From Wocania ichthyoenteri Th78 (lineage in GTDB: Bacteria; Bacteroidota; Bacteroidia; Flavobacteriales; Flavobacteriaceae), in contig NZ_KN525716.1 of assembly GCF_000789235.1 (NCBI RefSeq), forward strand, positions 960,071 through 1,024,070: a stretch of DNA of 64,000 nucleotides. The letters are read 5' to 3'. The notes under the pieces were generated by a model that ran no database searches, was not told where the DNA came from, and worked only from the letters and a program-made list of their open reading frames with translations. Both the position numbers and the translations under genes were made by a program. How positions within the stretch are numbered: position 1 is the stretch's first letter; the number at the start of each line of letters is the position of its first letter. Positions 1-64,000 of the stretch are shown here, in pieces.

Positions 1-526
1 TTATTTCCTCAAAATTCAATTTTCCTTTAAAAAAAGCATAATAAATAGTGCTATTTAAATATTCACCTCGGTAGGCAATGCTACTTGGTACAGGTGACAC
101 CATACCACATTCAGGAAACGCTACCATCGTCTTTTCTACAGCTTGCTGCCAGTTAGGTAAAAACATAACGTCTGCATCAGAAATAGTTATTATAGGTTCT
201 AAATTACTTTTAATTGCAGCATATAGTGCATTTACTTTTCCTAAGTTAATTTTGGAATTAAGTAATTGATCAACTTTATCATGTTCTCTATATAAGCTTT
301 CCAAGTAACTAGTAACCTCAACACAACAATTATTATTTATAATCGAGATTCTAGTTTTTACGTGCACTGTTTTTAACAGTGATTGTATAGATAATTTTAA
401 AATTTTTAAACCATCTTTAAAATAGGGTTCGGTTAGATTTGGAATATAGACAGGTATGACAACTCTATGATAAGCATCAACTTCTAAAATATTTTGTTCC
501 TTCTCTGGATTATTTCCTATTCTCAT
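1..526 (-). CDS. Family 2-like glycosyltransferase, C-terminus cut by window edge
   Basis: Reading the minus strand from the ATG at 526-524 gives an open frame of about 175 residues that runs off the window. It starts MRIGNNPEKEQNILEV, then has VVIPVYIPN, a GT-A-type first strand, and later TISDADVMFLPNW, a DxD-like metal/sugar-nucleotide motif, near residue 125. It probably adds a sugar to a lipid-linked polysaccharide intermediate on the cytoplasmic face of the inner membrane. Its start overlaps the 3' end of the upstream epimerase gene by 17 bases, so it is co-transcribed and probably translationally coupled. Sugar specificity cannot be read from sequence. Confidence 0.85.
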   Translation of the reverse strand, partial: MRIGNNPEKEQNILEVDAYHRVVIPVYIPNLTEPYFKDGLKILKLSIQSLLKTVHVKTRISIINNNCCVEVTSYLESLYREHDKVDQLLNSKINLGKVNALYAAIKSNLEPIITISDADVMFLPNWQQAVEKTMVAFPECGMVSPVPSSIAYRGEYLNSTIYYAFFKGKLNFEEI

Positions 527-1445
527 AAAAATCAATAAGTAGCTTCAATCCTTCCTCTAAAGCTATTTGTTCTTTACCTAATAAAGCTTTCATTTTTGAA
601 GTATCTGGGCATCTCCTAGCCATATCTCCTTCTTTTAAAGCTGGAGCATGTATAATTTCTGAATTTGAATTAGACACTCTAATAATAGTATTAGCTAATT
701 CTAAAACAGTCATTTCTTTATCACTTCCTATATTAATTACTTCATTATGACATTTAGGGTCTTTCAATGCTTTAATGCAGGTTTCAATATTATCGTCTAC
801 AAAACAAAATGATCGCGTTTGCTGACCGTCTCCATAAATATAAATGGGCTCATTTTTTAAAGCGGCTTTTAAAAATTTAGGAATAACAAAATCTTCACTT
901 TGATTTGGTCCATACGTATTAAAAAACCTAAAAATTGTATATTCCAGACCGTATTCTTGGTAGTAAGATTTAAAAAATGCTTCTCCAACATTTTTCACAA
1001 TAGCATATGGTAATCTTGAATTTAAAGGTGTTGTTTGCTCGTTTTGTGGAATTTCAAAAGGTTCTCCATATACTTCAGAAGAACTTGAATAAAACACCCT
1101 TTTAACACAACTGTTTTTCGATAGTGATAGAATGTTCTTTATGCCTTCAATATCCTCTAACACCATCATTGGATTTTCTAACGTACGTTTTACGCCAACT
1201 ACAGCCGCAAAATGAAATACATAATCAAAATTGAATCTTCCAAAAATGGGTACAATATCATTGTAGTTATTTACATTCGCTTTAATAAAAGTGACATTAT
1301 CCTTTTTCGGGATTTTAGTTATAGAGCCTGTTAAAAAATTATCTACTATTACTATTTGGTTATTAATATCTTTAGATAATTCTAGTGTTAATGCACTTCC
1401 TATATTTCCTGCTCCACCAGTAATTAAATATTTGGTTACGCTCAT
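510..1445 (-). CDS. NAD-dependent sugar-nucleotide epimerase/dehydratase (extended SDR)
   Basis: This 311-residue protein has the N-terminal Rossmann glycine motif ITGGAGNIGS, then FHFAAVVGVKRT, YSSSSEVYGEP, and the YAIVK catalytic Tyr-x3-Lys near residues 147-151. This is the layout of extended short-chain dehydrogenases such as UDP-glucose 4-epimerase or UDP-glucuronate decarboxylase. It would supply an activated sugar in the cytoplasm for the surrounding glycosyltransferases. Its start overlaps the upstream glycosyltransferase by 4 bases and its stop overlaps the downstream one by 17, so it lies inside the operon. The family is certain; the exact substrate (galactose, xylose or a deoxysugar) is not. 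Confidence 0.88.
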   Translation of the reverse strand: MSVTKYLITGGAGNIGSALTLELSKDINNQIVIVDNFLTGSITKIPKKDNVTFIKANVNNYNDIVPIFGRFNFDYVFHFAAVVGVKRTLENPMMVLEDIEGIKNILSLSKNSCVKRVFYSSSSEVYGEPFEIPQNEQTTPLNSRLPYAIVKNVGEAFFKSYYQEYGLEYTIFRFFNTYGPNQSEDFVIPKFLKAALKNEPIYIYGDGQQTRSFCFVDDNIETCIKALKDPKCHNEVINIGSDKEMTVLELANTIIRVSNSNSEIIHAPALKEGDMARRCPDTSKMKALLGKEQIALEEGLKLLIDFYENRK

Positions 1446-2329
1446 GTAATTAACTTTTTAATAATTGTTTTTTGAACCCTAAAATTAACAAACCAAAATG
1501 GATTAATCTTGAACATGTTACCTATAGTTTTCCAAAAATTGATTTTAATCATTTTACTTTGCATTAAACAAAGATTTAGCATCAGTTTTTTATAAACATC
1601 CTTTTTAATAGTCTCTTTATTATAATAACGCTTTACTACATCAAACAAATATAACGGTAAAAAAATGTATTTCTCTTGATGGTTTGATACATTATTTTCG
1701 TGTTGTCTGTACCTAACAAGAGGCGCATCTATATAATAAAACTTGGTATGAAATGCACATCTAGACCAATACTCGACATCTTCTCCTGCATGTGGCATAA
1801 TTTCATTGAAATAACCTACATCTTTAACAATTTCTTTTCTAATAAGAGGTGTGGAACTCATTATAGTCCAATTACCAATCATTTTAGTTAAAACGTCTCC
1901 ATGCTTTACATTAGTGTGCCCTGGCTTTCCTATTATCTTTTCTAATTGTTTTCCTTCTCCATCAATTGTGCTACAATATGAGTGTACCAATCCAAAGTCT
2001 TTATTTTTATCTAAAATTTCAACCTGAGTTTCTATTTTATTAGGTAACCATAAATCATCATCATCAACAAATGCAATATAAGTACCTTTAGCATTATTAA
2101 TTCCAATGTTTCTTGGTTTACATGGGCTTCCACTATTATCTATCTTTATATAACTAAGATTCTTATATTCACTGCATAATTTCTCATTTTCATCACCAGG
2201 TGTTCCATCATCTACTACAATAATTTCAATATTGCTATAGGTTTGAATAACAATACTATTTAAAGTTTCCTTTAAAAAGTGAGTGCGCTTATAGGTTGGT
2301 ATAATAACAGAGACCAGTGGTTGCGACAT
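1442..2329 (-). CDS. Glycosyltransferase family 2
   Basis: The 295-residue protein opens VSVIIPTYKRTHFLKE, followed by IIVVDDGTPGD and, near residue 95, FVDDDDLWLPNK. These are the nucleotide-sugar-binding Asp and the DxD motif of GT-A family 2 enzymes. It likely transfers one sugar of the repeat unit of the surface polysaccharide at the inner face of the cytoplasmic membrane. The start codon overlaps the stop of the upstream gene by one base (position 2329), and its own end overlaps the epimerase start. A basic C-terminal tail rich in Lys and Ile may lie against the membrane. Donor and acceptor are unknown. Confidence 0.88.
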   Translation of the reverse strand: MSQPLVSVIIPTYKRTHFLKETLNSIVIQTYSNIEIIVVDDGTPGDENEKLCSEYKNLSYIKIDNSGSPCKPRNIGINNAKGTYIAFVDDDDLWLPNKIETQVEILDKNKDFGLVHSYCSTIDGEGKQLEKIIGKPGHTNVKHGDVLTKMIGNWTIMSSTPLIRKEIVKDVGYFNEIMPHAGEDVEYWSRCAFHTKFYYIDAPLVRYRQHENNVSNHQEKYIFLPLYLFDVVKRYYNKETIKKDVYKKLMLNLCLMQSKMIKINFWKTIGNMFKINPFWFVNFRVQKTIIKKLIT

Positions 2330-3234
2330 TATTTAAGTATATTATAACTAAATCTTAGCGTAAATTTGAAACATTCCTTTAGACTTCTTAGCTTATAAAA
2401 ACGCTTCAGGAAAAACATAAAATGGTGCTTTTTTAATTCTTTTGTGATTACTAAAAATACTTCATATTTTTTTAAGTTCTTAATAGCAATTGTTCTAGAA
2501 AATGTATTTTGTTTTTCTAAAACTAAATCTCTAAAAAATAGTCGTTTAGCATCTTTTTTCTTGTTATTTAATGTTCCTGAAATACTCTTTGAAGAGAGTC
2601 TGAACTTTAAATAAGCCTCATTGCAACTTACTATGTTTCGTCCGTTAGAAAACTCTAACCATGCCATATCATCACTACACCAAGCTAAAGGATAATCTCT
2701 AAAACCATACTTATTATAACTTGCTATGCTAAAAACATATTCCGAAAGACTACTGTGCTTACTCCCATAATACTTTTCTGTAAAGGCTTCTGCAGCCATT
2801 TGTGTTTTTGGATTATGTTGAATACTACCTAATGCGACACCCTTTTCATTAATTTTAAGTGTTGCAAAGCGAAGTAGCTTACTCTTTTGTAATTTAAGAT
2901 TTGGTAATGCTCTATAAAAGCATTCAACAAAGTTTTCTGACAAACAATCATCATCACCTAAAATACAAGCCCAAGTTTCGTTGTTTATAAGCTTAAGACA
3001 TCTATCCCATTGTTTAGTTAAGCTTTTACTGCCTAAATTATCGGCAAATCGATGGTATCTAATTGGTATATCGTTCTTGAATTTATCTACAAGATTATCT
3101 ATAGACTGTTCACTAGCGTCGTCTCCTATATAAACCGTAAATCTTTTATCGGTTTGCTGCTGTAACGATAGTAATGTTTCTTCAAAAAAATCGTTTTTAA
3201 AATATGGTATAACAATAGCTAAAGCATTATTCAT
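2329..3234 (-). CDS. Glycosyltransferase family 2
   Basis: A 301-residue GT-A enzyme beginning LAIVIPYFKNDFFEETL, with YIGDDASEQS near residue 35 and the metal-binding ILGDDDCLSENF around residue 91. It closely resembles the protein at 7738-8661: both have VIPYxKxxFFxETL near the start, a GDDD motif, and a similar SLSEY segment near the middle. The two are probably paralogues within the cluster that add related sugars. It abuts its neighbours with 0-1 base gaps, as expected for a long polycistronic message. Linkage and substrate cannot be inferred. Confidence 0.87.
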   Translation of the reverse strand: MNNALAIVIPYFKNDFFEETLLSLQQQTDKRFTVYIGDDASEQSIDNLVDKFKNDIPIRYHRFADNLGSKSLTKQWDRCLKLINNETWACILGDDDCLSENFVECFYRALPNLKLQKSKLLRFATLKINEKGVALGSIQHNPKTQMAAEAFTEKYYGSKHSSLSEYVFSIASYNKYGFRDYPLAWCSDDMAWLEFSNGRNIVSCNEAYLKFRLSSKSISGTLNNKKKDAKRLFFRDLVLEKQNTFSRTIAIKNLKKYEVFLVITKELKKHHFMFFLKRFYKLRSLKECFKFTLRFSYNILK

Positions 3235-4314
3235 TTATCTATCCTTCAATTTTAATAACTCTTGCCATACTTTCACAATGCTTTCTTCTTCTTGCTTCAT
3301 ACTGTATTCGCTCTCAATAAATTTTGATGCTTCTAAACCTACTTTTGCCATTTTCTTTGGGTTACTATCAAAATCCAACATTACTTGCTCTAGTGTTTCG
3401 GCAAACTTTGTAACGTTTCTTTGTGGAACTTTATAAGTGATATTAGGCAAAAAATATTCTTCTCCTCCCTGTCCTGTATAACCAACAACTATACAACCAC
3501 AACTCATAGCTTCAGCTGGTGGCATTCCAAATCCTTCTCTATGATTAAAGCTTAAGAAAACAGCGCTTTCTTTTAAAACTCCTGCTACTTCTTCTTCGTT
3601 CATTCCTTGAATTGAAACAATGTTCCAACCATCTAAAACACCTCTTATATCTAAAATATTCAGAATCTGCTCAGAGTCTTCTCTAAGTTTTCTAGGCATA
3701 AAAGCTATTTGCTTTTTTTTATTTGCCTGAAAAGAAAAAACATTTTTATCAATACCATATCTTACTCGATAAACTGGTTTCTCCACAAGAAAGCTTTCCA
3801 CATAAGACACAGCATCGACTGAGGCTACAATAACACCTTGTAATCTATCTTGTTTATAGATTGATGTATTAGAATTGGCTTGATTTGGAATGCCATAACC
3901 TCTAAACGAATAGTAGCAATTTTGATTGTAAACTACCGTTTTTTGATCTTGAAAAACTGTATTAATAGCTTTTCCATAAAACTCTGGAAACACAATAATA
4001 TCATCTGGATTTAGTACTAGTTTTTTATTATTAATAGATTTATCGTACTCTATCTCAGGTTTAAAAGTCTTTTTAACTAGTGTCTTAATTTTCTTTTTAA
4101 AATTGCTATTAGAGCTTTTATCTAGTTTAGCAACTATAGGATGCCAAACTACTGGAGTCTCATTTTTAAACCAATTAACTTTAAAATGTCTATGTCCATG
4201 AACCACATAAGCCTTAAGCCCTTTTTTATTTAAAACATCAACCTGTCTGTACAATTGCTTAATACCTCCTGCTGGTGTGTTTAAATCTGGGCTAATAAAA
4301 TAGATATGGCTCAT
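3235..4314 (-). CDS. GT-B fold glycosyltransferase (family 4-like)
   Basis: The 359-residue protein begins IYFISPDLNTPAGGIKQLYR, a GT-B style N-terminus with the Gly-rich acceptor loop. Near residue 260 it has NHREGFGMPPAEAMSCG, the E-x7-E-like donor-binding region of family 4 retaining enzymes, followed by IVVGYTGQGGEEYF. The family usually uses nucleotide-activated hexoses with retention of configuration. It is the only clear GT-B enzyme in the cluster and lies between two family 2 genes with gaps of 0 and 9 bases. The sugar is unknown. Confidence 0.85.
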   Translation of the reverse strand: MSHIYFISPDLNTPAGGIKQLYRQVDVLNKKGLKAYVVHGHRHFKVNWFKNETPVVWHPIVAKLDKSSNSNFKKKIKTLVKKTFKPEIEYDKSINNKKLVLNPDDIIVFPEFYGKAINTVFQDQKTVVYNQNCYYSFRGYGIPNQANSNTSIYKQDRLQGVIVASVDAVSYVESFLVEKPVYRVRYGIDKNVFSFQANKKKQIAFMPRKLREDSEQILNILDIRGVLDGWNIVSIQGMNEEEVAGVLKESAVFLSFNHREGFGMPPAEAMSCGCIVVGYTGQGGEEYFLPNITYKVPQRNVTKFAETLEQVMLDFDSNPKKMAKVGLEASKFIESEYSMKQEEESIVKVWQELLKLKDR

Positions 4315-4323
4315 TATATATCT

Positions 4324-5313
4324 TTAACTATAATTAAAAGTATTGCTTTTTTTAATAAATACATATCCTTTGTTAAATACATTATACACAATTAAAACTA
4401 TTAAAACCGAAGGTAAGTGTTTAAAAAAGTACTTGTTAAATATGTCTTTTCTACAGAAATGTCCTTTTAAATAATAATATGCCACAAATAATGATACTTT
4501 TCTGTTTTTTTCCATAGACTGTTGCATAAAAATTCTATGGATATCATGGAGTAAAAAAACACATGTCGTATGGTTAAGTTTTAGATTCTTATTTTTAAGA
4601 AAGGCATATCTCACACGCAAGCTAGAATATGCTTTTGCAAAAGCATTTGTTTTTGAATATGAAATACTATCATCATTGGCTATTACTTTAACTAAAACCT
4701 TAGACAAAATAGTATAGTTAGCATCTACTTGCATTACTTTTACATGAAAATCATATTCTTGGGATTGTTGTAAACTTTCATCAAAAACCAATTGATTTTC
4801 TTTTAAAAATACTGACTTATACATGACTGCATGTATTGGCCAAAAGGTTTTAAAACTTATATAATCGTTTATTCGATTATTAGACTCTAAAATGCCTCCA
4901 TGAAATCCATCTATTATTTTTCCGTTTCTTGTAACCCATTCACTTTTACAAATACTATAATTAGCCTTTGTCGCTTGAATATTTTTTAGCTGCAATTCTA
5001 AATATTCTGGGCACATATAATCATCACTATCAAAAAAACCTATAAAGTCTCCTTTTGCCTGTTCTAACCCAAAATTTCTACATGCATTGGCTCCTTTAGG
5101 TTTATTTTTAGGTCTCTCAAGAAGTTTGAAACGCTTGTCCTCTATAACATAATTTTCAATTATTTTAATTGAATCATCATTAGAACCATCATCAACTATT
5201 AAACATTCCCAATTCGTATAGGTTTGCAATACAAGACTATTTAAAGTATCTTCTATAACACTAGCTCTATTGTAAGTAGGTATGATGATTGATATTAAAA
5301 CGTTAGTATCCAA
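4324..5313 (-). CDS. Glycosyltransferase family 2
   Basis: A 329-residue enzyme with ISIIIPTYNRASVIEDTLNS at the N-terminus, CLIVDDGSNDDS near residue 40 and IGFFDSDDYMCPEYLEL near residue 95; the DSDD is the metal-binding motif. Towards the C-terminus there is a hydrophobic stretch (HLPSVLIVLIVYNVF) that may be a membrane anchor. It lies 9 bases downstream of the end of its operon neighbour and 16 bases from the next gene. It probably adds one residue of the polysaccharide unit on the cytoplasmic side. Confidence 0.88.
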   Translation of the reverse strand: MDTNVLISIIIPTYNRASVIEDTLNSLVLQTYTNWECLIVDDGSNDDSIKIIENYVIEDKRFKLLERPKNKPKGANACRNFGLEQAKGDFIGFFDSDDYMCPEYLELQLKNIQATKANYSICKSEWVTRNGKIIDGFHGGILESNNRINDYISFKTFWPIHAVMYKSVFLKENQLVFDESLQQSQEYDFHVKVMQVDANYTILSKVLVKVIANDDSISYSKTNAFAKAYSSLRVRYAFLKNKNLKLNHTTCVFLLHDIHRIFMQQSMEKNRKVSLFVAYYYLKGHFCRKDIFNKYFFKHLPSVLIVLIVYNVFNKGYVFIKKSNTFNYS

Positions 5314-5329
5314 TTTTAAGTTTATTTAT

Positions 5330-6160
5330 TTAATAGCAAACATCGTTAGCCAAATCTCCTTTACTATTAATATTCCAAGAACTAGAGCTACTAGCTGTAC
5401 TCATATAGAACTTCTGTTCTTCAGTTAAATTATCTATATCCATATACCAACCTCCATGCATCGCCATATATGGACTATTTGTTCGAATGGCATGGTAAAA
5501 ATTATCTCTAAATGACCATATGTTTTTTGGAGGATACAACGCAAAAGTTGTATCTATACTAGATTGATAATCACCACTTTTCGTTTTAGTTTTCCAGAAT
5601 CTATTTTCCCATTCTAAAATTTTTGTTTTATTGGGATTTGTATCAGGTATATCATCTGTTTTTAGGCTAAATCCAACTTTAGATAATTTCCAATTCTTAT
5701 CTAATAGTTGTTTGAATTTTAAAACAAAATCATCTGGACAAGAATTTAAAGGGACAATATCTGGATCGGTAAGGACATAATAGCCTTTATTGTATTTATT
5801 AAATATTTCTTTTTGCTCCCAAAATACTCTGTGTCCAAAATTCTCGGTCAATCTATGTATTTCAACTTTATCCTTTAGCTCATCAAAATAGGTTAATAGA
5901 GGCTTGTAATTTGAGTTATTATCTACAATGACAATATTTGAGTATTCATTTTTTAAAAGAAAATTAATTAATTTCTTTAAATAAAAAAGTTGATTATAAC
6001 TCACTATAATAATAGGTATGGACTTATAATTCTTGTTTTGTTTTACAGTTACTTTATTGAAATAGTTATTTATAAAACGGAAGTAGTAATATCTAGTTCT
6101 TTTTGATATTCTATGATTTTTAATACGCTTATAAATATTAAATAAAACTGTTTTCAACAT
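5330..6160 (-). CDS. Glycosyltransferase family 2-like protein
   Basis: A 276-residue protein with a basic N-terminal segment, then IPIIIVSYNQLFYLKKL near residue 49, IVIVDNNSNYKPL, and YVLTDPDIVPLN near residue 130. The DPD probably replaces the usual DxD. The second half, with WMDIDNLTEEQKFYM, has no motif I recognise. It is likely a cytoplasmic or membrane-associated transferase in the polysaccharide operon. Gaps to neighbours are 16 and 33 bases, slightly larger than elsewhere in the cluster but without a visible terminator. Confidence in the family is moderate and in the substrate nil. Confidence 0.75.
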   Translation of the reverse strand: MLKTVLFNIYKRIKNHRISKRTRYYYFRFINNYFNKVTVKQNKNYKSIPIIIVSYNQLFYLKKLINFLLKNEYSNIVIVDNNSNYKPLLTYFDELKDKVEIHRLTENFGHRVFWEQKEIFNKYNKGYYVLTDPDIVPLNSCPDDFVLKFKQLLDKNWKLSKVGFSLKTDDIPDTNPNKTKILEWENRFWKTKTKSGDYQSSIDTTFALYPPKNIWSFRDNFYHAIRTNSPYMAMHGGWYMDIDNLTEEQKFYMSTASSSSSWNINSKGDLANDVCY

Positions 6161-6193
6161 TAAAAACTTTAAACTATTACTAGATAATTTATT

Positions 6194-6916
6194 TTATAAC
6201 GACTCTATAAACTTATATTTTTTAGTACCTAAAACTAAAACACGTTTTGAGCCAACATATATGCCTTTGTATATAGTAATATTCAATTTTTTAAACAAGA
6301 GGAGTAGTTCTTTAACCGTGTCTTGTTCTCCCTGCCTATTGTAATCATCAAAAATAATCATAAACTCATCAGTTGCTTCAAAATGTTTAGCTAGCTTTAC
6401 TATATCATATCTTGAATAACGTGCGCTTCCAAATGGTCCATCTACTACATATAAATCAAACTTACTTTTTATGTATTTATCTAAGCCATCGTAAACATTA
6501 ACAGAAAACCCATTAACTTCTTCTTTCTTTAGAGGACAAATAATTATTTCTGAGTGTGAAGATAAACCATGATTAGTTATAAAATGGTTTTTCCATTCAT
6601 TACTCTCTTCAATAATTTTATGTGTGCTTTCTGTTAATTCATTTTTTAAAGTTGCATTAATAAATTTACTAGATTCCCCTAAGCCAAACTCAAGTATTTT
6701 TTTAGGTTTATAATCAGCTAGCACTCTATTCAATACATAAAAAAAAGCGTAATTACCTGCCCATCTCCCAATATTTAAAGGTAGTTCTTCTAACCATGCT
6801 CTACCTCTTATGCTATCGTGATACACATTTGCCCACTCGTTCTCTAATGTTGCATTTAAGATTTTACGGTCTCTTTGTCTAAACTCCTCTATTGTCTTTT
6901 TTATTTTTTGAAACAT
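6194..6916 (-). CDS. SAM-dependent methyltransferase-like protein
   Basis: The 240-residue protein contains KKILEFGLGESSKFI near residue 65, a motif I resembling the glycine-rich SAM-binding loop, and later LYVVDGPFGSARYSRYD, where a methyltransferase would have its post-motif acidic strand. This suggests a class I fold, possibly methylating a sugar hydroxyl of the polysaccharide, but the loop is not a textbook GxGxG. I see no signal peptide or membrane segment. It lies within the glycosyltransferase run with gaps of 19 and 33 bases. It could instead be a non-catalytic relative. Confidence 0.55.
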   Translation of the reverse strand: MFQKIKKTIEEFRQRDRKILNATLENEWANVYHDSIRGRAWLEELPLNIGRWAGNYAFFYVLNRVLADYKPKKILEFGLGESSKFINATLKNELTESTHKIIEESNEWKNHFITNHGLSSHSEIIICPLKKEEVNGFSVNVYDGLDKYIKSKFDLYVVDGPFGSARYSRYDIVKLAKHFEATDEFMIIFDDYNRQGEQDTVKELLLLFKKLNITIYKGIYVGSKRVLVLGTKKYKFIESL

Positions 6917-6935
6917 TTATCTTCTTATTGAAGTT

Positions 6936-7733
6936 TCATCTATTTAAGATACTCTTTATTTTTTTCTTTATCTGTTTTTTTGCTAGTTTAATATCATTGC
7001 TAACACTAAACTTTGGTTTATTAAAAGTAAAACTTTTAAGAGCCCCAAAAGCAAATATTTCCTTTCCTTTTACTTGATTCGATACATTGTTCCCGTGTAT
7101 TACTTGAATCCACTGTGGTTTACTTGTTACGTTGATTTTTTTTAGATGTGTCCATTCGCCATGTTGATGTGCATAAACCGTTTCTATTGATTGATTATTC
7201 TGTACATTCTCTAAAAGGCTTATAAATGGATTTAATTTATAATTCATCTTACGCAACTTATTAACCTTTCCTATTTCTAGATTGTAGCCAATTGGCATCT
7301 CTAATATACATTTATAATCAACTAAGTTATTTTGCAATACTGCAACTGCATCATTAGAAAAAACATCATCGTTATCTAATCTTGTGGTAATAATAGCATC
7401 TAACTTTTTACCATGAATTTCTTCTAACAAATCTTTTGCTAAAGTATCTTGAAAATCTTGATAAGATTCTTTAAACTTAGGTGTGAAATTAGGAAACAAA
7501 GCACTTAGTTTTTCTATTTTTTCTTTATACAAATTTGGTGTTGAAGTATCAAAAAAAACCCACCATTCAAAGTTTTTATTAGTTTGACTTTTTAAAGAAG
7601 GAAAACAGTAATTTTCGAATAATTGAAATCTTTTCTTTAACCAATTATCGTCTAACACTTCGTTACCTAAACTGTCTTTATCCCACTTTTGGGATAAATT
7701 AAATCTAGTAATTATAAAGTGTTTGAATGTCAC
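6936..7733 (-). CDS. Putative rhamnosyltransferase-type glycosyltransferase
   Basis: The 265-residue protein starts FKHFIITRFNLSQKW, then FENYCFPSLKSQTNKNFEWW, and ITTRLDNDDVFSND near residue 117. This combination is typical of the family annotated as putative rhamnosyl transferase in Bacteroidota and Proteobacteria. RLDNDD supplies the metal-binding acidic cluster. It would act in the cytoplasm on the growing glycan. The family name is historical, so transfer of rhamnose is an inference only. It lies 4 bases from the next operon gene. Confidence 0.75.
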   Translation of the reverse strand: MTFKHFIITRFNLSQKWDKDSLGNEVLDDNWLKKRFQLFENYCFPSLKSQTNKNFEWWVFFDTSTPNLYKEKIEKLSALFPNFTPKFKESYQDFQDTLAKDLLEEIHGKKLDAIITTRLDNDDVFSNDAVAVLQNNLVDYKCILEMPIGYNLEIGKVNKLRKMNYKLNPFISLLENVQNNQSIETVYAHQHGEWTHLKKINVTSKPQWIQVIHGNNVSNQVKGKEIFAFGALKSFTFNKPKFSVSNDIKLAKKQIKKKIKSILNR

Positions 7734-7737
7734 TGTA

Positions 7738-8661
7738 CTAGCTGTTTTTTAAAATTAACGCTTTTAAAAACATTTTCCTTTTAACCACAAACTTAAAAAA
7801 TTGATTAAAACCTAGGTTTGCATAATGTAGTTTCAACAAAAAATAAATATGATGAGGATTCAATAAATTATTGTTGACAATTAATTTCTCCATAAAGCTT
7901 AATATTTCAGTCCTTTTTTCAACTGGCAAAAATTCTATATGATCTTTACAAAAGTCTTTGTAAAACTGTATTGTAGCATCATTTTTTTCTTTTAAATTAT
8001 TTTTATTCCCAGAAATACTTATAGACGAAACTCTTATTATAACTTTTGCATCATTTATTGTTTTTATTTGTTCTTTAAAAGAAAAATCTAACCAAGCTTT
8101 ATCATCACTATGCCACCCTAAAGGATAATTTTTAAAACCTACTTTCTCATATATCGTTTTTTTAAAAATATACTCAGAAAGAGAGCTTCTTGTTTTTCCT
8201 TTAAATTTTCTATAAAAAGCATCAACACTATGCTCATATTGTGGATGTGTATATACTTCAGAAAATCTTTTCTCATCTGTATAAAGCATTTGAGATGAAA
8301 ACTTATATAGGTTCGTTTTATCTTCTTTTTCTTTATACCATAGTTCTACCACATTGTTTTCTAATAAATCATCATCGCCCAGTATTAAAATCCACTTTTC
8401 GTTTTTAGTTAAACTTATACATCTGTCCCAATGTTGTGGTAATGATTTTTGTCCTAAGTTGCTATCAAACTTTTTATAATAAATTGGAAGATTTTTATTG
8501 AATTCTGCTATTATTTTCTCTGGATTATTTGGACTATTATCATTGCCAATATATACATTAAAGTCTTTATTTGTTTGACTTGCAAGCGAATGAAGTGTTT
8601 CTCTAAAAAACTCTATTTTATAATATGGAATAACAATTGCAAGTTCTTTAATAGCGTTCAC
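7738..8661 (-). CDS. Glycosyltransferase family 2
   Basis: A 307-residue GT-A enzyme with LAIVIPYYKIEFFRETLHSL, YIGNDNSPNNPEKI near residue 40 and ILILGDDDLLENNVVELW near residue 95. It is visibly related to the transferase at 2329-3234 along its whole length, with a shared SLSEYIF segment and similar spacing, suggesting duplication within the cluster. In this copy the usual DD after YIG is ND, while the GDDD is kept, so activity is still expected. It abuts the downstream and upstream genes by 2-4 bases. Confidence 0.87.
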   Translation of the reverse strand: MNAIKELAIVIPYYKIEFFRETLHSLASQTNKDFNVYIGNDNSPNNPEKIIAEFNKNLPIYYKKFDSNLGQKSLPQHWDRCISLTKNEKWILILGDDDLLENNVVELWYKEKEDKTNLYKFSSQMLYTDEKRFSEVYTHPQYEHSVDAFYRKFKGKTRSSLSEYIFKKTIYEKVGFKNYPLGWHSDDKAWLDFSFKEQIKTINDAKVIIRVSSISISGNKNNLKEKNDATIQFYKDFCKDHIEFLPVEKRTEILSFMEKLIVNNNLLNPHHIYFLLKLHYANLGFNQFFKFVVKRKMFLKALILKNS

Positions 8662-8663
8662 TT

Positions 8664-10160
8664 TTATTTAAAAATTTTATCCTTTATTTTTCTAAAAATC
8701 TTTCTAGGATTATTGTAGTTTTTACTTAAAAAACTTTTTGTTTTAAACATCAAGTAAGCAAATCTATAAAACTTACTTTTTTCAAATGCAGTTTTATTAT
8801 TTACATATCTATTTAAATTCTCCTTATAAAATTCCATTTTTTTATAAACACTATAAAAATTATTAGCTTGATATAAGGAATGTTGCCTGTACTCTAAAAA
8901 AGTGTTTTTAGCTTTTTCTGCTTTAAATCCTACTTCAATAATACGCTTAAACAAATTATAATCCTCTGCTTTTTCTGAAGTTTTATATCCTCCAGCCTTT
9001 ATAAATGCACTTCTTTTATACATTGAAGATCCATGTATAAAATTAATTTCTGTTAAGTGTTTTTTTAATTTTTCGAAATCATCAAATACTGGGAAGTTAA
9101 CCTTATAAATTCCTTCGCTATCTGCATCTGTTTTAAATTCTTCTTTTATTTTATTATAAGCTTCTTCTGCTCGTGCTCCAAAAAAAACATAATCGGTATA
9201 GGCTATTGCATTTTTTATATCTCTATCTAAGACTATACAACATTCTTCAACATAATTAGATAAAACTCTATTATCTGCTCCTAAAAAAAAGACATATTCA
9301 TGTTCTGTTAGAGAAATTGCTTTATTAAAATGCTCAACTATACCTAAATTTGTGCTATTTCTATTATACTTAATTAGGTTTGGATAATTTTTTACATAAT
9401 TTTCAGCAATTAGTTGAGTATCATCATTTGAGCAATCGTCTGATATTAAAATTTCATCTGGTACTATTGTTTGTTTTAAAACAGATTCTACTGCATCAAT
9501 GAGATAATCTCCATAATTATAACTAGCAATTATACATGAAACTTTTTCTTTTTTAAATGTAGTGTTGTTTACTACTGTAATTCTATTAAAAACATATTTA
9601 TCTATGTCATTTCCTTGATTACAGGAAACTGCTCCTTTAAATTTTTGTTTTACTAAATTAAGGACTGTATCATTATACTCTCCATGAGGATAGGCAAACC
9701 AATCGAAGCCATTATCATCTAAAGCCCTTATTTCAGCGGGAATTTGTAATTCGTTTTCAATAATTTTACTATCCTGAACTGTCTTTAAATTAATATGTGT
9801 TTTTGTATGCCATTGTAAACGTCCTCCTCCTTGTACTAATTCTTTTAATTCATTAATAGTTGTAAAAGGTGCATTAGGTTCAATACTATCAAACTCGTTA
9901 TCTAATCCTATATAATCTGATGTAATAAAAAGCTCAAAAGGATAATTAAACTTCTTTAGGATTGGTAAAGCATATTCAAGTACGTTTTTATAAACTCCAT
10001 CAAAAGTAATGACAACATGATTTGAGTTTTCGGGGTCATAATCTTTAAGAAACACTACTTCTTTACTCGATAATTCAACCATTTGTCGATAAAAATCGTT
10101 TACTTTAACCCACCACATTGTTGGTGAATTAGGATGTATTTTATGATACATTAAAATCAT
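8664..10160 (-). CDS. Polysaccharide deacetylase-glycosyltransferase family 2 fusion
   Basis: At 498 residues this is a two-domain protein. Residues 1-190 resemble a NodB-type carbohydrate esterase: MILMYHKIHP at the start, VVITFDGVYKNVLEY near residue 48, and QWHTKTHINL near residue 115, where H-x3-H supplies the metal ligands. Residues about 205-400 are a GT-A domain: VSCIIASYNYGDYLIDAV, ILISDDCSNDDT, and FFLGADNRVLSNYV in place of a classic DxD. The usual TFDDG of the esterase reads TFDGV here, so one conserved Asp is missing. The fusion suggests deacetylation coupled to sugar transfer, or a domain kept for binding only. It overlaps the upstream methyltransferase by 4 bases. Confidence 0.82.
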   Translation of the reverse strand: MILMYHKIHPNSPTMWWVKVNDFYRQMVELSSKEVVFLKDYDPENSNHVVITFDGVYKNVLEYALPILKKFNYPFELFITSDYIGLDNEFDSIEPNAPFTTINELKELVQGGGRLQWHTKTHINLKTVQDSKIIENELQIPAEIRALDDNGFDWFAYPHGEYNDTVLNLVKQKFKGAVSCNQGNDIDKYVFNRITVVNNTTFKKEKVSCIIASYNYGDYLIDAVESVLKQTIVPDEILISDDCSNDDTQLIAENYVKNYPNLIKYNRNSTNLGIVEHFNKAISLTEHEYVFFLGADNRVLSNYVEECCIVLDRDIKNAIAYTDYVFFGARAEEAYNKIKEEFKTDADSEGIYKVNFPVFDDFEKLKKHLTEINFIHGSSMYKRSAFIKAGGYKTSEKAEDYNLFKRIIEVGFKAEKAKNTFLEYRQHSLYQANNFYSVYKKMEFYKENLNRYVNNKTAFEKSKFYRFAYLMFKTKSFLSKNYNNPRKIFRKIKDKIFK

Positions 10161-10690
10161 TTAATATATACTTCTAATTTATGATTATATGTTCTATATG
10201 GATATAGTATTTCTTTAGCTTTAAAATAAGGAAATTGACATTTGTACCAAGAATCAATATGCACAGAAATTAATGTGCCTCCTTTATTTAATAATTTATC
10301 AATAATTAAATAAATTAAACTAGAAGAGTTTCCTATATATTGAGGGTATAATACTCCAGTAATGACTATTAAATCAAAACTATTGTTTGAAAAATTGGTA
10401 TTTAAATCAAAAATAGAACAACTTAAATAATTAATATGACTGTCTTTATTACTAGACTTAGCGTGCTTAATAGCTTCTTCCGAAATATCAACACCTACAA
10501 TTTCTGTTCCTGGAAGTTGCTTAGTAACAAATCCTTGACCGCAGCCAATATCCAAAACTTTATTATACTTCTTACTGCGTAATTGTTTTAATAAATAATC
10601 AATCCTTTTTAAATCTTCAGCATTATTTTCATAGTTCCAAGGATCTTCTTTTTTGTGAAACTCATCTAATTCTGATAGTTTTTGTATCAT
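10157..10690 (-). CDS. Class I SAM-dependent methyltransferase
   Basis: The 177-residue protein has NKVLDIGCGQGFVTKQLPG near residue 43, the SAM-binding motif I, and TEIVGVDISEEAIKHAK, where the Asp contacts the SAM ribose. FDLIVITGVLYPQYIG follows as motif IV. It is short and contains essentially only the catalytic core. Its position directly after the ABC ATPase gene, and a 4-base overlap with the deacetylase fusion, suggest it methylates the glycan; terminal methylation is a known chain-termination signal read by Wzt C-terminal domains, which would fit this neighbourhood but is not shown. Confidence 0.85.
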   Translation of the reverse strand: MIQKLSELDEFHKKEDPWNYENNAEDLKRIDYLLKQLRSKKYNKVLDIGCGQGFVTKQLPGTEIVGVDISEEAIKHAKSSNKDSHINYLSCSIFDLNTNFSNNSFDLIVITGVLYPQYIGNSSSLIYLIIDKLLNKGGTLISVHIDSWYKCQFPYFKAKEILYPYRTYNHKLEVYIK

Positions 10691-10691
10691 T

Positions 10692-11933
10692 CTATATCCA
10701 TTTATGGTCTACTACAATAACTCCCCAATTAGGATCAACTTGCTTCCCTGTGTTAAAATAATCATTTTCTTCAACATCGAAAATTAAAATTCTCTCAATA
10801 TAATCGGCTAATCCATTTTCAGTTGAAATGAATGCATTAAGAATATACTTTCCTTTAACCAGCGGTAATTTAGAAATTTCGCATATAGCTCTAGTTCTAT
10901 CAATAAACTGAATATCGTTTTTCAATTTGGTTGAAATACTAATAATTTTCGTCTCATCAACTTTCCAAACACTTAAACCTAATTCATTCACTTTAAAATT
11001 TCCTAAGTTTTTAAATTCAATTTCAACAGAAAATTTTTCTCCAGTTAAAATACTATTATTTAATATTGTTACTTTTTTAAGTAATGCATTCCCATTTCCA
11101 ATTCTATCTTTTCTGTCTTCAATATTTTGCGAAGTATTTTTTAATGAATCAAATATGTATTTAGATATTCCTTCATCAACTTTACCTTGATAGGAAATAT
11201 TACCATTTTCCAAAACTATTAATCTAGAGCATAAGTTTTTTACCGCTGCCATATTATGGCTTACAAATAAAACCGTACGCCCTTCACCTCTACTAATATC
11301 TTGCATTTTCCCGATAGCCTTTTTTTGAAACTCAGCATCTCCTACTGCTAACACCTCATCAATAACCAAAATATCTGGTTCTAAATGTGCCGCAACAGCA
11401 AAGGCTAAACGCACTGTCATTCCTGAAGAATAACGCTTTACAGGTGTATCTATATAACGTTCGCAACCAGAAAACTCAATAATCTCGTTAATTTTTGATT
11501 TAATTTCTGCTTTTGTCATTCCTAAAATCGCACCATTAAGATAAATATTTTCTCGTCCAGTCATTTCTGGATGAAAGCCTGTACCTACTTCTAAAAGTGA
11601 TGCAATTCGCCCTTTTGTTTTTATTTCTCCTGTGGTAGGACTTGTTACTCTAGATAATATTTTTAATAAGGTTGATTTTCCTGCGCCATTCTTTCCTATA
11701 ATACCTAAAACTTCGCCTTTTTTAACTTCAAAATTAATACCTTTTAATGCCCAAACATAGTCTGAAGTACCTTTTGTACTTCTATCGTTAACTTCTCCAA
11801 TTTTTAAAAACGGATCTTCTTTCCCTCTTACTTTACTCCACCATCTATTTAGATCCTGACCTATAGTGTTAGCCCCTACAAGACCCAACTTATATTGTTT
11901 AGAAATGTTATTAACTTTTAAAATTACACTCAT
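10692..11933 (-). CDS. Polysaccharide ABC transporter ATP-binding protein (Wzt type)
   Basis: The 413-residue protein has Walker A GIIGKNGAGKSTLLK near residue 80, signature YSSGMTVRLAFA, Walker B DILVIDEVLAVGD and the switch histidine in VLFVSHNM. Residues from about 260 onward form an extra C-terminal domain of the kind found in Wzt proteins, where it binds the finished O-antigen or capsule chain. It powers export of the completed glycan across the inner membrane with the permease encoded 2 bases upstream. The unusual N-terminal extension before the ATPase core is also typical of Wzt. Confidence 0.92.
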   Translation of the reverse strand: MSVILKVNNISKQYKLGLVGANTIGQDLNRWWSKVRGKEDPFLKIGEVNDRSTKGTSDYVWALKGINFEVKKGEVLGIIGKNGAGKSTLLKILSRVTSPTTGEIKTKGRIASLLEVGTGFHPEMTGRENIYLNGAILGMTKAEIKSKINEIIEFSGCERYIDTPVKRYSSGMTVRLAFAVAAHLEPDILVIDEVLAVGDAEFQKKAIGKMQDISRGEGRTVLFVSHNMAAVKNLCSRLIVLENGNISYQGKVDEGISKYIFDSLKNTSQNIEDRKDRIGNGNALLKKVTILNNSILTGEKFSVEIEFKNLGNFKVNELGLSVWKVDETKIISISTKLKNDIQFIDRTRAICEISKLPLVKGKYILNAFISTENGLADYIERILIFDVEENDYFNTGKQVDPNWGVIVVDHKWI

Positions 11934-11935
11934 TA

Positions 11936-12877
11936 TTAAACAGTATCTATAAAACTTTTTTCGGTTTTGTTAAACACAACTAAGCCTAACATAAAGGTGA
12001 TTATACTAAATACTATAGCGTATGTAAATTTATTTACATCAAATATTTCAACTCCAAGAGTCATATGCCTAAATGATTCTATAATAATTGCAATAGGGTT
12101 ATACTCTACTAACCAAACATATTCTGGTAATTCTTTTCTAAAAAATGATATTGGATACATTACTGCAGACCCATACATTAATAATTGCACGCCAAACTGT
12201 ACTAAAAACGTTAAATCTCTATACTTAGTTGTCATTGAAGATATGAGCATTCCAAAACCCAAACCTAACAAAGCCATTACCAAAACAACTATGGGTAGTA
12301 GCACCAAATTCCAGTTGGGTAAAATAGACACATCTTCTAACAAGACATAGTATATATAAAAACCTATAAATACCATACATTGAATAGCAAATCTTAATAA
12401 ATTAGAAATGACTACAGATAAAGGCATTATAACTCTTGGAAAATATACCTTTCCAAAAATGCCTTGATTTTTTGTAAACGTGTTAGATGTTCCTGTTAAG
12501 CAAAGTTTAAAATAATTCCAAGTAGTTATACCTGCAAGGTTGAATAAAAATGCTGGTATTCCATCTCCAGTTGGAATATTTGCTAGATTATTAAATATTA
12601 ATGTAAAAATTACTGAAGTAAATAAAGGCTGAATTACATACCATAGAGGTCCTAATATCGTTTGCTTATATAAAGTAACAACGTCTCTTTTAACAAACAA
12701 AAATAACAAATCTTTATATCTCCAAATCTCTTTGAAATTGAAATCTATTAGCTTGTGTTTAGAAGATATTGTATATAACCATTGTTCTTTACTCAAGACA
12801 TTTAATTTAATTTTATTCTGTTCAATTTTTTTATCCTGTTTTAAACTTATCAAGGATGCTAACTTCTCTTTAGCCAA
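11936..12877 (-). CDS. Polysaccharide ABC transporter permease (Wzm type)
   Basis: A 313-residue ABC-2 family permease. After a hydrophilic N-terminus of about 60 residues, there is KDLLFLFVKRDVVTLYKQT, the amphipathic segment before helix 1, then WYVIQPLFTSVIFTLIF and five further hydrophobic segments, including LVLLPIVVLVMALLGLGFG and a C-terminal YAIVFSIITFMLGLVVF. It forms the inner-membrane channel with the ATPase encoded directly downstream. Its start overlaps the end of the kinase gene by 19 bases, indicating translational coupling. Confidence 0.92.
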   Translation of the reverse strand: MAKEKLASLISLKQDKKIEQNKIKLNVLSKEQWLYTISSKHKLIDFNFKEIWRYKDLLFLFVKRDVVTLYKQTILGPLWYVIQPLFTSVIFTLIFNNLANIPTGDGIPAFLFNLAGITTWNYFKLCLTGTSNTFTKNQGIFGKVYFPRVIMPLSVVISNLLRFAIQCMVFIGFYIYYVLLEDVSILPNWNLVLLPIVVLVMALLGLGFGMLISSMTTKYRDLTFLVQFGVQLLMYGSAVMYPISFFRKELPEYVWLVEYNPIAIIIESFRHMTLGVEIFDVNKFTYAIVFSIITFMLGLVVFNKTEKSFIDTV

Positions 12878-15327
12878 TTCTTTATTTTATTAAAAGTACT
12901 TGCCTTTTTAAGGTTTTCGTGATAAGCATTGCCATATAACCCATATCCGTAGCCATAACCATAGCCATAGCCATAATTATGGCTAGCTTTATGTTTATAA
13001 AAATTTAAAATGTAGCTTATATTTTTTAACTCTCCAGACTTATGTTTGGCATTAACCAACTCTAACATACCCTTTTTTGTATAATCTAATCTAATTACAA
13101 ATAATGAGGCATCTGCATATTGTGATAATACCAATGCATCTGTAACTAACCCTAGTGGTGGTGAATCTAATACTATTATATCATAAATTTTTCTCAAATC
13201 TAAAATAAGCTCCTCCATTATATCACTCATTAATAATTCTGATGGGTTTGGAGGTATTGGACCAGAAGTAATAATATCCAAATTTTCAATATGGCTTTTA
13301 AAAGTAACCTCTTCTAAGGTTTTATCAGCAATAAAATAGTTTACTACACCCAACTCATTATCAATATTAAAGTCTCCAAAAATTTTAGGTTTTCGTAAAT
13401 CTAAGCCTAGAAGAATTGTTTTTTTGCCAGACGCAGCATAAGCACTAGCTATATTAATTGAGCAAAATGTTTTTCCTTCTCCGCTTACAGACGAGGTAAT
13501 CATGATTGTACGACCTCCTACTTTATCTAGCTTTTTATAGAAAAATTGTAAACTAGAGCGTATCGCTCTAAAAGCTTCGGCTACAGCCGATTTAGGTTTT
13601 TCATGAACTATTAAATTGTTATCATGATTATATTTACCTATAAGCCCTAAAACTGGTATATTTGATAAGCGTTTTACGTCTTCAGTTCCATGAATTGTAT
13701 TATCTAATAAAAAAAGAACAAATAAAATTACTATTGGCAATGATAACCCAACAATTAGCGCCATCATATAATTTAAGTTTCTGTTAGGCCCAATCAAGCC
13801 TCCACCAATATCCTTAGCTTCATCTATTACAGAGATATCAGACACATTAGCAGCCTTTACTATTGCTGCCTCACTTCGCTTTGCTAAGTAAATATCGTAA
13901 GCCTCCTGACTTAAATTTAATTTTCTTTGTATTTTTAAATATTCCTGTTGATCTTCTGGCAAATCATTGAGCTTACTCTCTAAGGTAGCCCTTTTTTTAT
14001 TGATCATTTGCAATTCAATTTGAATTGTCTCTTTAGTCGAAACTATAATTTCTAACAATACATTCTTTTCTGCATTTATTCTAGCGTCTAAATCTTTTAA
14101 TGATGTAGAACCTTCTTGTACCAATTGTTCCAATTCTTGGCGTTCTATAGCTAACGTTGTAATTTTACCAACAGTCGCTATTATATTTCTTTCTTCAATA
14201 CCTACTGAAGTTGGTGCAGCTATATTTGTGTAATTAGTTCTAGTACGTAAATAATTTTCAAGAAAATTTAAATACCTTAATTTAGATTGAATAGCATCTT
14301 TGTTAAAATCAAGTTCACTTACTTTTTCTGAAAGCTGTAACAACTCCTCATCAACATTAAATATTTTATTTTTTTGCCTAAAAGCATTCATAGTATCTGT
14401 CGCCGCCTTTAAATCAGTGTTTACTATACTTAGTGTGCTGTCTATAAATCTTATTGTATTAGTTGCGTATAAGTTTTTACGTTCTAATTCTGTTTTACTT
14501 AAAATCTGTGTAGTCGCATTTAGATAATCTACTATTTTAGCTTTATTAACACCCGATAAAGAAAGAATTAATACAGAAGATTCTTTTGAATATGACCTTG
14601 CCTTTATTTTAGCTTTGTAATCGTTCACGACAGCATCAAAACTCAAAAATTGAATAAAATATTCAGATTCTGGTACTATTTCTATATTAGATTTTCTTAA
14701 GAGTTTAAAGGAGGTAAAAGGTAAGTCAACTTGTTCTCCTATATCAAAAACCTTTTTAAAGCCCCCTTTAGTCACAGATACAGTCTGCATTAATTTATCA
14801 CTGTATCTCTGTGTTCTTGCTAAGTTATTTTCAAAATCTATAACTAATTCATACTGATTTTCATTAATAAATCTAATCCCTATATATTTATTTAGTAGCT
14901 GCTCGCTATTTTTATTTATTTCAACTTTAAAGGGTGCATTTTTATAAATATCATCTTTTCTATATTTCCCTTCTTTCAAATATTTCACATAAAACTGTAA
15001 AGAATCGACTACTTTTTCGTTATGACTCCTAGTACTTAATGCAATTATAATTTTGCCTACTTTATCAGAAACGCCTCCCCAATTAAAAGAAATACTTGTA
15101 TTGGTTGTGAAAAAGGGGTTTTGATCATTCTCAATCGAGATTAAAGAATTTAAACTATAAACATTTTGTTTTCTAACATTAATAGAATATGCAATTATTA
15201 ACCCAACAATAACAAATAATGTTATAAGCTTCCAGAACTTCAAAATTTTAAAGAAAAAGCCTCGGATATCAAAGCTCATACTGCTAGGTTCCTTAAAATC
15301 AATACCTTCAATGTCATCGTAAGCCAT
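12859..15327 (-). CDS. Chain-length determinant tyrosine autokinase (Wzc type)
   Basis: The 822-residue protein has a first membrane helix near residue 33 (WKLITLFVIVGLIIAYS), a Wzz-like periplasmic region rich in coiled coil (about 60-510), a second helix near 525 (LIVGLSLPIVILFVLFLL), and a BY-kinase domain. The kinase shows Walker A SSVSGEGKTFCSIN, Walker A' LLGLDLRKPKIF and Walker B DIIVLDSPPLGL. The C-terminal tail contains a run of about six Tyr-Gly pairs, the autophosphorylation cluster. It sets chain length and couples assembly to the outer-membrane exporter encoded 2 bases upstream in the operon. The pairing of Wza/Wzc-type proteins with an ABC exporter is noteworthy. Confidence 0.93.
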   Translation of the reverse strand: MAYDDIEGIDFKEPSSMSFDIRGFFFKILKFWKLITLFVIVGLIIAYSINVRKQNVYSLNSLISIENDQNPFFTTNTSISFNWGGVSDKVGKIIIALSTRSHNEKVVDSLQFYVKYLKEGKYRKDDIYKNAPFKVEINKNSEQLLNKYIGIRFINENQYELVIDFENNLARTQRYSDKLMQTVSVTKGGFKKVFDIGEQVDLPFTSFKLLRKSNIEIVPESEYFIQFLSFDAVVNDYKAKIKARSYSKESSVLILSLSGVNKAKIVDYLNATTQILSKTELERKNLYATNTIRFIDSTLSIVNTDLKAATDTMNAFRQKNKIFNVDEELLQLSEKVSELDFNKDAIQSKLRYLNFLENYLRTRTNYTNIAAPTSVGIEERNIIATVGKITTLAIERQELEQLVQEGSTSLKDLDARINAEKNVLLEIIVSTKETIQIELQMINKKRATLESKLNDLPEDQQEYLKIQRKLNLSQEAYDIYLAKRSEAAIVKAANVSDISVIDEAKDIGGGLIGPNRNLNYMMALIVGLSLPIVILFVLFLLDNTIHGTEDVKRLSNIPVLGLIGKYNHDNNLIVHEKPKSAVAEAFRAIRSSLQFFYKKLDKVGGRTIMITSSVSGEGKTFCSINIASAYAASGKKTILLGLDLRKPKIFGDFNIDNELGVVNYFIADKTLEEVTFKSHIENLDIITSGPIPPNPSELLMSDIMEELILDLRKIYDIIVLDSPPLGLVTDALVLSQYADASLFVIRLDYTKKGMLELVNAKHKSGELKNISYILNFYKHKASHNYGYGYGYGYGYGLYGNAYHENLKKASTFNKIKNWLKRS

Positions 15328-15329
15328 GG

Positions 15330-16124
15330 CTATCTTCTATCTAAAAGTAAAATTGTTGTAGTAATTAATGATAAAACTGTAGCTATAGCTCCTATGTTTT
15401 GAATAGCTGTTGTTCCCGTACCCCAAGATTTTTGCTTTAATGGTTTTACGTAAATCATGTCGTTGGGTTGAATATAATAGTATGGAGAATTCATAACATT
15501 TGCATCGGTTAAATCGATATGAAATATTTTCTGTCCTTGCGGAAATTGCCTTATAATCAACACATCTTTTTTGTCACCAGTATCAAGTATATCACCTGAA
15601 TTTGCAATCGCTTCAAAAACATTTACGCGCTCTTTAAATAATGTTTTTGTACCTGAGCTTCCAATTTCGCCCGTAGTAGTGTATTGTAATCCTGTAAGCT
15701 TTACGGTTACAAAAATATCATTTGCTGCTTTATACTCGGTCTCTAATAATTTTTTCTCAATAATTTGTTTTATCTCATTAGTGGTAAAACCTAGTACATT
15801 AATTTCACCTAGTTTAGGCATAAGTATGTTACCATGTAAATCTACAGTAAAGCCATCAAAATAAGCACGTTCTTCACTACTAGCATTCAAATCGCCTTCG
15901 CCAATAGGATTAAAAATGGTTACAGTTTCTTGCTTTGCTGCCTTAATCCTAATATTTAAAATATCATTAATTTGAACACGATATGCCCTTTGTTTTTCAA
16001 CTATAACTTGAATAGAATCAGTTGCTGTACTTTTGTTTTGAAGATAAACAGTATCTTTATAAGGAACACAAGACACCATTACAGTATTTACAATTAAAAA
16101 AACAACTAAAAAATATCTCTTCAT
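15330..16124 (-). CDS. Polysaccharide export outer-membrane lipoprotein (Wza type)
   Basis: From the ATG at 16124 the 264-residue product begins MKRYFLVVFLIVNTVMVSC, a lipoprotein signal peptide with the lipobox cysteine in VMVSC. The periplasmic part has the export domain (YRVQINDILNIRIKA) and a soluble ligand-binding beta-grasp-like region (GEINVLGFTTNEIKQII). A C-terminal hydrophobic segment (IGAIATVLSLITTTILLL) is suited to crossing the outer membrane. A longer frame opens at 16172, but it would include the -7 box at 16147-16154 and push the signal peptide inside, so 16124 is preferred. It is the first gene of the polysaccharide operon. Confidence 0.88.
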   Translation of the reverse strand: MKRYFLVVFLIVNTVMVSCVPYKDTVYLQNKSTATDSIQVIVEKQRAYRVQINDILNIRIKAAKQETVTIFNPIGEGDLNASSEERAYFDGFTVDLHGNILMPKLGEINVLGFTTNEIKQIIEKKLLETEYKAANDIFVTVKLTGLQYTTTGEIGSSGTKTLFKERVNVFEAIANSGDILDTGDKKDVLIIRQFPQGQKIFHIDLTDANVMNSPYYYIQPNDMIYVKPLKQKSWGTGTTAIQNIGAIATVLSLITTTILLLDRR

Positions 16125-16146
16125 ATTGAGGCACATTGATTTATCA

Positions 16147-16154
16147 CAAATATA
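16147..16154 (-). promoter_or_regulatory. Putative -7 box for the polysaccharide operon
   Basis: On the minus strand this reads TATATTTG, a match to the Bacteroidota TAnnTTTG -7 element, 22 bases upstream of the chosen start of the export lipoprotein gene. The -33 element is weak: a TTG lies only 15 bases further upstream. No other good promoter was noticed between here and position 1, so the whole gene cluster may be one transcript. Confidence 0.5.
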
Positions 16155-16211
16155 ACTTTTCGTCTTGAACAATAAAACTAATAACGGCTTTTTTGGTTTT
16201 TTATCCGTTAT

Positions 16212-18095
16212 TTGCAGAAAAAATATCCTTTGAATTATTTAACAGTAGAAAACATATCAAAATCTTACGGAGAATTAACGCTCTTTAAAGACATTTCTTT
16301 TAGTGTTCACAAAGATCAGAAAATAGCGTTTGTTGCCAAAAACGGAACAGGGAAAACATCCATATTAAATATCCTTTCTGGCGATGACCAAGCCGATTCT
16401 GGAAATATTATTTATAGAAAAGATATAAAAGTTTCCTTTCTCTCGCAAGACCCAAAGTTTGATGAAACTTTAACTATTGAAGACACTATTCTAGCAAGCG
16501 ATAATCCTATTTTAAAAGTGATTTCAAATTACGAAAAGGCCCTTTTAAATCCAGATGATTCTGAAGCATATCAAACTGCTTTCGAAGCTATGGAACAATA
16601 CCAAGCATGGGATTTCGAAACGCTTTACAAGCAAATTCTCTTCAAATTAAAACTTGAAAATTTAAGTCAAAAAGTAAACACGCTTTCTGGCGGACAAAAA
16701 AAGCGTCTCGCATTAGCCAATGCACTAATTAACAAACCTGATTTGTTGATTTTAGATGAGCCTACCAACCATTTAGATTTAGAAATGATTGAATGGTTAG
16801 AAGCCTTTTTCGCCAAAGAAAACATAACGCTTTTTATGGTGACGCACGATCGTTATTTTTTAGAGCGTGTGTGTAACGAAATAATAGAATTAGATGAAGG
16901 GCAATTATACAATTATAAAGGAAACTATTCCTATTATTTAGAAAAAAAAGAAGCTAGAATCGAGCAAGAAACTATTGAAACTGGAAAAGCCAAACAACTC
17001 TTTAAAAAAGAATTAACTTGGATGCGCCGCCAACCCAAAGCGCGTACCACAAAATCGAAATCAAGAATTAATGATTTTGCTGATATAAAGCATAGAGCTC
17101 ATCAACGCAGAAACGACCACGAGGTACAGTTAGAATTAAATATGGAACGTTTAGGAAACAAAATTTTAGAGTTCCATAAAGTATCAAAAGCGTTTAAAGA
17201 CAAAACCATACTTGATAAATTTGAATACACATTTCAAAAAGGCGAACGTGCGGGTATCATTGGTAAAAACGGTACAGGAAAAACCACGTTTTTAAACATT
17301 TTAACCCAAACCACGCTACCAGATTCTGGTAAGGTAATTAGAGGAGATACCGTAAAATTCGGTTATTATACCCAAGACGGCATCACCATAAAACCCGAGC
17401 AAAAAGTCATAGAGGTTATTCGCGAATTTGGAGACTATATTCCACTCAAAAAAGGGCGACAAATTAGCGCACAACAACTTTTAGAACGGTTTTTATTCAG
17501 CAGAAAAAAGCAACACGATTTTGTTGAAAAACTAAGCGGCGGTGAGCGTAAACGTTTATATTTATGTACGGTTTTAATTCAGAATCCAAACTTTTTAATT
17601 CTCGATGAACCTACGAATGATTTAGATATTGTTACATTAAATGTGCTAGAAAGTTTTCTTTTAGATTTTCCAGGATGCGTTATCGTGGTATCTCACGACA
17701 GGTACTTTATGGATAAAGTTGTAGACCATCTTTTTGTTTTTAAAGGCGATGGTGTTATTGAAGATTTTCCTGGAAATTATACAGATTATCGCATATACGA
17801 AGATAGCCAACCAGCTATATCTAGCATGAATACCGAGGATAAAAAAGATAAAAAAGCTTGGAAACAAAATGAAGCTAAAAAGCTGTCTTATAATGAAGAA
17901 AAAGAACTTAATAATATTGAAAGCAAACTAAAATCTTTAACTTTTGATAAAAAAGAATTAGAAAATAAATTCAACAATCAAGAACTTTCGCAAGATGAAA
18001 TAAATAAACTATCTGAAGATTTACAAAAAATAATTAAAACTATTGAAACCAAAGAAGAACGCTGGTTTGAATTGTCTTCGAAATTAGAAGATTAA
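16212..18095 (+). CDS. ABC-F family ATPase (Uup/EttA-like)
   Basis: The 627-residue protein has two ABC ATPase domains and no membrane segments. Domain 1 has Walker A VAKNGTGKTSIL, LSGGQKKRLALANAL and LLILDEPTNHLDL; domain 2 has GIIGKNGTGKTTFL, LSGGERKRLYL and FLILDEPTNDLDI. The C-terminal 90 residues are a charged coiled coil, as in Uup. ABC-F proteins act on the ribosome or on branched DNA intermediates rather than in transport. No ATG is near the start: TTG at 16212 or TTG at 16230 are the options, and the latter gives the family-typical LNYLTVENISKSYG start. It is divergent from the polysaccharide operon. Confidence 0.9.
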   Translation: MQKKYPLNYLTVENISKSYGELTLFKDISFSVHKDQKIAFVAKNGTGKTSILNILSGDDQADSGNIIYRKDIKVSFLSQDPKFDETLTIEDTILASDNPILKVISNYEKALLNPDDSEAYQTAFEAMEQYQAWDFETLYKQILFKLKLENLSQKVNTLSGGQKKRLALANALINKPDLLILDEPTNHLDLEMIEWLEAFFAKENITLFMVTHDRYFLERVCNEIIELDEGQLYNYKGNYSYYLEKKEARIEQETIETGKAKQLFKKELTWMRRQPKARTTKSKSRINDFADIKHRAHQRRNDHEVQLELNMERLGNKILEFHKVSKAFKDKTILDKFEYTFQKGERAGIIGKNGTGKTTFLNILTQTTLPDSGKVIRGDTVKFGYYTQDGITIKPEQKVIEVIREFGDYIPLKKGRQISAQQLLERFLFSRKKQHDFVEKLSGGERKRLYLCTVLIQNPNFLILDEPTNDLDIVTLNVLESFLLDFPGCVIVVSHDRYFMDKVVDHLFVFKGDGVIEDFPGNYTDYRIYEDSQPAISSMNTEDKKDKKAWKQNEAKKLSYNEEKELNNIESKLKSLTFDKKELENKFNNQELSQDEINKLSEDLQKIIKTIETKEERWFELSSKLED

Positions 18096-18197
18096 ATAGT
18101 TCGCAGTGTTCAGTAGCAGTATTCAGTCAAAAAAATAAGTCAGTTCGAGTAAAATTCTAAGTCACGAAGAATTTAGTATCGAGAACAACTTAAAAGT

Positions 18198-18971
18198 ATG
18201 TTTTACCAAATTATTCAATACATAAAATTTCTTTTAAAATCTACCAATCAACACGGTGTACACTCTCCTTTTGTTTATAATTTGGTCTCCAAATGTTTTT
18301 ATAACAACAAAAATTATGATGCCTATAAAAGTCTTTTAAACTACAAAAAGACCCTTTTAAAAAACAAAACAAAAATTAAAGTAACCGATTTTGGTGTTGG
18401 CTCCCATGTTTTAAAACAAAACCAACGGCTCATTTCTGCAATGACTAAAAATGCTGGGACAACCTATAAAAGAGCAAAGCTTTTATATCGATTGGTTGGC
18501 TATTTTGAATTTGAAAACATATTAGAGTTAGGCACCTCATTAGGTGTAGCAACACATGCAATGCATTTAGCAAACCCAAAAGCAAATATTACAACAATTG
18601 AAGGTTGTCCGAATATTTCTGAATTTACTAAAAAGAATTTCAAAGATTATAAATTAAAAAACATCAATCTCATAAACGATAATTTTAATGATGCCATAAA
18701 AAATCTAGAACCCAATACCTACGACCTTATATTTTTCGATGGCAATCACCAAAAAGAAGCGACTTTACATTATTTTGAAACACTTTTACAAACCGCAAAC
18801 AACAATTCTGTTTTTGTTTTTGACGATATTTATTGGAGCAAAGGCATGACTGAAGCTTGGAAAACTATTAAACAGCATCCCAAAGTAACGGTTACTATCG
18901 ATACGTTTTTTTGGGGATTTGTATTTTTTAGGAAAGAGCAAGCTAAGGAGGATTTTGTTGTTAGGGTTTAG
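18198..18971 (+). CDS. Class I SAM-dependent methyltransferase
   Basis: A 257-residue protein typical of Bacteroidota, with NQHGVHSPFVYNLVSKCFY at the N-terminus and a methyltransferase core from about residue 110: ENILELGTSLGVATHAMHLA (motif I), ITTIEGCPN, and YDLIFFDGNHQKEATLHYF, resembling O-methyltransferases of the catechol/caffeoyl type. WSKGMTEAWKTIKQHP follows. The acceptor is unknown. It stands about 100 bases after the ABC-F gene with no visible terminator between them. Confidence 0.85.
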   Translation: MFYQIIQYIKFLLKSTNQHGVHSPFVYNLVSKCFYNNKNYDAYKSLLNYKKTLLKNKTKIKVTDFGVGSHVLKQNQRLISAMTKNAGTTYKRAKLLYRLVGYFEFENILELGTSLGVATHAMHLANPKANITTIEGCPNISEFTKKNFKDYKLKNINLINDNFNDAIKNLEPNTYDLIFFDGNHQKEATLHYFETLLQTANNNSVFVFDDIYWSKGMTEAWKTIKQHPKVTVTIDTFFWGFVFFRKEQAKEDFVVRV

Positions 18972-19179
18972 TTGTTTGTTGCGAAGTTGTTAAGCCGATT
19001 AGATTAATTTAAATTTAAAAATATGCATATATTTTGGTTCATCATTCCAGTTCTTATTATTGCTGGCATCTTTAAATTTAAAAAGGAAAAAAAGAAATTT
19101 GAAGCTAATTTTTATGAAGGATTGACCAATTCACAATTAAAAAATGAAGCAATAATACTATTAAATAAAATATCAAATA

Positions 19180-20157
19180 ACCCGTTGTGCATTTTAAATA
19201 ATGCTGATTTTTATATTGTTTATTTTTCTATCAAAGACAAATTTGTTAATGTATTGAATTACAGTTAGCGAAGTTATTTTAGATATTATTCTGGTCTTAA
19301 AGCCTTCAAAAGACTTAGCGTAGTTGCGTCTTATCATGAATTGGTCACACAGTTGAGAAAATAAAGTTTCTATCCTCTTTCTCGATTTTCTAAAAATGTA
19401 CGGTTGTTTTTTGTAATTGTTTTGATTATTTCTCATCGGTGTATTTAGCTTTATGTTACAAGTATCAAACAAGTTAAGTTGAATTTCTGCGGATAAATAA
19501 CCTCTATCACCAATTAAAGTGCAATTGCTAATTTGTGCTTTAATATCTTTAAGATAATTCACATCATGAACAGATGCCGGACTCAAATCTATACTCTGAA
19601 AAATACCGCTAACAGAACAAATAGCATGTAATTTATACCCATAATAATTAGCACTTTGAGAAGCACAATAACCTTTGTCTGGAAAGACATAAGTAGCTTC
19701 TTTACATATTCTTGAACGAGAACTTCTTGATAGCTTACAAACCTCTAAAGGCATACTATCTACAATGAAATAGTCTTCAAATTCATTAAAATGAGTAGCC
19801 AATTTTAAACGTATTGCATCAATATGATTTGCTAACTTTCTTCTTCTACGATTATAAACACTGCGGTTAATTTTTGATGAAATGACATCAGGAAGTTGTC
19901 TAAATAGGTTACTCTCACTATCTATACCCATATATTCTGATGTAAGGCTTAGGCTTACCAACTCCAAATCACTCAGTTTGGGTTGTCGTCTTTGATAAGC
20001 TAAAAGCTGCTCTTTTGATATTTTTCTTAATACTTCCAATATTCTTTCGTAATTTGCATTTAAGTTGTTCATAATTAATGTTTTATCGCTAAAACAAGTT
20101 ACTGATTATCAGTAAGATGGACAACTTTTTTCTTTTAAATCATAATGCACAACGGGT
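19180..20157 (-). mobile_element. IS982-family insertion sequence, ~978 bp
   Basis: The ends are ACCCGTTGTGCATT on the left and AATGCACAACGGGT on the right, a perfect 14-base terminal inverted repeat that starts with the ACCC typical of IS982 elements. One transposase gene fills it on the minus strand. The flanks TCAAATA (19173-19179) and TATAATA (20158-20164) match at 5 of 7 bases, so they may be a diverged 7-base target duplication. Removing the element plus one flank copy restores the interrupted reading frame. Confidence 0.9.
19194..20072 (-). CDS. IS982-family transposase
   Basis: This 292-residue DDE transposase shows FEDYFIVDSMPLEVCK near residue 103 (first Asp), CTLIGDRGYLSAEIQ near residue 190 (second Asp), and RKRIETLFSQLCDQF near residue 235 (Glu). 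ASQSANYYGYKLHAICS is a family-typical block between the first two. The frame is intact from its ATG at 20072 to the stop inside the left end, so the element may still be mobile. Its start lies 85 bases inside the right terminal repeat. Confidence 0.93.
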   Translation of the reverse strand: MNNLNANYERILEVLRKISKEQLLAYQRRQPKLSDLELVSLSLTSEYMGIDSESNLFRQLPDVISSKINRSVYNRRRRKLANHIDAIRLKLATHFNEFEDYFIVDSMPLEVCKLSRSSRSRICKEATYVFPDKGYCASQSANYYGYKLHAICSVSGIFQSIDLSPASVHDVNYLKDIKAQISNCTLIGDRGYLSAEIQLNLFDTCNIKLNTPMRNNQNNYKKQPYIFRKSRKRIETLFSQLCDQFMIRRNYAKSFEGFKTRIISKITSLTVIQYINKFVFDRKINNIKISII

Positions 20158-20452
20158 TATAATAGTTTTGACGAAAAATCAAACTTCATTTATACAGACT
20201 ACAAAAACATAAATCATTTTAAATTAGAAGTTCAAGAAACTTTAGCAAAAATAAAAAACAATAAGATTGATGAATTATTTCCAACTACCTCAATACAGAC
20301 TCACAATTTTCTTTTCTATGAGCTAGCTAAAAAGAATGATTGGTCTGACAAACAAATAAAATTGATTAAAAATTTAGATTTGATAATTATTGAGTTTTCA
20401 ATACGCCAAGGCATTTTACCAAAAAATTATCATTCGTGAATAAGTGGCAAAA

Positions 20453-20485
20453 AACTTTTAACTTTTAACTTTTAACTTTTAACTT
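20453..20485. repeat. Tandem AACTTTT heptamers
   Basis: Four exact head-to-tail copies of AACTTTT followed by a partial fifth lie between the broken membrane gene and the cobalamin adenosyltransferase gene. The array ends 8 bases before the ATG at 20493, covering the region where ribosome binding and a -7 box would sit, so copy-number slippage could alter expression of the downstream gene. No function is shown. Confidence 0.8.
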
Positions 20486-20492
20486 GCGTAGC

Positions 20493-21065
20493 ATGAAAAT
20501 CTACACCAAAACGGGCGATAAAGGCACCACAGCATTATATGGAGGCACACGAGTTCCAAAACATCATATCCGTATTGAAAGCTACGGAACGGTTGATGAA
20601 TTAAACTCGCATTTAGGTTTAATTCGCGATCAAGATATTAATCAGCATTATAAAGAGGTGTTGATGCATATTCAAGATAGATTGTTTACGGTTGGCGCTA
20701 TTTTAGCTACCGATCCTGAAAAAGCCCTTTTAAAAAATGGGAAAGAACGCTTAAATATTGAAAAGATTTCTGCTGAAAACATTGAACGTTTAGAGCAGGA
20801 AATGGACACGATGAACGAAGCACTACCACCAATGACGCATTTTGTGTTACCTGGCGGGCATCAAACAGTGTCATTCTGTCACATAGCACGTTGTGTTTGT
20901 CGTAGAGCCGAACGTTTAGCATCTGCACTTAACGATTTAGAACCTTTTGAAGCGAATGCTTTAACGTACTTAAACCGTCTTTCTGACTATCTTTTTGTGT
21001 TGGCACGAAAGTTGTCTTCTGACTTACAAGCAAATGAAATTAAGTGGATTCCTGAGAAAAAGTGA
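20493..21065 (+). CDS. Cob(I)yrinic acid a,c-diamide adenosyltransferase (PduO type)
   Basis: The enzyme transfers the adenosyl group of ATP to cob(I)alamin to make coenzyme B12. It opens MKIYTKTGDKGTTALYGG, the PduO-type ATP-binding N-terminus, and has CVCRRAERLASAL and LNRLSDYLFVLARKL, the helices forming the trimer active site, near residues 130-175. At about 190 residues it is full length. A TTG three codons upstream is possible but the ATG at 20493 matches the family start. The adenosylcobalamin made here probably serves methylmalonyl-CoA mutase, whose chaperone MeaB is encoded at 43878-44954. Confidence 0.93.
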   Translation: MKIYTKTGDKGTTALYGGTRVPKHHIRIESYGTVDELNSHLGLIRDQDINQHYKEVLMHIQDRLFTVGAILATDPEKALLKNGKERLNIEKISAENIERLEQEMDTMNEALPPMTHFVLPGGHQTVSFCHIARCVCRRAERLASALNDLEPFEANALTYLNRLSDYLFVLARKLSSDLQANEIKWIPEKK

Positions 21066-21158
21066 AGCACGGAACTTGTAGACAGAAGTTAGAAGTACAA
21101 TAGTTTAGTAAATTAAGATTCGACTGTATACTGGATACTGATGACTGTAAACTAGTCC

Positions 21159-21313
21159 GCGTTAGGGATTGCAGCGGCATCCTTTTAAAACTTGAATAAA
21201 ATAAAAAATTGCTTGTGTACTTGAATTTGGCAGATTGCCACGTCCTTCGTCCTCGCAATAACGTTTTAAAAAGATATAGCGGAAAGCCCGACCCCTTTTT
21301 AGGGGTAACGCCC
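21159..21313 (-). repeat. Type-3 palindromic repeat, long copy (155 bp)
   Basis: The segment begins GCGTTAGGG and ends GGGGTAACGCCC, so GCGTTA and TAACGC form the outer stem. Inside are TATAGCGGAAAGCCCGACCC and a matching AGCGGCATCC segment. It is the same family as the copies at 35693-35776, 36753-36836 and 42927-43051 but in the minus orientation relative to the last. Sequences of this form recur between genes in many flavobacterial genomes. It fills most of the 480-base gap between the adenosyltransferase and the DUF2795 gene, where I see no gene. Confidence 0.7.
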
Positions 21314-21495
21314 ACTTCTCGATAGCTTTACTGAGCTTGTCGAAGTGCTATTCCAAAAAATATTGGAATAACTCGAAGTGATAAAACTCATTATTTTGCT
21401 ACATTATTATTAACTCAGCAACGATAAATTTGCAAGGGTTTAGAGTACAAAAAGATACGTTCTTATAATTAATGATTAAATAATTCATTTTTTTC

Positions 21496-21525
21496 TTGTC
21501 TGTTTAAACTAAAAATTTATTTTTG
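21496..21525 (+). promoter_or_regulatory. Promoter of the DUF2795 gene
   Basis: TTG at 21496-21498 and TATTTTTG at 21518-21525 are separated by 19 bases, matching the Bacteroidota -33 TTG / -7 TAnnTTTG arrangement. The -7 box ends 24 bases before the ATG at 21550. Confidence 0.7.
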
Positions 21526-21549
21526 CAAAAAAATTAAACGCAATAAAAA

Positions 21550-21771
21550 ATGTATTGGACTTTAGAATTAGCATCGTATTTAAGTGATGCACCTTGGCCA
21601 GCAACCAAAGACGAATTAATAGATTACGCTATTAGAACTGGCGCACCGTTAGAAGTTGTAGAAAATTTACAGTCGATTGAAGACGAAGGCGATTCGTATG
21701 ATTCGATTGAAGAAATTTGGTCTGATTATCCAACAGATGAAGATTACCTCTGGAACGAGGATGAATATTAA
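21550..21771 (+). CDS. DUF2795-family small acidic protein
   Basis: This 73-residue protein starts MYWTLELASYLSDAPWPATK and has DELIDYAIRTGAPLEVVENL, a helical motif typical of DUF2795 proteins. The last third is very acidic (SIEEIWSDYPTDEDYLWNED). The family is widespread and conserved in Bacteroidota but has no established function. It has its own promoter and a strong terminator, so it is monocistronic. It is soluble and has no signal peptide. Confidence 0.85.
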   Translation: MYWTLELASYLSDAPWPATKDELIDYAIRTGAPLEVVENLQSIEDEGDSYDSIEEIWSDYPTDEDYLWNEDEY

Positions 21772-21790
21772 TAAGCATAAAGAATAATTA

Positions 21791-21818
21791 AAAAGTCTCG
21801 ATTTGAGACTTTTTTTTT
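21791..21818 (+). terminator. Rho-independent terminator after DUF2795
   Basis: AAAAGTCTC and GAGACTTTT form a perfect stem around a short ATT-type loop, followed by a run of eight or more T. It lies about 20 bases after the stop codon. Its T run overlaps the -33 element of the next promoter. Confidence 0.9.
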
Positions 21819-21848
21819 GTCCTAATCTTTAAACAAAATGTATCTTTG
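21816..21848 (+). promoter_or_regulatory. Promoter of secA
   Basis: TTTG at 21816-21819 and TATCTTTG at 21841-21848 are 21 bases apart, close to the Bacteroidota consensus. The -33 element sits inside the T tract of the preceding terminator, and the leader to the secA ATG is about 75 bases. Confidence 0.65.
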
Positions 21849-21923
21849 AATGGCTTTTGTTTAAAGCTTAAAAACTAAATAAAAACAACTAGGACATCCT
21901 AGATAAACATAAAATATACACAC

Positions 21924-24900
21924 ATGAGTTTTTTAAATTCTGTATTGAAAGTATTTGTTGGAGACAAATCGAAACAAGATGTAAAAGCTTTAATGCCTTT
22001 AGTAGATAAAGTTAAAACCTTTGAAGCCGCTTTAGAAGCCTTATCGCATGACGAATTAAGAGATAAAACGGTCGAATTTAAAGCTATTATTGCCGAAACA
22101 CGCAAGCCTTTTAATGAAAGAAAAGAAACACTTTTAAAAGAAGCTGAAGCTACTGAAGATATTGATAGACGGGAAGATATTTATCAAGAAGTCGATAAAA
22201 TTGAAGACGAATCGTACGAAGCTGTTGAAAAAACATTAAACGATATTTTACCTGAAGCCTTTGCTGTGGTAAAAGAAACAGCAAAGCGTTTTGTAAACAA
22301 CACTAATATTACAGTAACTGCTAACGAATTTGATAGAAGTCTATCTGGAGATAAAACGTATATAACACTTGATGGCGATAATGCCACTTGGTCAAACTCT
22401 TGGGATGCCGCAGGAAAACCCATTACTTGGGATATGGTGCATTACGATGTACAACTTATTGGGGGTGTAGCGATGCATCAAGGTAAAATTGCCGAAATGC
22501 AAACGGGAGAAGGTAAAACCTTAGTTGCTACATTACCTGTGTATTTAAATGCACTTACTGGTCGTGGTGTTCACTTAGTAACAGTAAACGATTATTTAGC
22601 AAAACGAGACAGTGCGTGGATGGCTCCTATTTTTGAATTCCACGGTTTGAGTGTAGATTGTATTGACTACCATCAACCAAACTCTGAAGCGCGTATAAAA
22701 GCTTATAATGCTGATATTACCTACGGAACTAACAACGAATTTGGTTTTGATTACTTGCGTGATAATATGGCACATTCGCCAGATGATTTGGTGCAACGCC
22801 CGCACCATTATGCGATTGTAGATGAGGTGGATTCGGTTTTAGTTGATGATGCGCGTACACCATTAATTATTTCTGGCCCCATTCCACAAGGCGAACGTCA
22901 TGAATTTAACGAACTAAAACCTAAAGTTGATGATATTGTTTCGGTGCAACGTAAATATTTAACAGGTGTTTTAGCTGAAGCAAAAAAATTAATCAAAGCT
23001 GGTGATACTAAAGAAGGTGGTTTTCAATTATTGCGTGTGTATCGTGGTATACCTAAAAATAAAGCACTTATTAAATTTTTATCTGAAGAAGGTGTTAAGC
23101 TATTACTTCAAAAAACCGAAAATTTCTACATGCAGGATAACAACCGCGAAATGCCAAAGGTTGATGCAGAGTTATACTATGTTATTGAAGAAAAAAACAA
23201 TCAAATTGAATTAACAGATAAAGGTATTGAATACATTTCTGGAAAAGATAATCCAGATTTTTTCATCTTACCAGAAATAGGAATTGAAGTTGCTAAAATT
23301 GAAGAGCAAGGTCTTTCTGCTGAAGAAGAAGCAAATCTTAAAGAAGAATTATTCAAAGAATTTGGTGTGAAATCGGAACGTATTCACACATTAAATCAAT
23401 TATTAAAAGCCTATGCTTTATTTGAAAAAGACACACAATATGTGGTGATGGATAATAAAGTCATGATTGTTGATGAACAAACTGGTCGTATTATGGATGG
23501 TCGTCGATATTCTGATGGATTACACCAAGCGATTGAAGCCAAAGAAAATGTAAAAATTGAAGATGCTACACAAACCTTTGCTACAGTAACCCTTCAAAAT
23601 TACTTTAGAATGTACCGTAAACTTTCTGGTATGACAGGTACTGCGGTTACAGAAGCTGGTGAGTTTTGGGAAATCTATAAATTAGATGTTGTTGAAATTC
23701 CAACAAACAGACCTATTGCTAGAGACGATAAAGAAGATTTAGTATATAAAACTAAACGCGAAAAATACAATGCGGTTATTGATGATGTCACACAATTATC
23801 TGAAGCTGGTCGCCCAGTTTTAATAGGAACAACATCGGTTGAAATTAGTGAATTACTTGGTAAAATGTTAAGCATCCGTAAAATACCACACAATGTATTA
23901 AATGCAAAACAGCATAAAAAAGAAGCCGAAATTGTAGATCAAGCTGGTAAAACAGGTCAAGTAACCATCGCAACCAATATGGCTGGTCGTGGAACAGATA
24001 TTAAATTATCAGACGAGGTTAAAGCTGCTGGTGGTTTAGCTATTGTTGGTACAGAACGCCATGATTCTCGTCGTGTAGACAGACAATTACGTGGTCGTGC
24101 TGGTCGACAAGGAGATCCAGGAAGCTCTCAGTTTTATGTGTCATTAGACGATAATTTAATGCGTCTGTTTGGTAGTGAGCGTATTGCAAAAATGATGGAT
24201 AAAATGGGATTAAAAGAAGGCGAAGTGATTCAGCATTCTATGATTTCAAAATCTATAGAGCGTGCTCAAAAAAAAGTGGAGGAAAATAACTTTGGCGTTC
24301 GTAAACGATTATTAGAATATGATGATGTTATGAATGCGCAACGTGAGGTGGTTTATAAACGTCGTCATCACGCACTATTTGGAGAACGCTTGCGTGTCGA
24401 TTTAGCGAATATGATTTTTGATACATCAGAAGGCATAGCCGATACCAATAAAGGAGCAAACGACTATAAGAATTTTGAGTTTGAATTAATTCGCTATTTT
24501 TCAATGAGTTCGCCAATTACCGAAGCAGAATTTGGAAAACTTTCACCACAAGAAATCACCTCAAAAATTTATAATACCGCTTTCGATAATTACAAAGAAA
24601 AAATGGCTCGTAATGCAGACATTGCATTTCCTGTTATTAAAAATGTATATGAAACACAACGTGATAAATTTAAACGAATCGTGGTGCCGTTTACAGATGG
24701 TGTAAAAAGTTTAAATGTGGTTACAGACCTTGAAAAAGCATACGAATCTGGTGGTAAACAATTAATCACCGATTTTGAAAAGAACATTACACTTGCCATT
24801 ATTGATGATGCTTGGAAAACGCATTTACGTAAAATGGATGAATTAAAACAATCAGTTCAATTAGCGGTACACGAGCAAAAAGATCCATTATTAATTTATA

Positions 24901-25280
24901 AATTTGAAGCTTTTGAGTTGTTTAAAGCGATGATTGACCAAGTTAATAAGGATGTAATTTCATTCTTATTTAAAGGAGAATTACCTCAAGAAACTCAAGA
25001 CACCATTCAAGAAGCTAGACAAACACGTAAAAAGGAAAATCTAAAAACACAAAAAGACGAAATTCCTAATTTAGACGAACGTTCTGCACAAAACAGAGCA
25101 GCAGGAAATATACAACGCCAACAAGAGGTTGTTGAAACCATTGTACGTGATAGACCAAAAATTGGACGAAACGATCGTGTTACCATAAAACACGTTATGA
25201 ATGGTGAAAACAAAACCGTAAAATACAAACAAGCCGAACCTTTAATTGCCAAAGGGGAATGGGTTTTGGTTGAGGATTAA
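21924..25280 (+). CDS. secA: Preprotein translocase subunit SecA
   Basis: SecA is the ATPase motor that pushes unfolded preproteins through SecYEG at the inner membrane. This 1,118-residue form has Walker A AEMQTGEGKTLVATLP near residue 190, AIVDEVDSVLVDDARTPLI (DEAD-like motif II), MTGTAVTEAGEFWEIY, TNMAGRGTDIKL and RQLRGRAGRQGDPGSS of the second motor domain. It is about 200 residues longer than E. coli SecA because of inserts usual in Bacteroidota. It ends QAEPLIAKGEWVLVED with no cysteine-rich zinc tail. It has its own promoter, and the M23 peptidase gene follows after 12 bases. A decayed copy of its last 60 bases lies at 26183-26245. Confidence 0.97.
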   Translation: MSFLNSVLKVFVGDKSKQDVKALMPLVDKVKTFEAALEALSHDELRDKTVEFKAIIAETRKPFNERKETLLKEAEATEDIDRREDIYQEVDKIEDESYEAVEKTLNDILPEAFAVVKETAKRFVNNTNITVTANEFDRSLSGDKTYITLDGDNATWSNSWDAAGKPITWDMVHYDVQLIGGVAMHQGKIAEMQTGEGKTLVATLPVYLNALTGRGVHLVTVNDYLAKRDSAWMAPIFEFHGLSVDCIDYHQPNSEARIKAYNADITYGTNNEFGFDYLRDNMAHSPDDLVQRPHHYAIVDEVDSVLVDDARTPLIISGPIPQGERHEFNELKPKVDDIVSVQRKYLTGVLAEAKKLIKAGDTKEGGFQLLRVYRGIPKNKALIKFLSEEGVKLLLQKTENFYMQDNNREMPKVDAELYYVIEEKNNQIELTDKGIEYISGKDNPDFFILPEIGIEVAKIEEQGLSAEEEANLKEELFKEFGVKSERIHTLNQLLKAYALFEKDTQYVVMDNKVMIVDEQTGRIMDGRRYSDGLHQAIEAKENVKIEDATQTFATVTLQNYFRMYRKLSGMTGTAVTEAGEFWEIYKLDVVEIPTNRPIARDDKEDLVYKTKREKYNAVIDDVTQLSEAGRPVLIGTTSVEISELLGKMLSIRKIPHNVLNAKQHKKEAEIVDQAGKTGQVTIATNMAGRGTDIKLSDEVKAAGGLAIVGTERHDSRRVDRQLRGRAGRQGDPGSSQFYVSLDDNLMRLFGSERIAKMMDKMGLKEGEVIQHSMISKSIERAQKKVEENNFGVRKRLLEYDDVMNAQREVVYKRRHHALFGERLRVDLANMIFDTSEGIADTNKGANDYKNFEFELIRYFSMSSPITEAEFGKLSPQEITSKIYNTAFDNYKEKMARNADIAFPVIKNVYETQRDKFKRIVVPFTDGVKSLNVVTDLEKAYESGGKQLITDFEKNITLAIIDDAWKTHLRKMDELKQSVQLAVHEQKDPLLIYKFEAFELFKAMIDQVNKDVISFLFKGELPQETQDTIQEARQTRKKENLKTQKDEIPNLDERSAQNRAAGNIQRQQEVVETIVRDRPKIGRNDRVTIKHVMNGENKTVKYKQAEPLIAKGEWVLVED

Positions 25281-25292
25281 ATACTAAAATTT

Positions 25293-26090
25293 TTGAAACG
25301 TTTTGTATTCATATTCCTGATTATACTTTCAACTATCGAAAGTTATAGTCAGGATATTAAGTTTTCTAAAATAAAGAGTGATACTGCTACTACCTTTAAT
25401 TTTGTTAACAAAACGTATGCCCCTCTCATTTTAAAAATTAAAAAAATAAAAGATTTTAAGTTTTTTATAAAAGAAGGGGAGACATTTTGTAATCCGCAAG
25501 ATTCTTTAGTTAATGTTATAAATATTCCAAAACGCCTTTTCGAAAATGATTCCACATTTAAAACAAGCAATTATATTGATATATCGTATACTTTTGGAAA
25601 AAAATTAAACGAAGATTCTATTAAAGACCATTTATATGAATTACCGTTTCAAAAAAAGAAACGCTATAAAATCATTCAAGGGTTTAATGGTAAGTTTACT
25701 CATAGTTCTGCGCAATCACGTTATGCCATAGATTTCAAAATGCCAATTGGCGATACAGTTGTTGCAGCAAGACGTGGTTATGTAGTACAAGCAGTATCTC
25801 ATTTTAAGAAACATGGCGGTAAAAGGTTTATATCTAAAGCAAATCAAATAATTATAATGCATGATGATGGTACTTTTGCATATTATGTACACTTAGATAA
25901 AGATGGAACGCTTGTAAAAGTAAACGATTATGTTGAAGCTAGTCAACCTATTGGAATTTCTGGTTTTACAGGTTACACCACTAAACCTCATTTGCATTTT
26001 GTAGTTAGGAATTACGATATGGCTATCCCAATTCAGTTTAAAAATAAAAAAGATATTGGTAAAAAGTCTGGTGTTTTGGTTAAGAATTAA
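25293..26090 (+). CDS. Secreted M23-family metallopeptidase
   Basis: The 265-residue protein starts from TTG with KRFVFIFLIILSTIESYSQ, a signal peptide, so it acts in the periplasm. The C-terminal half has NGKFTHSSAQSRYAIDFKM, then GDTVVAARRGYVVQ, YYVHLDKDGTLVKV and KPHLHFVVRN, where HLH supplies two zinc-site histidines. The usual H-x3-D motif is the spaced form, H then ...YAIDF, seen in one M23 subgroup. Such enzymes usually cut peptidoglycan cross-links. The gene starts 12 bases after secA and may be co-transcribed with it; the secA 3'-end remnant beyond it suggests it arrived with a duplication. Confidence 0.85.
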   Translation: MKRFVFIFLIILSTIESYSQDIKFSKIKSDTATTFNFVNKTYAPLILKIKKIKDFKFFIKEGETFCNPQDSLVNVINIPKRLFENDSTFKTSNYIDISYTFGKKLNEDSIKDHLYELPFQKKKRYKIIQGFNGKFTHSSAQSRYAIDFKMPIGDTVVAARRGYVVQAVSHFKKHGGKRFISKANQIIIMHDDGTFAYYVHLDKDGTLVKVNDYVEASQPIGISGFTGYTTKPHLHFVVRNYDMAIPIQFKNKKDIGKKSGVLVKN

Positions 26091-26182
26091 ATTCCTTTTA
26101 AATATTTTAGCATGAATAAAACTACTTCACTATTGCATAAAATAAACGAGTTAAAAATCTATTCAATTAACTTTGTAAAAAT

Positions 26183-26245
26183 GTAAAACACAAACAAGCT
26201 GAACCTTTAATTGACAATTGCTAATGGGTTCTGGTTGAAGATTAA
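26183..26245 (+). pseudogene. Decayed duplicate of the 3' end of secA
   Basis: The 63 bases read like the last 21 codons of secA: QAEPLI is intact, an in-frame TAA falls in the middle, then WVLVED and the stop TAA are kept. The match to the true secA end at 25218-25280 is clear over its whole length with scattered substitutions. It lies about 90 bases after the M23 gene, which is therefore bracketed by two secA 3' ends. Confidence 0.8.
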
Positions 26246-26356
26246 TAACTAAGTTATATTATAAACCGTCAATACAGCAATGACGAGAAGTTTTAAAATC
26301 TTGATAGTCTTCTGTGAGGATTTTTTGTTTTCATTACGTAGGAAAAATTAATTATC

Positions 26357-26422
26357 TTTACGGGATAACAGTAACAAAAAACTTACTATATCCTGACTTA
26401 TTTACGGGATATCGGTAATAAA
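26357..26422 (+). repeat. Pair of 22-base direct repeats before the cassette array
   Basis: TTTACGGGATAACAGTAAC (26357 on) and TTTACGGGATATCGGTAAT (26401 on) match at 19 of 22 bases, with starts 44 bases apart, about four helical turns. They lie 17 bases before the left half-site of the cassette array in a 370-base gap that otherwise holds only the secA remnant. They could be protein-binding sites such as the direct repeats of an integron attI, or a promoter operator. This is inference. Confidence 0.5.
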
Positions 26423-26423
26423 T

Positions 26424-26448
26424 GTTATTATATAACGAGTTGTACCCA
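26424..26448 (+). repeat. Left boundary half-site of the cassette array
   Basis: TTATTATATAAC then GAGTTGTACCCA resembles the right half of the full cassette repeats (at 38946-38970: AATTATACACAAACACGTTG then TACCCA). Only the right half is present; no left arm is seen upstream. The last ten bases, GTTGTACCCA at 26439-26448, are the exact reverse complement of TGGGTACAAC at 30028-30037, the end of the first gene unit. Confidence 0.65.
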
Positions 26449-26462
26449 ATACGAGAAACCAA

Positions 26463-29400
26463 TTGACCCAAGAAGAACAAATACTACTTAAAATTTTAGA
26501 TGGAGTCCAAACTTGGGATGATATCAAACCGAAATTTGACGAATGGGTTAAAAAAGATAAAAAGCTTGGTGGAACTTTATTTGAGGTTTTTTGTAAATAT
26601 TTCTTTCTCACTGAACCGACTTTCAAAGACGAATACAAAAATGTATGGCTTTTCAATGAAGTGCCATTTTCTTTTAAAGCAAATCTTGGTTTTTCAGATG
26701 TTGAATATGGAATTGACTTAATTCTTGAAAATGAAGATGGATTAATTGTTGGAGTACAAAGTAAATATAGAACATTAGTAGAAAGAAAAATATATTGGTC
26801 AAAAGATAAACTAGCCAATTTAGTTGCCTACGGCAACAAATGTGATAGATTAATCGTTTTTTCAAATGTTCAAGAAATAGATAACCAAACAGATAAATCA
26901 ATAAATCAAAAAGTACTATTAGAACAATTAGATTCGATTGAAAATTCAACATTTAGAGATATTGAATCACTCTTAAAAGGATTAACACCAAATAACTTCA
27001 AGAAATTTAATCCTTTACCACATCAAAAATTAGCAATTAGTAAAGTTGATAAACACTTTGAAAATAATAATAGAGCTCAATTAATTTTACCATGTGGTGC
27101 AGGCAAATCACTTACATCATTATGGATAAAGGAAAAGTTAAATCCTGTAAACACGATTGTTCTAGTTCCATCTCTTGCATTGTTAAGGCAAATGAAAAAT
27201 GAATGGGCTAGACACAAAAAAACTAAATACAAATACTTGTGTGTATGCTCTGAAAAAGACATCGACAGAGACGCTCAACTAACAGAATTTTCACTTGCCG
27301 AAATTGGTGGTAACGTTAGTTTGAATCCTACTACTATTGCAAACTTCTTAAAGAACAATAAAGTAAAGTCTAAAATAATTTTCAGTACATATCAATCATT
27401 ACAAGAAGTAGAAAAAGCAACTAATTTGCTCGACAACTTTAAATTTGACCTAGCTATTTGCGATGAAGCACACAAGACATCAGGAAACAAACAAAAAGTA
27501 TTCGGCATTATTCATGAAGATTTTAGAATTGGTGCAGTTAAAAGACTTTACATGACAGCAACACCAAGAGTTGCTTCTCAACAATTAAAAAATTTATTAG
27601 GAGATAAGATTAAATTCTTATACGACATGAGTAACGAAAGAGTTTTTGGAAAAGAAGCTCATAGAATGTCTTTTGCTGAAGCAATTCCTGATATTCTTTG
27701 TGATTACAAAATAATTGGCATCGGAGTTAGCGACAGAGAAGTTAAAAAATTTTTGGACCAAAGAAATTATGTTACTAATGATGAAACAATTGATGAATAT
27801 GCCCATAATTATGCTCTGAAAATTGCAATGGAAAAGTATAAAGCATTTCATGCTTTATCATTCCATCATACCGTTCAGGGTTCAAAATCTTTTTCTGAAC
27901 GTCATTCAAATCTTTTTGGCGATTCTATTTTTTCAAAATTCGTAAGCGGACACCAAAGTTCTGGTGTAAGACAATCAATATTAAAAGAATTTTCAAAAAG
28001 AGATATTGGTATAGTTGCAAATGCACGTTGTTTAACCGAAGGTGTTGATGTTCCAACAATTGATTTGATATATTTCTGCGACCCAAAAAACTCAAAGGTC
28101 AGTATTGTACAAGCAGCTGGTAGAGCATTAAGAAAAGATAGAACGGGTAAAAAAACTTTAGGATATATTGTTGTACCAATTTTTCATAAGCTAGAAGATG
28201 ATATAGAAAAAGCAGTTGACCGAAGTGTTTTTAAAAATGTAATTCAAGTTATTCGCTCATTATGTGACCATGACGAAAGACTGCAAGCTGAAATAAATGA
28301 TATTGCTTTTAAAAAGGGCAAGAAAAATAAAAATTCTAAAATAGAATTCTCATTTTCAAATGATGAAACTGAACGGATTATAAAACTAGTCGGCTTTAAA
28401 GAAAAATTAAAGACTTCTTTGTTTGACCAAATAATCGAAAAAACCAATGATAGTTGGGATTTAAGATATAGAGAGCTAAAAGAATATCATAATGCAAATA
28501 GTAATTCAGATGTTCCAGCACGTTATGAAAACAGAGCGTTAGGAACTTGGTGTGTTGCTCAAAGAGTGCGTTTTAATTCAGGGAAATTAAGTACAGTTGA
28601 AATCAAGAAGCTTGAAAAACTAGATTTTAAATTTAAACCTAGAGGCGACAATTTCAAATATTTCACTAATGCATTAATTAAATTCAAATCTAAACATAAA
28701 CATTGTGATGTTCCAATTCATTCTGATGATTTTCCAAAATTAGGCAAACTCGTAAACAGATATCGTCACATCTACAAAAAAGGAGTTAAAAGACCTGATG
28801 GAAGTGTTTATTTAAAGTATATAGGTAAACTTAAAAAAGAAGATATCCAAAAACTTGAAAGTTTAGGTTTTAAATGGCAAGTTCGGAGAAGAAATTGGTT
28901 TGATTTTTACAAAGAAATCCAAGATTATTTCAATCAGAATAATAGTTTAAAAGGATTAGCGAGCGAAAATGAATCATTGTACCATTGGCTCTACAATAAC
29001 CGCAAAAAATTAGATACTTTATCAAAATCTAAACGTGAAAAGCTTGAATTATTTGATATAAAGCCAATCAATGAAGATGATATAAATAAAGACCGTATTA
29101 CATGGGATGAAAATTATATTCTTTTAAAAAATTTCAAAAAAGAATATGGTCATTTAGATTTATCTCGTTACCTACCAAAGTATAAAAAATTGCATAAATG
29201 GGTAAAATATCAAGTTAACGCAGAAAAAAACAACACACTATCAATTAATAGTGTAAATAAACTAATAAGCATTGGTTTAATAAAAAAAGATAAAAATAGT
29301 AACGGTCAGCAAGTACTGAATTTTGAAGAACCAAAAGAAATTGTTACAAAAGTTCTAATTAAAAATAATCGAAAAAGTTGGGACGGAAGATATAATGAAT

Positions 29401-30020
29401 TAAAAGAATTTTTTGAAAAAAACAACCATTCCCATTACTTTAAAAGCCATGGTAATGCTACATTATACCATTGGGTTCTTGCTCAAAGAGTAGAGAAAAA
29501 TAAAGGAAAATTAAGTCAAAATAAAATTAAAAAACTTGATGAAATTAATTTCGTTTGGGAGCCAGACAATATTGGAACTATGCCAGATGATGATAATTGG
29601 CTAAACCTTTTAATAAAATTACGTGAATATAAAGATGTATTTGGACATACAAACGTTTCACAAGTCGATAAAAATCCGGAATATAAGAAATTAGGTAAAT
29701 GGTTGAATGAACAAAGAAATTATAAAAAAGGCAGAAAACTTGGAAAAAGAATAGTGTTTTTGAACGAAGAAAAAGAGGCATTACTCAATGGTTTAGGAAT
29801 TATTTGGGATGTTAAAGAACATGAATGGAATCAAAGACTTGATGAATTAAAAAACTATTATGATGAATTCAACTCATGGAAAGTTCCTCTAAACGGAAAA
29901 AAATTCGGTGGATTAGGTCATTGGATTTACAGAATCAGAAAAAATGGAACTACCTCTGAAAGGGCTGAAAAGTTAAAGAATATTGGCTATGATGTGACTG
30001 AATTATTAATTAAGGACTAA
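26463..30020 (+). CDS. Nuclease-helicase with helicase-associated (HA) repeats
   Basis: The 1,185-residue protein starts from TTG, 24 bases into cassette A. Residues about 30-170 look like an Mrr/PD-(D/E)xK nuclease: TLFEVFCKYFF, EYGIDLIL and VGVQSKYR supply Glu, Asp and Gln-x-Lys. A superfamily 2 helicase follows: LPCGAGKSLTS near 210, LAICDEAHKTSG near 332, LYMTATPR, and SIVQAAGRALRKD near 550. From about 655 to the end there are six or seven helicase-associated repeats of the W-x3-Y-x2-LKEY...LGTWCVAQR type, each about 65-75 residues, which bind nucleic acid. It is plausibly an anti-phage or restriction effector working alone. Confidence 0.88.
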   Translation: MTQEEQILLKILDGVQTWDDIKPKFDEWVKKDKKLGGTLFEVFCKYFFLTEPTFKDEYKNVWLFNEVPFSFKANLGFSDVEYGIDLILENEDGLIVGVQSKYRTLVERKIYWSKDKLANLVAYGNKCDRLIVFSNVQEIDNQTDKSINQKVLLEQLDSIENSTFRDIESLLKGLTPNNFKKFNPLPHQKLAISKVDKHFENNNRAQLILPCGAGKSLTSLWIKEKLNPVNTIVLVPSLALLRQMKNEWARHKKTKYKYLCVCSEKDIDRDAQLTEFSLAEIGGNVSLNPTTIANFLKNNKVKSKIIFSTYQSLQEVEKATNLLDNFKFDLAICDEAHKTSGNKQKVFGIIHEDFRIGAVKRLYMTATPRVASQQLKNLLGDKIKFLYDMSNERVFGKEAHRMSFAEAIPDILCDYKIIGIGVSDREVKKFLDQRNYVTNDETIDEYAHNYALKIAMEKYKAFHALSFHHTVQGSKSFSERHSNLFGDSIFSKFVSGHQSSGVRQSILKEFSKRDIGIVANARCLTEGVDVPTIDLIYFCDPKNSKVSIVQAAGRALRKDRTGKKTLGYIVVPIFHKLEDDIEKAVDRSVFKNVIQVIRSLCDHDERLQAEINDIAFKKGKKNKNSKIEFSFSNDETERIIKLVGFKEKLKTSLFDQIIEKTNDSWDLRYRELKEYHNANSNSDVPARYENRALGTWCVAQRVRFNSGKLSTVEIKKLEKLDFKFKPRGDNFKYFTNALIKFKSKHKHCDVPIHSDDFPKLGKLVNRYRHIYKKGVKRPDGSVYLKYIGKLKKEDIQKLESLGFKWQVRRRNWFDFYKEIQDYFNQNNSLKGLASENESLYHWLYNNRKKLDTLSKSKREKLELFDIKPINEDDINKDRITWDENYILLKNFKKEYGHLDLSRYLPKYKKLHKWVKYQVNAEKNNTLSINSVNKLISIGLIKKDKNSNGQQVLNFEEPKEIVTKVLIKNNRKSWDGRYNELKEFFEKNNHSHYFKSHGNATLYHWVLAQRVEKNKGKLSQNKIKKLDEINFVWEPDNIGTMPDDDNWLNLLIKLREYKDVFGHTNVSQVDKNPEYKKLGKWLNEQRNYKKGRKLGKRIVFLNEEKEALLNGLGIIWDVKEHEWNQRLDELKNYYDEFNSWKVPLNGKKFGGLGHWIYRIRKNGTTSERAEKLKNIGYDVTELLIKD

Positions 30021-30027
30021 AAAGTAC

Positions 30028-30164
30028 TGGGTACAACACCGTGTATAATTAATGGCTAGTTTTCGCCTACTTACGAAAATCCTCGCGAATTTTCTATTCA
30101 GTTTTTATTTGCTAAATTAGGTGCTTAAACACGCCACTAATCATACACAAGACCGTTGCCACCA
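30028..30164 (+). repeat. Cassette repeat 1 (117-bp dyad plus core boxes)
   Basis: Left box TGGGTACAAC (30028-30037) belongs to unit A and right box GTTGCCACCA (30155-30164) to unit B. Between them, the arms GTGTATAATTAATGGC (30041-30056) and GCCACTAATCATACAC (30133-30148) pair with two wobble-type mismatches, and a central hairpin starts GAAAATCCTCGC. The 117-base spacer length is shared exactly with repeats 2 and 3. Confidence 0.9.
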
Positions 30165-30170
30165 ATTTGA

Positions 30171-31217
30171 ATGAACATCAGAAATCCAATATATTCATTT
30201 AGTATAATAGTTTTCCTTTTCGGAATTTTCATATTCTTAATTATGGGATTTTGGGGAATTGGAGCTATACTTTGGTTGTTTGGAATTTATTCAATTTTAG
30301 TATTAACAAGTTTTTTACTTAAAAAATTCAAAGTCAAATACCGACAAATAATTGAATGGACTTTAATATTTATTTATGTTCTGTCCCACACTTTATACCA
30401 TTTAAATTGGGACGTAGGAAGTGAAATTTATTTCACAAATGAAAATGAACCTTTTGTTGGAAAAAATCAGAGTTTTATAATAGTTTTCGGAATAGAAAAC
30501 CAACCAAAACTCGAAAGCAATTACTTTACAAATAATAAAATACTTATTCCAGAAAATGGAATTTTACTAACTTCTTCAAAAAAGGAAACATTTAAGCATA
30601 GATATAGATTTCCTGTAGTTGGCAGTGGAGAAAAGTTTTCAGCCACCTACTTTGAGCAATATAATTGTTACGGAGAAAAAAATCACAAATTTAATTACGT
30701 TTTTGGAACAATAAGCGACTTGGGAGAAGTTGATTATAGATACAGAGATTCAATTGGAGATTTAATTTGTGAAAAACTCAAAAACGAAGATTTTAAAAAC
30801 AATCTAAAAGCAGGTTATGAAAACGGAAATTATCTTGACCAAAAAGAGGTTTTAATAAATTATCAAAATTTGACTAAACTTCCTAACGGGCTTTTAGAGT
30901 TGAGAAATCTTGAGTATTTAAATGTGCATTCTAATAAACTGAAAGTTTTTCCTAAAAGTATTTTAGAGTTTCCGAAACTTAAAAGACTGACAATTGGATA
31001 TAATGAAATTAAAACAATTCCTGAATGGATTGGCGGAATTAAAAGTTTAGAAAGCCTTGCAGTAAATGGAAATGATTTGACTTCAATTCCTGATACGTTA
31101 TTGACTTTGCCGAAACTGAATTATTTACTAATAAGAGAAATTGATTTTAACGATTTGGAAATGAAAAGAACAATTGAAAAATTTGTACAAAAAGGAGTAA
31201 AAGTCCAATATGAATAA
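30171..31217 (+). CDS. Membrane protein with leucine-rich repeats
   Basis: The 348-residue protein has two or three N-terminal hydrophobic segments (SIIVFLFGIFIFLIMGFW, LFGIYSILVLTSFLL, IIEWTLIFIYVLSHTLYHL) and a C-terminal block of about four leucine-rich repeats: LTKLPNGLLELRNLEYLNVH, LKVFPKSILEFPKLKRLTIG, IPEWIGGIKSLESLAVNG and IPDTLLTLPKLNYLLI. The middle region is unrecognised. It is the sole gene of cassette B, with its ATG 16 bases after the core. LRR proteins usually recognise partners, so a sensor or surface role is possible, but no function can be assigned. Confidence 0.8.
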   Translation: MNIRNPIYSFSIIVFLFGIFIFLIMGFWGIGAILWLFGIYSILVLTSFLLKKFKVKYRQIIEWTLIFIYVLSHTLYHLNWDVGSEIYFTNENEPFVGKNQSFIIVFGIENQPKLESNYFTNNKILIPENGILLTSSKKETFKHRYRFPVVGSGEKFSATYFEQYNCYGEKNHKFNYVFGTISDLGEVDYRYRDSIGDLICEKLKNEDFKNNLKAGYENGNYLDQKEVLINYQNLTKLPNGLLELRNLEYLNVHSNKLKVFPKSILEFPKLKRLTIGYNEIKTIPEWIGGIKSLESLAVNGNDLTSIPDTLLTLPKLNYLLIREIDFNDLEMKRTIEKFVQKGVKVQYE

Positions 31218-31223
31218 AAAAAC

Positions 31224-31364
31224 TGGTGGCAACACCGTGTATAATTAATGGCTATTTCTCGCCTACTTACGAAAATCCTCGCGGATTTTCTATTAGGTTT
31301 TTATTTGCTAAATTAGGTGCTGAAACACGCCACTAATCATACACAAAACCGTTGTAGGTAATGC
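31224..31364 (+). repeat. Cassette repeat 2 (117-bp dyad plus core boxes)
   Basis: Left box TGGTGGCAAC (31224-31233) is the exact reverse complement of the start of unit B. Right box GTTGTAGGTAATGC (31351-31364) begins unit C. The intervening 117 bases are nearly identical to repeat 1, with the central hairpin GAAAATCC-TCGC-GGATTTTC perfectly paired. Confidence 0.9.
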
Positions 31365-31424
31365 GGGAAACAACCGACTAAAGATAAAAATAGTTAGTAA
31401 TAAATATTAAATTATATTTGCCTA

Positions 31425-32564
31425 ATGGCAACAAGGATTGAAAATATAAATTCTGATATTATAAACTGGGCAATTACTCGAGCAGGTAATAGTCTAGAAG
31501 AATTTTATGCGGATAATCCTGATGTTTTAGATTGGATAGAAGGGAATAAAAAACCTACTATAAAACAATTAGAAAACTTCACTCATAAAGTTCACGTTCC
31601 TTTTGGATATATGTTTATGAATGAGCCACCAAAAGAAGAAATACCTATACCATTTTTCAGAACTGGAGCAGCACCTAGAGATAAAGTTTCTTTAAATGTT
31701 TATCATACTATCCAAATTATAAAAGACAGACAAAATTGGTTAACAAACTACTTACAAGAAAGTGAATATCCTGATTTAGATTTTGTTGGAAAATATAACG
31801 ACAACTCTGATTATAAAGAGATTGCAAATGATATTAGGAATACTTTAAAATTACCTGTTAATTGGGCCAGTAAACTTGGTACTTGGGAACAAGCTTTAGA
31901 TTATCTGACATTACAAATTGAGGAAATCGGAATAATCATCAATTTTAATGGAATTGTTGGAAATAATACTAGAAGAAAAATTTTAGTTGAAGAATGTAGA
32001 GGCTTTGTTCTAGTAAATAACAAAGCACCTTTTCTATTTATAAATTCCGCAGATGCAAAAGCTGCTCAAATGTTTACCTTAATACACGAAATTGCTCATA
32101 TTTGGCTAGGAGAAAGTGCTGGTTTTGATAATAAACAAATGCTTCCCGCTGATGACCCAACGGAACTGTTATGTGATAAAGTTGCTGCTGAATTTTTAGT
32201 ACCTGAAATATTCTTTAGAGAAAAATGGAATAACAGTCAAAATATAAAATATTTAAGTAGAGTTTTTAAAGTTAGTCCAATTGTAATTGCGAGAAGAGCA
32301 TTAGATTTAGATTTAATATCTAAACCTTCTTTTTTTGAGTTTTACAACAATTATATAGCCGAATTTAAAAACAAAAAGGAGAACCAAAGTTCTGGTGGGA
32401 ATTTTTATGCAACTGCTAAAAAGAGAATTAGTTTAAGATTTGCTAGTTATGTAAATAATGCAGTAAATGAAAACAATCTTTTATATAGAGATGCATATAA
32501 ACTAACTAGTTTAAAGGGAAATACATACGAGAAGTTTATTAATGAATATCTATACCAAGTATGA
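31425..32564 (+). CDS. ImmA/IrrE-family metallopeptidase with N-terminal HTH-like region
   Basis: The 379-residue protein has a helical N-terminal region (WIEGNKKPTIKQLENFTHKV) like an XRE-type domain, then VPFGYMFMNEPP. TLIHEIAHIWLGES near residue 220 is the HExxH zinc-protease motif of COG2856. Relatives cleave repressors or act as antitoxins or regulators in two-gene modules. Its last 4 bases overlap the DUF4411 gene, so the pair is co-translated. It heads cassette C, 74 bases from the core. A toxin-antitoxin or defence role is inferred from the pairing. Confidence 0.88.
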   Translation: MATRIENINSDIINWAITRAGNSLEEFYADNPDVLDWIEGNKKPTIKQLENFTHKVHVPFGYMFMNEPPKEEIPIPFFRTGAAPRDKVSLNVYHTIQIIKDRQNWLTNYLQESEYPDLDFVGKYNDNSDYKEIANDIRNTLKLPVNWASKLGTWEQALDYLTLQIEEIGIIINFNGIVGNNTRRKILVEECRGFVLVNNKAPFLFINSADAKAAQMFTLIHEIAHIWLGESAGFDNKQMLPADDPTELLCDKVAAEFLVPEIFFREKWNNSQNIKYLSRVFKVSPIVIARRALDLDLISKPSFFEFYNNYIAEFKNKKENQSSGGNFYATAKKRISLRFASYVNNAVNENNLLYRDAYKLTSLKGNTYEKFINEYLYQV

Positions 32565-33064
32565 GTAAATACATTGTAGATTCAAACTTCTTCATACAAG
32601 CTCATCGTTCAATTTATCCTCTTGATGTTGTTCAAAGTTTTTGGTTAAAAGTTAATGCCTTATCTCAAAATGGAACAATAGTAAGTATTGATAAAGTAAA
32701 AAAAGAGATTTATGACAATTCTTCTCACGAAGATGAACTTAAATTATGGTGTGATTCTAATTTACCAAACGATTTTTTTATTAATACTGATACTGTTCTT
32801 CAAAATTATATTTCGATTGTAAGTTGGACTAATTCAATGTCTCATCATTTCACACCAAATGCAATTCAGGAGTTTCTTGAAACTGATCTTGCAGACCCTT
32901 GGCTTATTGCTTTTGCTATGAGTAATAATTGGACTATTGTTACTTATGAAAAAAGCCAACCTGAAAGAAAAAATAGAATAAAAATACCTGAAGTCTGTAA
33001 TCAATTTAATGTTAAACATATTGATACAATCCAAATGTTTAGAGAGTTAAACGAAAGTTTCTAA
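32561..33064 (+). CDS. DUF4411 PIN-like protein, partner of ImmA/IrrE protease
   Basis: The 167-residue protein starts KYIVDSNFFIQAHRSIY, with the first conserved Asp of a PIN-like fold, and has IVSIDKVKKEIYD near residue 47 and DLADPWLIAFAMSNNWTIVT near residue 110, with the later acidic residues. PIN domains are Mg-dependent RNases, and DUF4411 genes are regularly found beside COG2856 proteases as probable toxin-antitoxin pairs. The 4-base overlap with the protease gene supports stoichiometric expression. RNase activity is inferred from the fold only. Confidence 0.85.
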   Translation: MSKYIVDSNFFIQAHRSIYPLDVVQSFWLKVNALSQNGTIVSIDKVKKEIYDNSSHEDELKLWCDSNLPNDFFINTDTVLQNYISIVSWTNSMSHHFTPNAIQEFLETDLADPWLIAFAMSNNWTIVTYEKSQPERKNRIKIPEVCNQFNVKHIDTIQMFRELNESF

Positions 33065-33065
33065 A

Positions 33066-33203
33066 GCACTACCTACAACAACGTATATAATTTATTGCTA
33101 GTTCTAGCCTACTTACGAAAATCCTCGCGGATTTTCTATTCGGTTTTTATTTGCTAAATTAGGTGCTTAAACACGCAACAAACCATATACAAGACCGTTG
33201 TAG
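33066..33203 (+). repeat. Cassette repeat 3, right core interrupted by IS3
   Basis: Left box GCACTACCTACAAC (33066-33079) matches the complement of unit C's start at 13 of 14 bases. The 117-base spacer has arms GTATATAATTTATTGC and GCAACAAACCATATAC: both arms differ from repeats 1 and 2 in compensating ways, so pairing is preserved. Only GTTGTAG (33197-33203) of the next unit's box remains before the IS3 element begins. Confidence 0.88.
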
Positions 33204-33242
33204 TGACCCGTCCTGAATAAAGGCTACATAATTTTAAACATT

Positions 33243-33614
33243 ATGTATAAAAATGACAAAGTAATTAGACGGTATTCAGAACCTTTTAAACTGAAAATTC
33301 TTGACGAACTTAGTAAAGGTAAGCACACAAAGAGCGAACTTTGTAAACTCTACTCTATTGCACCTACAACGGTCAATGAGTGGATTAAAAAGTACAATCG
33401 TAAAGACTTAATGAACACCAGAGTAAAAGTGGAAACTAAAGACGAAATATCTAGAATTAAAGCACTGCAAAAAGAGATTGAACAGCTTAAAAAACTACTG
33501 TATAAAAAGGATCTAGATGCTTTGGTATTAGATTCATATCTGGAAGTTGCTGCTGAAGATCTAGGTTACAAATCTGTTGCTGAGCTAAAAAAAAAGCTAA
33601 GCATAAAGCCTTAA
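33243..33614 (+). CDS. IS3-family transposase OrfA
   Basis: This 123-residue protein has an N-terminal helix-turn-helix (SELCKLYSIAPTTVNEWIKK near residue 30) for binding the terminal repeats and a leucine-zipper-like coiled coil (ISRIKALQKEIEQLKKLLYK). Near its end, at 33587-33595, nine A followed by G form an A-type slippery site, so ribosomes can shift -1 into orfB. On its own it is a DNA-binding regulator of transposition. Confidence 0.9.
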   Translation: MYKNDKVIRRYSEPFKLKILDELSKGKHTKSELCKLYSIAPTTVNEWIKKYNRKDLMNTRVKVETKDEISRIKALQKEIEQLKKLLYKKDLDALVLDSYLEVAAEDLGYKSVAELKKKLSIKP

Positions 33615-34465
33615 TCAAAGCTAAACAGAAATCTAAGGGATTTGCTTCTTTAAAAACTATAACTCATTGTTTTGGTCTTAAACGTGATGCGTATTATAAA
33701 TACAAATCTAGAGCTGATAGGCGTTTAAAACTAGAACAACAGATTATAAACATAGTCAGTAAAAAACGTAAATCCCTTCCTAGAGAAGGCGTGCGTAAAC
33801 TCAAAAAATCATTAGATAATGAATTTACTAAAGCCAACTTAAAAGTCGGTAGAGACACCCTATTTAACGTTCTTAGAAAACACAATATGCTTACACTTAG
33901 AAAGAAAACTAGCGCCAGAACAACAAATTCTTATCATCGTTTTTATAAGTATAATAACATGATAAAGGATATGAAAGTCACTAGATCAAATCAAGTTTGG
34001 GTATCTGATATTACATACATCAGAACAGTAAAAGGTTTTTGTTATCTGGCTTTAATTACAGACATGCATTCCAGAAAAATTGTTGGTTATGACCTTAGTG
34101 ATAGCTTAGAACTTAAAGGATGTGTAAGAGCCCTTAATAAGGCCATTTATCAAGCTAAAAACATTAAACAGCTTGTTCATCATTCGGACAGAGGAATACA
34201 GTATTGTAGTAATGTATACACTCAAATACTTAAAAGAAAAAAGATAGGTATTAGTATGACTGAAGAAAATCATTGCTATGAAAACGCAATGGCAGAGCGT
34301 GTAAATGGAATCTTAAAAGACGAATTTTATCTCGACCAAACCTTTGATAACGTGACTCACGCTAAAAGAACCGCAAAAAATGCAATTAATTTATACAATG
34401 AAATAAGATTACATTTATCTTTAGACTATAAAACACCTAATATGGTATACAAATTATCAGCCTAA
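33587..34465 (+). CDS. IS3-family transposase OrfB (made as OrfAB by -1 frameshift)
   Basis: The frame is open from the slippery A tract at 33587 and reads KAKHKALIKAKQKSKG, then the integrase catalytic core: QVWVSDITYIRTV (first Asp), LVHHSDRGIQYCS (second Asp) and YENAMAERVNGILKDEF (Glu), the D,D(35)E triad. RKSLPREGVRKL is the HTH_21-like linker region. An internal ATG at 33791 could give a shorter product, but the family normally works as the fused OrfAB. All motifs are intact, so activity is possible. Confidence 0.9.
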   Translation, partial: KKKAKHKALIKAKQKSKGFASLKTITHCFGLKRDAYYKYKSRADRRLKLEQQIINIVSKKRKSLPREGVRKLKKSLDNEFTKANLKVGRDTLFNVLRKHNMLTLRKKTSARTTNSYHRFYKYNNMIKDMKVTRSNQVWVSDITYIRTVKGFCYLALITDMHSRKIVGYDLSDSLELKGCVRALNKAIYQAKNIKQLVHHSDRGIQYCSNVYTQILKRKKIGISMTEENHCYENAMAERVNGILKDEFYLDQTFDNVTHAKRTAKNAINLYNEIRLHLSLDYKTPNMVYKLSA

Positions 34466-34511
34466 ATTAAATTTTAACCTGTAGCCATATTTCAGGACAA
34501 GACAGCTGAAA

Positions 34512-34587
34512 AGCCAACGCGCAGTCAAGCACATTTCATTTTTTTCGTGCCTCAAAAAATAAAAAGAGCTTGCCTTTTCCCAACGCT
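34512..34587 (+). repeat. Type-2 dyad repeat, copy 1
   Basis: It starts AGCCAACGC and ends CCAACGCT, with arms AAGCACATTTCATTTTTT and AAAAAATAAAAAGAGCTT that pair across a short loop. A second copy with different arm sequence but the same plan lies at 37522-37606. The two flank the restriction-modification locus. Confidence 0.65.
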
Positions 34588-34670
34588 CTTGTACGTTCAT
34601 AAGATTGTTAAAAAACGGAGTGCGGAAAAATGGAATCTATCCTAAATTTTCTTTACTTTACAGATTGATT

Positions 34671-35795
34671 ATGGATAAAAAATATTCGGACATAAAAGAG
34701 AAACTTCAAATCGTTGTAGACAAGAAAACTACTAATGATTTAGCACATTTAACACACTATTTTCAGAATCACAAAAATGGTGTTTCTCAATATTTCAGAA
34801 CATCTGCAACTGAATATTTGACTGAACTTCACGAAGAATTGAATATTCTTCAAGAACCAGACTTTCAATATTATTTACCTATAAAATGGGATATTCCATT
34901 TCCACCAACTGAAAAACCAACATTTAAGTTTATCGATCTTTTTGCAGGAATTGGAGGAATAAGACTAGCATATCAAAATAATGGCGGAAAATGTGTTTTT
35001 ACTAGCGAATGGGATACATACGCAAAAAAGACCTACGAAGCGAATTTTGGAGAAGTACCATTTGGAGACATTACTCAAATTTCAGAAAGAAATATTCCAG
35101 ACCACGATATTTTATTAGGTGGTTTTCCTTGTCAACCTTTTTCAATCGCAGGAGTTTCAAAGAAAAATTCTTTAGGGAAAGCACACGGATTTTTGGATGA
35201 AACCCAAGGAACTTTATTTTTTGACATTGCAAGAATAATCAAACATAAAAAGCCAAAGGCTTTTATGCTTGAAAATGTGAAAAATCTAGTTTCTCACGAT
35301 AAAAAGAAAACATTTAAAATCATAATTAGCACTTTAGAAAAGTTAGGATATAATGTTCACTATAAAATTCTAAATGGGAAACATTATGTTCCTCAAAATC
35401 GTGAACGAATCATTATAGTTGGTTTTAAAAAGACCGTTTTCAAAAGTAAAGAGACTTTTGAAATTCCCAACCCACAAGAATCTAATTTTGTTTTTAAAGA
35501 TATACTTGAGCCAAAAGTGGATAACAAATATACTTTGTCTGATAAACTTTGGAATTATCTTCAAGAACATGCAAGAAAACACAAAGCCAAAGGAAATGGG
35601 TTTGGTTTTGGATTGACTGATTTAAATGGTATTTCAATAACTATTAGCGCGAGATATTATAAAGATGGTTCCGAGGTTTTAATTTTTGATTTGGGCGATA
35701 CCCTAAAGGGTCGGGCTATCCGTTTCAATCTTTTTTTCGTGCCTCAAAAAAGGATTTCCACTTCTATCCCTATCGCATTAAAGCAAGTAGCATAA
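34671..35795 (+). pseudogene. DNA cytosine-5 methyltransferase, C-terminally truncated
   Basis: From ATG 34671 the product has FIDLFAGIGGIRLA (motif I), GGFPCQPFSIAG (motif IV with the catalytic Cys), FMLENVKNL (motif VI) and QNRERIIIVGF (motif VIII), as in Dcm/M.EcoRII-type enzymes. It matches up to SARYYKDGSEVLI, then the frame enters the palindromic repeat at 35693 and ends with about 30 repeat-encoded residues at TAATG, overlapping the next gene. Motifs IX-X, including the GNSV-type segment needed for the SAM fold, are lost. Activity is unlikely. An upstream in-frame start at 34605 would add an unrelated leader and is not favoured. Confidence 0.85.
35693..35776 (+). repeat. Type-3 palindromic repeat, 84-bp copy at the methyltransferase break
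   Basis: It runs GGGCGATACCC ... CCCTATCGC, so the outer stem here is GCGATA/TATCGC. The copy at 36753-36836 is also 84 bases, inverted, with GCGTTA/TAACGC instead, a compensatory change. It overwrites the end of the methyltransferase reading frame. Confidence 0.85.
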
Positions 35796-35992
35796 TGGTA
35801 GATTATTCTGAAGTTTATATTTACTCTGACCAACCAACTACTTGTCCAAAATGTAGCGCAAGGTCAAAAGTTGTTTTAAACCTTTCTCATACAAATGATA
35901 AAACAGAGGTTCACTTATGCCCTGATAATGATTGCAATTATGAATTTGTAATGCAATATGATGAAGATTTTGATAATGCTTCACTATTATGA
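35795..35992 (+). CDS. Small zinc-ribbon protein
   Basis: This 65-residue protein has TTCPKCSARSKVV near residue 16 and HLCPDNDCNYEF near residue 43, two Cys pairs that form a zinc ribbon; the C-terminus is acidic. Its ATG overlaps the stop of the truncated methyltransferase frame by one base, and its end overlaps the HNH gene by 4. It may be a regulator or cofactor of the HNH nuclease. I do not recognise a named family. Confidence 0.7.
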   Translation: MVDYSEVYIYSDQPTTCPKCSARSKVVLNLSHTNDKTEVHLCPDNDCNYEFVMQYDEDFDNASLL

Positions 35993-36759
35993 AAAAAGGA
36001 CAAAAACTTTGGACGAGAGAAGAATCAATTTTAGCGATAAATCTTTATTGTAAATTACCTTTCGGTCGATTACATAGGTCTAATCCTCAAGTTATTCATT
36101 TAGCACAGTTAATAGGAAGAACACCAAGTTCAATAGCATACAAATTAGTTAATTTTGCTAGTCTTGACCCAAGTTTACAGGCAAGAGGAATTAAAGGTGC
36201 TTCAAATTCAAGTAAGTTGGACAAAGCTATTTGGGATGAATTTTACAATAACTGGGAAGAACTACCATTTGAAAGCGAGAAATTATTATCAAAATTTGAG
36301 AACAAATCAATAGAAGAACTTAATAATATTGACATTGAAAACCTACCTAAAGGTAAAACAAGAGAACAAGTAGTTAAAGTTAGAGTGAATCAATCCTTTT
36401 TTAGAAGTTCTATTCTAGCATCATACAATAGTACCTGCTGTATAACAGGTATAAATCAAAGTGAACTTTTAATTGCTGGACATATTAAACCTTGGAGTTT
36501 TGACGAGCAAAACAGATTAAATCCTAGAAACGGTATTGCCATTAATGCTTTACACGATAAAGCTTTTGAAACTGGATTAATTACTATTACACCCGATTAC
36601 AAAATTAAAGTTTCTAATGTTTTGCTTAAACAGAAGAAAACTGATTCTCTTGAAAAATATTTCTTCCAATACGAGAATAAAGACATCTTTTTACCTTCAA
36701 AATTTTTACCTGATGTTGAATTTTTGAAATATCATAATGATAGCAGATTTCAGCGTTAA
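35989..36759 (+). CDS. HNH endonuclease
   Basis: The 256-residue protein has an N-terminal helical region (WTREESILAINLYCKLPFGR and HLAQLIGRTPSSIAYKLVNF) that looks DNA-binding, and a C-terminal HNH domain: TCCITGINQSELLIAGHIKP near residue 145, then NPRNGIAINALHDKAFETG, with the conserved His, Asn and His. Such HNH proteins are often restriction or defence nucleases. The stop codon lies inside the inverted palindromic repeat. Together with the zinc-ribbon gene it forms a module of about 1.1 kb bracketed by the two repeats. Confidence 0.85.
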   Translation: MKKGQKLWTREESILAINLYCKLPFGRLHRSNPQVIHLAQLIGRTPSSIAYKLVNFASLDPSLQARGIKGASNSSKLDKAIWDEFYNNWEELPFESEKLLSKFENKSIEELNNIDIENLPKGKTREQVVKVRVNQSFFRSSILASYNSTCCITGINQSELLIAGHIKPWSFDEQNRLNPRNGIAINALHDKAFETGLITITPDYKIKVSNVLLKQKKTDSLEKYFFQYENKDIFLPSKFLPDVEFLKYHNDSRFQR

Positions 36760-36836
36760 GGATAGAAGTGGAAAGCCCACAGCGAGGCACGAGCGAGGAC
36801 TTGTAACGTATAGCCTGACCCTTTAGGGTAACGCCC
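36753..36836 (-). repeat. Type-3 palindromic repeat, 84-bp inverted copy at the endonuclease break
   Basis: It runs GCGTTAAGG ... AGGGTAACGCCC. Its reverse complement aligns without gaps to the copy at 35693-35776, including GGGC, ACCCTAAAGGGTC, CGTGCCTC and TTTCCACTTCTATCC. It contains the stop codon of the HNH gene and ends one base before the surviving endonuclease frame. Confidence 0.85.
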
Positions 36837-37523
36837 AAAAAATTAGAAGCAGAATTAGGAGTTACGCCAAATGGCTATTCCGAACCTGATTTTATGGGTT
36901 GGGAAGTGAAGCAGTTTGGAGTTACTAATTTTAATCGTACCAAATCTAAAGTTATAACTTTAATGACACCTGAGCCAACTGATGGAATATATAAAACAGA
37001 AGGGATTGAATATTTTGTTAGGAATTACGGCTACAAAGATAAAAATGGTATTCCCGATAGATTAAATTTTGGAGGAGTACACAAAGTTGGGGAAAAACAT
37101 CATCTTACAAATTTAACGATGCAATTAATCGGATTTGACGTTGAAAGTGGAAAAATACGTAACGCGAATGGCAGAATTGCACTATTAGACGAGAATGAAA
37201 ATGAAGCAGCATCTTGGAGTTTTTCTTCAATGCTAAAACATTGGAACAGAAAACATAATCAAGCTTGTTATGTTCCATCATTGTCAGAAATTAAGCCCAA
37301 AAGAAAGTATAAATATGGTAATGAAATAATATTAGGGACTGGAACTGATTTTCAATTATTTCTATCCCAAATGGCTATTGGAAATATTTATTATGACCCA
37401 GGTATTAAATTGGAGAATGTATCTACCAAGCCAAAACCTAAGAAAAGAAGTCAGTTCAGAACAAAGTCTGGATTTTTACCGAATTTATATAAACAGAATG
37501 AAGTAATAGACATTGCGGAATAG
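36837..37523 (+). pseudogene. MvaI/BcnI-family restriction endonuclease, N-terminus lost
   Basis: The frame is open from the edge of the palindromic repeat and reads KKLEAELGVTPNGYSEPDFM, then GWEVKQFG, so the D-x4-E-x-K catalytic set of MvaI/BcnI enzymes is kept. It continues KVITLMTPEPTDGIY, GVHKVGEKHHLTNL, SFSSMLKHWNRKH and YYDPGIKLENVS, all family-typical. By comparison with a full-length enzyme, roughly 30-45 N-terminal residues are missing. The first in-frame ATG (36894) falls after the catalytic Asp. Known relatives cut CCWGG or CCSGG, which would fit the Dcm-like methyltransferase upstream. It is probably inactive. Confidence 0.85.
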
Positions 37524-37606
37524 CCAACGCTGAAAGCCATACACATTTACAGTAGCACCATCCAAGCTTCGCCAAAACTGTAAAAGAGTATGTCTTCGCC
37601 AACGCT
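37522..37606 (+). repeat. Type-2 dyad repeat, copy 2
   Basis: It starts AGCCAACGC, overlapping the stop of the endonuclease remnant, and ends GCCAACGCT. The arms CATACACATTTACAGT and ACTGTAAAAGAGTATG pair at 14 of 16 positions. Arms differ from copy 1 while the plan is kept. Confidence 0.65.
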
Positions 37607-37663
37607 AGCAAGTTTGCGGAAAAAAGCCAGCAGGTAACTAAGAACTGAGTTAAAAAACAAGCA

Positions 37664-38632
37664 TTATTGAGCTAATTTTGAAACAAAGTTTTCATCATAA
37701 GGTCTTCCTGATTTTGCAATAGCAAAAGCTTGTTTTAATAGCTTATTTGCCACTGCTATTAATGCTAACTTTTTACTCTTTCCTTTAGTTACTATCCTTT
37801 CGCATAACTCTCTGCAAGCCTTGTTGTGTTTACAGGCTGAAAAAGCACATAAAAACAGTAGATTTCTTAATTTCTTATTCCCTACTTTACTAATCCTGCT
37901 CCGCCCTTTTACGCTACTACCTGATTCTCGTATAGTAGGTGTAATACCAACATAACTACATAACTGTGATGCCGTTTCAAACTTATAGAATCCATCGGTT
38001 ACTACTATTAAAAATAAAGCGGTCTTTACGCCCATACCTGGGATACTTTTTAATAACGTTAATTGATATTGCTGGTCTTGTTTTACCAATTCTAGTAACC
38101 GTGCCTCCAAAACTTCTACTTCCTTGTTTAAATGCTTTAAATTCCGCTTTAAAGACCTATAAACAAACTTGGAGGGCACACCCAATACTTCTTCTCCTTT
38201 TAGCTTGTTCTTGGTGGCTGTTCTATGTTTTAGGTAACTATCCAATAACCTAAAGAGTTGTAAACACTCACTCTGAATATCTGTCAAGGCATTATACAAT
38301 GGAACATCATTCATTTGCCCATATTCGCAGATAGCTTTTGCATCACTTTTGTCTGTCTTAACTTTGGCTAATTTCATCTGTATAAATCGCTTTACGGATA
38401 ACGGATTTACTACAGGTACAAAAACACCTTCATGGTATAAAAACTGTGCTAAACGATAATGATAATAGCCTGTAGCTTCCATAACTAATAAAGCCCCTTG
38501 TGGTAAGCTCTTCAAAAAGCTTTTAAAACCTTGCTCATCATTTTTAAACTGATTATGTCCTGTCTTGGAACCATAAACATCAAAGACATTTTTACTAATG
38601 TCAATTCCGTAAATTTCGCTATATTTATTCAT
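37664..38632 (-). CDS. IS110-family transposase
   Basis: From ATG 38632 the 322-residue product starts MNKYSEIYGIDISKNVFDVY, with the first Asp of the RuvC-like DEDD site. LLVMEATGYYHYRLAQFL gives the Glu and KTDKSDAKAICEYG the two Asp residues. The C-terminal Tnp domain has LKSIPGMGVKTALFLIVV and RESGSSVKGRSRISKVGNKK, which carries the catalytic serine region. A frame extension to 38701 would run into the RNA-coding leader and is not favoured. All catalytic motifs are intact. These recombinases act with a bridge RNA. Confidence 0.9.
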   Translation of the reverse strand: MNKYSEIYGIDISKNVFDVYGSKTGHNQFKNDEQGFKSFLKSLPQGALLVMEATGYYHYRLAQFLYHEGVFVPVVNPLSVKRFIQMKLAKVKTDKSDAKAICEYGQMNDVPLYNALTDIQSECLQLFRLLDSYLKHRTATKNKLKGEEVLGVPSKFVYRSLKRNLKHLNKEVEVLEARLLELVKQDQQYQLTLLKSIPGMGVKTALFLIVVTDGFYKFETASQLCSYVGITPTIRESGSSVKGRSRISKVGNKKLRNLLFLCAFSACKHNKACRELCERIVTKGKSKKLALIAVANKLLKQAFAIAKSGRPYDENFVSKLAQ

Positions 38633-38723
38633 AAGAACTGTATTTTGGAAAGAACGAGCTACTGACGTTTCAACAACTTGAAATCGAGTTTTAATACTCA
38701 CAGAACTGAACGAAATCTTAGTA

Positions 38724-38798
38724 GGAAAAGAGAGAGGGTTATCAATGTTGTCGAAGTCTTTGCTTCACCGTGTATACTAACCTTATTTCTCTCTTTTG
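38724..38798 (-). ncRNA. Candidate IS110 bridge RNA, target-binding loop
   Basis: Transcribed on the minus strand just upstream of the transposase gene, this folds as AAAAGAGAGA/TCTCTCTTTT (10 pairs), then GGTTA/TAACC, then an internal loop closed by GAAG/CTTC. The left loop strand TATACACGGTG equals the complement of CACCGTGTATA in cassette repeats 1 and 2. The right strand ACAACA is complementary to TGTTGT of the same junction. Together they cover 15 contiguous target bases. At the actual insertion site TATACACG still flanks the element. The full RNA probably extends to about 38640, including a second hairpin region for the donor. Confidence 0.65.
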
Positions 38799-38840
38799 TT
38801 CTTTCTATTTTATTATCTAAAATTAGAGATTGTAAACTTA

Positions 38841-38974
38841 AGACGTGTATAATTAATTGCTAGTTCTAGCCTACTTGGAAATTCCTTCGGGATTTCCTCT
38901 GGTTCGTTTTTGTTTATTAATTTAGTTGCTGAAACACGTAACGAAATTATACACAAACACGTTGTACCCAATTA
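38841..38974 (+). repeat. Cassette repeat 4, left core disrupted by IS110
   Basis: The left arm GTGTATAATTAATTGC follows directly after the IS110 end. The right arm GTAACGAAATTATACAC leads to the core GTTGTACCCAATTA (38961-38974) of unit E. The central hairpin is GGAAATTCC-TTCG-GGATTTCC instead of GAAAATCC-TCGC-GGATTTTC, so both sides changed together while pairing stayed. Confidence 0.85.
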
Positions 38975-39048
38975 AAAAATTTCGTTTAATTTCATAATTA
39001 GAGTTAAAATGATTGTATCTTTGATAGTATCAAATGATAGTATCATAA

Positions 39049-40002
39049 ATGAAGCCACCTTACGAAATAACACCATCAATTTTAAAATTAATAACTTCCA
39101 TTTCAGAAAAAATTGGTGAAGTAAATGCAAATTTATTGAACAAGCCTTCAACTAAATTAAGAAAACAGAATAGAATTAAAACTATTCATTCTTCTTTGAA
39201 AATTGAAGGGAACACACTTACTGAAGAACAAATAACTGCACTTCTAGAAAACAAGAGAGTTATTGGTCCAAAAAAAGATGTTGTTGAAGTTTTAAATGCA
39301 ATTAAAATCTATGAAAATTTAGATTCATATAATCCTTCACAAGAAAAATCTTTTTTAAAAGCTCATCAAAACTTGATGGAAAGTCTGATTCAGGATGCTG
39401 GAAAATATAGATCCCAAAGTGTCGGAATTGTTAAAGGTTTAAAAGTAGAACATTTAGCACCTCCTTTTGAAAATGTTCCATACTTAATGAAAGATCTTTT
39501 TGAATACTTGCAAAAATCAGACGAAATAGAATTAATTAAAAGTTGTGTTTTCCATTACGAAATGGAATTTATACATCCTTTTTTAGATGGAAATGGTAGA
39601 ATGGGACGATTGTGGCAAACTTTAATTTTAATGGAAAAATATCCAGTCTTTGAGTTTTTACCTTTTGAAACCTTAATTAGTAACGACCAAGAAAAATATT
39701 ACAAAGCTTTAGCTGAAAGTGACAAATCTGGAAAATCAACAAAATTTATTGAATATATGTTAAGTGTAATTGATATTTCAATAAGCGATTTATTGGATTT
39801 CAACAATAGAACATTAAATGAAAATGATAGATTAGAGTATTTTGTTTCTTTGAATAAAACTGAGTTTACTAGAAAGAATTATATGGATGTTTTTAAAGAT
39901 ATTTCTTCAGCAACAGCTAGTAGAGATTTAAAAAAAGGTGTGGAACTAAATCTATTTGGGAAAATTGGAGAAAAGAATAAAACAATTTATAAATTAAAAT
40001 AA
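39049..40002 (+). CDS. Fic/DOC-family protein with autoinhibitory motif
   Basis: Fic enzymes usually transfer AMP from ATP to a hydroxyl of a target protein. The 317-residue product has IHSSLKIEGNTLTEEQ near residue 48, matching the S/T-x3-E-G/N inhibitory helix, and MEFIHPFLDGNGRMGRLWQ near residue 175, the complete catalytic HPFx2GNGRxxR loop. The C-terminal 60 residues, with TRKNYMDVFKDISSATASRD, look like a winged helix. It is the only gene of cassette E, 88 bases from the core. With the inhibitor built in, no separate antitoxin is needed. The target is unknown. Confidence 0.92.
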   Translation: MKPPYEITPSILKLITSISEKIGEVNANLLNKPSTKLRKQNRIKTIHSSLKIEGNTLTEEQITALLENKRVIGPKKDVVEVLNAIKIYENLDSYNPSQEKSFLKAHQNLMESLIQDAGKYRSQSVGIVKGLKVEHLAPPFENVPYLMKDLFEYLQKSDEIELIKSCVFHYEMEFIHPFLDGNGRMGRLWQTLILMEKYPVFEFLPFETLISNDQEKYYKALAESDKSGKSTKFIEYMLSVIDISISDLLDFNNRTLNENDRLEYFVSLNKTEFTRKNYMDVFKDISSATASRDLKKGVELNLFGKIGEKNKTIYKLK

Positions 40003-40027
40003 CTGGGCACAACATGCGGATATAACA
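40000..40027 (+). repeat. Right boundary half-site of the cassette array
   Basis: TAACTGGGCACAAC (40000-40013) is the reverse complement of the start of unit E at 12 of 14 bases, both differences being T to C. ATGCGGATATAAC follows, a divergent version of the left arm CCGTGTATAAT. No right arm or further GTTG core is seen; the degenerate palindromic repeat begins next. Confidence 0.65.
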
Positions 40028-40028
40028 T

Positions 40029-40136
40029 TTAAAAAGATACAACCTCGACTATGCTCAAGACAAACTACCAGCCTAACCACTTGCTCTGAGCGTGTCACAC
40101 TGAGTGCAGTCGAAGGGTTAGGGTAACGTAACGCCC
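40029..40136 (-). repeat. Degenerate type-3 palindromic repeat
   Basis: The right end AGGGTTAGGGTAACGTAACGCCC (shown here as TTAGGGTAACG and AACGCCC) and the internal AAAAAGATA match the family, but the other end is missing. The interior carries GAGTGCAGTCGAAGGG-like sequence resembling the interior of the 42927-43051 copy. It fills the gap between the Fic gene and the next operon. Confidence 0.5.
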
Positions 40137-40177
40137 AAAAAAATAAAAAAGAATTTCTGAAATTAGAGAAGAAAACA

Positions 40178-41713
40178 CTACTGCATAACCACATTGCTGT
40201 ACTTTGCATTAACCACAATGGTTTTGTTGGTTTCGGTGTTATTAGTAGTAAACGAAGATATGTTATTTTCTATAGGCTTTTCTGGGTGTTTAAAGCGTGT
40301 ACGTGTGCCTTTATACTGCAAATTATAATTTACTTTTGGTAGTGTTATAACGGCATCACTATTTTGAAGAATAACGTTTAAGTTTGTAAATGTATCATCT
40401 ATTTTTAAAATTTTAAGGTCGCCAATACTACCATCAATAATGGCACTACCCAATAAATTTTGTATTTCTATATTTGAAGAATTAGAAGTTAACACCAATT
40501 GCTTTACATTATTTAACTCTGCATTTTCAACGTGTTTTAAATTCAACTCTCCTAAATTCCAATGTGTTACATAAACTGGCGAATAAGAAGCATTAATGGA
40601 AGTTCTACTTCCATTAATGCTTAGTGCTGTAAATTTGGTATGCGATAAATCTGCTTCTAAATTTTCAATATTAGCAGCGAATTCTATTTCGCCATGTCTT
40701 ACATTAACTTTTAATTTAGCGCCTTTTGGCATTTTAATTTTGATGGTTTTCTTAACTTTTGAGTTTGATTTTTTATTAACCAATCGTTCAATTAAAACAC
40801 GACGCTCGTCTGATAGTTTTTTACGCTCTTTAGCATGCTTTTTATGTTCTTCTGTACGTGCTTTGTGGGTTTTGGCGTGTTCTTCAGCTCTTTCTTTATG
40901 CGCTTTTTGAGCTTCAGTTCGTTCTTTATGTGCTTCTAATCGTTCTGCTTGACCCTCCATTCGTTCTGCAAAACGTTTACCCCATGCTTCCATTTTTTTA
41001 GCATATTCTTCACTATCCCATTTGTTTTCAAACTTTTTAGCCCATGCTTCCATTTGCTTGCCATATTTCTCACCCCATTCTTTACCGAATTTTTCGCCCC
41101 ATGCTTCCATTTTCTTTTCATAATCTTTACCAAACCTCTTTTCAAAATTTTTGGTATATTCTTCCAAATATTTTTCACCATCTTTTTTATAGGCTTTATA
41201 ATCAAAATGGAATTGATGCACACCTTCTGGTAATTCAGGTAGTTCTGGCATTTCGGGTAACTCAGGTATTTCTGGTAAGTCTGGCATCTCGAAATGGAAA
41301 TCGAAATTCATTTCTGGTAAATCTGCCAATTCATATTTTAATTCTTTCAATACGGCTTGTACAGCTTCACTATCTCCAGTATTACTATAAGCCCAAACTG
41401 TAGATGTATGCCCTTTGGTTTTTATTGAAACCATATCTTGCGATCCGTAAACATTTACACCCCAGTCTTTTAAGACTTCTTGCAATTCTTCTTTAGTTAA
41501 ATCTTCGCTTTCAATGTAAGCTTCAATTTCTACTGTGCCTTTATTCCAAGTGTCGAATACAATGTTACAATGGCTTGTGTTTAAATCGATGGTAACATCT
41601 TTATCTACTTTAATAGATTGCGATACTTTAGTTAGTTTTTCTTGAGCATATAAACCGCTCGATATAAAAAACACCAAAGCAAATTGTTTTATTTTTATAA
41701 TTGTCTTGTTCAT
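40178..41713 (-). CDS. Secreted DUF4097-like protein with charged repeat region
   Basis: From ATG 41713 the 511-residue protein begins MNKTIIKIKQFALVFFISSG and ends its signal peptide at LYAQ. Residues about 130-150 are a Pro/Glu/Leu run (LPEIPELPEMPELPELPEG), followed by a long charged region with repeats of the type KKMEAWGKRFAER and EKWGEKFGKE, then His/Lys/Glu-rich coiled coil to about 310. The last 190 residues are beta-rich (NLEADLSHTKFTALSINGS) like the adhesin-type DUF4097 fold. It is the third gene of a sigma/anti-sigma operon, 11 bases after it, so it is probably the envelope component of that pathway. Its function is unknown. Confidence 0.8.
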   Translation of the reverse strand: MNKTIIKIKQFALVFFISSGLYAQEKLTKVSQSIKVDKDVTIDLNTSHCNIVFDTWNKGTVEIEAYIESEDLTKEELQEVLKDWGVNVYGSQDMVSIKTKGHTSTVWAYSNTGDSEAVQAVLKELKYELADLPEMNFDFHFEMPDLPEIPELPEMPELPELPEGVHQFHFDYKAYKKDGEKYLEEYTKNFEKRFGKDYEKKMEAWGEKFGKEWGEKYGKQMEAWAKKFENKWDSEEYAKKMEAWGKRFAERMEGQAERLEAHKERTEAQKAHKERAEEHAKTHKARTEEHKKHAKERKKLSDERRVLIERLVNKKSNSKVKKTIKIKMPKGAKLKVNVRHGEIEFAANIENLEADLSHTKFTALSINGSRTSINASYSPVYVTHWNLGELNLKHVENAELNNVKQLVLTSNSSNIEIQNLLGSAIIDGSIGDLKILKIDDTFTNLNVILQNSDAVITLPKVNYNLQYKGTRTRFKHPEKPIENNISSFTTNNTETNKTIVVNAKYSNVVMQ

Positions 41714-41723
41714 TTTTTGATTT

Positions 41724-42293
41724 TTAGATGGATTGTTTTTCTTCTTCAATGTTATCATCAGAAGTTTTAAATACTTTTAATTGCGACCGTAAACGATGCA
41801 AAAGATTTAAACGAAATTTCAAATTATCAATTAATGCATTTACTGTTAATTCACTGGGTCCAGACTCAGTTAATTCTAACGATAAGCGTTGGTATTCTTT
41901 ATCAAGCTCATCTAACTGTAATAAATAACCATCAAAAATAGCTTTAGTTTCTGGTGTATATTCCATTTTAGATAACTCCAAATTTATACTTGCCAAATAA
42001 TAGTCTTCAACCTTTTTTAAACCTGGTGACACATCTCCCAAAGTTTTAGTTTCAACCGGATTAATTGTTGCAACCTCAATAGGCTTTTCTGTTTGAAAAT
42101 AATTATACGCGCCAAAACTAAACCCTAAAAGCACCACTACACTAGCAGCTATTTGTAACCAATTAAAATTAGATTTTCGCTTTTTAGGAAATGCTTTATC
42201 TAGCTTTTCAAGAAATCTATCTTGATGATTTTTTGGCATCTTTTCGTTCAATACTTTATCATCCTTAAATAATTCTCTAATATCTCGTGCCAT
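41724..42293 (-). CDS. Probable membrane anti-sigma factor
   Basis: The 189-residue protein has a cytoplasmic N-terminus (RDIRELFKDDKVLNEKMPKN), one membrane helix near residue 50 (WLQIAASVVVLLGFSFGAY), and a periplasmic C-terminal helical region. This is the topology of single-pass anti-sigma factors. Its start overlaps the ECF sigma gene by 17 bases, the classic coupling of a sigma factor with its inhibitor. The partner assignment rests on position, as the sequence has no recognised zinc motif. Confidence 0.75.
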   Translation of the reverse strand: MARDIRELFKDDKVLNEKMPKNHQDRFLEKLDKAFPKKRKSNFNWLQIAASVVVLLGFSFGAYNYFQTEKPIEVATINPVETKTLGDVSPGLKKVEDYYLASINLELSKMEYTPETKAIFDGYLLQLDELDKEYQRLSLELTESGPSELTVNALIDNLKFRLNLLHRLRSQLKVFKTSDDNIEEEKQSI

Positions 42294-42828
42294 TTTTTTT
42301 AAGTGTTAACAGTTCTTGTAATTTTGCTTTACCTCTCGATAATTGTGTTCGTGATGCAACTTCCGTAATATTTATAATCTCCGAAATTTCTTGATGATCG
42401 TAACCTTCAATTAAATACAGCATCACCACATATTGGTATTTATCTGGTAAATTATTAATTGCCTTTTTTACATCATTTAATGTAATGGCATCTTCTACTA
42501 ACCATTTGTCCTCAACTTCTGTATCAATAACTTTTAGATGCACCTCATCCAATTCAACAAGTTTTTGCTTTTTAGATTTTAAGAAATCAATACTTTTATT
42601 AACAACAATACGTTTTAACCATGCACCAAAAGTAACTTCTGCTTTATATTGATGCAGTTTAGAAAACGCTTTTATAAAGGCCTCTTGCACCACATCTTCG
42701 GCATCATTAGCATCTTTTAAAAATCGGTTTGCCACAATATACATCCCGTCGCAGTACTGGTTGTATAACTGCAATTGTGCTTTACGATTGTTTTGTTTAC
42801 ATTGTTCAATAATGTCAACTTTAAACAT
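42277..42828 (-). CDS. ECF-type RNA polymerase sigma factor
   Basis: The 183-residue protein has region 2 (QLYNQYCDGMYIVANRFLKD and DAEDVVQEAFIKAF, residues about 20-60) and region 4 (LPDKYQYVVMLYLIEGYDHQ and EISEIINITEVASRTQLSRG, residues about 120-165), with no region 3, as in extracytoplasmic-function sigma factors. It directs transcription of an envelope-response set. The anti-sigma gene overlaps its end and the DUF4097-like secreted protein follows. Confidence 0.92.
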   Translation of the reverse strand: MFKVDIIEQCKQNNRKAQLQLYNQYCDGMYIVANRFLKDANDAEDVVQEAFIKAFSKLHQYKAEVTFGAWLKRIVVNKSIDFLKSKKQKLVELDEVHLKVIDTEVEDKWLVEDAITLNDVKKAINNLPDKYQYVVMLYLIEGYDHQEISEIINITEVASRTQLSRGKAKLQELLTLKKNGTRY

Positions 42829-42926
42829 GCTAATTCTACTTTTGGTTTAAGTTAGTCATTATAAAAGACGACAAAAAAAGTGTCGTGTTGCAAAAATGAA
42901 TGTTTTTTTCAGAATAATAAAAATTT

Positions 42927-43051
42927 GGGCGTTACCCTAGCCTTTCGACTACGCTCAAGATGGCAGGTCGGGCTATCCGCTATATCTTTTATTTGGTAAC
43001 TTCGAGATCCTCAGTCACCAAATAAAAGGGTGTCGCTACTATCCTTAACGC
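42927..43051 (+). repeat. Type-3 palindromic repeat, 125-bp copy
   Basis: It starts GGGCGTTACCC, contains CGGGCTATCCGCTATATC, has an inner stem ATTTGGTAAC/CACCAAAT, and ends CCTTAACGC. The outer stem is GCGTTA/TAACGC. It lies in the 400-base gap between the sigma gene and DUF2911, where no gene is seen. Confidence 0.75.
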
Positions 43052-43228
43052 GTGCTAATCTACAAATGACAGTGTTAAACAGCTATCGAAATTTCAATTT
43101 ATGATGGCTATATATCATCTGTCATCCATCAAAAAAATAATTACACAACAAAGCTAAATAAATCTGCGTTTCAATTTTATTAATTATTACTTTTTAAAGT
43201 ATCTTTAGCTCATAATAAATTACTCTCT

Positions 43229-43783
43229 ATGAATACCTTTTTAAAACGCGTTTTATTTATATTATCATTTATTGCTTTAGGGCTTTTTTTATATTCTTAT
43301 TTTGTTGAAAATATTTTCGCAAGTCGGTTAAGCCCTAAAGATACTGTAGAATTCAAGTTAAATGATTTAAAACTGGAGGTATTTTATAACAGACCATCGA
43401 AAAAAGACCGTGAAGTTTTTGGTGCATTGGTGCCATTTAATCAAGTATGGCGAACAGGTGCCAACGAAGCGACGACATTTGAAACCAATCAAACACTCGA
43501 TGTTAATGGTATGCCTTTACCAAAAGGAAAATACACACTTTGGACTGTACCAAAAGATAGTGTTTGGACTGTAATATTTAACTCAAAGCAATATCCTTGG
43601 GGTGTTACTAACGAAATGAAACCGTATTGGGATCCTAATTACGATGTTTTAAATGTTGATATTCCCGTTGAAAAACTTGACACTACGGTTGAACAATTTA
43701 CTATAGCCTTCGATAACTCAACAGATAACCTTTTTTTAACCTTGGCTTGGGATGATGTAAAAGTTTCAGTGCCGTTAAAATGA
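43229..43783 (+). CDS. DUF2911 domain protein
   Basis: The 184-residue protein has an N-terminal membrane helix or signal anchor (VLFILSFIALGLFLYSYFV) and the DUF2911 domain: YNRPSKKDREVFGALVPF near residue 53, VWRTGANEATTFET, and PLPKGKYTLWTVPKDSVWTV. The domain is common in secreted Bacteroidota proteins, with no established activity. It is probably attached to the inner membrane or exported. It is monocistronic by spacing. Confidence 0.87.
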   Translation: MNTFLKRVLFILSFIALGLFLYSYFVENIFASRLSPKDTVEFKLNDLKLEVFYNRPSKKDREVFGALVPFNQVWRTGANEATTFETNQTLDVNGMPLPKGKYTLWTVPKDSVWTVIFNSKQYPWGVTNEMKPYWDPNYDVLNVDIPVEKLDTTVEQFTIAFDNSTDNLFLTLAWDDVKVSVPLK

Positions 43784-43877
43784 GTATTTAGTTGGCAGTA
43801 ACCAGTTTATTATCACCTTTAAATTAAAAACAGCTGATTGAAATATTATTGTAAATTAGACAAACATTTGTGTATTC

Positions 43878-44954
43878 GTGGCAAAAGAAAAAAAATCAGC
43901 TTTAAAAGAAAATGAAGGCGTTTCTCAGTCAGAAATTACCAATAGCACTTCTATTAAAAACATAAAAAAGAAACGGAATACTAAAATCAACTCAAAAACT
44001 TTAGTAGCATCCATCTTAAAAAAAGATATAACGGCGTTAAGTAGAGCTATTACTTTAGTTGAAAGTAAAAACGTAGAGCATTTAGATATTGCAAATAGTA
44101 TTATAAAACAGTGTTTACCACACGCTAACAACTCCATTAGAATAGGCATAACTGGTGTTCCTGGAGTTGGAAAAAGCACCTTTATTGAAACCTTTGGCAA
44201 ACATTTAACCACTTTAGGAAAACGTGTTGCGGTTTTAGCAATTGACCCCAGTAGCTCGCTTACAAAAGGTAGCATTTTAGGCGATAAAACCCGAATGGAA
44301 GAATTAGTTAAAGACGAGAATGCGTATATCCGTCCGTCTGCATCAGGAAAATCGCTTGGTGGTGTTGCCAGAAAAACACGTGAAAGTATTATTTTATGTG
44401 AGGCTGCTGGTTTTGATGTTATTATTATTGAAACCGTTGGCGTTGGGCAAAGTGAAACTAGCGTACACAGTATGGTCGATTTCTTTTTATTATTGAAACT
44501 AGCTGGTGCTGGCGACGAACTACAAGGTATTAAGCGTGGTATTATAGAAATGGCAGATACTATTGCAATTAACAAAGCCGATGGCGATAATTTAAAACCT
44601 GCCAAACTTGCTAAGGTAGAATTCAACAGAGCTCTTCACCTCTACCCTCAAAAAAACTCGGATTGGCAACCTAAAGTAATGCTGTGCAGTGCAATAAAAA
44701 ACGAAGGGATTGATACTATTTGGAATGTTATTAAAGAGTATATTGAAATCACTACTAAAAATAATTATTTCTACACCAAAAGAAATGAACAAAATAAGTT
44801 TTGGCTTATTCAAACCATTGAAGAGCAATTAAAATCTGATTTTTTTAACCGACCAGATATTAAAAAAGAGTTGGCAACACAATTACATTTAATAGAAAAT
44901 AACAAAACCACCCCTTTTGCCGCTGCTTATTATTTGTTGAATCTTACGCACTAA
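43878..44954 (+). CDS. meaB: Methylmalonyl-CoA mutase-associated GTPase MeaB
   Basis: MeaB is a G3E GTPase that loads adenosylcobalamin onto methylmalonyl-CoA mutase and protects the enzyme. The 358-residue protein has Walker A GITGVPGVGKSTFIETFG near residue 95, LAIDPSSSLTKGSILGDKTR, ASGKSLGGVARKTRE, IIETVGVGQSETSVHSMVDF and NKADGD (base specificity). The first 45 residues are a Lys-rich extension that is not part of the core. The start is GTG at 43878. It ends 4 bases inside the convergent PAP2 gene. The mutase itself is not in the window; the B12 adenosyltransferase is at 20493. Confidence 0.92.
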   Translation: MAKEKKSALKENEGVSQSEITNSTSIKNIKKKRNTKINSKTLVASILKKDITALSRAITLVESKNVEHLDIANSIIKQCLPHANNSIRIGITGVPGVGKSTFIETFGKHLTTLGKRVAVLAIDPSSSLTKGSILGDKTRMEELVKDENAYIRPSASGKSLGGVARKTRESIILCEAAGFDVIIIETVGVGQSETSVHSMVDFFLLLKLAGAGDELQGIKRGIIEMADTIAINKADGDNLKPAKLAKVEFNRALHLYPQKNSDWQPKVMLCSAIKNEGIDTIWNVIKEYIEITTKNNYFYTKRNEQNKFWLIQTIEEQLKSDFFNRPDIKKELATQLHLIENNKTTPFAAAYYLLNLTH

Positions 44955-45520
44955 CATTTTACATATCGTTTTAAAAGATGCTTTGCTAATTTATAAAATA
45001 AAAACCCAGAAATGGCTCCAAAAGTTAATCCGCAAATAACATCCAGTGGATAATGCACGCCAACATAAATTCTGCTATATGCTAAAACAGCACTCCAAAA
45101 CAATAAAATAAAAATGAGGTTTTTATAATACGTTTTAAGCATTAGTCCAGCGAATACAGCTACTGCCATTGAGTTTGATGCATGCCCAGAGAAGAAACCA
45201 TATTTTCCACAACGTACTGCTATAAAACGCATTTGGTCTATTAAATCGGCTTCCCCACATGGTCGCGGACGCATAAAACCACGTTTAAAAACATTAGTTA
45301 TTTGATCAGTAAACGTTATCATTAAAGCCACAACCAAAACAAAAATCAATAGAGATTTAGCTCCAAATTTTTTATATAACAGAAATAACAGAAAAGCATA
45401 TAATGGTATTGATGCAAGTTTGTCTGTTATAACCAGCCATAAATTATCCCACGATTCGGCACCCAAGTTGTTTAAAAACAAAAAGAGTTCGGTGTCATAT
45501 TCTAAAAGCTGATCTATCAT
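44951..45520 (-). CDS. PAP2-family membrane phosphatase
   Basis: The 189-residue protein has about five membrane helices and the three phosphatase motifs: KRGFMRPRPCGE near residue 77 (KxxxxxxRP), YGFFSGHASNSMAVAVFAG near residue 110 (SGH) and YSRIYVGVHYPLDVICG near residue 150 (SRxxxxxHxxxD). Such enzymes dephosphorylate undecaprenyl pyrophosphate or phosphatidate, or lipid A, at the periplasmic face. An undecaprenyl pyrophosphatase role would help recycle carrier lipid for the polysaccharide pathway. The substrate is unproven. Confidence 0.9.
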   Translation of the reverse strand: MIDQLLEYDTELFLFLNNLGAESWDNLWLVITDKLASIPLYAFLLFLLYKKFGAKSLLIFVLVVALMITFTDQITNVFKRGFMRPRPCGEADLIDQMRFIAVRCGKYGFFSGHASNSMAVAVFAGLMLKTYYKNLIFILLFWSAVLAYSRIYVGVHYPLDVICGLTFGAISGFLFYKLAKHLLKRYVKC

Positions 45521-45534
45521 TTATAGTTATAGGT

Positions 45535-45762
45535 TTAATCTTTATACTTTGCGATTTCATTGTCGTAAAACTCGGTAGCTAATTTTATGGCAGTTTCTGT
45601 TTCGGTTTCTAATTCTTTTTCATCATCTGCATCAAAATCTTCAAACCATTCTACTTCATCATCTTCAAGATTAATAATAAACCTAGGGAATTCCGTATGA
45701 ATTACATAAATAGCATTTGGATATTCTGTATTATCACCGAGTATAAACTTTGGAAGTGTCAT
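45535..45762 (-). CDS. Small acidic conserved protein
   Basis: The 75-residue protein begins MTLPKFILGDNTEYPNAIYV, has FIINLEDDEVEWFEDFDADD in the middle and a Glu-rich helix at the end. It is soluble and strongly acidic. Similar small proteins occur widely in Bacteroidota without a known role. It lies 14 bases from both the MATE gene and the PAP2 gene, so the three are probably one operon on the minus strand. Confidence 0.75.
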   Translation of the reverse strand: MTLPKFILGDNTEYPNAIYVIHTEFPRFIINLEDDEVEWFEDFDADDEKELETETETAIKLATEFYDNEIAKYKD

Positions 45763-45775
45763 TTTTTGAAAATTA

Positions 45776-47152
45776 TTAGTTATTAGACAAAATTAACTTT
45801 TTAGTTAGATAATTAAATCGAATATATAATAAAATAGCAGCTGTTGTTAAACCTGCTAGTAATCCTAACCAAATACCAAAACTTCCATAAGCTTCTTCTT
45901 TACCAAAAAACCAACTTATAGGGAAGCCAATTAGCCAATACGAAATAAAGGTAATAATAGTTGGTATTTTAACATCTTGCAATCCGCGTAAAGCACCTAA
46001 AACAACAACCTGAATACTATCACTTATTTGAAAAATTGCAGCAGCTATTAATAATTTTGAAGCAATTGAAACTACCTCGATATTATCAACTAAGTTTTTA
46101 GCATCGTCAAAATCGACATATATTTTTGGCAACTGAGTATGAAATGCGAAGAAAATAATGGCAAAACCGACAGCAAATATGGTTCCCATTAAAAATAGAG
46201 AAAATGCAATACGGCGTAACTCAAAATATTTTTTCAATCCTTTTTGATTACCAACTCTAACCATAGATGCTACACTTAACCCCATAGCAATCATAAACGT
46301 CATAGAAGACAAGTTTAGTGCAATTTGGTTTGCCGCTTGCGGGTTTTTACCTAATAGGCCACTTAACCATATTGCTGCAGTAAAAATAGCTACTTCAAAA
46401 AACATTTGCATTGCACTTGGAGCGCCTAGATTTATAATTTTTTTAAGCATTAATTTATTAAGCACAAAAAACTTGATATTGGTTACAAAGGTTTTCGATT
46501 TTTCTTTTCCTTTTAATAAAAACCATAAATACCAAACCATAATAAATCTTGATATTAAAGTCCCATAGGCAGCACCAACAATTCCTAATTCTGGAAATCC
46601 GAACTTTCCAAAAATCAAAATATAGTTTAAAAGCACATTTATAATATTTGCTAAAACAGTAGCATACATAGGGTATTTAGTCATAGATAATCCATCACTA
46701 AACTGTTTAAAACCTTGGAAAACTATAAGTGGAATTAATGAAAAAGCCACTAAATCTAAATACGGAATAGCCAATTCTACAACCTCAACAGGTTGCTTCA
46801 TTAAATACATAAGTGGTTTTGCAAAAAATACAACTAGAAATAATAAAATACCTAAAACAGTACATAAAAATAAACCGTGTTTAAATGACGATTTCCCTTT
46901 AGCAAAATCCTCCTCCGCATCAGCTTCAGCAGCTAAAGGTGTTATGGCTGTTGAAAAACCAATACCCAAAGACATAGCAATAAACATAAAACTATTACCC
47001 AAAGATACAGCAGCAAGTTCTGCAGTTCCTAATTGACCAACCATAATATTGTCAATAAAGCTAACAAAAGTGTGCCCTAACATTCCTAGCATAACTGGTG
47101 CTGCCAATTGCCAATTGTATTTAAATTCTTTTGTGTAATTTTTTAATTGCAT
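45776..47152 (-). CDS. MATE-family efflux transporter
   Basis: The 458-residue protein has twelve hydrophobic segments and family motifs such as LAAPVMLGMLGHTFVSFIDN with IMVGQLGTAELAAVSLGNS at the start and GVVGAAYGTLISRF-like sequence (GIVGAAYGTLISRF) near residue 185. MATE proteins expel cationic drugs or metabolites in exchange for Na+ or H+ at the inner membrane. It heads a small minus-strand operon with the 75-residue protein and PAP2. The promoter at 47157-47187 would give an almost leaderless message. Confidence 0.92.
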   Translation of the reverse strand: MQLKNYTKEFKYNWQLAAPVMLGMLGHTFVSFIDNIMVGQLGTAELAAVSLGNSFMFIAMSLGIGFSTAITPLAAEADAEEDFAKGKSSFKHGLFLCTVLGILLFLVVFFAKPLMYLMKQPVEVVELAIPYLDLVAFSLIPLIVFQGFKQFSDGLSMTKYPMYATVLANIINVLLNYILIFGKFGFPELGIVGAAYGTLISRFIMVWYLWFLLKGKEKSKTFVTNIKFFVLNKLMLKKIINLGAPSAMQMFFEVAIFTAAIWLSGLLGKNPQAANQIALNLSSMTFMIAMGLSVASMVRVGNQKGLKKYFELRRIAFSLFLMGTIFAVGFAIIFFAFHTQLPKIYVDFDDAKNLVDNIEVVSIASKLLIAAAIFQISDSIQVVVLGALRGLQDVKIPTIITFISYWLIGFPISWFFGKEEAYGSFGIWLGLLAGLTTAAILLYIRFNYLTKKLILSNN

Positions 47153-47156
47153 GATG

Positions 47157-47187
47157 CAAAAGTAAACTTATGCATTGTGTTTACCAA
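47157..47187 (-). promoter_or_regulatory. Promoter of the MATE operon
   Basis: On the minus strand, TTG (47187-47185) and TACTTTTG (47164-47157) are 20 bases apart, fitting the Bacteroidota consensus. The -7 box ends only 4 bases before the ATG at 47152, so the transcript would start at or next to the start codon. Confidence 0.6.
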
Positions 47188-47368
47188 TTTTGTAATATTC
47201 TTTTAAATGTTAATAACTCAATATAATTTTTAAACATTTTACAGAAGTATTTTCATACATTCGTCACGCTTTAAAAAGCATTCTCTAACTAACAATTTAT
47301 AGCACTTAGAAACATAATAGCATTATTTTATAGGGATTAAAAATATTATGGCTTATCGTTTCATTATT

Positions 47369-47398
47369 AAGGAGGAAATTAATTTCCTCCTTTTTATT
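47369..47398 (+). terminator. Orphan intrinsic terminator
   Basis: AAGGAGGAAATT and AATTTCCTCCTT form a perfect 12-base palindrome followed by TTTATTT. The T-rich side faces the plus strand, yet no plus-strand gene lies between the divergent MATE promoter and this point. The 314-base gap from 47153 to 47466 contains nothing else that I recognise, so an unannotated short transcript may end here. Confidence 0.7.
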
Positions 47399-47466
47399 TC
47401 TAATTAACATTCCTTTTAGAATTTTGAATTATCACTTTTAGTATATTGTGATAAATACTGTTTTTT

Positions 47467-48405
47467 ATGAAACATTTATTAATACTCTTTTTTACTTTCA
47501 ATATCTTTTTTGGTTTTTCTCAACAAACCATTACTCCTTTTTTAGAAGATATTGTAAAACAATTTCCAAATGTAAGAGATATTGCCATTGCTCCTAACGG
47601 AAATGAAATTATGTTCTCTGCACAAAGTGTTATGGGAAATACATCGGCTATTATTACTATAACAAAAGAAAGCGGAGAATGGAGTAATCCCAAAGTAGCA
47701 TCATTTTCTGGTCAGTTTTTCGATTTAGAGCCTTTCTTTTCTCACGATGGTTTAAAGCTTTATTTTGTATCGACAAGACCATTAGATCACTCAAACAATA
47801 CACCCAAAGATTTTGATATTTGGTTTGTAGAGCGACATGATTTAAAAAGCAATTGGTCTAAACCAATAAATATGGGAAGCCCTATAAATACAGAACATGG
47901 AGAATTTTATCCATCAATAGCTAAAAATGGAAATTTTTACTTTACACGAGATAACCCTAAGTTAAAACAAAAGGATGATATTTATATGAGTGAAAACATT
48001 AATGGAAAATTAAATGAACCCAAAGTATTACCAAACACTATTAATTCTGAAGGATACGAATACAATGCGTTTATTGCTCCTGATGAATCTTACTTAATTT
48101 ATGGCTGTTATAACAGAAAAGATGGTTTGGGTAGTGGCGATTTATATATAAGCTATAATACAATTGAGGGCTGGACAAAAGCTAAAAACTTAGGTGATAA
48201 AATAAATTCAACAAAAATGGATTATTGCCCATTTGTAGATATAAAAACCAACACCCTTTACTTTACAAGTAAATTAGATAACACAAAAACTAAATTTGAA
48301 AAACCTCAATCCATTGAAGATTTACTTGATGAATTTAACAAATACGATAATGGACTGAGTAGATTGTATAAGATTACTTTTAATTCTAATGCGTTTAAAA
48401 ATTAA
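47467..48405 (+). CDS. Secreted PD40 (TolB-like) beta-propeller protein
   Basis: The 312-residue protein begins MKHLLILFFTFNIFFGFSQQ, a signal peptide. It has repeated propeller-blade signatures: VRDIAIAPNGNEIMFSAQS, LEPFFSHDGLKLYFVSTRP, GEFYPSIAKNGNFYFTRDN, YEYNAFIAPDESYLIYGCY and MDYCPFVDIKTNTLYFTSK, i.e. five or more PD40 repeats. It probably folds as a periplasmic or surface beta-propeller for protein binding. It ends 3 bases from the convergent XRE gene. The partner is unknown. Confidence 0.85.
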   Translation: MKHLLILFFTFNIFFGFSQQTITPFLEDIVKQFPNVRDIAIAPNGNEIMFSAQSVMGNTSAIITITKESGEWSNPKVASFSGQFFDLEPFFSHDGLKLYFVSTRPLDHSNNTPKDFDIWFVERHDLKSNWSKPINMGSPINTEHGEFYPSIAKNGNFYFTRDNPKLKQKDDIYMSENINGKLNEPKVLPNTINSEGYEYNAFIAPDESYLIYGCYNRKDGLGSGDLYISYNTIEGWTKAKNLGDKINSTKMDYCPFVDIKTNTLYFTSKLDNTKTKFEKPQSIEDLLDEFNKYDNGLSRLYKITFNSNAFKN

Positions 48406-48407
48406 TT

Positions 48408-49013
48408 TTAGACTCTTAGAAAATTAATTTTTGGAAAATACCTAATATTTTTTTCTTTATAAATTCTGTAAGAATTAATAAGAATCATTATGAAGTTAAA
48501 GCAATACATTACTACCACAAGAATCATCTGATTTCTCAAATTATTAATAATTATTGTTGGACTTATCACTCCAGTAGTATCTAATTTATTGGTCAATAAT
48601 AATGCATTACAAATAAAGCCAACAGAAAAAATTATTATCCAAGTTATTTGAAAATTAATAATTGATTTCGCCAAAACATTTACATTTTTTAATTTATCTT
48701 TTTTAGAAATCCACATAATCAATGGAATAATTATACCTAATAATGGAAAAAACAAAAAAGAAAGAGCAGACAAATTTAAAGCCTGCAAGTAGCCCTTATC
48801 TTCTTGTAAAGTCCAATCAACTAACTCATCGGGTGTAACATTTAGTGCATTTGCTAATCGCTTAAAAGTATCACCTCGTGGTTCGGTTTCGCCATTTTCT
48901 ATTCTTTGAATAGTTCTTAAACTTAAACCTGAAATTTCAGTTAACTCTTCTTGAGAAAACCCTTTTCTCTTTCTTAATTCTTTAACTCGGTTTGCTAAAT
49001 TTTTGTTCTTCAT
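48408..49013 (-). CDS. XRE-family regulator with membrane domain
   Basis: Residues 1-65 are a Cro/CI helix-turn-helix: VKELRKRKGFSQEELTEISG and LSLRTIQRIENGETEPRG, then FKRLANALNVTPDELV. The remainder has three to four hydrophobic segments (LSALSFLFFPLLGIIIPLI, IIFSVGFICNALLL, LVVVMYCFNFIMILINS), so the regulator is tethered to the membrane. A TACATTTG -7 box lies upstream at 49045-49038. It may sense a membrane signal. Targets are unknown. Confidence 0.88.
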   Translation of the reverse strand: MKNKNLANRVKELRKRKGFSQEELTEISGLSLRTIQRIENGETEPRGDTFKRLANALNVTPDELVDWTLQEDKGYLQALNLSALSFLFFPLLGIIIPLIMWISKKDKLKNVNVLAKSIINFQITWIIIFSVGFICNALLLTNKLDTTGVISPTIIINNLRNQMILVVVMYCFNFIMILINSYRIYKEKNIRYFPKINFLRV

Positions 49014-49127
49014 TTTAGTAGTATAAATTATTTAGAACAAATGTAGTTTCCTGTTGTATGATTGATACCGTCAAGCATATGTCATTCTTACGTCATATAC
49101 GCCAAACACAAATATTCAATTGAAAAA

Positions 49128-50069
49128 TTATAGTTCAGAAACTTCTTTTTTAGCAATTTCAAATTCATTCATTATATCCTCAACTATTTTAGCCACAGGT
49201 TTTATATCGTGAATTAATCCTGCTATTTGCCCAATTTCTAATTCGCCTTCTTCTAAATCGCCTTCAAACATGCCATGTTTTGCTCGCGCTCGTCCTAATA
49301 ACTCTTTTAATTGTTCTGGTGTTGGAGAAACTTTATATAATTGCTGAATATCGTTATAAAATTTATTCTTAATTAATCTTACAGGAGCTAATTCTTTCAA
49401 AGTTAATTGGGTATCGCCTTCTTTGGCATCAACAACAACTCGCTTAAAATCAATGTGTGCCGAACTTTCTTCACTAGCTACAAATCGGCTTCCTACTTGC
49501 ACGCCATCGGCTCCTAGAATCATGGTTGCTAACATCGCTTTTCCTGTGGCAATTCCACCTGCAGCGATCAATGGAACTTTTATCTGCTCTTTAACCATAG
49601 GAATAAGTGCTAATGTTGTAGTTTCATCTCTACCGTTATGCCCACCAGCTTCAAAACCTTCAGCTACAATAGCGTCAACGCCTGCTTCTTGTGCTTTTAA
49701 AGCAAACTTAACACTACTTACTACATGCGCAACGGTTATACCTTTATCTTGTAACCAAGATGTCCAAGTTTTTGGGTTTCCTGCTGAAGTGAAAACAATT
49801 TCAACCTCTTCTTCAACAATAATATCCATAATTTCCTGAATGTTCGGATACAACATTGGTACATTTACTCCAAACGGCTTTTGTGTTGCATTCTTACATT
49901 TTTGAATATGTTCACGTAATACTTCTGGGTACATGCTTCCAGCTCCAATTAGTCCTAAAACACCAGCGTTACTAGAAGCTGAAGCTAATTTCCATCCACT
50001 ATTCCAAATCATTCCTGCTTGAATAATGGGATATTTAATGTTGAATAATTCGGTAATTTTATTTGGCAT
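49128..50069 (-). CDS. Nitronate monooxygenase family flavoprotein
   Basis: The 313-residue TIM-barrel protein has YPIIQAGMIWNSGWKLASA at the start, then GLIGAGSMYPEVLREH, IVAEGFEAGGHNGRDETTT near residue 135 and LIAAGGIATGKAMLATMILG with GADGVQVGSRF, the FMN phosphate-binding segment. The family includes nitronate monooxygenases and FabK-type enoyl reductases, so the natural substrate is uncertain. It is cytoplasmic. It starts directly at the end of the subtilase gene (1-base junction), so both are in one minus-strand operon. Confidence 0.88.
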   Translation of the reverse strand: MPNKITELFNIKYPIIQAGMIWNSGWKLASASSNAGVLGLIGAGSMYPEVLREHIQKCKNATQKPFGVNVPMLYPNIQEIMDIIVEEEVEIVFTSAGNPKTWTSWLQDKGITVAHVVSSVKFALKAQEAGVDAIVAEGFEAGGHNGRDETTTLALIPMVKEQIKVPLIAAGGIATGKAMLATMILGADGVQVGSRFVASEESSAHIDFKRVVVDAKEGDTQLTLKELAPVRLIKNKFYNDIQQLYKVSPTPEQLKELLGRARAKHGMFEGDLEEGELEIGQIAGLIHDIKPVAKIVEDIMNEFEIAKKEVSEL

Positions 50070-51713
50070 CTAATTCTTTATAAATTTAAAAGACTTTACG
50101 TTGTTTTTAGATTTAGCATTGATAATGTAAATGCCTTTTGATAATGAAGAAATATCAACCTGATTATTGGCACTATTAATTGAATACTGCAAAATCTGCT
50201 TGCCTAAAACATCAAAAAAGGTAATTGTTAACTTGTTTTCGATTGAAGGTATTTTAAAGTAAATAAACTCTTTTCCAGGATTAGGATAAATTGATATATC
50301 ATTCATCTTTCCAAAATCATCAACCGATAATGAACTATTAAGTGCATCCATTAAATTAGGAATACCATAACCCAATTGAAAATCTGGAGTACTAAATTGA
50401 GAACCCGATTCTCGAACCAACTGCATAATTTCAGCATTCGTTTTATTTGGTAAGGCTTGCATTAAACATGCAATCCCACCAGCTAAAATTGGTGAACTAA
50501 ATGATGTTCCATTATTAGTACCAATACTGTTACTAGGATTTATTACAGCAGACGACTGACCTTGAGCAACTACATCTGGCTTTTGAGAAGGCTGAGTAGC
50601 ACTACCGACAGAGCTAAATGTGGCATAACTCCCAGCCGAATTTACAGCACCAATAGCTAATGTATATTGAGAATCGGCAGGCGCACCAACACCAGAATCC
50701 CCTTCATTACCAGCAGAAGTAACCAATAACAAACCTTTTTCAAAAGCAATGTTAGCTCCTTTAGTAATAAAAGCTGTATTACCATCCATTTGAGCTGAAG
50801 TATAACTGTAATTCGGGTAATTTGGAGAATAATCTTTATAACCCAAAGATGTGTTTATTAAATCTACCCCCAAGCTATCTGCTCGCTCAACAGCTTCAAC
50901 CCAATAACTTTCTTCAATAGGGTTTTCGTCACTACTATCTTCAGTTATAAATAAATAATATGATGCATCTGGTGCAGTACCTACATAACTATTTAAAATA
51001 TAACCAGCCATAGTACTTAAAACTTGAGTACCATGTGAACTGGAAGTATTAGCATAAACATCTGGGTTTCTGCTTACAAAATCATAACCCCCTAGTAAAT
51101 CTCCAGCATCCCTTATACGCTGAAAAGCCCCCATTATATTCACATTTATAAATCCCGCATCAAGTATTGCAATCGTAACACCGTCGCCTGTATAATCTGC
51201 AACATGTAAATCATCAACATTAATCATATCTACTTGATTTTGAGTATTGCCATAAGTAAAATTTACAAATGCTTTTTCAACTTCAAATTTATCCTTGATT
51301 TTAAATATTGCTTTTTCTTTAATTATTTTAGTAGTATTTAAACTTTTATCAGCAAAATCAATGCGGTCTAAAAACGATGATGTTGATGGGTTTATTCGCA
51401 AATCATTTATATTGGTTTCAGTTCCCCTAATGTGTACCGCATTAAACCATTTAGACTTTGCCATAACTGTAATTCCCGTGGCATTTTTTAGTGCTGTAAT
51501 ATATAATTCGTTTACTGGAACGTCTCTAACATCAATTGTTACCCCGTGTTTAGCTTTTCTATCAATGGCCTTTTGGGTAAGAAATGCTGAAGGATCGTTA
51601 ATGGGATACGTATCGGTAGGTTTGTCTGTTAAATATACCCAAGCATCTTCTTGTTGGGCAAATAAAAAAAACTGAAAATTTAAAATGCAAAAAAGGAATA
51701 ATTTCTTCGCCAT
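50070..51713 (-). CDS. Secreted S8 subtilisin-like protease with type IX sorting domain
   Basis: The 547-residue protein starts KKLFLFCILNFQFFLFAQ, a signal peptide. The catalytic triad is visible as VTIAILDAGFI (Asp), TSSSHGTQVLSTMAG (His) and TNNGTSFSSPILAGG (Ser), in the order D-H-S over residues about 180-405. The C-terminal 75 residues (ISIYPNPGKEFIYFKI, then SSLSKGIYIINAKS) are a type A T9SS sorting domain, so the protease is exported by the type IX system and probably attached to the cell surface. It lies between mnmA and the monooxygenase gene. Confidence 0.93.
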   Translation of the reverse strand: MAKKLFLFCILNFQFFLFAQQEDAWVYLTDKPTDTYPINDPSAFLTQKAIDRKAKHGVTIDVRDVPVNELYITALKNATGITVMAKSKWFNAVHIRGTETNINDLRINPSTSSFLDRIDFADKSLNTTKIIKEKAIFKIKDKFEVEKAFVNFTYGNTQNQVDMINVDDLHVADYTGDGVTIAILDAGFINVNIMGAFQRIRDAGDLLGGYDFVSRNPDVYANTSSSHGTQVLSTMAGYILNSYVGTAPDASYYLFITEDSSDENPIEESYWVEAVERADSLGVDLINTSLGYKDYSPNYPNYSYTSAQMDGNTAFITKGANIAFEKGLLLVTSAGNEGDSGVGAPADSQYTLAIGAVNSAGSYATFSSVGSATQPSQKPDVVAQGQSSAVINPSNSIGTNNGTSFSSPILAGGIACLMQALPNKTNAEIMQLVRESGSQFSTPDFQLGYGIPNLMDALNSSLSVDDFGKMNDISIYPNPGKEFIYFKIPSIENKLTITFFDVLGKQILQYSINSANNQVDISSLSKGIYIINAKSKNNVKSFKFIKN

Positions 51714-51734
51714 AATTGGTGTTTTATTGGCAAT

Positions 51735-52922
51735 TTACGAAATTACTCCAGAACCTATTAATTCATCATTTAAATACCAAGCTACGAACTGCCCTTCGGT
51801 AATGGCAGATTGTAATGCTTCAAACTCAACATACAATCCACTGTCTACTTTGTGTAAAGTTGCTTTTTGAAGTGATTGACGGTAACGTATTCTAGCATTA
51901 ACCTGCATAGTTTCATCAACTTTTAAAGCTAAATCTTCACGAACCCAATGCAATTCTTCATTAGTAACAAACAGGGCTTTTTTGTATAAACCTGGATGCG
52001 CTTTACCTTGTCCGGTATAAATTATATTCTCATTTACATCGGTATCAATTACAAATAAAGGTTCAACCGTTCCGCCAACAGCAAGCCCTTTACGTTGCCC
52101 TTTTGTAAAATAATGTGCCCCTTGATGTTTGCCAACAATTTTGCCGTCTTCTATTTTATAATCAATTTTTCTGGACAAATATTTTAGTTTTTCTTCTTCA
52201 GATTGAAATTCTGGAATCGTTTCATTAAAAAATTCCTGTTCTTTTGAAACCTCGACAATAACACCTTCTTTTGGTTTAAGTTGCTGCTGTAAAAAATCTG
52301 GTAGTTTTACTTTACCTATAAAGCAAAGTCCTTGAGAATCTTTCTTTTCAGCTGTAACTAAATCTAATTTAGTGGCTATATCTCTAACTTCTGGTTTTGT
52401 TAATTCGCCGATAGGAAATAACGATTTTGCCAATTGCTCTTGCGATAATTGGCATAAAAAATACGACTGATCTTTATTATCATCAACTCCAGCAAGTAAT
52501 TGATAAATATCTTTACCATTTTTTTGAATAGTTCCTTTTCTGCAATAATGCCCCGTAGCAACATAATCTGCACCAAGTTCTAAAGCAATCTTCATAAAAA
52601 CATCAAACTTAATCTCTCTATTACAAAGTACATCTGGGTTTGGTGTTCTGCCTTTTTCGTATTCGTTAAACATATAATCTACAATACGCTCTTTATATTG
52701 CTCGCTTAAATCTACTGTTTGAAAAGGTATTCCTAATTTTTCAGCAACTAACATGGCATCGTTACTATCGTCTAACCAAGGACATTCGTTAGAAATGGTA
52801 ACAGAATCGTCATGCCAGTTTTTCATAAACAAACCTATAACCTCATACCCTTGCTGCTTTAACAAATAAGCTGCAACACTAGAGTCTACACCACCTGAAA
52901 GCCCTATTATTACTCGTTTCAT
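51735..52922 (-). CDS. mnmA: tRNA-specific 2-thiouridylase MnmA
   Basis: MnmA makes the 2-thio group of wobble uridine 34 in tRNA for Lys, Glu and Gln, using ATP and a persulfide relay. The 395-residue protein has the PP-loop [18 protein letters not shown] at the start, [15 protein letters not shown] near residue 95 (catalytic Cys) and [17 protein letters not shown] near residue 200 (second Cys), with a C-terminal beta-barrel. Length is normal. A TATCTTTG -7 box lies upstream at 52946-52939. The subtilase gene follows after 21 bases. Confidence 0.95.
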
Positions 52923-53040
52923 AATTAAAAATTGGCTACAAAGATAAGCATAAATAAAGAAAATTAGAGTTTTTATAGCCTTATGAAAACATCGATGAAA
53001 TACATTTTGTTTATTTTTTTCAAAAAAAGTTTGAACAAAA

Positions 53041-53073
53041 TTTGAATTTATGTTTAACTTTTATTTATATTTG
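53041..53073 (+). promoter_or_regulatory. Promoter of the fasciclin lipoprotein gene
   Basis: TTTG at 53041-53044 and TATATTTG at 53066-53073 are 21 bases apart, a good Bacteroidota promoter. The -7 box ends 26 bases before the ATG at 53100. Confidence 0.7.
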
Positions 53074-53099
53074 TTGAACAAAATAAAAATCATAAAAAA

Positions 53100-55391
53100 A
53101 TGAAAACATTAACAGCATTAAAAAAAGTAGTACTGCTTACTCTAGTAGCAGCATTTTCACTCTCATGTAGTGATGACGATAATCCAGTTCTGTTTAAAGT
53201 ACAAGATAACATTGTAGGGATAGCATCTGTTAATTCAGATCTAAGCAGTTTAGTAGCTGCATTACAACGTGCAGACCTTGTAGAAACATTAAACGGAAGT
53301 GAAAAATTTACCGTATTTGCACCAACAAATGAAGCATTTTCTAAATTTTTATCAGACAACGGTTTTGCAAGTTTGGATGATGTACCTGCGGATGTATTAA
53401 AACAAGTATTATTAAATCATGTAATCTCTGGAGATTTAAAATCATCTGGTTTAACTAAGGGGTACGGTAAAACTTTAGCAACAGAAGCATCTACTCAAAG
53501 CAATTTAAGTATTTACATAAACACTGCGTCTGGTGTTAATTTGAATGGCGTTTCAGATGTTGTAACTGCAGATATTGACGCGACAAACGGTGTTATCCAT
53601 ATAGTGGATGCTGTAATAGGTTTACCAACTGTTGTTGATTTTGCTTTAGCTGACAATACTTTTTCTATATTAGTATCAGCTCTAACTAGAAGCGATTTAA
53701 CATTCGATTATGTTACCACGCTGTCAACTCCAAACGGTACAGCTCCTGCTCCATTTACAGTGTTTGCACCAACAAATGATGCCTTTGTAAGTTTATTATC
53801 AGAGCTTGGAGCATCATCTTTAGATGATATTGATGAACCAACTCTGAAAGCAACCTTAGATTTACACGCAGTAGCTGGTGCAAACGTACTTGCTTCAAAT
53901 TTAACTGATAATATGACGGTAGCTACCTTAGGTGGCGATATAACAGCTAACGTAACTGGCGGCGCTACATTAACTGATTCAAACGGAAGAGTAAGCATGA
54001 TAGTAGTTACAGATGTGCAAGCTGCTAACGGTGTTATACATGTAATTGATAAAGTAGTTTTACCAAAACTACCTGAAAATATAGTTAGTAAAGCTTATAA
54101 TACTCCCGAATTAAGTATTCTATATGCTGCTTTACAGGCTGCTGATGGCGATTTAGCAAACGTACTTTCTGGAGAAGGTCCTTTTACAGTATTAGCTCCA
54201 ACTAATGATGCCTTTGCAGCTTTTTTAACAGACAATAATTTTGCGGCTTTAGGTGATGTACCAACTGATGTTTTAGCACAAGTACTTTTAAACCATGTAA
54301 TTGATGGAAGCGTAATGTCTACAGATTTAGTTGCCGCTGGATCTGGTTACACATCAACTATGGCAACAGGTGCAGGCGATAATAAAATGAGTATTTTTTA
54401 TAATACTTCTAGCGGTGTACAATTTAATGGAATTTCAACAGTTTCAACTGCTGATGTAGAGGCGACTAATGGTGTAGTTCATATAGTTGATAAAGTAATA
54501 GGATTACCAACAGTTGTAGATCATGCTTTAGCAAATCCAAGCTTTAGCAATTTAGTTGCCGCTTTAGGTGCTGCCGATGGCGATTTAGTAAACGTATTAA
54601 GCGGAGCTGGACCATTTACAGTATTAGCACCAGACGATGCTGCATTTGCAACATTCTTAAACGGAACACCTTTGGCTAATGTACCTACTGATGCTCTATC
54701 TAATATATTATTAAACCATGTTTTAAGCGGCGTAACTATGTCAACCGATTTAGTTACTGCGGGTGCTGGATATACAAGCACGAATGCTACTGGTCCAGGA
54801 ATGAGCAATTTAAGTTTATACTATAACACAGATAATGGTGTTGTTTTTAATGGTGTTTCTACTGTTGCTGCCGCCGATGTAGTTGCAAGCAATGGTATTA
54901 TACATGCTGTTGATGCAGTAATAGGTATTCCAACTGTAGTAACATTTGCAGTGGCAGATCCTAATTTTTCAACTCTAGTTACTGCCCTAACTACATTAAC
55001 TCCAACTACAGATTTTCCTGCAGTTTTATCAAGAACAGAAGGTATGAATGGTGATGGTATTAATCCGAATTTCACAGTGTTTGCACCAACTAATGCTGCT
55101 TTTGATGCGTTAGCAAGTATTCCAGAAGAAGCTGCGTTAACACAAGTATTATTGCATCATGTTATTGGAGGTGCAAATGTAACTTCTGGAGATTTAACTC
55201 CAAATGGAGATACTGTTGCTGCAAGTTTACAAGGCGACAACATTACGGTTACATTACCAGCAACTGGTGATAACATTGCTGATATTACCGATGGCGCTGG
55301 AAACTCTGATATTGGCATTGTAGCGGTAGATGTTCAGGCTGGTAATGGAGTAATACATGTAGTAAATAAAGTTTTACTACCAAGTAATTAA
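53100..55391 (+). CDS. Surface lipoprotein with five fasciclin (FAS1) domains
   Basis: The 763-residue protein starts MKTLTALKKVVLLTLVAAFS, then LSCSDDDNP, a lipoprotein signal with an acidic run after the Cys that in Bacteroidota marks surface export. Five FAS1 domains follow, each with a FTVFAPTNEAF-type H1 box and a VIHIVDAVIGLP-type H2 box, at roughly 38-172, 175-318, 322-470, 474-612 and 616-763. Domains 1, 3 and 4 are closest to each other, suggesting recent duplication. FAS1 domains mediate adhesion. The gene has its own promoter and terminator. Confidence 0.93.
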   Translation: MKTLTALKKVVLLTLVAAFSLSCSDDDNPVLFKVQDNIVGIASVNSDLSSLVAALQRADLVETLNGSEKFTVFAPTNEAFSKFLSDNGFASLDDVPADVLKQVLLNHVISGDLKSSGLTKGYGKTLATEASTQSNLSIYINTASGVNLNGVSDVVTADIDATNGVIHIVDAVIGLPTVVDFALADNTFSILVSALTRSDLTFDYVTTLSTPNGTAPAPFTVFAPTNDAFVSLLSELGASSLDDIDEPTLKATLDLHAVAGANVLASNLTDNMTVATLGGDITANVTGGATLTDSNGRVSMIVVTDVQAANGVIHVIDKVVLPKLPENIVSKAYNTPELSILYAALQAADGDLANVLSGEGPFTVLAPTNDAFAAFLTDNNFAALGDVPTDVLAQVLLNHVIDGSVMSTDLVAAGSGYTSTMATGAGDNKMSIFYNTSSGVQFNGISTVSTADVEATNGVVHIVDKVIGLPTVVDHALANPSFSNLVAALGAADGDLVNVLSGAGPFTVLAPDDAAFATFLNGTPLANVPTDALSNILLNHVLSGVTMSTDLVTAGAGYTSTNATGPGMSNLSLYYNTDNGVVFNGVSTVAAADVVASNGIIHAVDAVIGIPTVVTFAVADPNFSTLVTALTTLTPTTDFPAVLSRTEGMNGDGINPNFTVFAPTNAAFDALASIPEEAALTQVLLHHVIGGANVTSGDLTPNGDTVAASLQGDNITVTLPATGDNIADITDGAGNSDIGIVAVDVQAGNGVIHVVNKVLLPSN

Positions 55392-55413
55392 AAATAAAAA
55401 ACAGCGATATAAA

Positions 55414-55524
55414 ATGGTGAAGCTCTGCAACTTTAAAAGACACATACAATTTAACATTACCGCTGTTAATGTGAAATTAACAAATTGTATAACCAAAAGC
55501 TATTTTAGAGTTGCATTTCACCAT
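55414..55524. repeat. Long imperfect dyad after the fasciclin gene
   Basis: Outer arms ATGGTGAA (55414) and TTTCACCAT (55516-55524), next TGCAACT and AGTTGCA, then inner arms ATACAATTT (55444) and AAATTGTAT (55482-55490), nest inside one another, with ACATTACCGCTGTTAATGT at the centre. The gap otherwise holds only the terminator at 55609. It could be an RNA structure or a small repeat element. Confidence 0.6.
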
Positions 55525-55608
55525 AAACAAAATTAAAGTATTTGATTTAGTTAAGTTAGTTTGGTTATTAGATTGTAGACAGGGAAAATACTTGTCTATG
55601 AAAAAGAG

Positions 55609-55638
55609 GAGGCTGCCCATTAGGGCAGTCTCTATTTT
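55609..55638 (+). terminator. Intrinsic terminator between converging genes
   Basis: GAGGCTGCCC-ATTA-GGGCAGTCTC forms a ten-pair stem with one G-T pair, followed by TATTTTT on the plus strand. On the minus side an A-rich run precedes the stem, so it may also stop the converging gene's transcript. Confidence 0.85.
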
Positions 55639-56336
55639 TATTCCTTTTTAATGTACTTAGGTTTATAAGTAAAATCTTTTTTATCAATCAATTTACCATT
55701 TTCATAGTATTTCCAGATACCATGCTTCTTTCCTTTTTTATATTGCCCTTCTGTAATTAATTCACCTTTAGGATTATAATATTTTGAAACTCCGTGTAAT
55801 TCTCCGTTCTCATAAATAAATTCTTTTAGAACAATATTCTTTTCCGAATACCAAACTGAAATACCATCTAATTTTCCGTTTTTATAGGTTTGCTTTTCAG
55901 CAATCTGTCCGTTTTCATAATACACAAAGCGTTCTCCATCTAAGACGCCTTTAGAATTGTAATGTTCTAATGTGAGTAAATTATCATTTCTATTTTGATA
56001 GTATTTCCATTCGCCTATATAGGTTTTTCCATTCATTTGTCCTTCGCTAATAAGCTTGCCTTTGGAAGATAAAAACTTTACATAAGCTTTATTGTCAGTT
56101 TTATTAAACTGTTTTGTCGCAGTTAAAACTGCTTTCTTTTTTATGTTTTTATAAAACTTAAACAACCCTATTTCTTTACCGTGAAAAAATTCGCCTTCGT
56201 ACCTTAAAACATTGGTGTCTTGAAATGTTTTTTTCCAAATACCATGGCGTTTTCCGTTGGCATCAAATTGGTTTATACTTTGTGCAAAAGTTAGTGAGCT
56301 AATAAAAAACAATAAGTAAATAAATGTATGTTTCAT
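55638..56336 (-). CDS. Secreted MORN-repeat protein (YwqK-like)
   Basis: The 232-residue protein begins MKHTFIYLLFFISSLTFAQS, a signal peptide. It has about eight MORN-type repeats: GKRHGIWKKTF, EGEFFHGKEIGLFKFY, GEWKYYQNR, GERFVYYENGQIAEKQTYKN, GISVWYSEK, GVSKYYNPKGELITEGQYKK and GKKHGIWKYYENGKL. Proteins of this kind are often labelled YwqK-family antitoxin, but a secreted copy is more likely an envelope protein. No catalytic site is seen. Confidence 0.85.
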   Translation of the reverse strand: MKHTFIYLLFFISSLTFAQSINQFDANGKRHGIWKKTFQDTNVLRYEGEFFHGKEIGLFKFYKNIKKKAVLTATKQFNKTDNKAYVKFLSSKGKLISEGQMNGKTYIGEWKYYQNRNDNLLTLEHYNSKGVLDGERFVYYENGQIAEKQTYKNGKLDGISVWYSEKNIVLKEFIYENGELHGVSKYYNPKGELITEGQYKKGKKHGIWKYYENGKLIDKKDFTYKPKYIKKE

Positions 56337-56504
56337 TTTTTAATGATTTATGTAATACTAACGAAAAATATTATCAAAATGTATATTACAAAAAAGCTGC
56401 CAAACATTTAATTTGACAGCTTTTAAAGTTTTTAATGTGAATCTGAAATACTGAAATAAATTCAGCACAGGCGAGTTCAGATTAGCGAACACCAATTATT
56501 TATA

Positions 56505-58400
56505 TTACTTACGTTTTTGTTGCGCTTGTTTTTGTTTTTCAGCCTGTTCCATCATTTCAGCCATTTTTTTCTGAAAACGACCTTGCTTTTTAGGCTTCTT
56601 TTTATTCTCTTGAATTTGTGCATGAATTTTATCTTCGTCAAGAATATAATTCTTAATCACTAATATAATTCCGATACTAATTAAGTTAGAAATGAAGTAG
56701 TATAAACTTAAACCTGATGCGTAGTTATTAAAGAAAAACAGCATCATTATTGGTGAGAAGTACATCATATACTTCATCATTTTACCCATATCTGGCATCC
56801 CTTCTTGTGTTGGTTGCGATGCCATTTGTTGGCCTGTTGTTAAACGCATATAAAAGAAAATAGCTATAGATGCCAATATTGGAAATAAACTAACATGGTC
56901 TCCATAAAATGGAATATGGAATGGTAATTCTGCAATGGTATCATAAGATGATAAATCTTTTACCCAAAGGAAGCTTTTTTGACGCAAATCGAAAGCCGAT
57001 GGAAAAAATTGAAACAACGCATAAAATACAGGTAATTGTATTAGTGCTGGCATACAACCTGCCATTGGGCTCGCACCTGCTTTTGTTTGTAATGCTAAAG
57101 TTTCTTGTTGTGCTTTTGCTTTATTATTTTTATGTTTTTCGCGAATCTCATCTAACTCTGGCTTTAAAATTTTAAGTTTTGCCTGTGACAAAAACTGCTT
57201 GTATTGCACAAAAGACATAATCAGCTTTATCAATATTGTCATCACAATAATAGCAATCCCGTAAGGTAAAAAGCCTCCTAAAAACCCAAATAAAGGAATA
57301 AAAAGGTAACGGTTAATCCATCCAAAAATTCCCCAACCTAACGGTACAATTTCATCTAAATTTCTATTGTAACTATTTAATACTTTATAGTCACTTGGAC
57401 CATAATACCAATCCATGGTCTTGTTTATTTCACCACCAGCTAGTTCTAAAGGTAATGTAGTAGTAAAAGCTTTAGTATATACAGTATCAATCTCTTCGTC
57501 TTGAACTAAATTTTGAGATAAAAATCTCCCTGTTTTAAAAGGCGCATCGGCTAATAATATGGATGTAAAGAAATGCTGTTTAAATGCTACATAACTTACA
57601 TCTTCTGCGATATCTTCGGTACTTTCTTGTTGCCCTAGATAATCATCTTTACCATCTTCATACTCAAAAACAACCTCGGTATATCTATTCTCGTAAGAAA
57701 TACTTTTTGCATGACGGTAGGTTTTTAAATTCCAATCTAAATTTACAGCTTGAGAACTATTAATAACATCGCTTAAACCTTGAGAACGGATGGTAAAATC
57801 CATCATGTAATCGCCTTCTTTAATCTCATAACGATATTCTAAAAATTTAGAATCTGATACTTTAAGCTTCATTGAAACTACTGTAATCTCTCCATTTTTT
57901 GCTACAGATGGCTCGAAATACAAATCTTTAGTATTTAGTGTTCTACTATCTAGCGTACCGAAATTGATATTGAAAGCGGCATTATTATCTTTTATCAAAT
58001 AGATAGGAACTGAATCGAAATCTACAAATTTCTTTAATTTAACTTCTGACAGATACCCTCCTTTATTATTGAATTTCAAAGCTAATAAATCGCTTTCTAC
58101 AACAGTTTCTTTATCTGATGCATTGGCTGCTGAATAAGCAAAAGCTCCTAATTTATTTTGTAGATTGATTAATTTTAAAGAATCTGAAACTGTTGGCACA
58201 CTATAATCTTGGACAGTAGTTACCTTAGCTTCTTCTGGTATTTCAGCCTTCTTTTCAGCTTCAACTTGTTCTTGTTTTGCTTTTTCTTGAGCTTCTAATT
58301 CTTCTGGTGTTGGTTGGTTTTGCCAAAGCCAAAACATCATTATTCCAAAAATAAGCACGAAACCTATTATCGAATTAATGTCTAGTTTTTTTTCTTCCAT
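56505..58400 (-). CDS. yidC: Membrane protein insertase YidC
   Basis: YidC inserts proteins into the inner membrane, alone or with Sec. The 631-residue protein has an N-terminal helix (IIGFVLIFGIMMFWLWQNQP), a large periplasmic domain (about 80-360), and a C-terminal core of five helices with YGIAIIVMTILIKLIMSF, MAGCMPALIQLPVFYALFQF and GLSLYYFISNLISIGIILVI. The basic tail (KPKKQGRFQKKMAEMMEQ) is typical for ribosome contact. Length is usual for the phylum. pyrG is 135 bases upstream on the same strand and may share its transcript. Confidence 0.96.
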   Translation of the reverse strand: MEEKKLDINSIIGFVLIFGIMMFWLWQNQPTPEELEAQEKAKQEQVEAEKKAEIPEEAKVTTVQDYSVPTVSDSLKLINLQNKLGAFAYSAANASDKETVVESDLLALKFNNKGGYLSEVKLKKFVDFDSVPIYLIKDNNAAFNINFGTLDSRTLNTKDLYFEPSVAKNGEITVVSMKLKVSDSKFLEYRYEIKEGDYMMDFTIRSQGLSDVINSSQAVNLDWNLKTYRHAKSISYENRYTEVVFEYEDGKDDYLGQQESTEDIAEDVSYVAFKQHFFTSILLADAPFKTGRFLSQNLVQDEEIDTVYTKAFTTTLPLELAGGEINKTMDWYYGPSDYKVLNSYNRNLDEIVPLGWGIFGWINRYLFIPLFGFLGGFLPYGIAIIVMTILIKLIMSFVQYKQFLSQAKLKILKPELDEIREKHKNNKAKAQQETLALQTKAGASPMAGCMPALIQLPVFYALFQFFPSAFDLRQKSFLWVKDLSSYDTIAELPFHIPFYGDHVSLFPILASIAIFFYMRLTTGQQMASQPTQEGMPDMGKMMKYMMYFSPIMMLFFFNNYASGLSLYYFISNLISIGIILVIKNYILDEDKIHAQIQENKKKPKKQGRFQKKMAEMMEQAEKQKQAQQKRK

Positions 58401-58535
58401 ATTTTAATTTGTGTCATTCTGATTAAAATGCAAAATCTCAAAATAAGATATTTTGCTTTACCCAATTATGACAAGCTTAATTTTATAATAAACAATATTA
58501 CAACAGCAATTGATTAATCAATAAGCTATCCAACT

Positions 58536-60218
<1,683 letters not shown>

Positions 60219-60469
60219 TTATTTAGTTATTCTTATTAACAAAAAAGTCGTTTAAAAATTGGCAATCTTATAGCCTATCAATTCCTATAAAATCTATAGA
60301 TATAATAATATCTTGAAGTTTAAAACATTTATCTATAATTTTATTTAAAACTTTCTTGACACATTTCTAATTCTTAATCGTCTTACTTTAAAATAAAGTA
60401 AAAAAAAATGCAATAGATTAAAAAAATTGCGTCTTTATAATAGAAGAGCCTTTAAAAAGAGTCTTTTAA

Positions 60470-61015
60470 ATGAATCATCAATCAGAAAACAATAAAAAGC
60501 TTAATGCGTTTTTTAATGAGGAATACACATCTCTTAAAACTTATGTAAGCTCAAATATTAAGGCTAGTATTAACAGAGATGCGGAGGACATTATTCAAGA
60601 TGTAGCTTTAAAACTGTTTACTGGTGCTGATAGATATTCTCCTATAAACAATGTGGCAAGTTTTGTTTACAGAGCACTAAAAAATAAGGTTATTGACGTC
60701 ATGAGAACATCAAAGAAAAATAGAGTTGATTATGACACCCAAAATGAAAATAAGCTAATAGAATTTGCATCAATTATTTATGAATCTGCAGATAATTCAT
60801 ATCCTGAGCAAATGAAAGAAGCACTGAAATCAGCTATTTTAGGCTTAAAACCAGACTATAAAAATATTATTATAGCTATTGATTTTGAAGGTTATACTTA
60901 CAAAGAGATTGAAAAAGAAACAGGTATTCCAATAGGCACTTTAATGTCTAGACGCCACAGAGCTATTTCGCTTTTGTACAAAAAATTGAAACATAAAAAA
61001 GAAATTATTAATTAA
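60470..61015 (+). CDS. ECF-type sigma factor
   Basis: The 181-residue protein has region 2 (INRDAEDIIQDVALKLFTG and VASFVYRALKNKVIDVMRTS, residues about 33-80) and region 4 (LKPDYKNIIIAIDFEGYTYK and EIEKETGIPIGTLMSRRHRA, residues about 125-165). It is cytoplasmic. It heads a three-gene run with a membrane protein 12 bases downstream and a small metal-chaperone-like protein. No classical anti-sigma factor is visible, so the membrane protein may serve that role. No clear promoter was found upstream. Confidence 0.88.
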   Translation: MNHQSENNKKLNAFFNEEYTSLKTYVSSNIKASINRDAEDIIQDVALKLFTGADRYSPINNVASFVYRALKNKVIDVMRTSKKNRVDYDTQNENKLIEFASIIYESADNSYPEQMKEALKSAILGLKPDYKNIIIAIDFEGYTYKEIEKETGIPIGTLMSRRHRAISLLYKKLKHKKEIIN

Positions 61016-61026
61016 AACAAACAAAC

Positions 61027-61416
61027 ATGTCAAATTACTTTAAACATAAATTTCGCGGTAAATCTCCTGGAGAAATTATAGGAATGATAATTTTTGGAGG
61101 TATTTTTATAACTGGGTTAGCCATACTATTTGGTTTTATAATAATGTGGTTATGGAATTGGTTGATGCCTATGATATTTGGGCTTACAACCCTTACGTTT
61201 TGGGAAGCCGCTGGTATTTTTATACTCTTTAAAATATTGCTTGGTGGTTGTAATTTTGGTGGCGATGGTAATTCATCTAAAAAATCAAAACATTATTGTA
61301 ATGAAGGTGGTAAAAGAGAATTTTCTAAATGGAAACATTATGACAGTTTCTGGAAAGAGGAAGGCAATAAAGCTTACGAAGAATATTTAGAGCGTATAAA
61401 CAAAGAAGATATTTAA
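61027..61416 (+). CDS. Small membrane protein in sigma-factor operon
   Basis: The 129-residue protein has two hydrophobic segments (IIGMIIFGGIFITGLAILFG with FIIMWLWNWLMPMIFG, and WEAAGIFILFKILLGG), then a soluble tail with two Cys separated in GGCNFGG and HYCNEGG and a charged end. The pattern resembles small membrane partners of ECF sigma factors in Bacteroidota, but the family is not recognised. It ends one base before the next gene. Confidence 0.8.
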   Translation: MSNYFKHKFRGKSPGEIIGMIIFGGIFITGLAILFGFIIMWLWNWLMPMIFGLTTLTFWEAAGIFILFKILLGGCNFGGDGNSSKKSKHYCNEGGKREFSKWKHYDSFWKEEGNKAYEEYLERINKEDI

Positions 61417-61671
61417 ATGATTAATTTCTTTTACCAAAATAATACGTTGCATACAAAGCTTTTAATATTAAAAACTGATATTAAGACTAGTGAAAAAGTT
61501 AAAATTATAGAACCTTTTTTAAACAATCATTCTAGGATTATAAAATGGTCAATAGATATTGAAGATATAGATAATGTTTTAAAAATTGAGGTTAATTACA
61601 ATTTGGAAGAGGAAGATTTAATTACCCAAATTAAGAAAATAGGATTCTATTGTGATACTTTAGCTGATTAA
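61417..61671 (+). CDS. HMA-like small protein without metal-binding cysteines
   Basis: The 84-residue protein has a beta-alpha-beta-beta-alpha-beta pattern: LLILKTDIKTSEKVKIIEPF, IIKWSIDIEDIDNVLKIEVN and LITQIKKIGFYCDTLAD. This mirrors heavy-metal-associated domains of copper chaperones, where the loop normally has CxxC; here it has TDIKTSEK, so metal binding is unlikely. It starts one base after the membrane protein stop. A regulatory or protein-interaction role in the sigma-factor operon is possible. Confidence 0.65.
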   Translation: MINFFYQNNTLHTKLLILKTDIKTSEKVKIIEPFLNNHSRIIKWSIDIEDIDNVLKIEVNYNLEEEDLITQIKKIGFYCDTLAD

Positions 61672-61707
61672 TTATTAAATACGCAACTAATTAATAACCT
61701 AAGACAC

Positions 61708-61947
61708 TTATCTAGGATACTTTTGCTTAATATTCCTAATTAAATCTTCAAGTCCATTTAATTTAAGTTCATAAACCTGTTTAAGCATATCACCTAATTT
61801 ACCTTTAGGGAAGCCTTTATTATTATACCAGACAATATAGTATTCTGGCAAATCGATTAAGTAACGGTCTTTATATTTACCAAAAGGCATTTTGGTATGT
61901 GCCAGTTTTATTAAAAAATCTTTATCTGGAGTCATATTACTAGTCAT
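61708..61947 (-). CDS. DUF3820-family small protein
   Basis: The 79-residue protein contains MPFGKYKDRYLIDLPEYYIV and WYNNKGFPKGKLGDMLKQVY, the conserved core of DUF3820 proteins. The K-Y-K-x-x-x-L-x-x-L-P motif resembles a segment of exonuclease-associated proteins, but no function is established. It is soluble and stands alone, converging with the sigma operon. Confidence 0.85.
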   Translation of the reverse strand: MTSNMTPDKDFLIKLAHTKMPFGKYKDRYLIDLPEYYIVWYNNKGFPKGKLGDMLKQVYELKLNGLEDLIRNIKQKYPR

Positions 61948-62012
61948 ACTTTAAACAGATTACCATATTTCAACTGCGCGCAATATAGGCTTCCATCCCT
62001 GATTCGCAATGT

Positions 62013-62546
62013 CTAGTTTGATTTATATTTTGAAAACTTTTCTAGTTCTTCCGCAATATAGGTTTTCCATTTTGCTTGGTTTTCAAAATGTCTTGAATAA
62101 TTAGTTTCAGCATCATATTTATCTTGCATTACAGACAGCTCTTCGTTAATTGATTTATTAAGTTGCCGTAATTCATTCTTAATAGTATTTGATATTTTAA
62201 GCTGGCTAATTCGTTGCCTAAATTTACGCACATGTAGTTCGGTAATATTAAAATGCAATTGTTCGTGACCTAAAACATGATTATCTGCAACATTGGGTTT
62301 ATACCACGATTGTTCTGGATAAAAATGACAAAACACCTCAGTTGTAAAGCTTATAACTTTTGAATCTGTTTCTCTTACCGAAAACCCAAATGAAATACCA
62401 GAAGCTGTAATAGCAACGGCACTTACTTTATAATTTGGTTCCCCTTTAAAATCTGCCCAAGATAGTTTGTAAGATTCATTCCAAGACATTGCAGGTTCGT
62501 CTTGAACACAAACAAAAAAACATAAAACAAATAATAATTTTATCAC
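62013..62546 (-). CDS. Secreted DUF922-like putative metallopeptidase
   Basis: Starting from GTG at 62546 gives VIKLLFVLCFFVCVQDEP, a signal peptide; a TTG at 62573 would add nine more hydrophobic residues. The mature part has YKLSWADFKGEPNYKVSAVA and NHVLGHEQLHFNITELHVRK near residue 110, where HEQLH is an HExxH zinc-binding motif, as in DUF922 proteins. It is probably periplasmic. The substrate is unknown. Its stop is about 65 bases from the DUF3820 gene. Confidence 0.78.
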   Translation of the reverse strand: MIKLLFVLCFFVCVQDEPAMSWNESYKLSWADFKGEPNYKVSAVAITASGISFGFSVRETDSKVISFTTEVFCHFYPEQSWYKPNVADNHVLGHEQLHFNITELHVRKFRQRISQLKISNTIKNELRQLNKSINEELSVMQDKYDAETNYSRHFENQAKWKTYIAEELEKFSKYKSN

Positions 62547-62667
62547 AGAAAAAATGAAGATTAAAAATAACAATTAGAGTATTTGGCTACTTACAATTCT
62601 TTTATGAGATTGCCGCAGTCGTGCCTCCTTCGCAATGATGTAAAACTAAAACGTTTCGCTTTAAAGC

Positions 62668-64000
62668 TTATTGTTTTACCTCAACGATTGTTAAATTTTG
62701 ATATTTTACTAAATACACTGTATCATTATAATAACCACCAAAAAGTTTTTTTTTGTATGCAAACTTGTTTTCTACATATTCAGTTAGTGGTGCGTTATTA
62801 ACAGACATGTATAGATCTGCTGAAGACACTATACGTAATACAACATCCATAGTCAAATCAAAGCCCTTAACTGCTGCACTATTTGGTGTTGTATTATAAA
62901 GTTTTTCATAACGTTTTACAAAAGCGTTATTATCGGTTTCGTTATACGATTTAGATGTGGTTGCATAAAGAAATTGTAATTTTGATAGATGCTCGTTAGA
63001 AACACCATCACTAGTAAAAGCATTATTCATGTTGGTAGTAACCAAGGTTATTTCTATAGCTTGAGTATTTGTTTTGGTGTTTTCTTCTTTAATTAATGAA
63101 GCTAAAATGCTTGTAACATTAGAAACAAAACCATCATCTTTTGTTTCTAAAAACACAATGTTTTTACCAGGTTTTAAAGCATCTTCTATATCTTGCTTAG
63201 TGACAAAAAACTTATCTACACCTTCCTTATCTTTTTTTGAATGAATTTGTTTTGCATGATTAAAATCTCTTTTTAAATCATTAGAGATTTGAGTGTGCTT
63301 TGAATCTGAAACAACAACTATGTTATTCGCCAGAGTATCAGCTTTCACATGATTAACTAAAGTACTTTTCAATTTATCATTTGGTGGTCTGGATTGAAAT
63401 ACATTATCGTATAATTTTAAATTCAATCCAATTGGAGAAACCACTGGTACATTATAGCTCCTTAATTTTAATGCAGCTTTTTCAAAAGTGTTTGGGGTTA
63501 ATGGCCCTATTACAGCATTAACCGTTTCAAAATCATTTTCATCTATTATTTTTGACACTTCACCAACTTCATTCTTAGTATCATACACATCTACTTTAAG
63601 TGAAACACCTAAGGTTTTCAAAGAATCGATAGCCAATAAAACTCCTGAATAAAAATCTAATGAAGCATCTAAATAAGGGTCTTTAGTAATACTCTTTTTA
63701 GTATCATCAACAGTTCCAAAATCAACTCTATTTAACCTAAAAGGCAGCATAATGGCAATGCGTTTTGTATTAAAGTCTACAATGCTATCGGCTAAGTTAA
63801 TATTGTTTGATTCTTCAATTGAAACAGCATCGGTAAAAGGTATTTTTAAAATCATACCTACTTTTAAACCACTTTCTGCTAACTCTGGATTTAAAGCTTC
63901 TAATTCTGCTTGTTCTAATCCTAATTTAAGCTTTAATCGATAAAAACCTTCTTTTGGTAATACTTTATAATAGCTATATTTTTCATCAACTTCCCGTTCT
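62668..64000 (-). CDS. LysM plus periplasmic-binding-like protein, N-terminus outside window
   Basis: The frame stays open beyond the window edge. Residues before the internal Met at 63855 read YYKVLPKEGFYRLKLKLGL, then LNPELAESGLKVGMILKIP, a LysM peptidoglycan-binding domain. The rest is a type 1 periplasmic-binding fold: RIAIMLPFRLNRVDF, LDFYSGVLLAIDSLKTLGVS, VNAVIGPLTPNTFEKAALK and NIVVVSDSKHTQISNDL. It resembles branched-chain amino-acid receptors and LpoA-like activators. It probably sits in the periplasm, bound to peptidoglycan. Taking 63855 as the start would cut the LysM domain. Confidence 0.85.
   Translation of the reverse strand, partial: EREVDEKYSYYKVLPKEGFYRLKLKLGLEQAELEALNPELAESGLKVGMILKIPFTDAVSIEESNNINLADSIVDFNTKRIAIMLPFRLNRVDFGTVDDTKKSITKDPYLDASLDFYSGVLLAIDSLKTLGVSLKVDVYDTKNEVGEVSKIIDENDFETVNAVIGPLTPNTFEKAALKLRSYNVPVVSPIGLNLKLYDNVFQSRPPNDKLKSTLVNHVKADTLANNIVVVSDSKHTQISNDLKRDFNHAKQIHSKKDKEGVDKFFVTKQDIEDALKPGKNIVFLETKDDGFVSNVTSILASLIKEENTKTNTQAIEITLVTTNMNNAFTSDGVSNEHLSKLQFLYATTSKSYNETDNNAFVKRYEKLYNTTPNSAAVKGFDLTMDVVLRIVSSADLYMSVNNAPLTEYVENKFAYKKKLFGGYYNDTVYLVKYQNLTIVEVKQ

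Follow-up and report, generated by a model that had tools for sequence, protein, structure and literature searches.

A predicted bridge-RNA target loop of an IS110-group element, apparently programmed to attC-like cassette sites in Wocania ichthyoenteri Th78

The stretch of DNA analyzed here, referred to as the window, comprises 64,000 nucleotides of Wocania ichthyoenteri Th78. In the leader upstream of a transposase gene (tnp), the minus strand of positions 38724-38798 can be folded into a loop that repeats sequence from a nearby array of cassette-like units. This raises the question of whether the loop guides the element into the array. The most probable answer, to which a probability of roughly 0.93 may be assigned on comparative sequence evidence, is that 38724-38798 is the target-binding loop of a bridge RNA from the left end (LE) of an IS110-group element, programmed to attC-like sites. 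Comparison of relatives shows a conserved two-loop structure for the predicted RNA, covariation of guide and target, and the point and orientation of insertion; the RNA very probably steers the element into cassette arrays.

The element and the fold of its leader

The element and the parts of its leader discussed first are as follows.

37640..38842, minus strand: IS110-group element of 1203 bp, from LE CTTAAGTTTAC (ending at 38842) to right end (RE) CTCAGTTCTT (starting at 37640)
37664..38635, minus strand: IS110 recombinase of 323 aa with DEDD_Tnp_IS110 and Transposase_20 domains
38648..38807, minus strand: predicted bridge RNA of about 160 nt with predicted ends, from alignment and covariation
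38724..38798, minus strand: predicted target-binding loop with its stems, the feature under study, from the fold and the conserved consensus

The recombinase contains an N-terminal DEDD domain (1.8e-21) and a C-terminal Transposase_20 domain (3.3e-21), both above cut-off, and is related to IS621 (PDB 8wt6, 8.7e-32) and ISCro4. Its motifs GID, EATG, KTD..DA and ESGSSV align with the catalytic D, E, D, D and S of IS621, and equating them with D11/E60/D102/D105/S241 presupposes that the numbering of the PDB chain is shifted by 2 residues. About 207 nt of noncoding LE lie upstream of tnp, and the RE is about 24 nt long, reaching about 120 nt in some relatives. Both domains, the catalytic residues, the long LE with a short RE, and a leader with target and donor loops are those of the IS110 group; a CT core common to target and donor was not found at flank positions 8-9 and the right junctions.

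A single genome scan yielded 275 relatives, the best 80 of which have 70-94% identity. These 80 belong mostly to Flavobacteriaceae or to genera that we take to be members of that family, with a few MAGs labelled Saprospiraceae, Bacteroidetes or Bacteroidia. The leader of the relatives is the same as that of the window element, as is the right end wherever the contig extends that far, and the ends of the element at 37640-38842 recur beside varying flanks. A second copy in the same genome (L002) has 73% identity.

Folding of the 75 nt confirmed the stem of 10 and 5 pairs with an internal loop that had been described in the sequence-only reading. The minus strand forms 10 pairs, an internal loop, 5 pairs, a large internal loop and an apical 5-pair hairpin. 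The large loop holds GTATACACGG on one side and ACAACATT opposite, with TATACACGGTG at its 5' side and ACAACA at its 3' side. The energy of this fold is -18.5 kcal/mol (z -3.24), and 1 of 200 shuffles was equally good. The 215-nt leader folded whole has an ordinary energy (z -0.88, 36/200 shuffles); the support for the fold lies in its conservation.

Conservation was assessed after the 66 distinct leaders had been thinned to 47 at 95.5% identity; 6 leaders lay outside the search pattern. In the consensus of the 47, besides an outer stem, the first loop is carried by one stem and a further loop by a second branch. It has 34 pairs, 12 of them with changes on both sides, and 98.8% of the cells are paired. 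Both-side changes number 103 versus 28.6 in shuffles, and on any of five covariation measures 0 of 500 shuffles reached the observed value. When the pairing partners were slid by 1-3 columns, only 47.8-54.6% were paired. The guide loop lies upstream of tnp in all 47 leaders. The bridge-RNA fold with a target loop, proposed earlier from the window alone, is borne out by this two-loop structure in relatives, and the search for leaders lacking a conserved fold, which had been named as a possible refutation, returned the conserved fold instead. Rfam at E<=1 gave no match in 37000-40000.

The loop was then placed beside the repeats and the flanks of the element.

30020..30158, plus strand: attC-like repeat 1, intact target type, with ACAACACCGTGTATA at 30033
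31216..31354, plus strand: attC-like repeat 2
33062..33200, plus strand: attC-like repeat 3, of the TATATACGTTGTTG type
38843..38966, plus strand: remainder of attC-like repeat 4, up to the box CG^TTGTA
38768..38776, minus strand: predicted left target guide UAUACACGG, followed by UG (38766-38767), covarying with the left flank
38746..38751, minus strand: predicted right target guide ACAACA, which pairs with TGTTGT
38843..38851, minus strand: left target half TATACACGT
37631..37639, minus strand: right target half AGTTACCTG, the R''-like box of the cassette

The sequence CACCGTGTATA occurs at 30037 (repeat 1), 31233 (repeat 2) and 38766 (loop). The identity of the loop with repeats 1 and 2, as first claimed, holds for this sequence, but the full 15-mer ACAACACCGTGTATA is restricted to repeat 1; repeat 2 reads GCAACACCGTGTATA and repeat 3 reads ACAACAACGTATATA. 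The loop matches the repeat junction exactly over 11 nt; when the 75 nt were dinucleotide-shuffled 20000 times, 3 shuffles reached an exact match of this length to the three natural junctions. In repeat 4, TATACACG at 38844 flanks the element, in agreement with the earlier statement that the element sits at the junction there. The right flank of the window element is AGTT, versus the TGTT specified by the right guide. A match of this kind could also arise if a piece of attC had been captured by chance or recombination and had no role, and AACNNCGTRTATAATT indeed occurs at six exact places in the same genome. The relatives, however, already contradict this explanation: the same position and structure recur in the 47 leaders, with two guides flanking one internal loop, and a captured piece is hardly credible.

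Guides, flanks and the position of the cut

For each element, the 9 nt at the start of the first loop were matched against the 9 nt of its left flank. For 76 elements, own matches amounted to 7.20/9 versus 6.23 permuted (sd 0.10; 0/10000), and for 51 unique guide/flank pairs to 6.82 versus 5.84 (sd 0.13). With 25 elements added, the 101 elements gave 78 unique combinations with 7.09/9 versus 5.93 (sd 0.10; 0/20000). Unique combinations were used because some loci probably come from the same genomes. Before counting, L001, which is the window element itself, and L003, with 28% identity, were dropped, and L004 was not included; also left out were L062, L064 and L065 (left end unreadable), L026, L069 and L070 (flank <9 nt) and, among 29 later loci, L162 and L174 (unparsed) and L166 and L167 (flank unusable). 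In a blind scan of all 9-nt leader stretches in both senses, the guide stretch had z 9.5 and the next stretch 3.8. The signal comes from guide positions 1, 2, 5 and 6; positions 3, 4 and 7 are nearly invariant, and at positions 8 and 9 there is little covariation between guide and flank (z 0.2 and 2.3).

Agreement between guide and flank might reflect only the co-inheritance of elements and attC sites within host lineages. Related elements share guides, hosts share attC types, and a simple permutation ignores kinship. Against this stand comparisons between close relatives. When each of the 76 elements was set against its closest relative among those whose flank differs, the own flank was the better fit in 57 cases, an equal fit in 4 and the worse fit in 15. 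For the nearest pairs differing in both guide and flank (n=63), the own combination beats the swapped one in 52, ties in 6 and loses in 5; the corresponding sign-test p of 3e-11 is an overstatement because the pairs overlap. Within one genome, moreover, the guide of L002 differs from that of the window element, and each fits its own flank, the window element at 8/9 and L002 at 9/9 (guide GTTAAACGA in flank GTTAAACGA); no other leader stretch gives a comparable signal. Co-inheritance as the sole cause is therefore judged very unlikely.

Guides have changed together with their flanks in several re-targeted relatives: GTCTACCGT in ATCTACCAT (L165), ATTAACCGT in ATTAACCGT (L172), GGTTACCAG in GGTTACCAT (L177) and TATAGCCGT in TATAGCCGT (L018). 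Uncommon guides score 9/9 on their own flanks in L172, L018, L077 and L002, 8/9 in L068, L177 and L011, and 7/9 in L165, and the best common guide scores 2-7 on these eight flanks. Compared with the best of four common guides, 14 unique uncommon-guide combinations were better in 11 cases, equal in 1 (L171) and worse in 2, the last being L058 and L173. Relatives that keep the loop at unrelated sites had been named as evidence that would count against the programmed loop; 6 of 76 fit their own flank at <=5/9 and the rest at >=6/9. The misfits are L067 (3/9), L083 (3/9), L084 (2/9), and L079, L037 and L078 (5/9), of which L083 and L084 lie behind the right end of another copy. The proposal that the loop is programmed to the repeat junction, with insertion there, is supported by the guides and flanks of relatives.

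A different explanation is that the recombinase itself recognizes a folded attC-like hairpin and that the leader is only a regulatory structure. The target can indeed fold as a single strand: the bottom strand of repeat 1 folds better than the top (-17.7 vs -11.6 kcal/mol), and for the bottom strands of repeats 1, 2 and 3, respectively, 4, 1 and 3 of 200 shuffles fold at least as well. ISKpn4 and ISPa11 have also been described in potentially folded structures (PMC11187229). Recognition of a hairpin, however, leaves the tracking of flank letters by guide letters at each position, including CTACC, TTAACC and GTTAAACG, without a place, and it is given only a very small chance.

Under the reading as a bridge-RNA target loop, the position of the cut can be approached. 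The last base of the left flank corresponds exactly to guide position 9. Right junctions read TGTT in 85/92 cases (CTT followed by TGTT); AGTT and CTTA occur twice each, and TGTC, TGCT and TTTT once each. In IS621 the top strand is cut between positions 9 and 10, and CT is the preferred core, GT, AT and TT also having worked (PMC11208158). A cut between guide positions 9 and 10, as the aligned junctions indicate here, would make positions 8-9, the two bases before the cut, the core. In the flanks these positions are mostly G/A then T/G, the targets being mostly GG, GT, AT or AG. Uninterrupted sites most often have GG, AT or GT at the core, in a regex list of 44 matches that includes chance ones and served only for natural variants. 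The donor core TT was read from the head-to-tail junction CAGTTCTT followed by CTTAAG at L083 and L084, which are not circles. Target-like core bases are kept at left junctions and those of the donor at right junctions. Since target and donor cores differ, the cut position can be read from the genome sequence alone. The overlap TG of the two guides, suggested earlier as the core, was rejected because two target-like bases precede the cut on the left and the donor TT stands on the right; the discrepancy between CA/TG and AG/CT that had been left standing is resolved by a cut 9 nt into the left guide. Wobble pairing with either guide would be compatible with A or G at position 8.

The second loop contains UCAGUUCU, which equals the right end of the element, and two donor guides may be assigned.

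38701..38709, minus strand: predicted left donor guide UCAGUUCUG, matching RE TCAGTTCT, from sequence and a co-change in L026
38677..38683, minus strand: probable right donor guide UUUCAAG, pairing with LE CTTAAG with one mismatch and one wobble

In L026, a T-to-A change is found in both the RE and the left donor guide, and both read CAGATCT. The predicted donor-loop pairing rests mainly on the conserved match and this one co-change; UUUCAAG is the probable right donor guide by sequence and by analogy with IS621. Head-to-tail or end-adjacent junctions (CAGTTCTT followed by CTTAA) stand beside the elements at L083, L084, L002 and L082 and may represent tandem copies.

The following course of insertion may be proposed. 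The left end of the element would be transcribed as the bridge RNA, whose first loop would pair with the attC-like site at a cassette junction and whose second loop would pair with the joined ends of the element. The recombinase would cut 9 nt into the left guide, and a presumed circle would be inserted there in one orientation, with strand chemistry modelled on IS621. A target TATACACGGTGTTG would take the insertion at TATACACGG followed by TG, with the RE-LE junction as donor. Insertion would split the attC-like site, and the cassette would probably lose its mobility afterwards.

The attC-like targets and their integron-type platform

Two units of the window start with GTT plus 6 nt and end with the inverse before the next repeat (GTTGCCACC with GGTGGCAAC, GTTGTAGGT with ACCTACAAC), and the box behind the attI-like site pairs with the box before repeat 1 (GTTGTACCC with GGGTACAAC). 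Such matching inverted boxes are the logic of integron cassettes. Similar signs can be observed in the relatives. In 49/82 elements, the box abutting the right end reappears in inverted form within the right flank, where the adjoining cassette ends, and in 51/92 the opposite arm was located 105-135 nt left of the element; the same test 600 nt further left, wherever the flank was long enough, gave 1. At least one independent attC sign was found in 77/102 elements and neither in 25/102; 20 of the 29 later loci were parsed in this test, and its arm pattern was wider than in the 63-element test. In the latter, 38 inverted boxes were observed versus a permuted mean of 1.6 (maximum 5 in 40 permutations), L026 and L027 being slicing artefacts. 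By this comparison of sequences, most insertion sites are shown to be attC-like cassette sites. The "cassette repeats" named at first can thus be specified as attC/cassette logic, and an integron-type system is present in other genomes of the family as well.

26352..26439, plus strand: attI-like site at the head of the array, ending in ATATAACGAG^TT, a copy of the site behind the integrase gene

The three arrays of the genome that were examined each start with an attI-like site of ~90 nt, one of them directly behind an integrase. The latter is a 388-aa tyrosine recombinase (L142:5321-6484), and its attI-like site lies behind the stop codon; two further copies head other arrays, including the one in the window. 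The integrase scores 209.5 bits with TIGR02249 versus a cut-off of 265, and 221.8 with XerA NF040815 versus 220. In place of the IntI-specific insert, it has 24 aa where VchIntI4 has 67.

Relatives of the integrase (E<=1e-60) are found in 79/199 family genomes, some with internal stop codons. The pattern TATA(A/G)CnnG^TT stands behind the integrase stop in 11/12 loci by eye (a script pattern flagged 3) and in 9/10 longer regions, with 4 genomes common to both sets. Chaining from 8 of these 9 regions gave 21 cassette candidates, of which 15 have exact boxes and 6 have boxes with one mismatch; some of the 21, with unusual attC lengths or weak arm scores, may be chance. At L193, the cassette chain ends at the right end of this IS type, within the array next to the integrase. 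Inverted boxes with attC-like sites, and attI next to an integrase, agree with an integron; an IntI-specific insert and a score above the integron-integrase cut-off were not found in the integrase of this genome. A XerA/IntI-like integrase with an attI-like site behind its stop suggests a class of integrons that would be overlooked in searches for intI. Co-occurrence of IS and integrase is weak, 13/26 IS genomes carrying the integrase by eye versus 79/199 overall (IS E<=1e-90, integrase E<=1e-60, 199 family genomes), and it was given no weight as evidence.

Relation to known systems and further features of the array

As described in PMC11208160 and PMC11208158, IS621 and the IS110 group resemble the present element in the DEDD and Transposase_20 domains, the RNA in a long LE with two internal loops, a left guide, 8-9 nt long, that resembles the top strand, a right guide pairing with the top strand, the cut between positions 9 and 10, and the conserved donor loop. 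Unlike that of IS621, the target of the window element is an attC-like cassette site, and its core is mostly GG/GT/AT/AG with a donor core TT, where IS621 has CT in both.

The IS1111-attC elements ISKpn4 and ISPst6 share RNA-guided insertion at one attC end (PMC11187229); their RNA lies downstream of tnp, whereas that of the window element, of IS110 type, lies upstream, in Flavobacteriaceae and with another attC type. In the set studied here, insertion at attC is indicated for 77/102 elements, and a downstream RNA was not found in the 47 leaders. In a literature search without preprints and with few subscription papers, neither attC targeting by the IS110 group nor flavobacterial integrons of this type were found described; the attC-targeting elements that were found are of IS1111 type with the RNA downstream. 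The window element and its relatives suggest that RNA-guided IS elements took up attC a second time, from the IS110 side.

Integrons and CALIN, as treated in the IntegronFinder 2.0 paper (PMC9024848), likewise have inverted boxes, attC-like hairpins, an attI-like site and a tyrosine integrase; the present system differs in an integrase below cut-off and without the IntI insert, and in an attI just behind its 3' end. For Bacteroidetes, the same paper mentions earlier only In0 and now a complete integron in Salinibacter, and Bacteroidota or Bacteroidetes/Chlorobi are listed among groups with integrons in PMC8618304, PMC9668308 and PMC2426708. The odds lean towards a wider picture in which Flavobacteriaceae carry widespread integrons missed by intI searches, with a XerA-like integrase lacking the IntI insert, attI at the integrase 3' end and attC of about 125-140 nt. 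An IS110 bridge-RNA lineage would have evolved onto them independently of IS1111-attC, its guides being re-tuned as the attC arm changes and its insertions locking cassettes. The target of the element points to integron-type arrays in a phylum with very few reported by the genome survey PMC9024848. The relatives offer a natural, large and diverging set of bridge-RNA guide-target pairs, and the guide rules and the cassette mobility are both directly testable.

Other features of the array may be recorded. Between 26440 and 38961 it encodes what are presumably, judging by sequence motifs, a 1185-aa helicase-like protein, an LRR-like protein, an ImmA/IrrE-like and PIN-like pair, a methylase-like fragment and an HNH-like protein, a cargo reminiscent of defence cargo. 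A presumably IS3-like element is found at repeat 3 (about 33200-34465), and one presumably of the same kind lies behind attI in another genome (L144/L184); their starts are 7-14 nt past the G of the GTT box, and both begin with TGACCCGTCCTGAA. Could this be a second IS that favours GTT boxes? The 3' end of a secA-like gene (25212-25287) is repeated in degraded form (76 nt, 83%) at 26177-26252, 0.9 kb downstream of the gene and just before the attI-like site. The box after the last repeat (38957-38970) is GTTGTACCC, the same as that of the first cassette (26437-26448), as though a single site had received the array or served as its source. Within the array, an 87-nt inverted repeat pair (77%) is located at 35690-35776 and 36753-36839.
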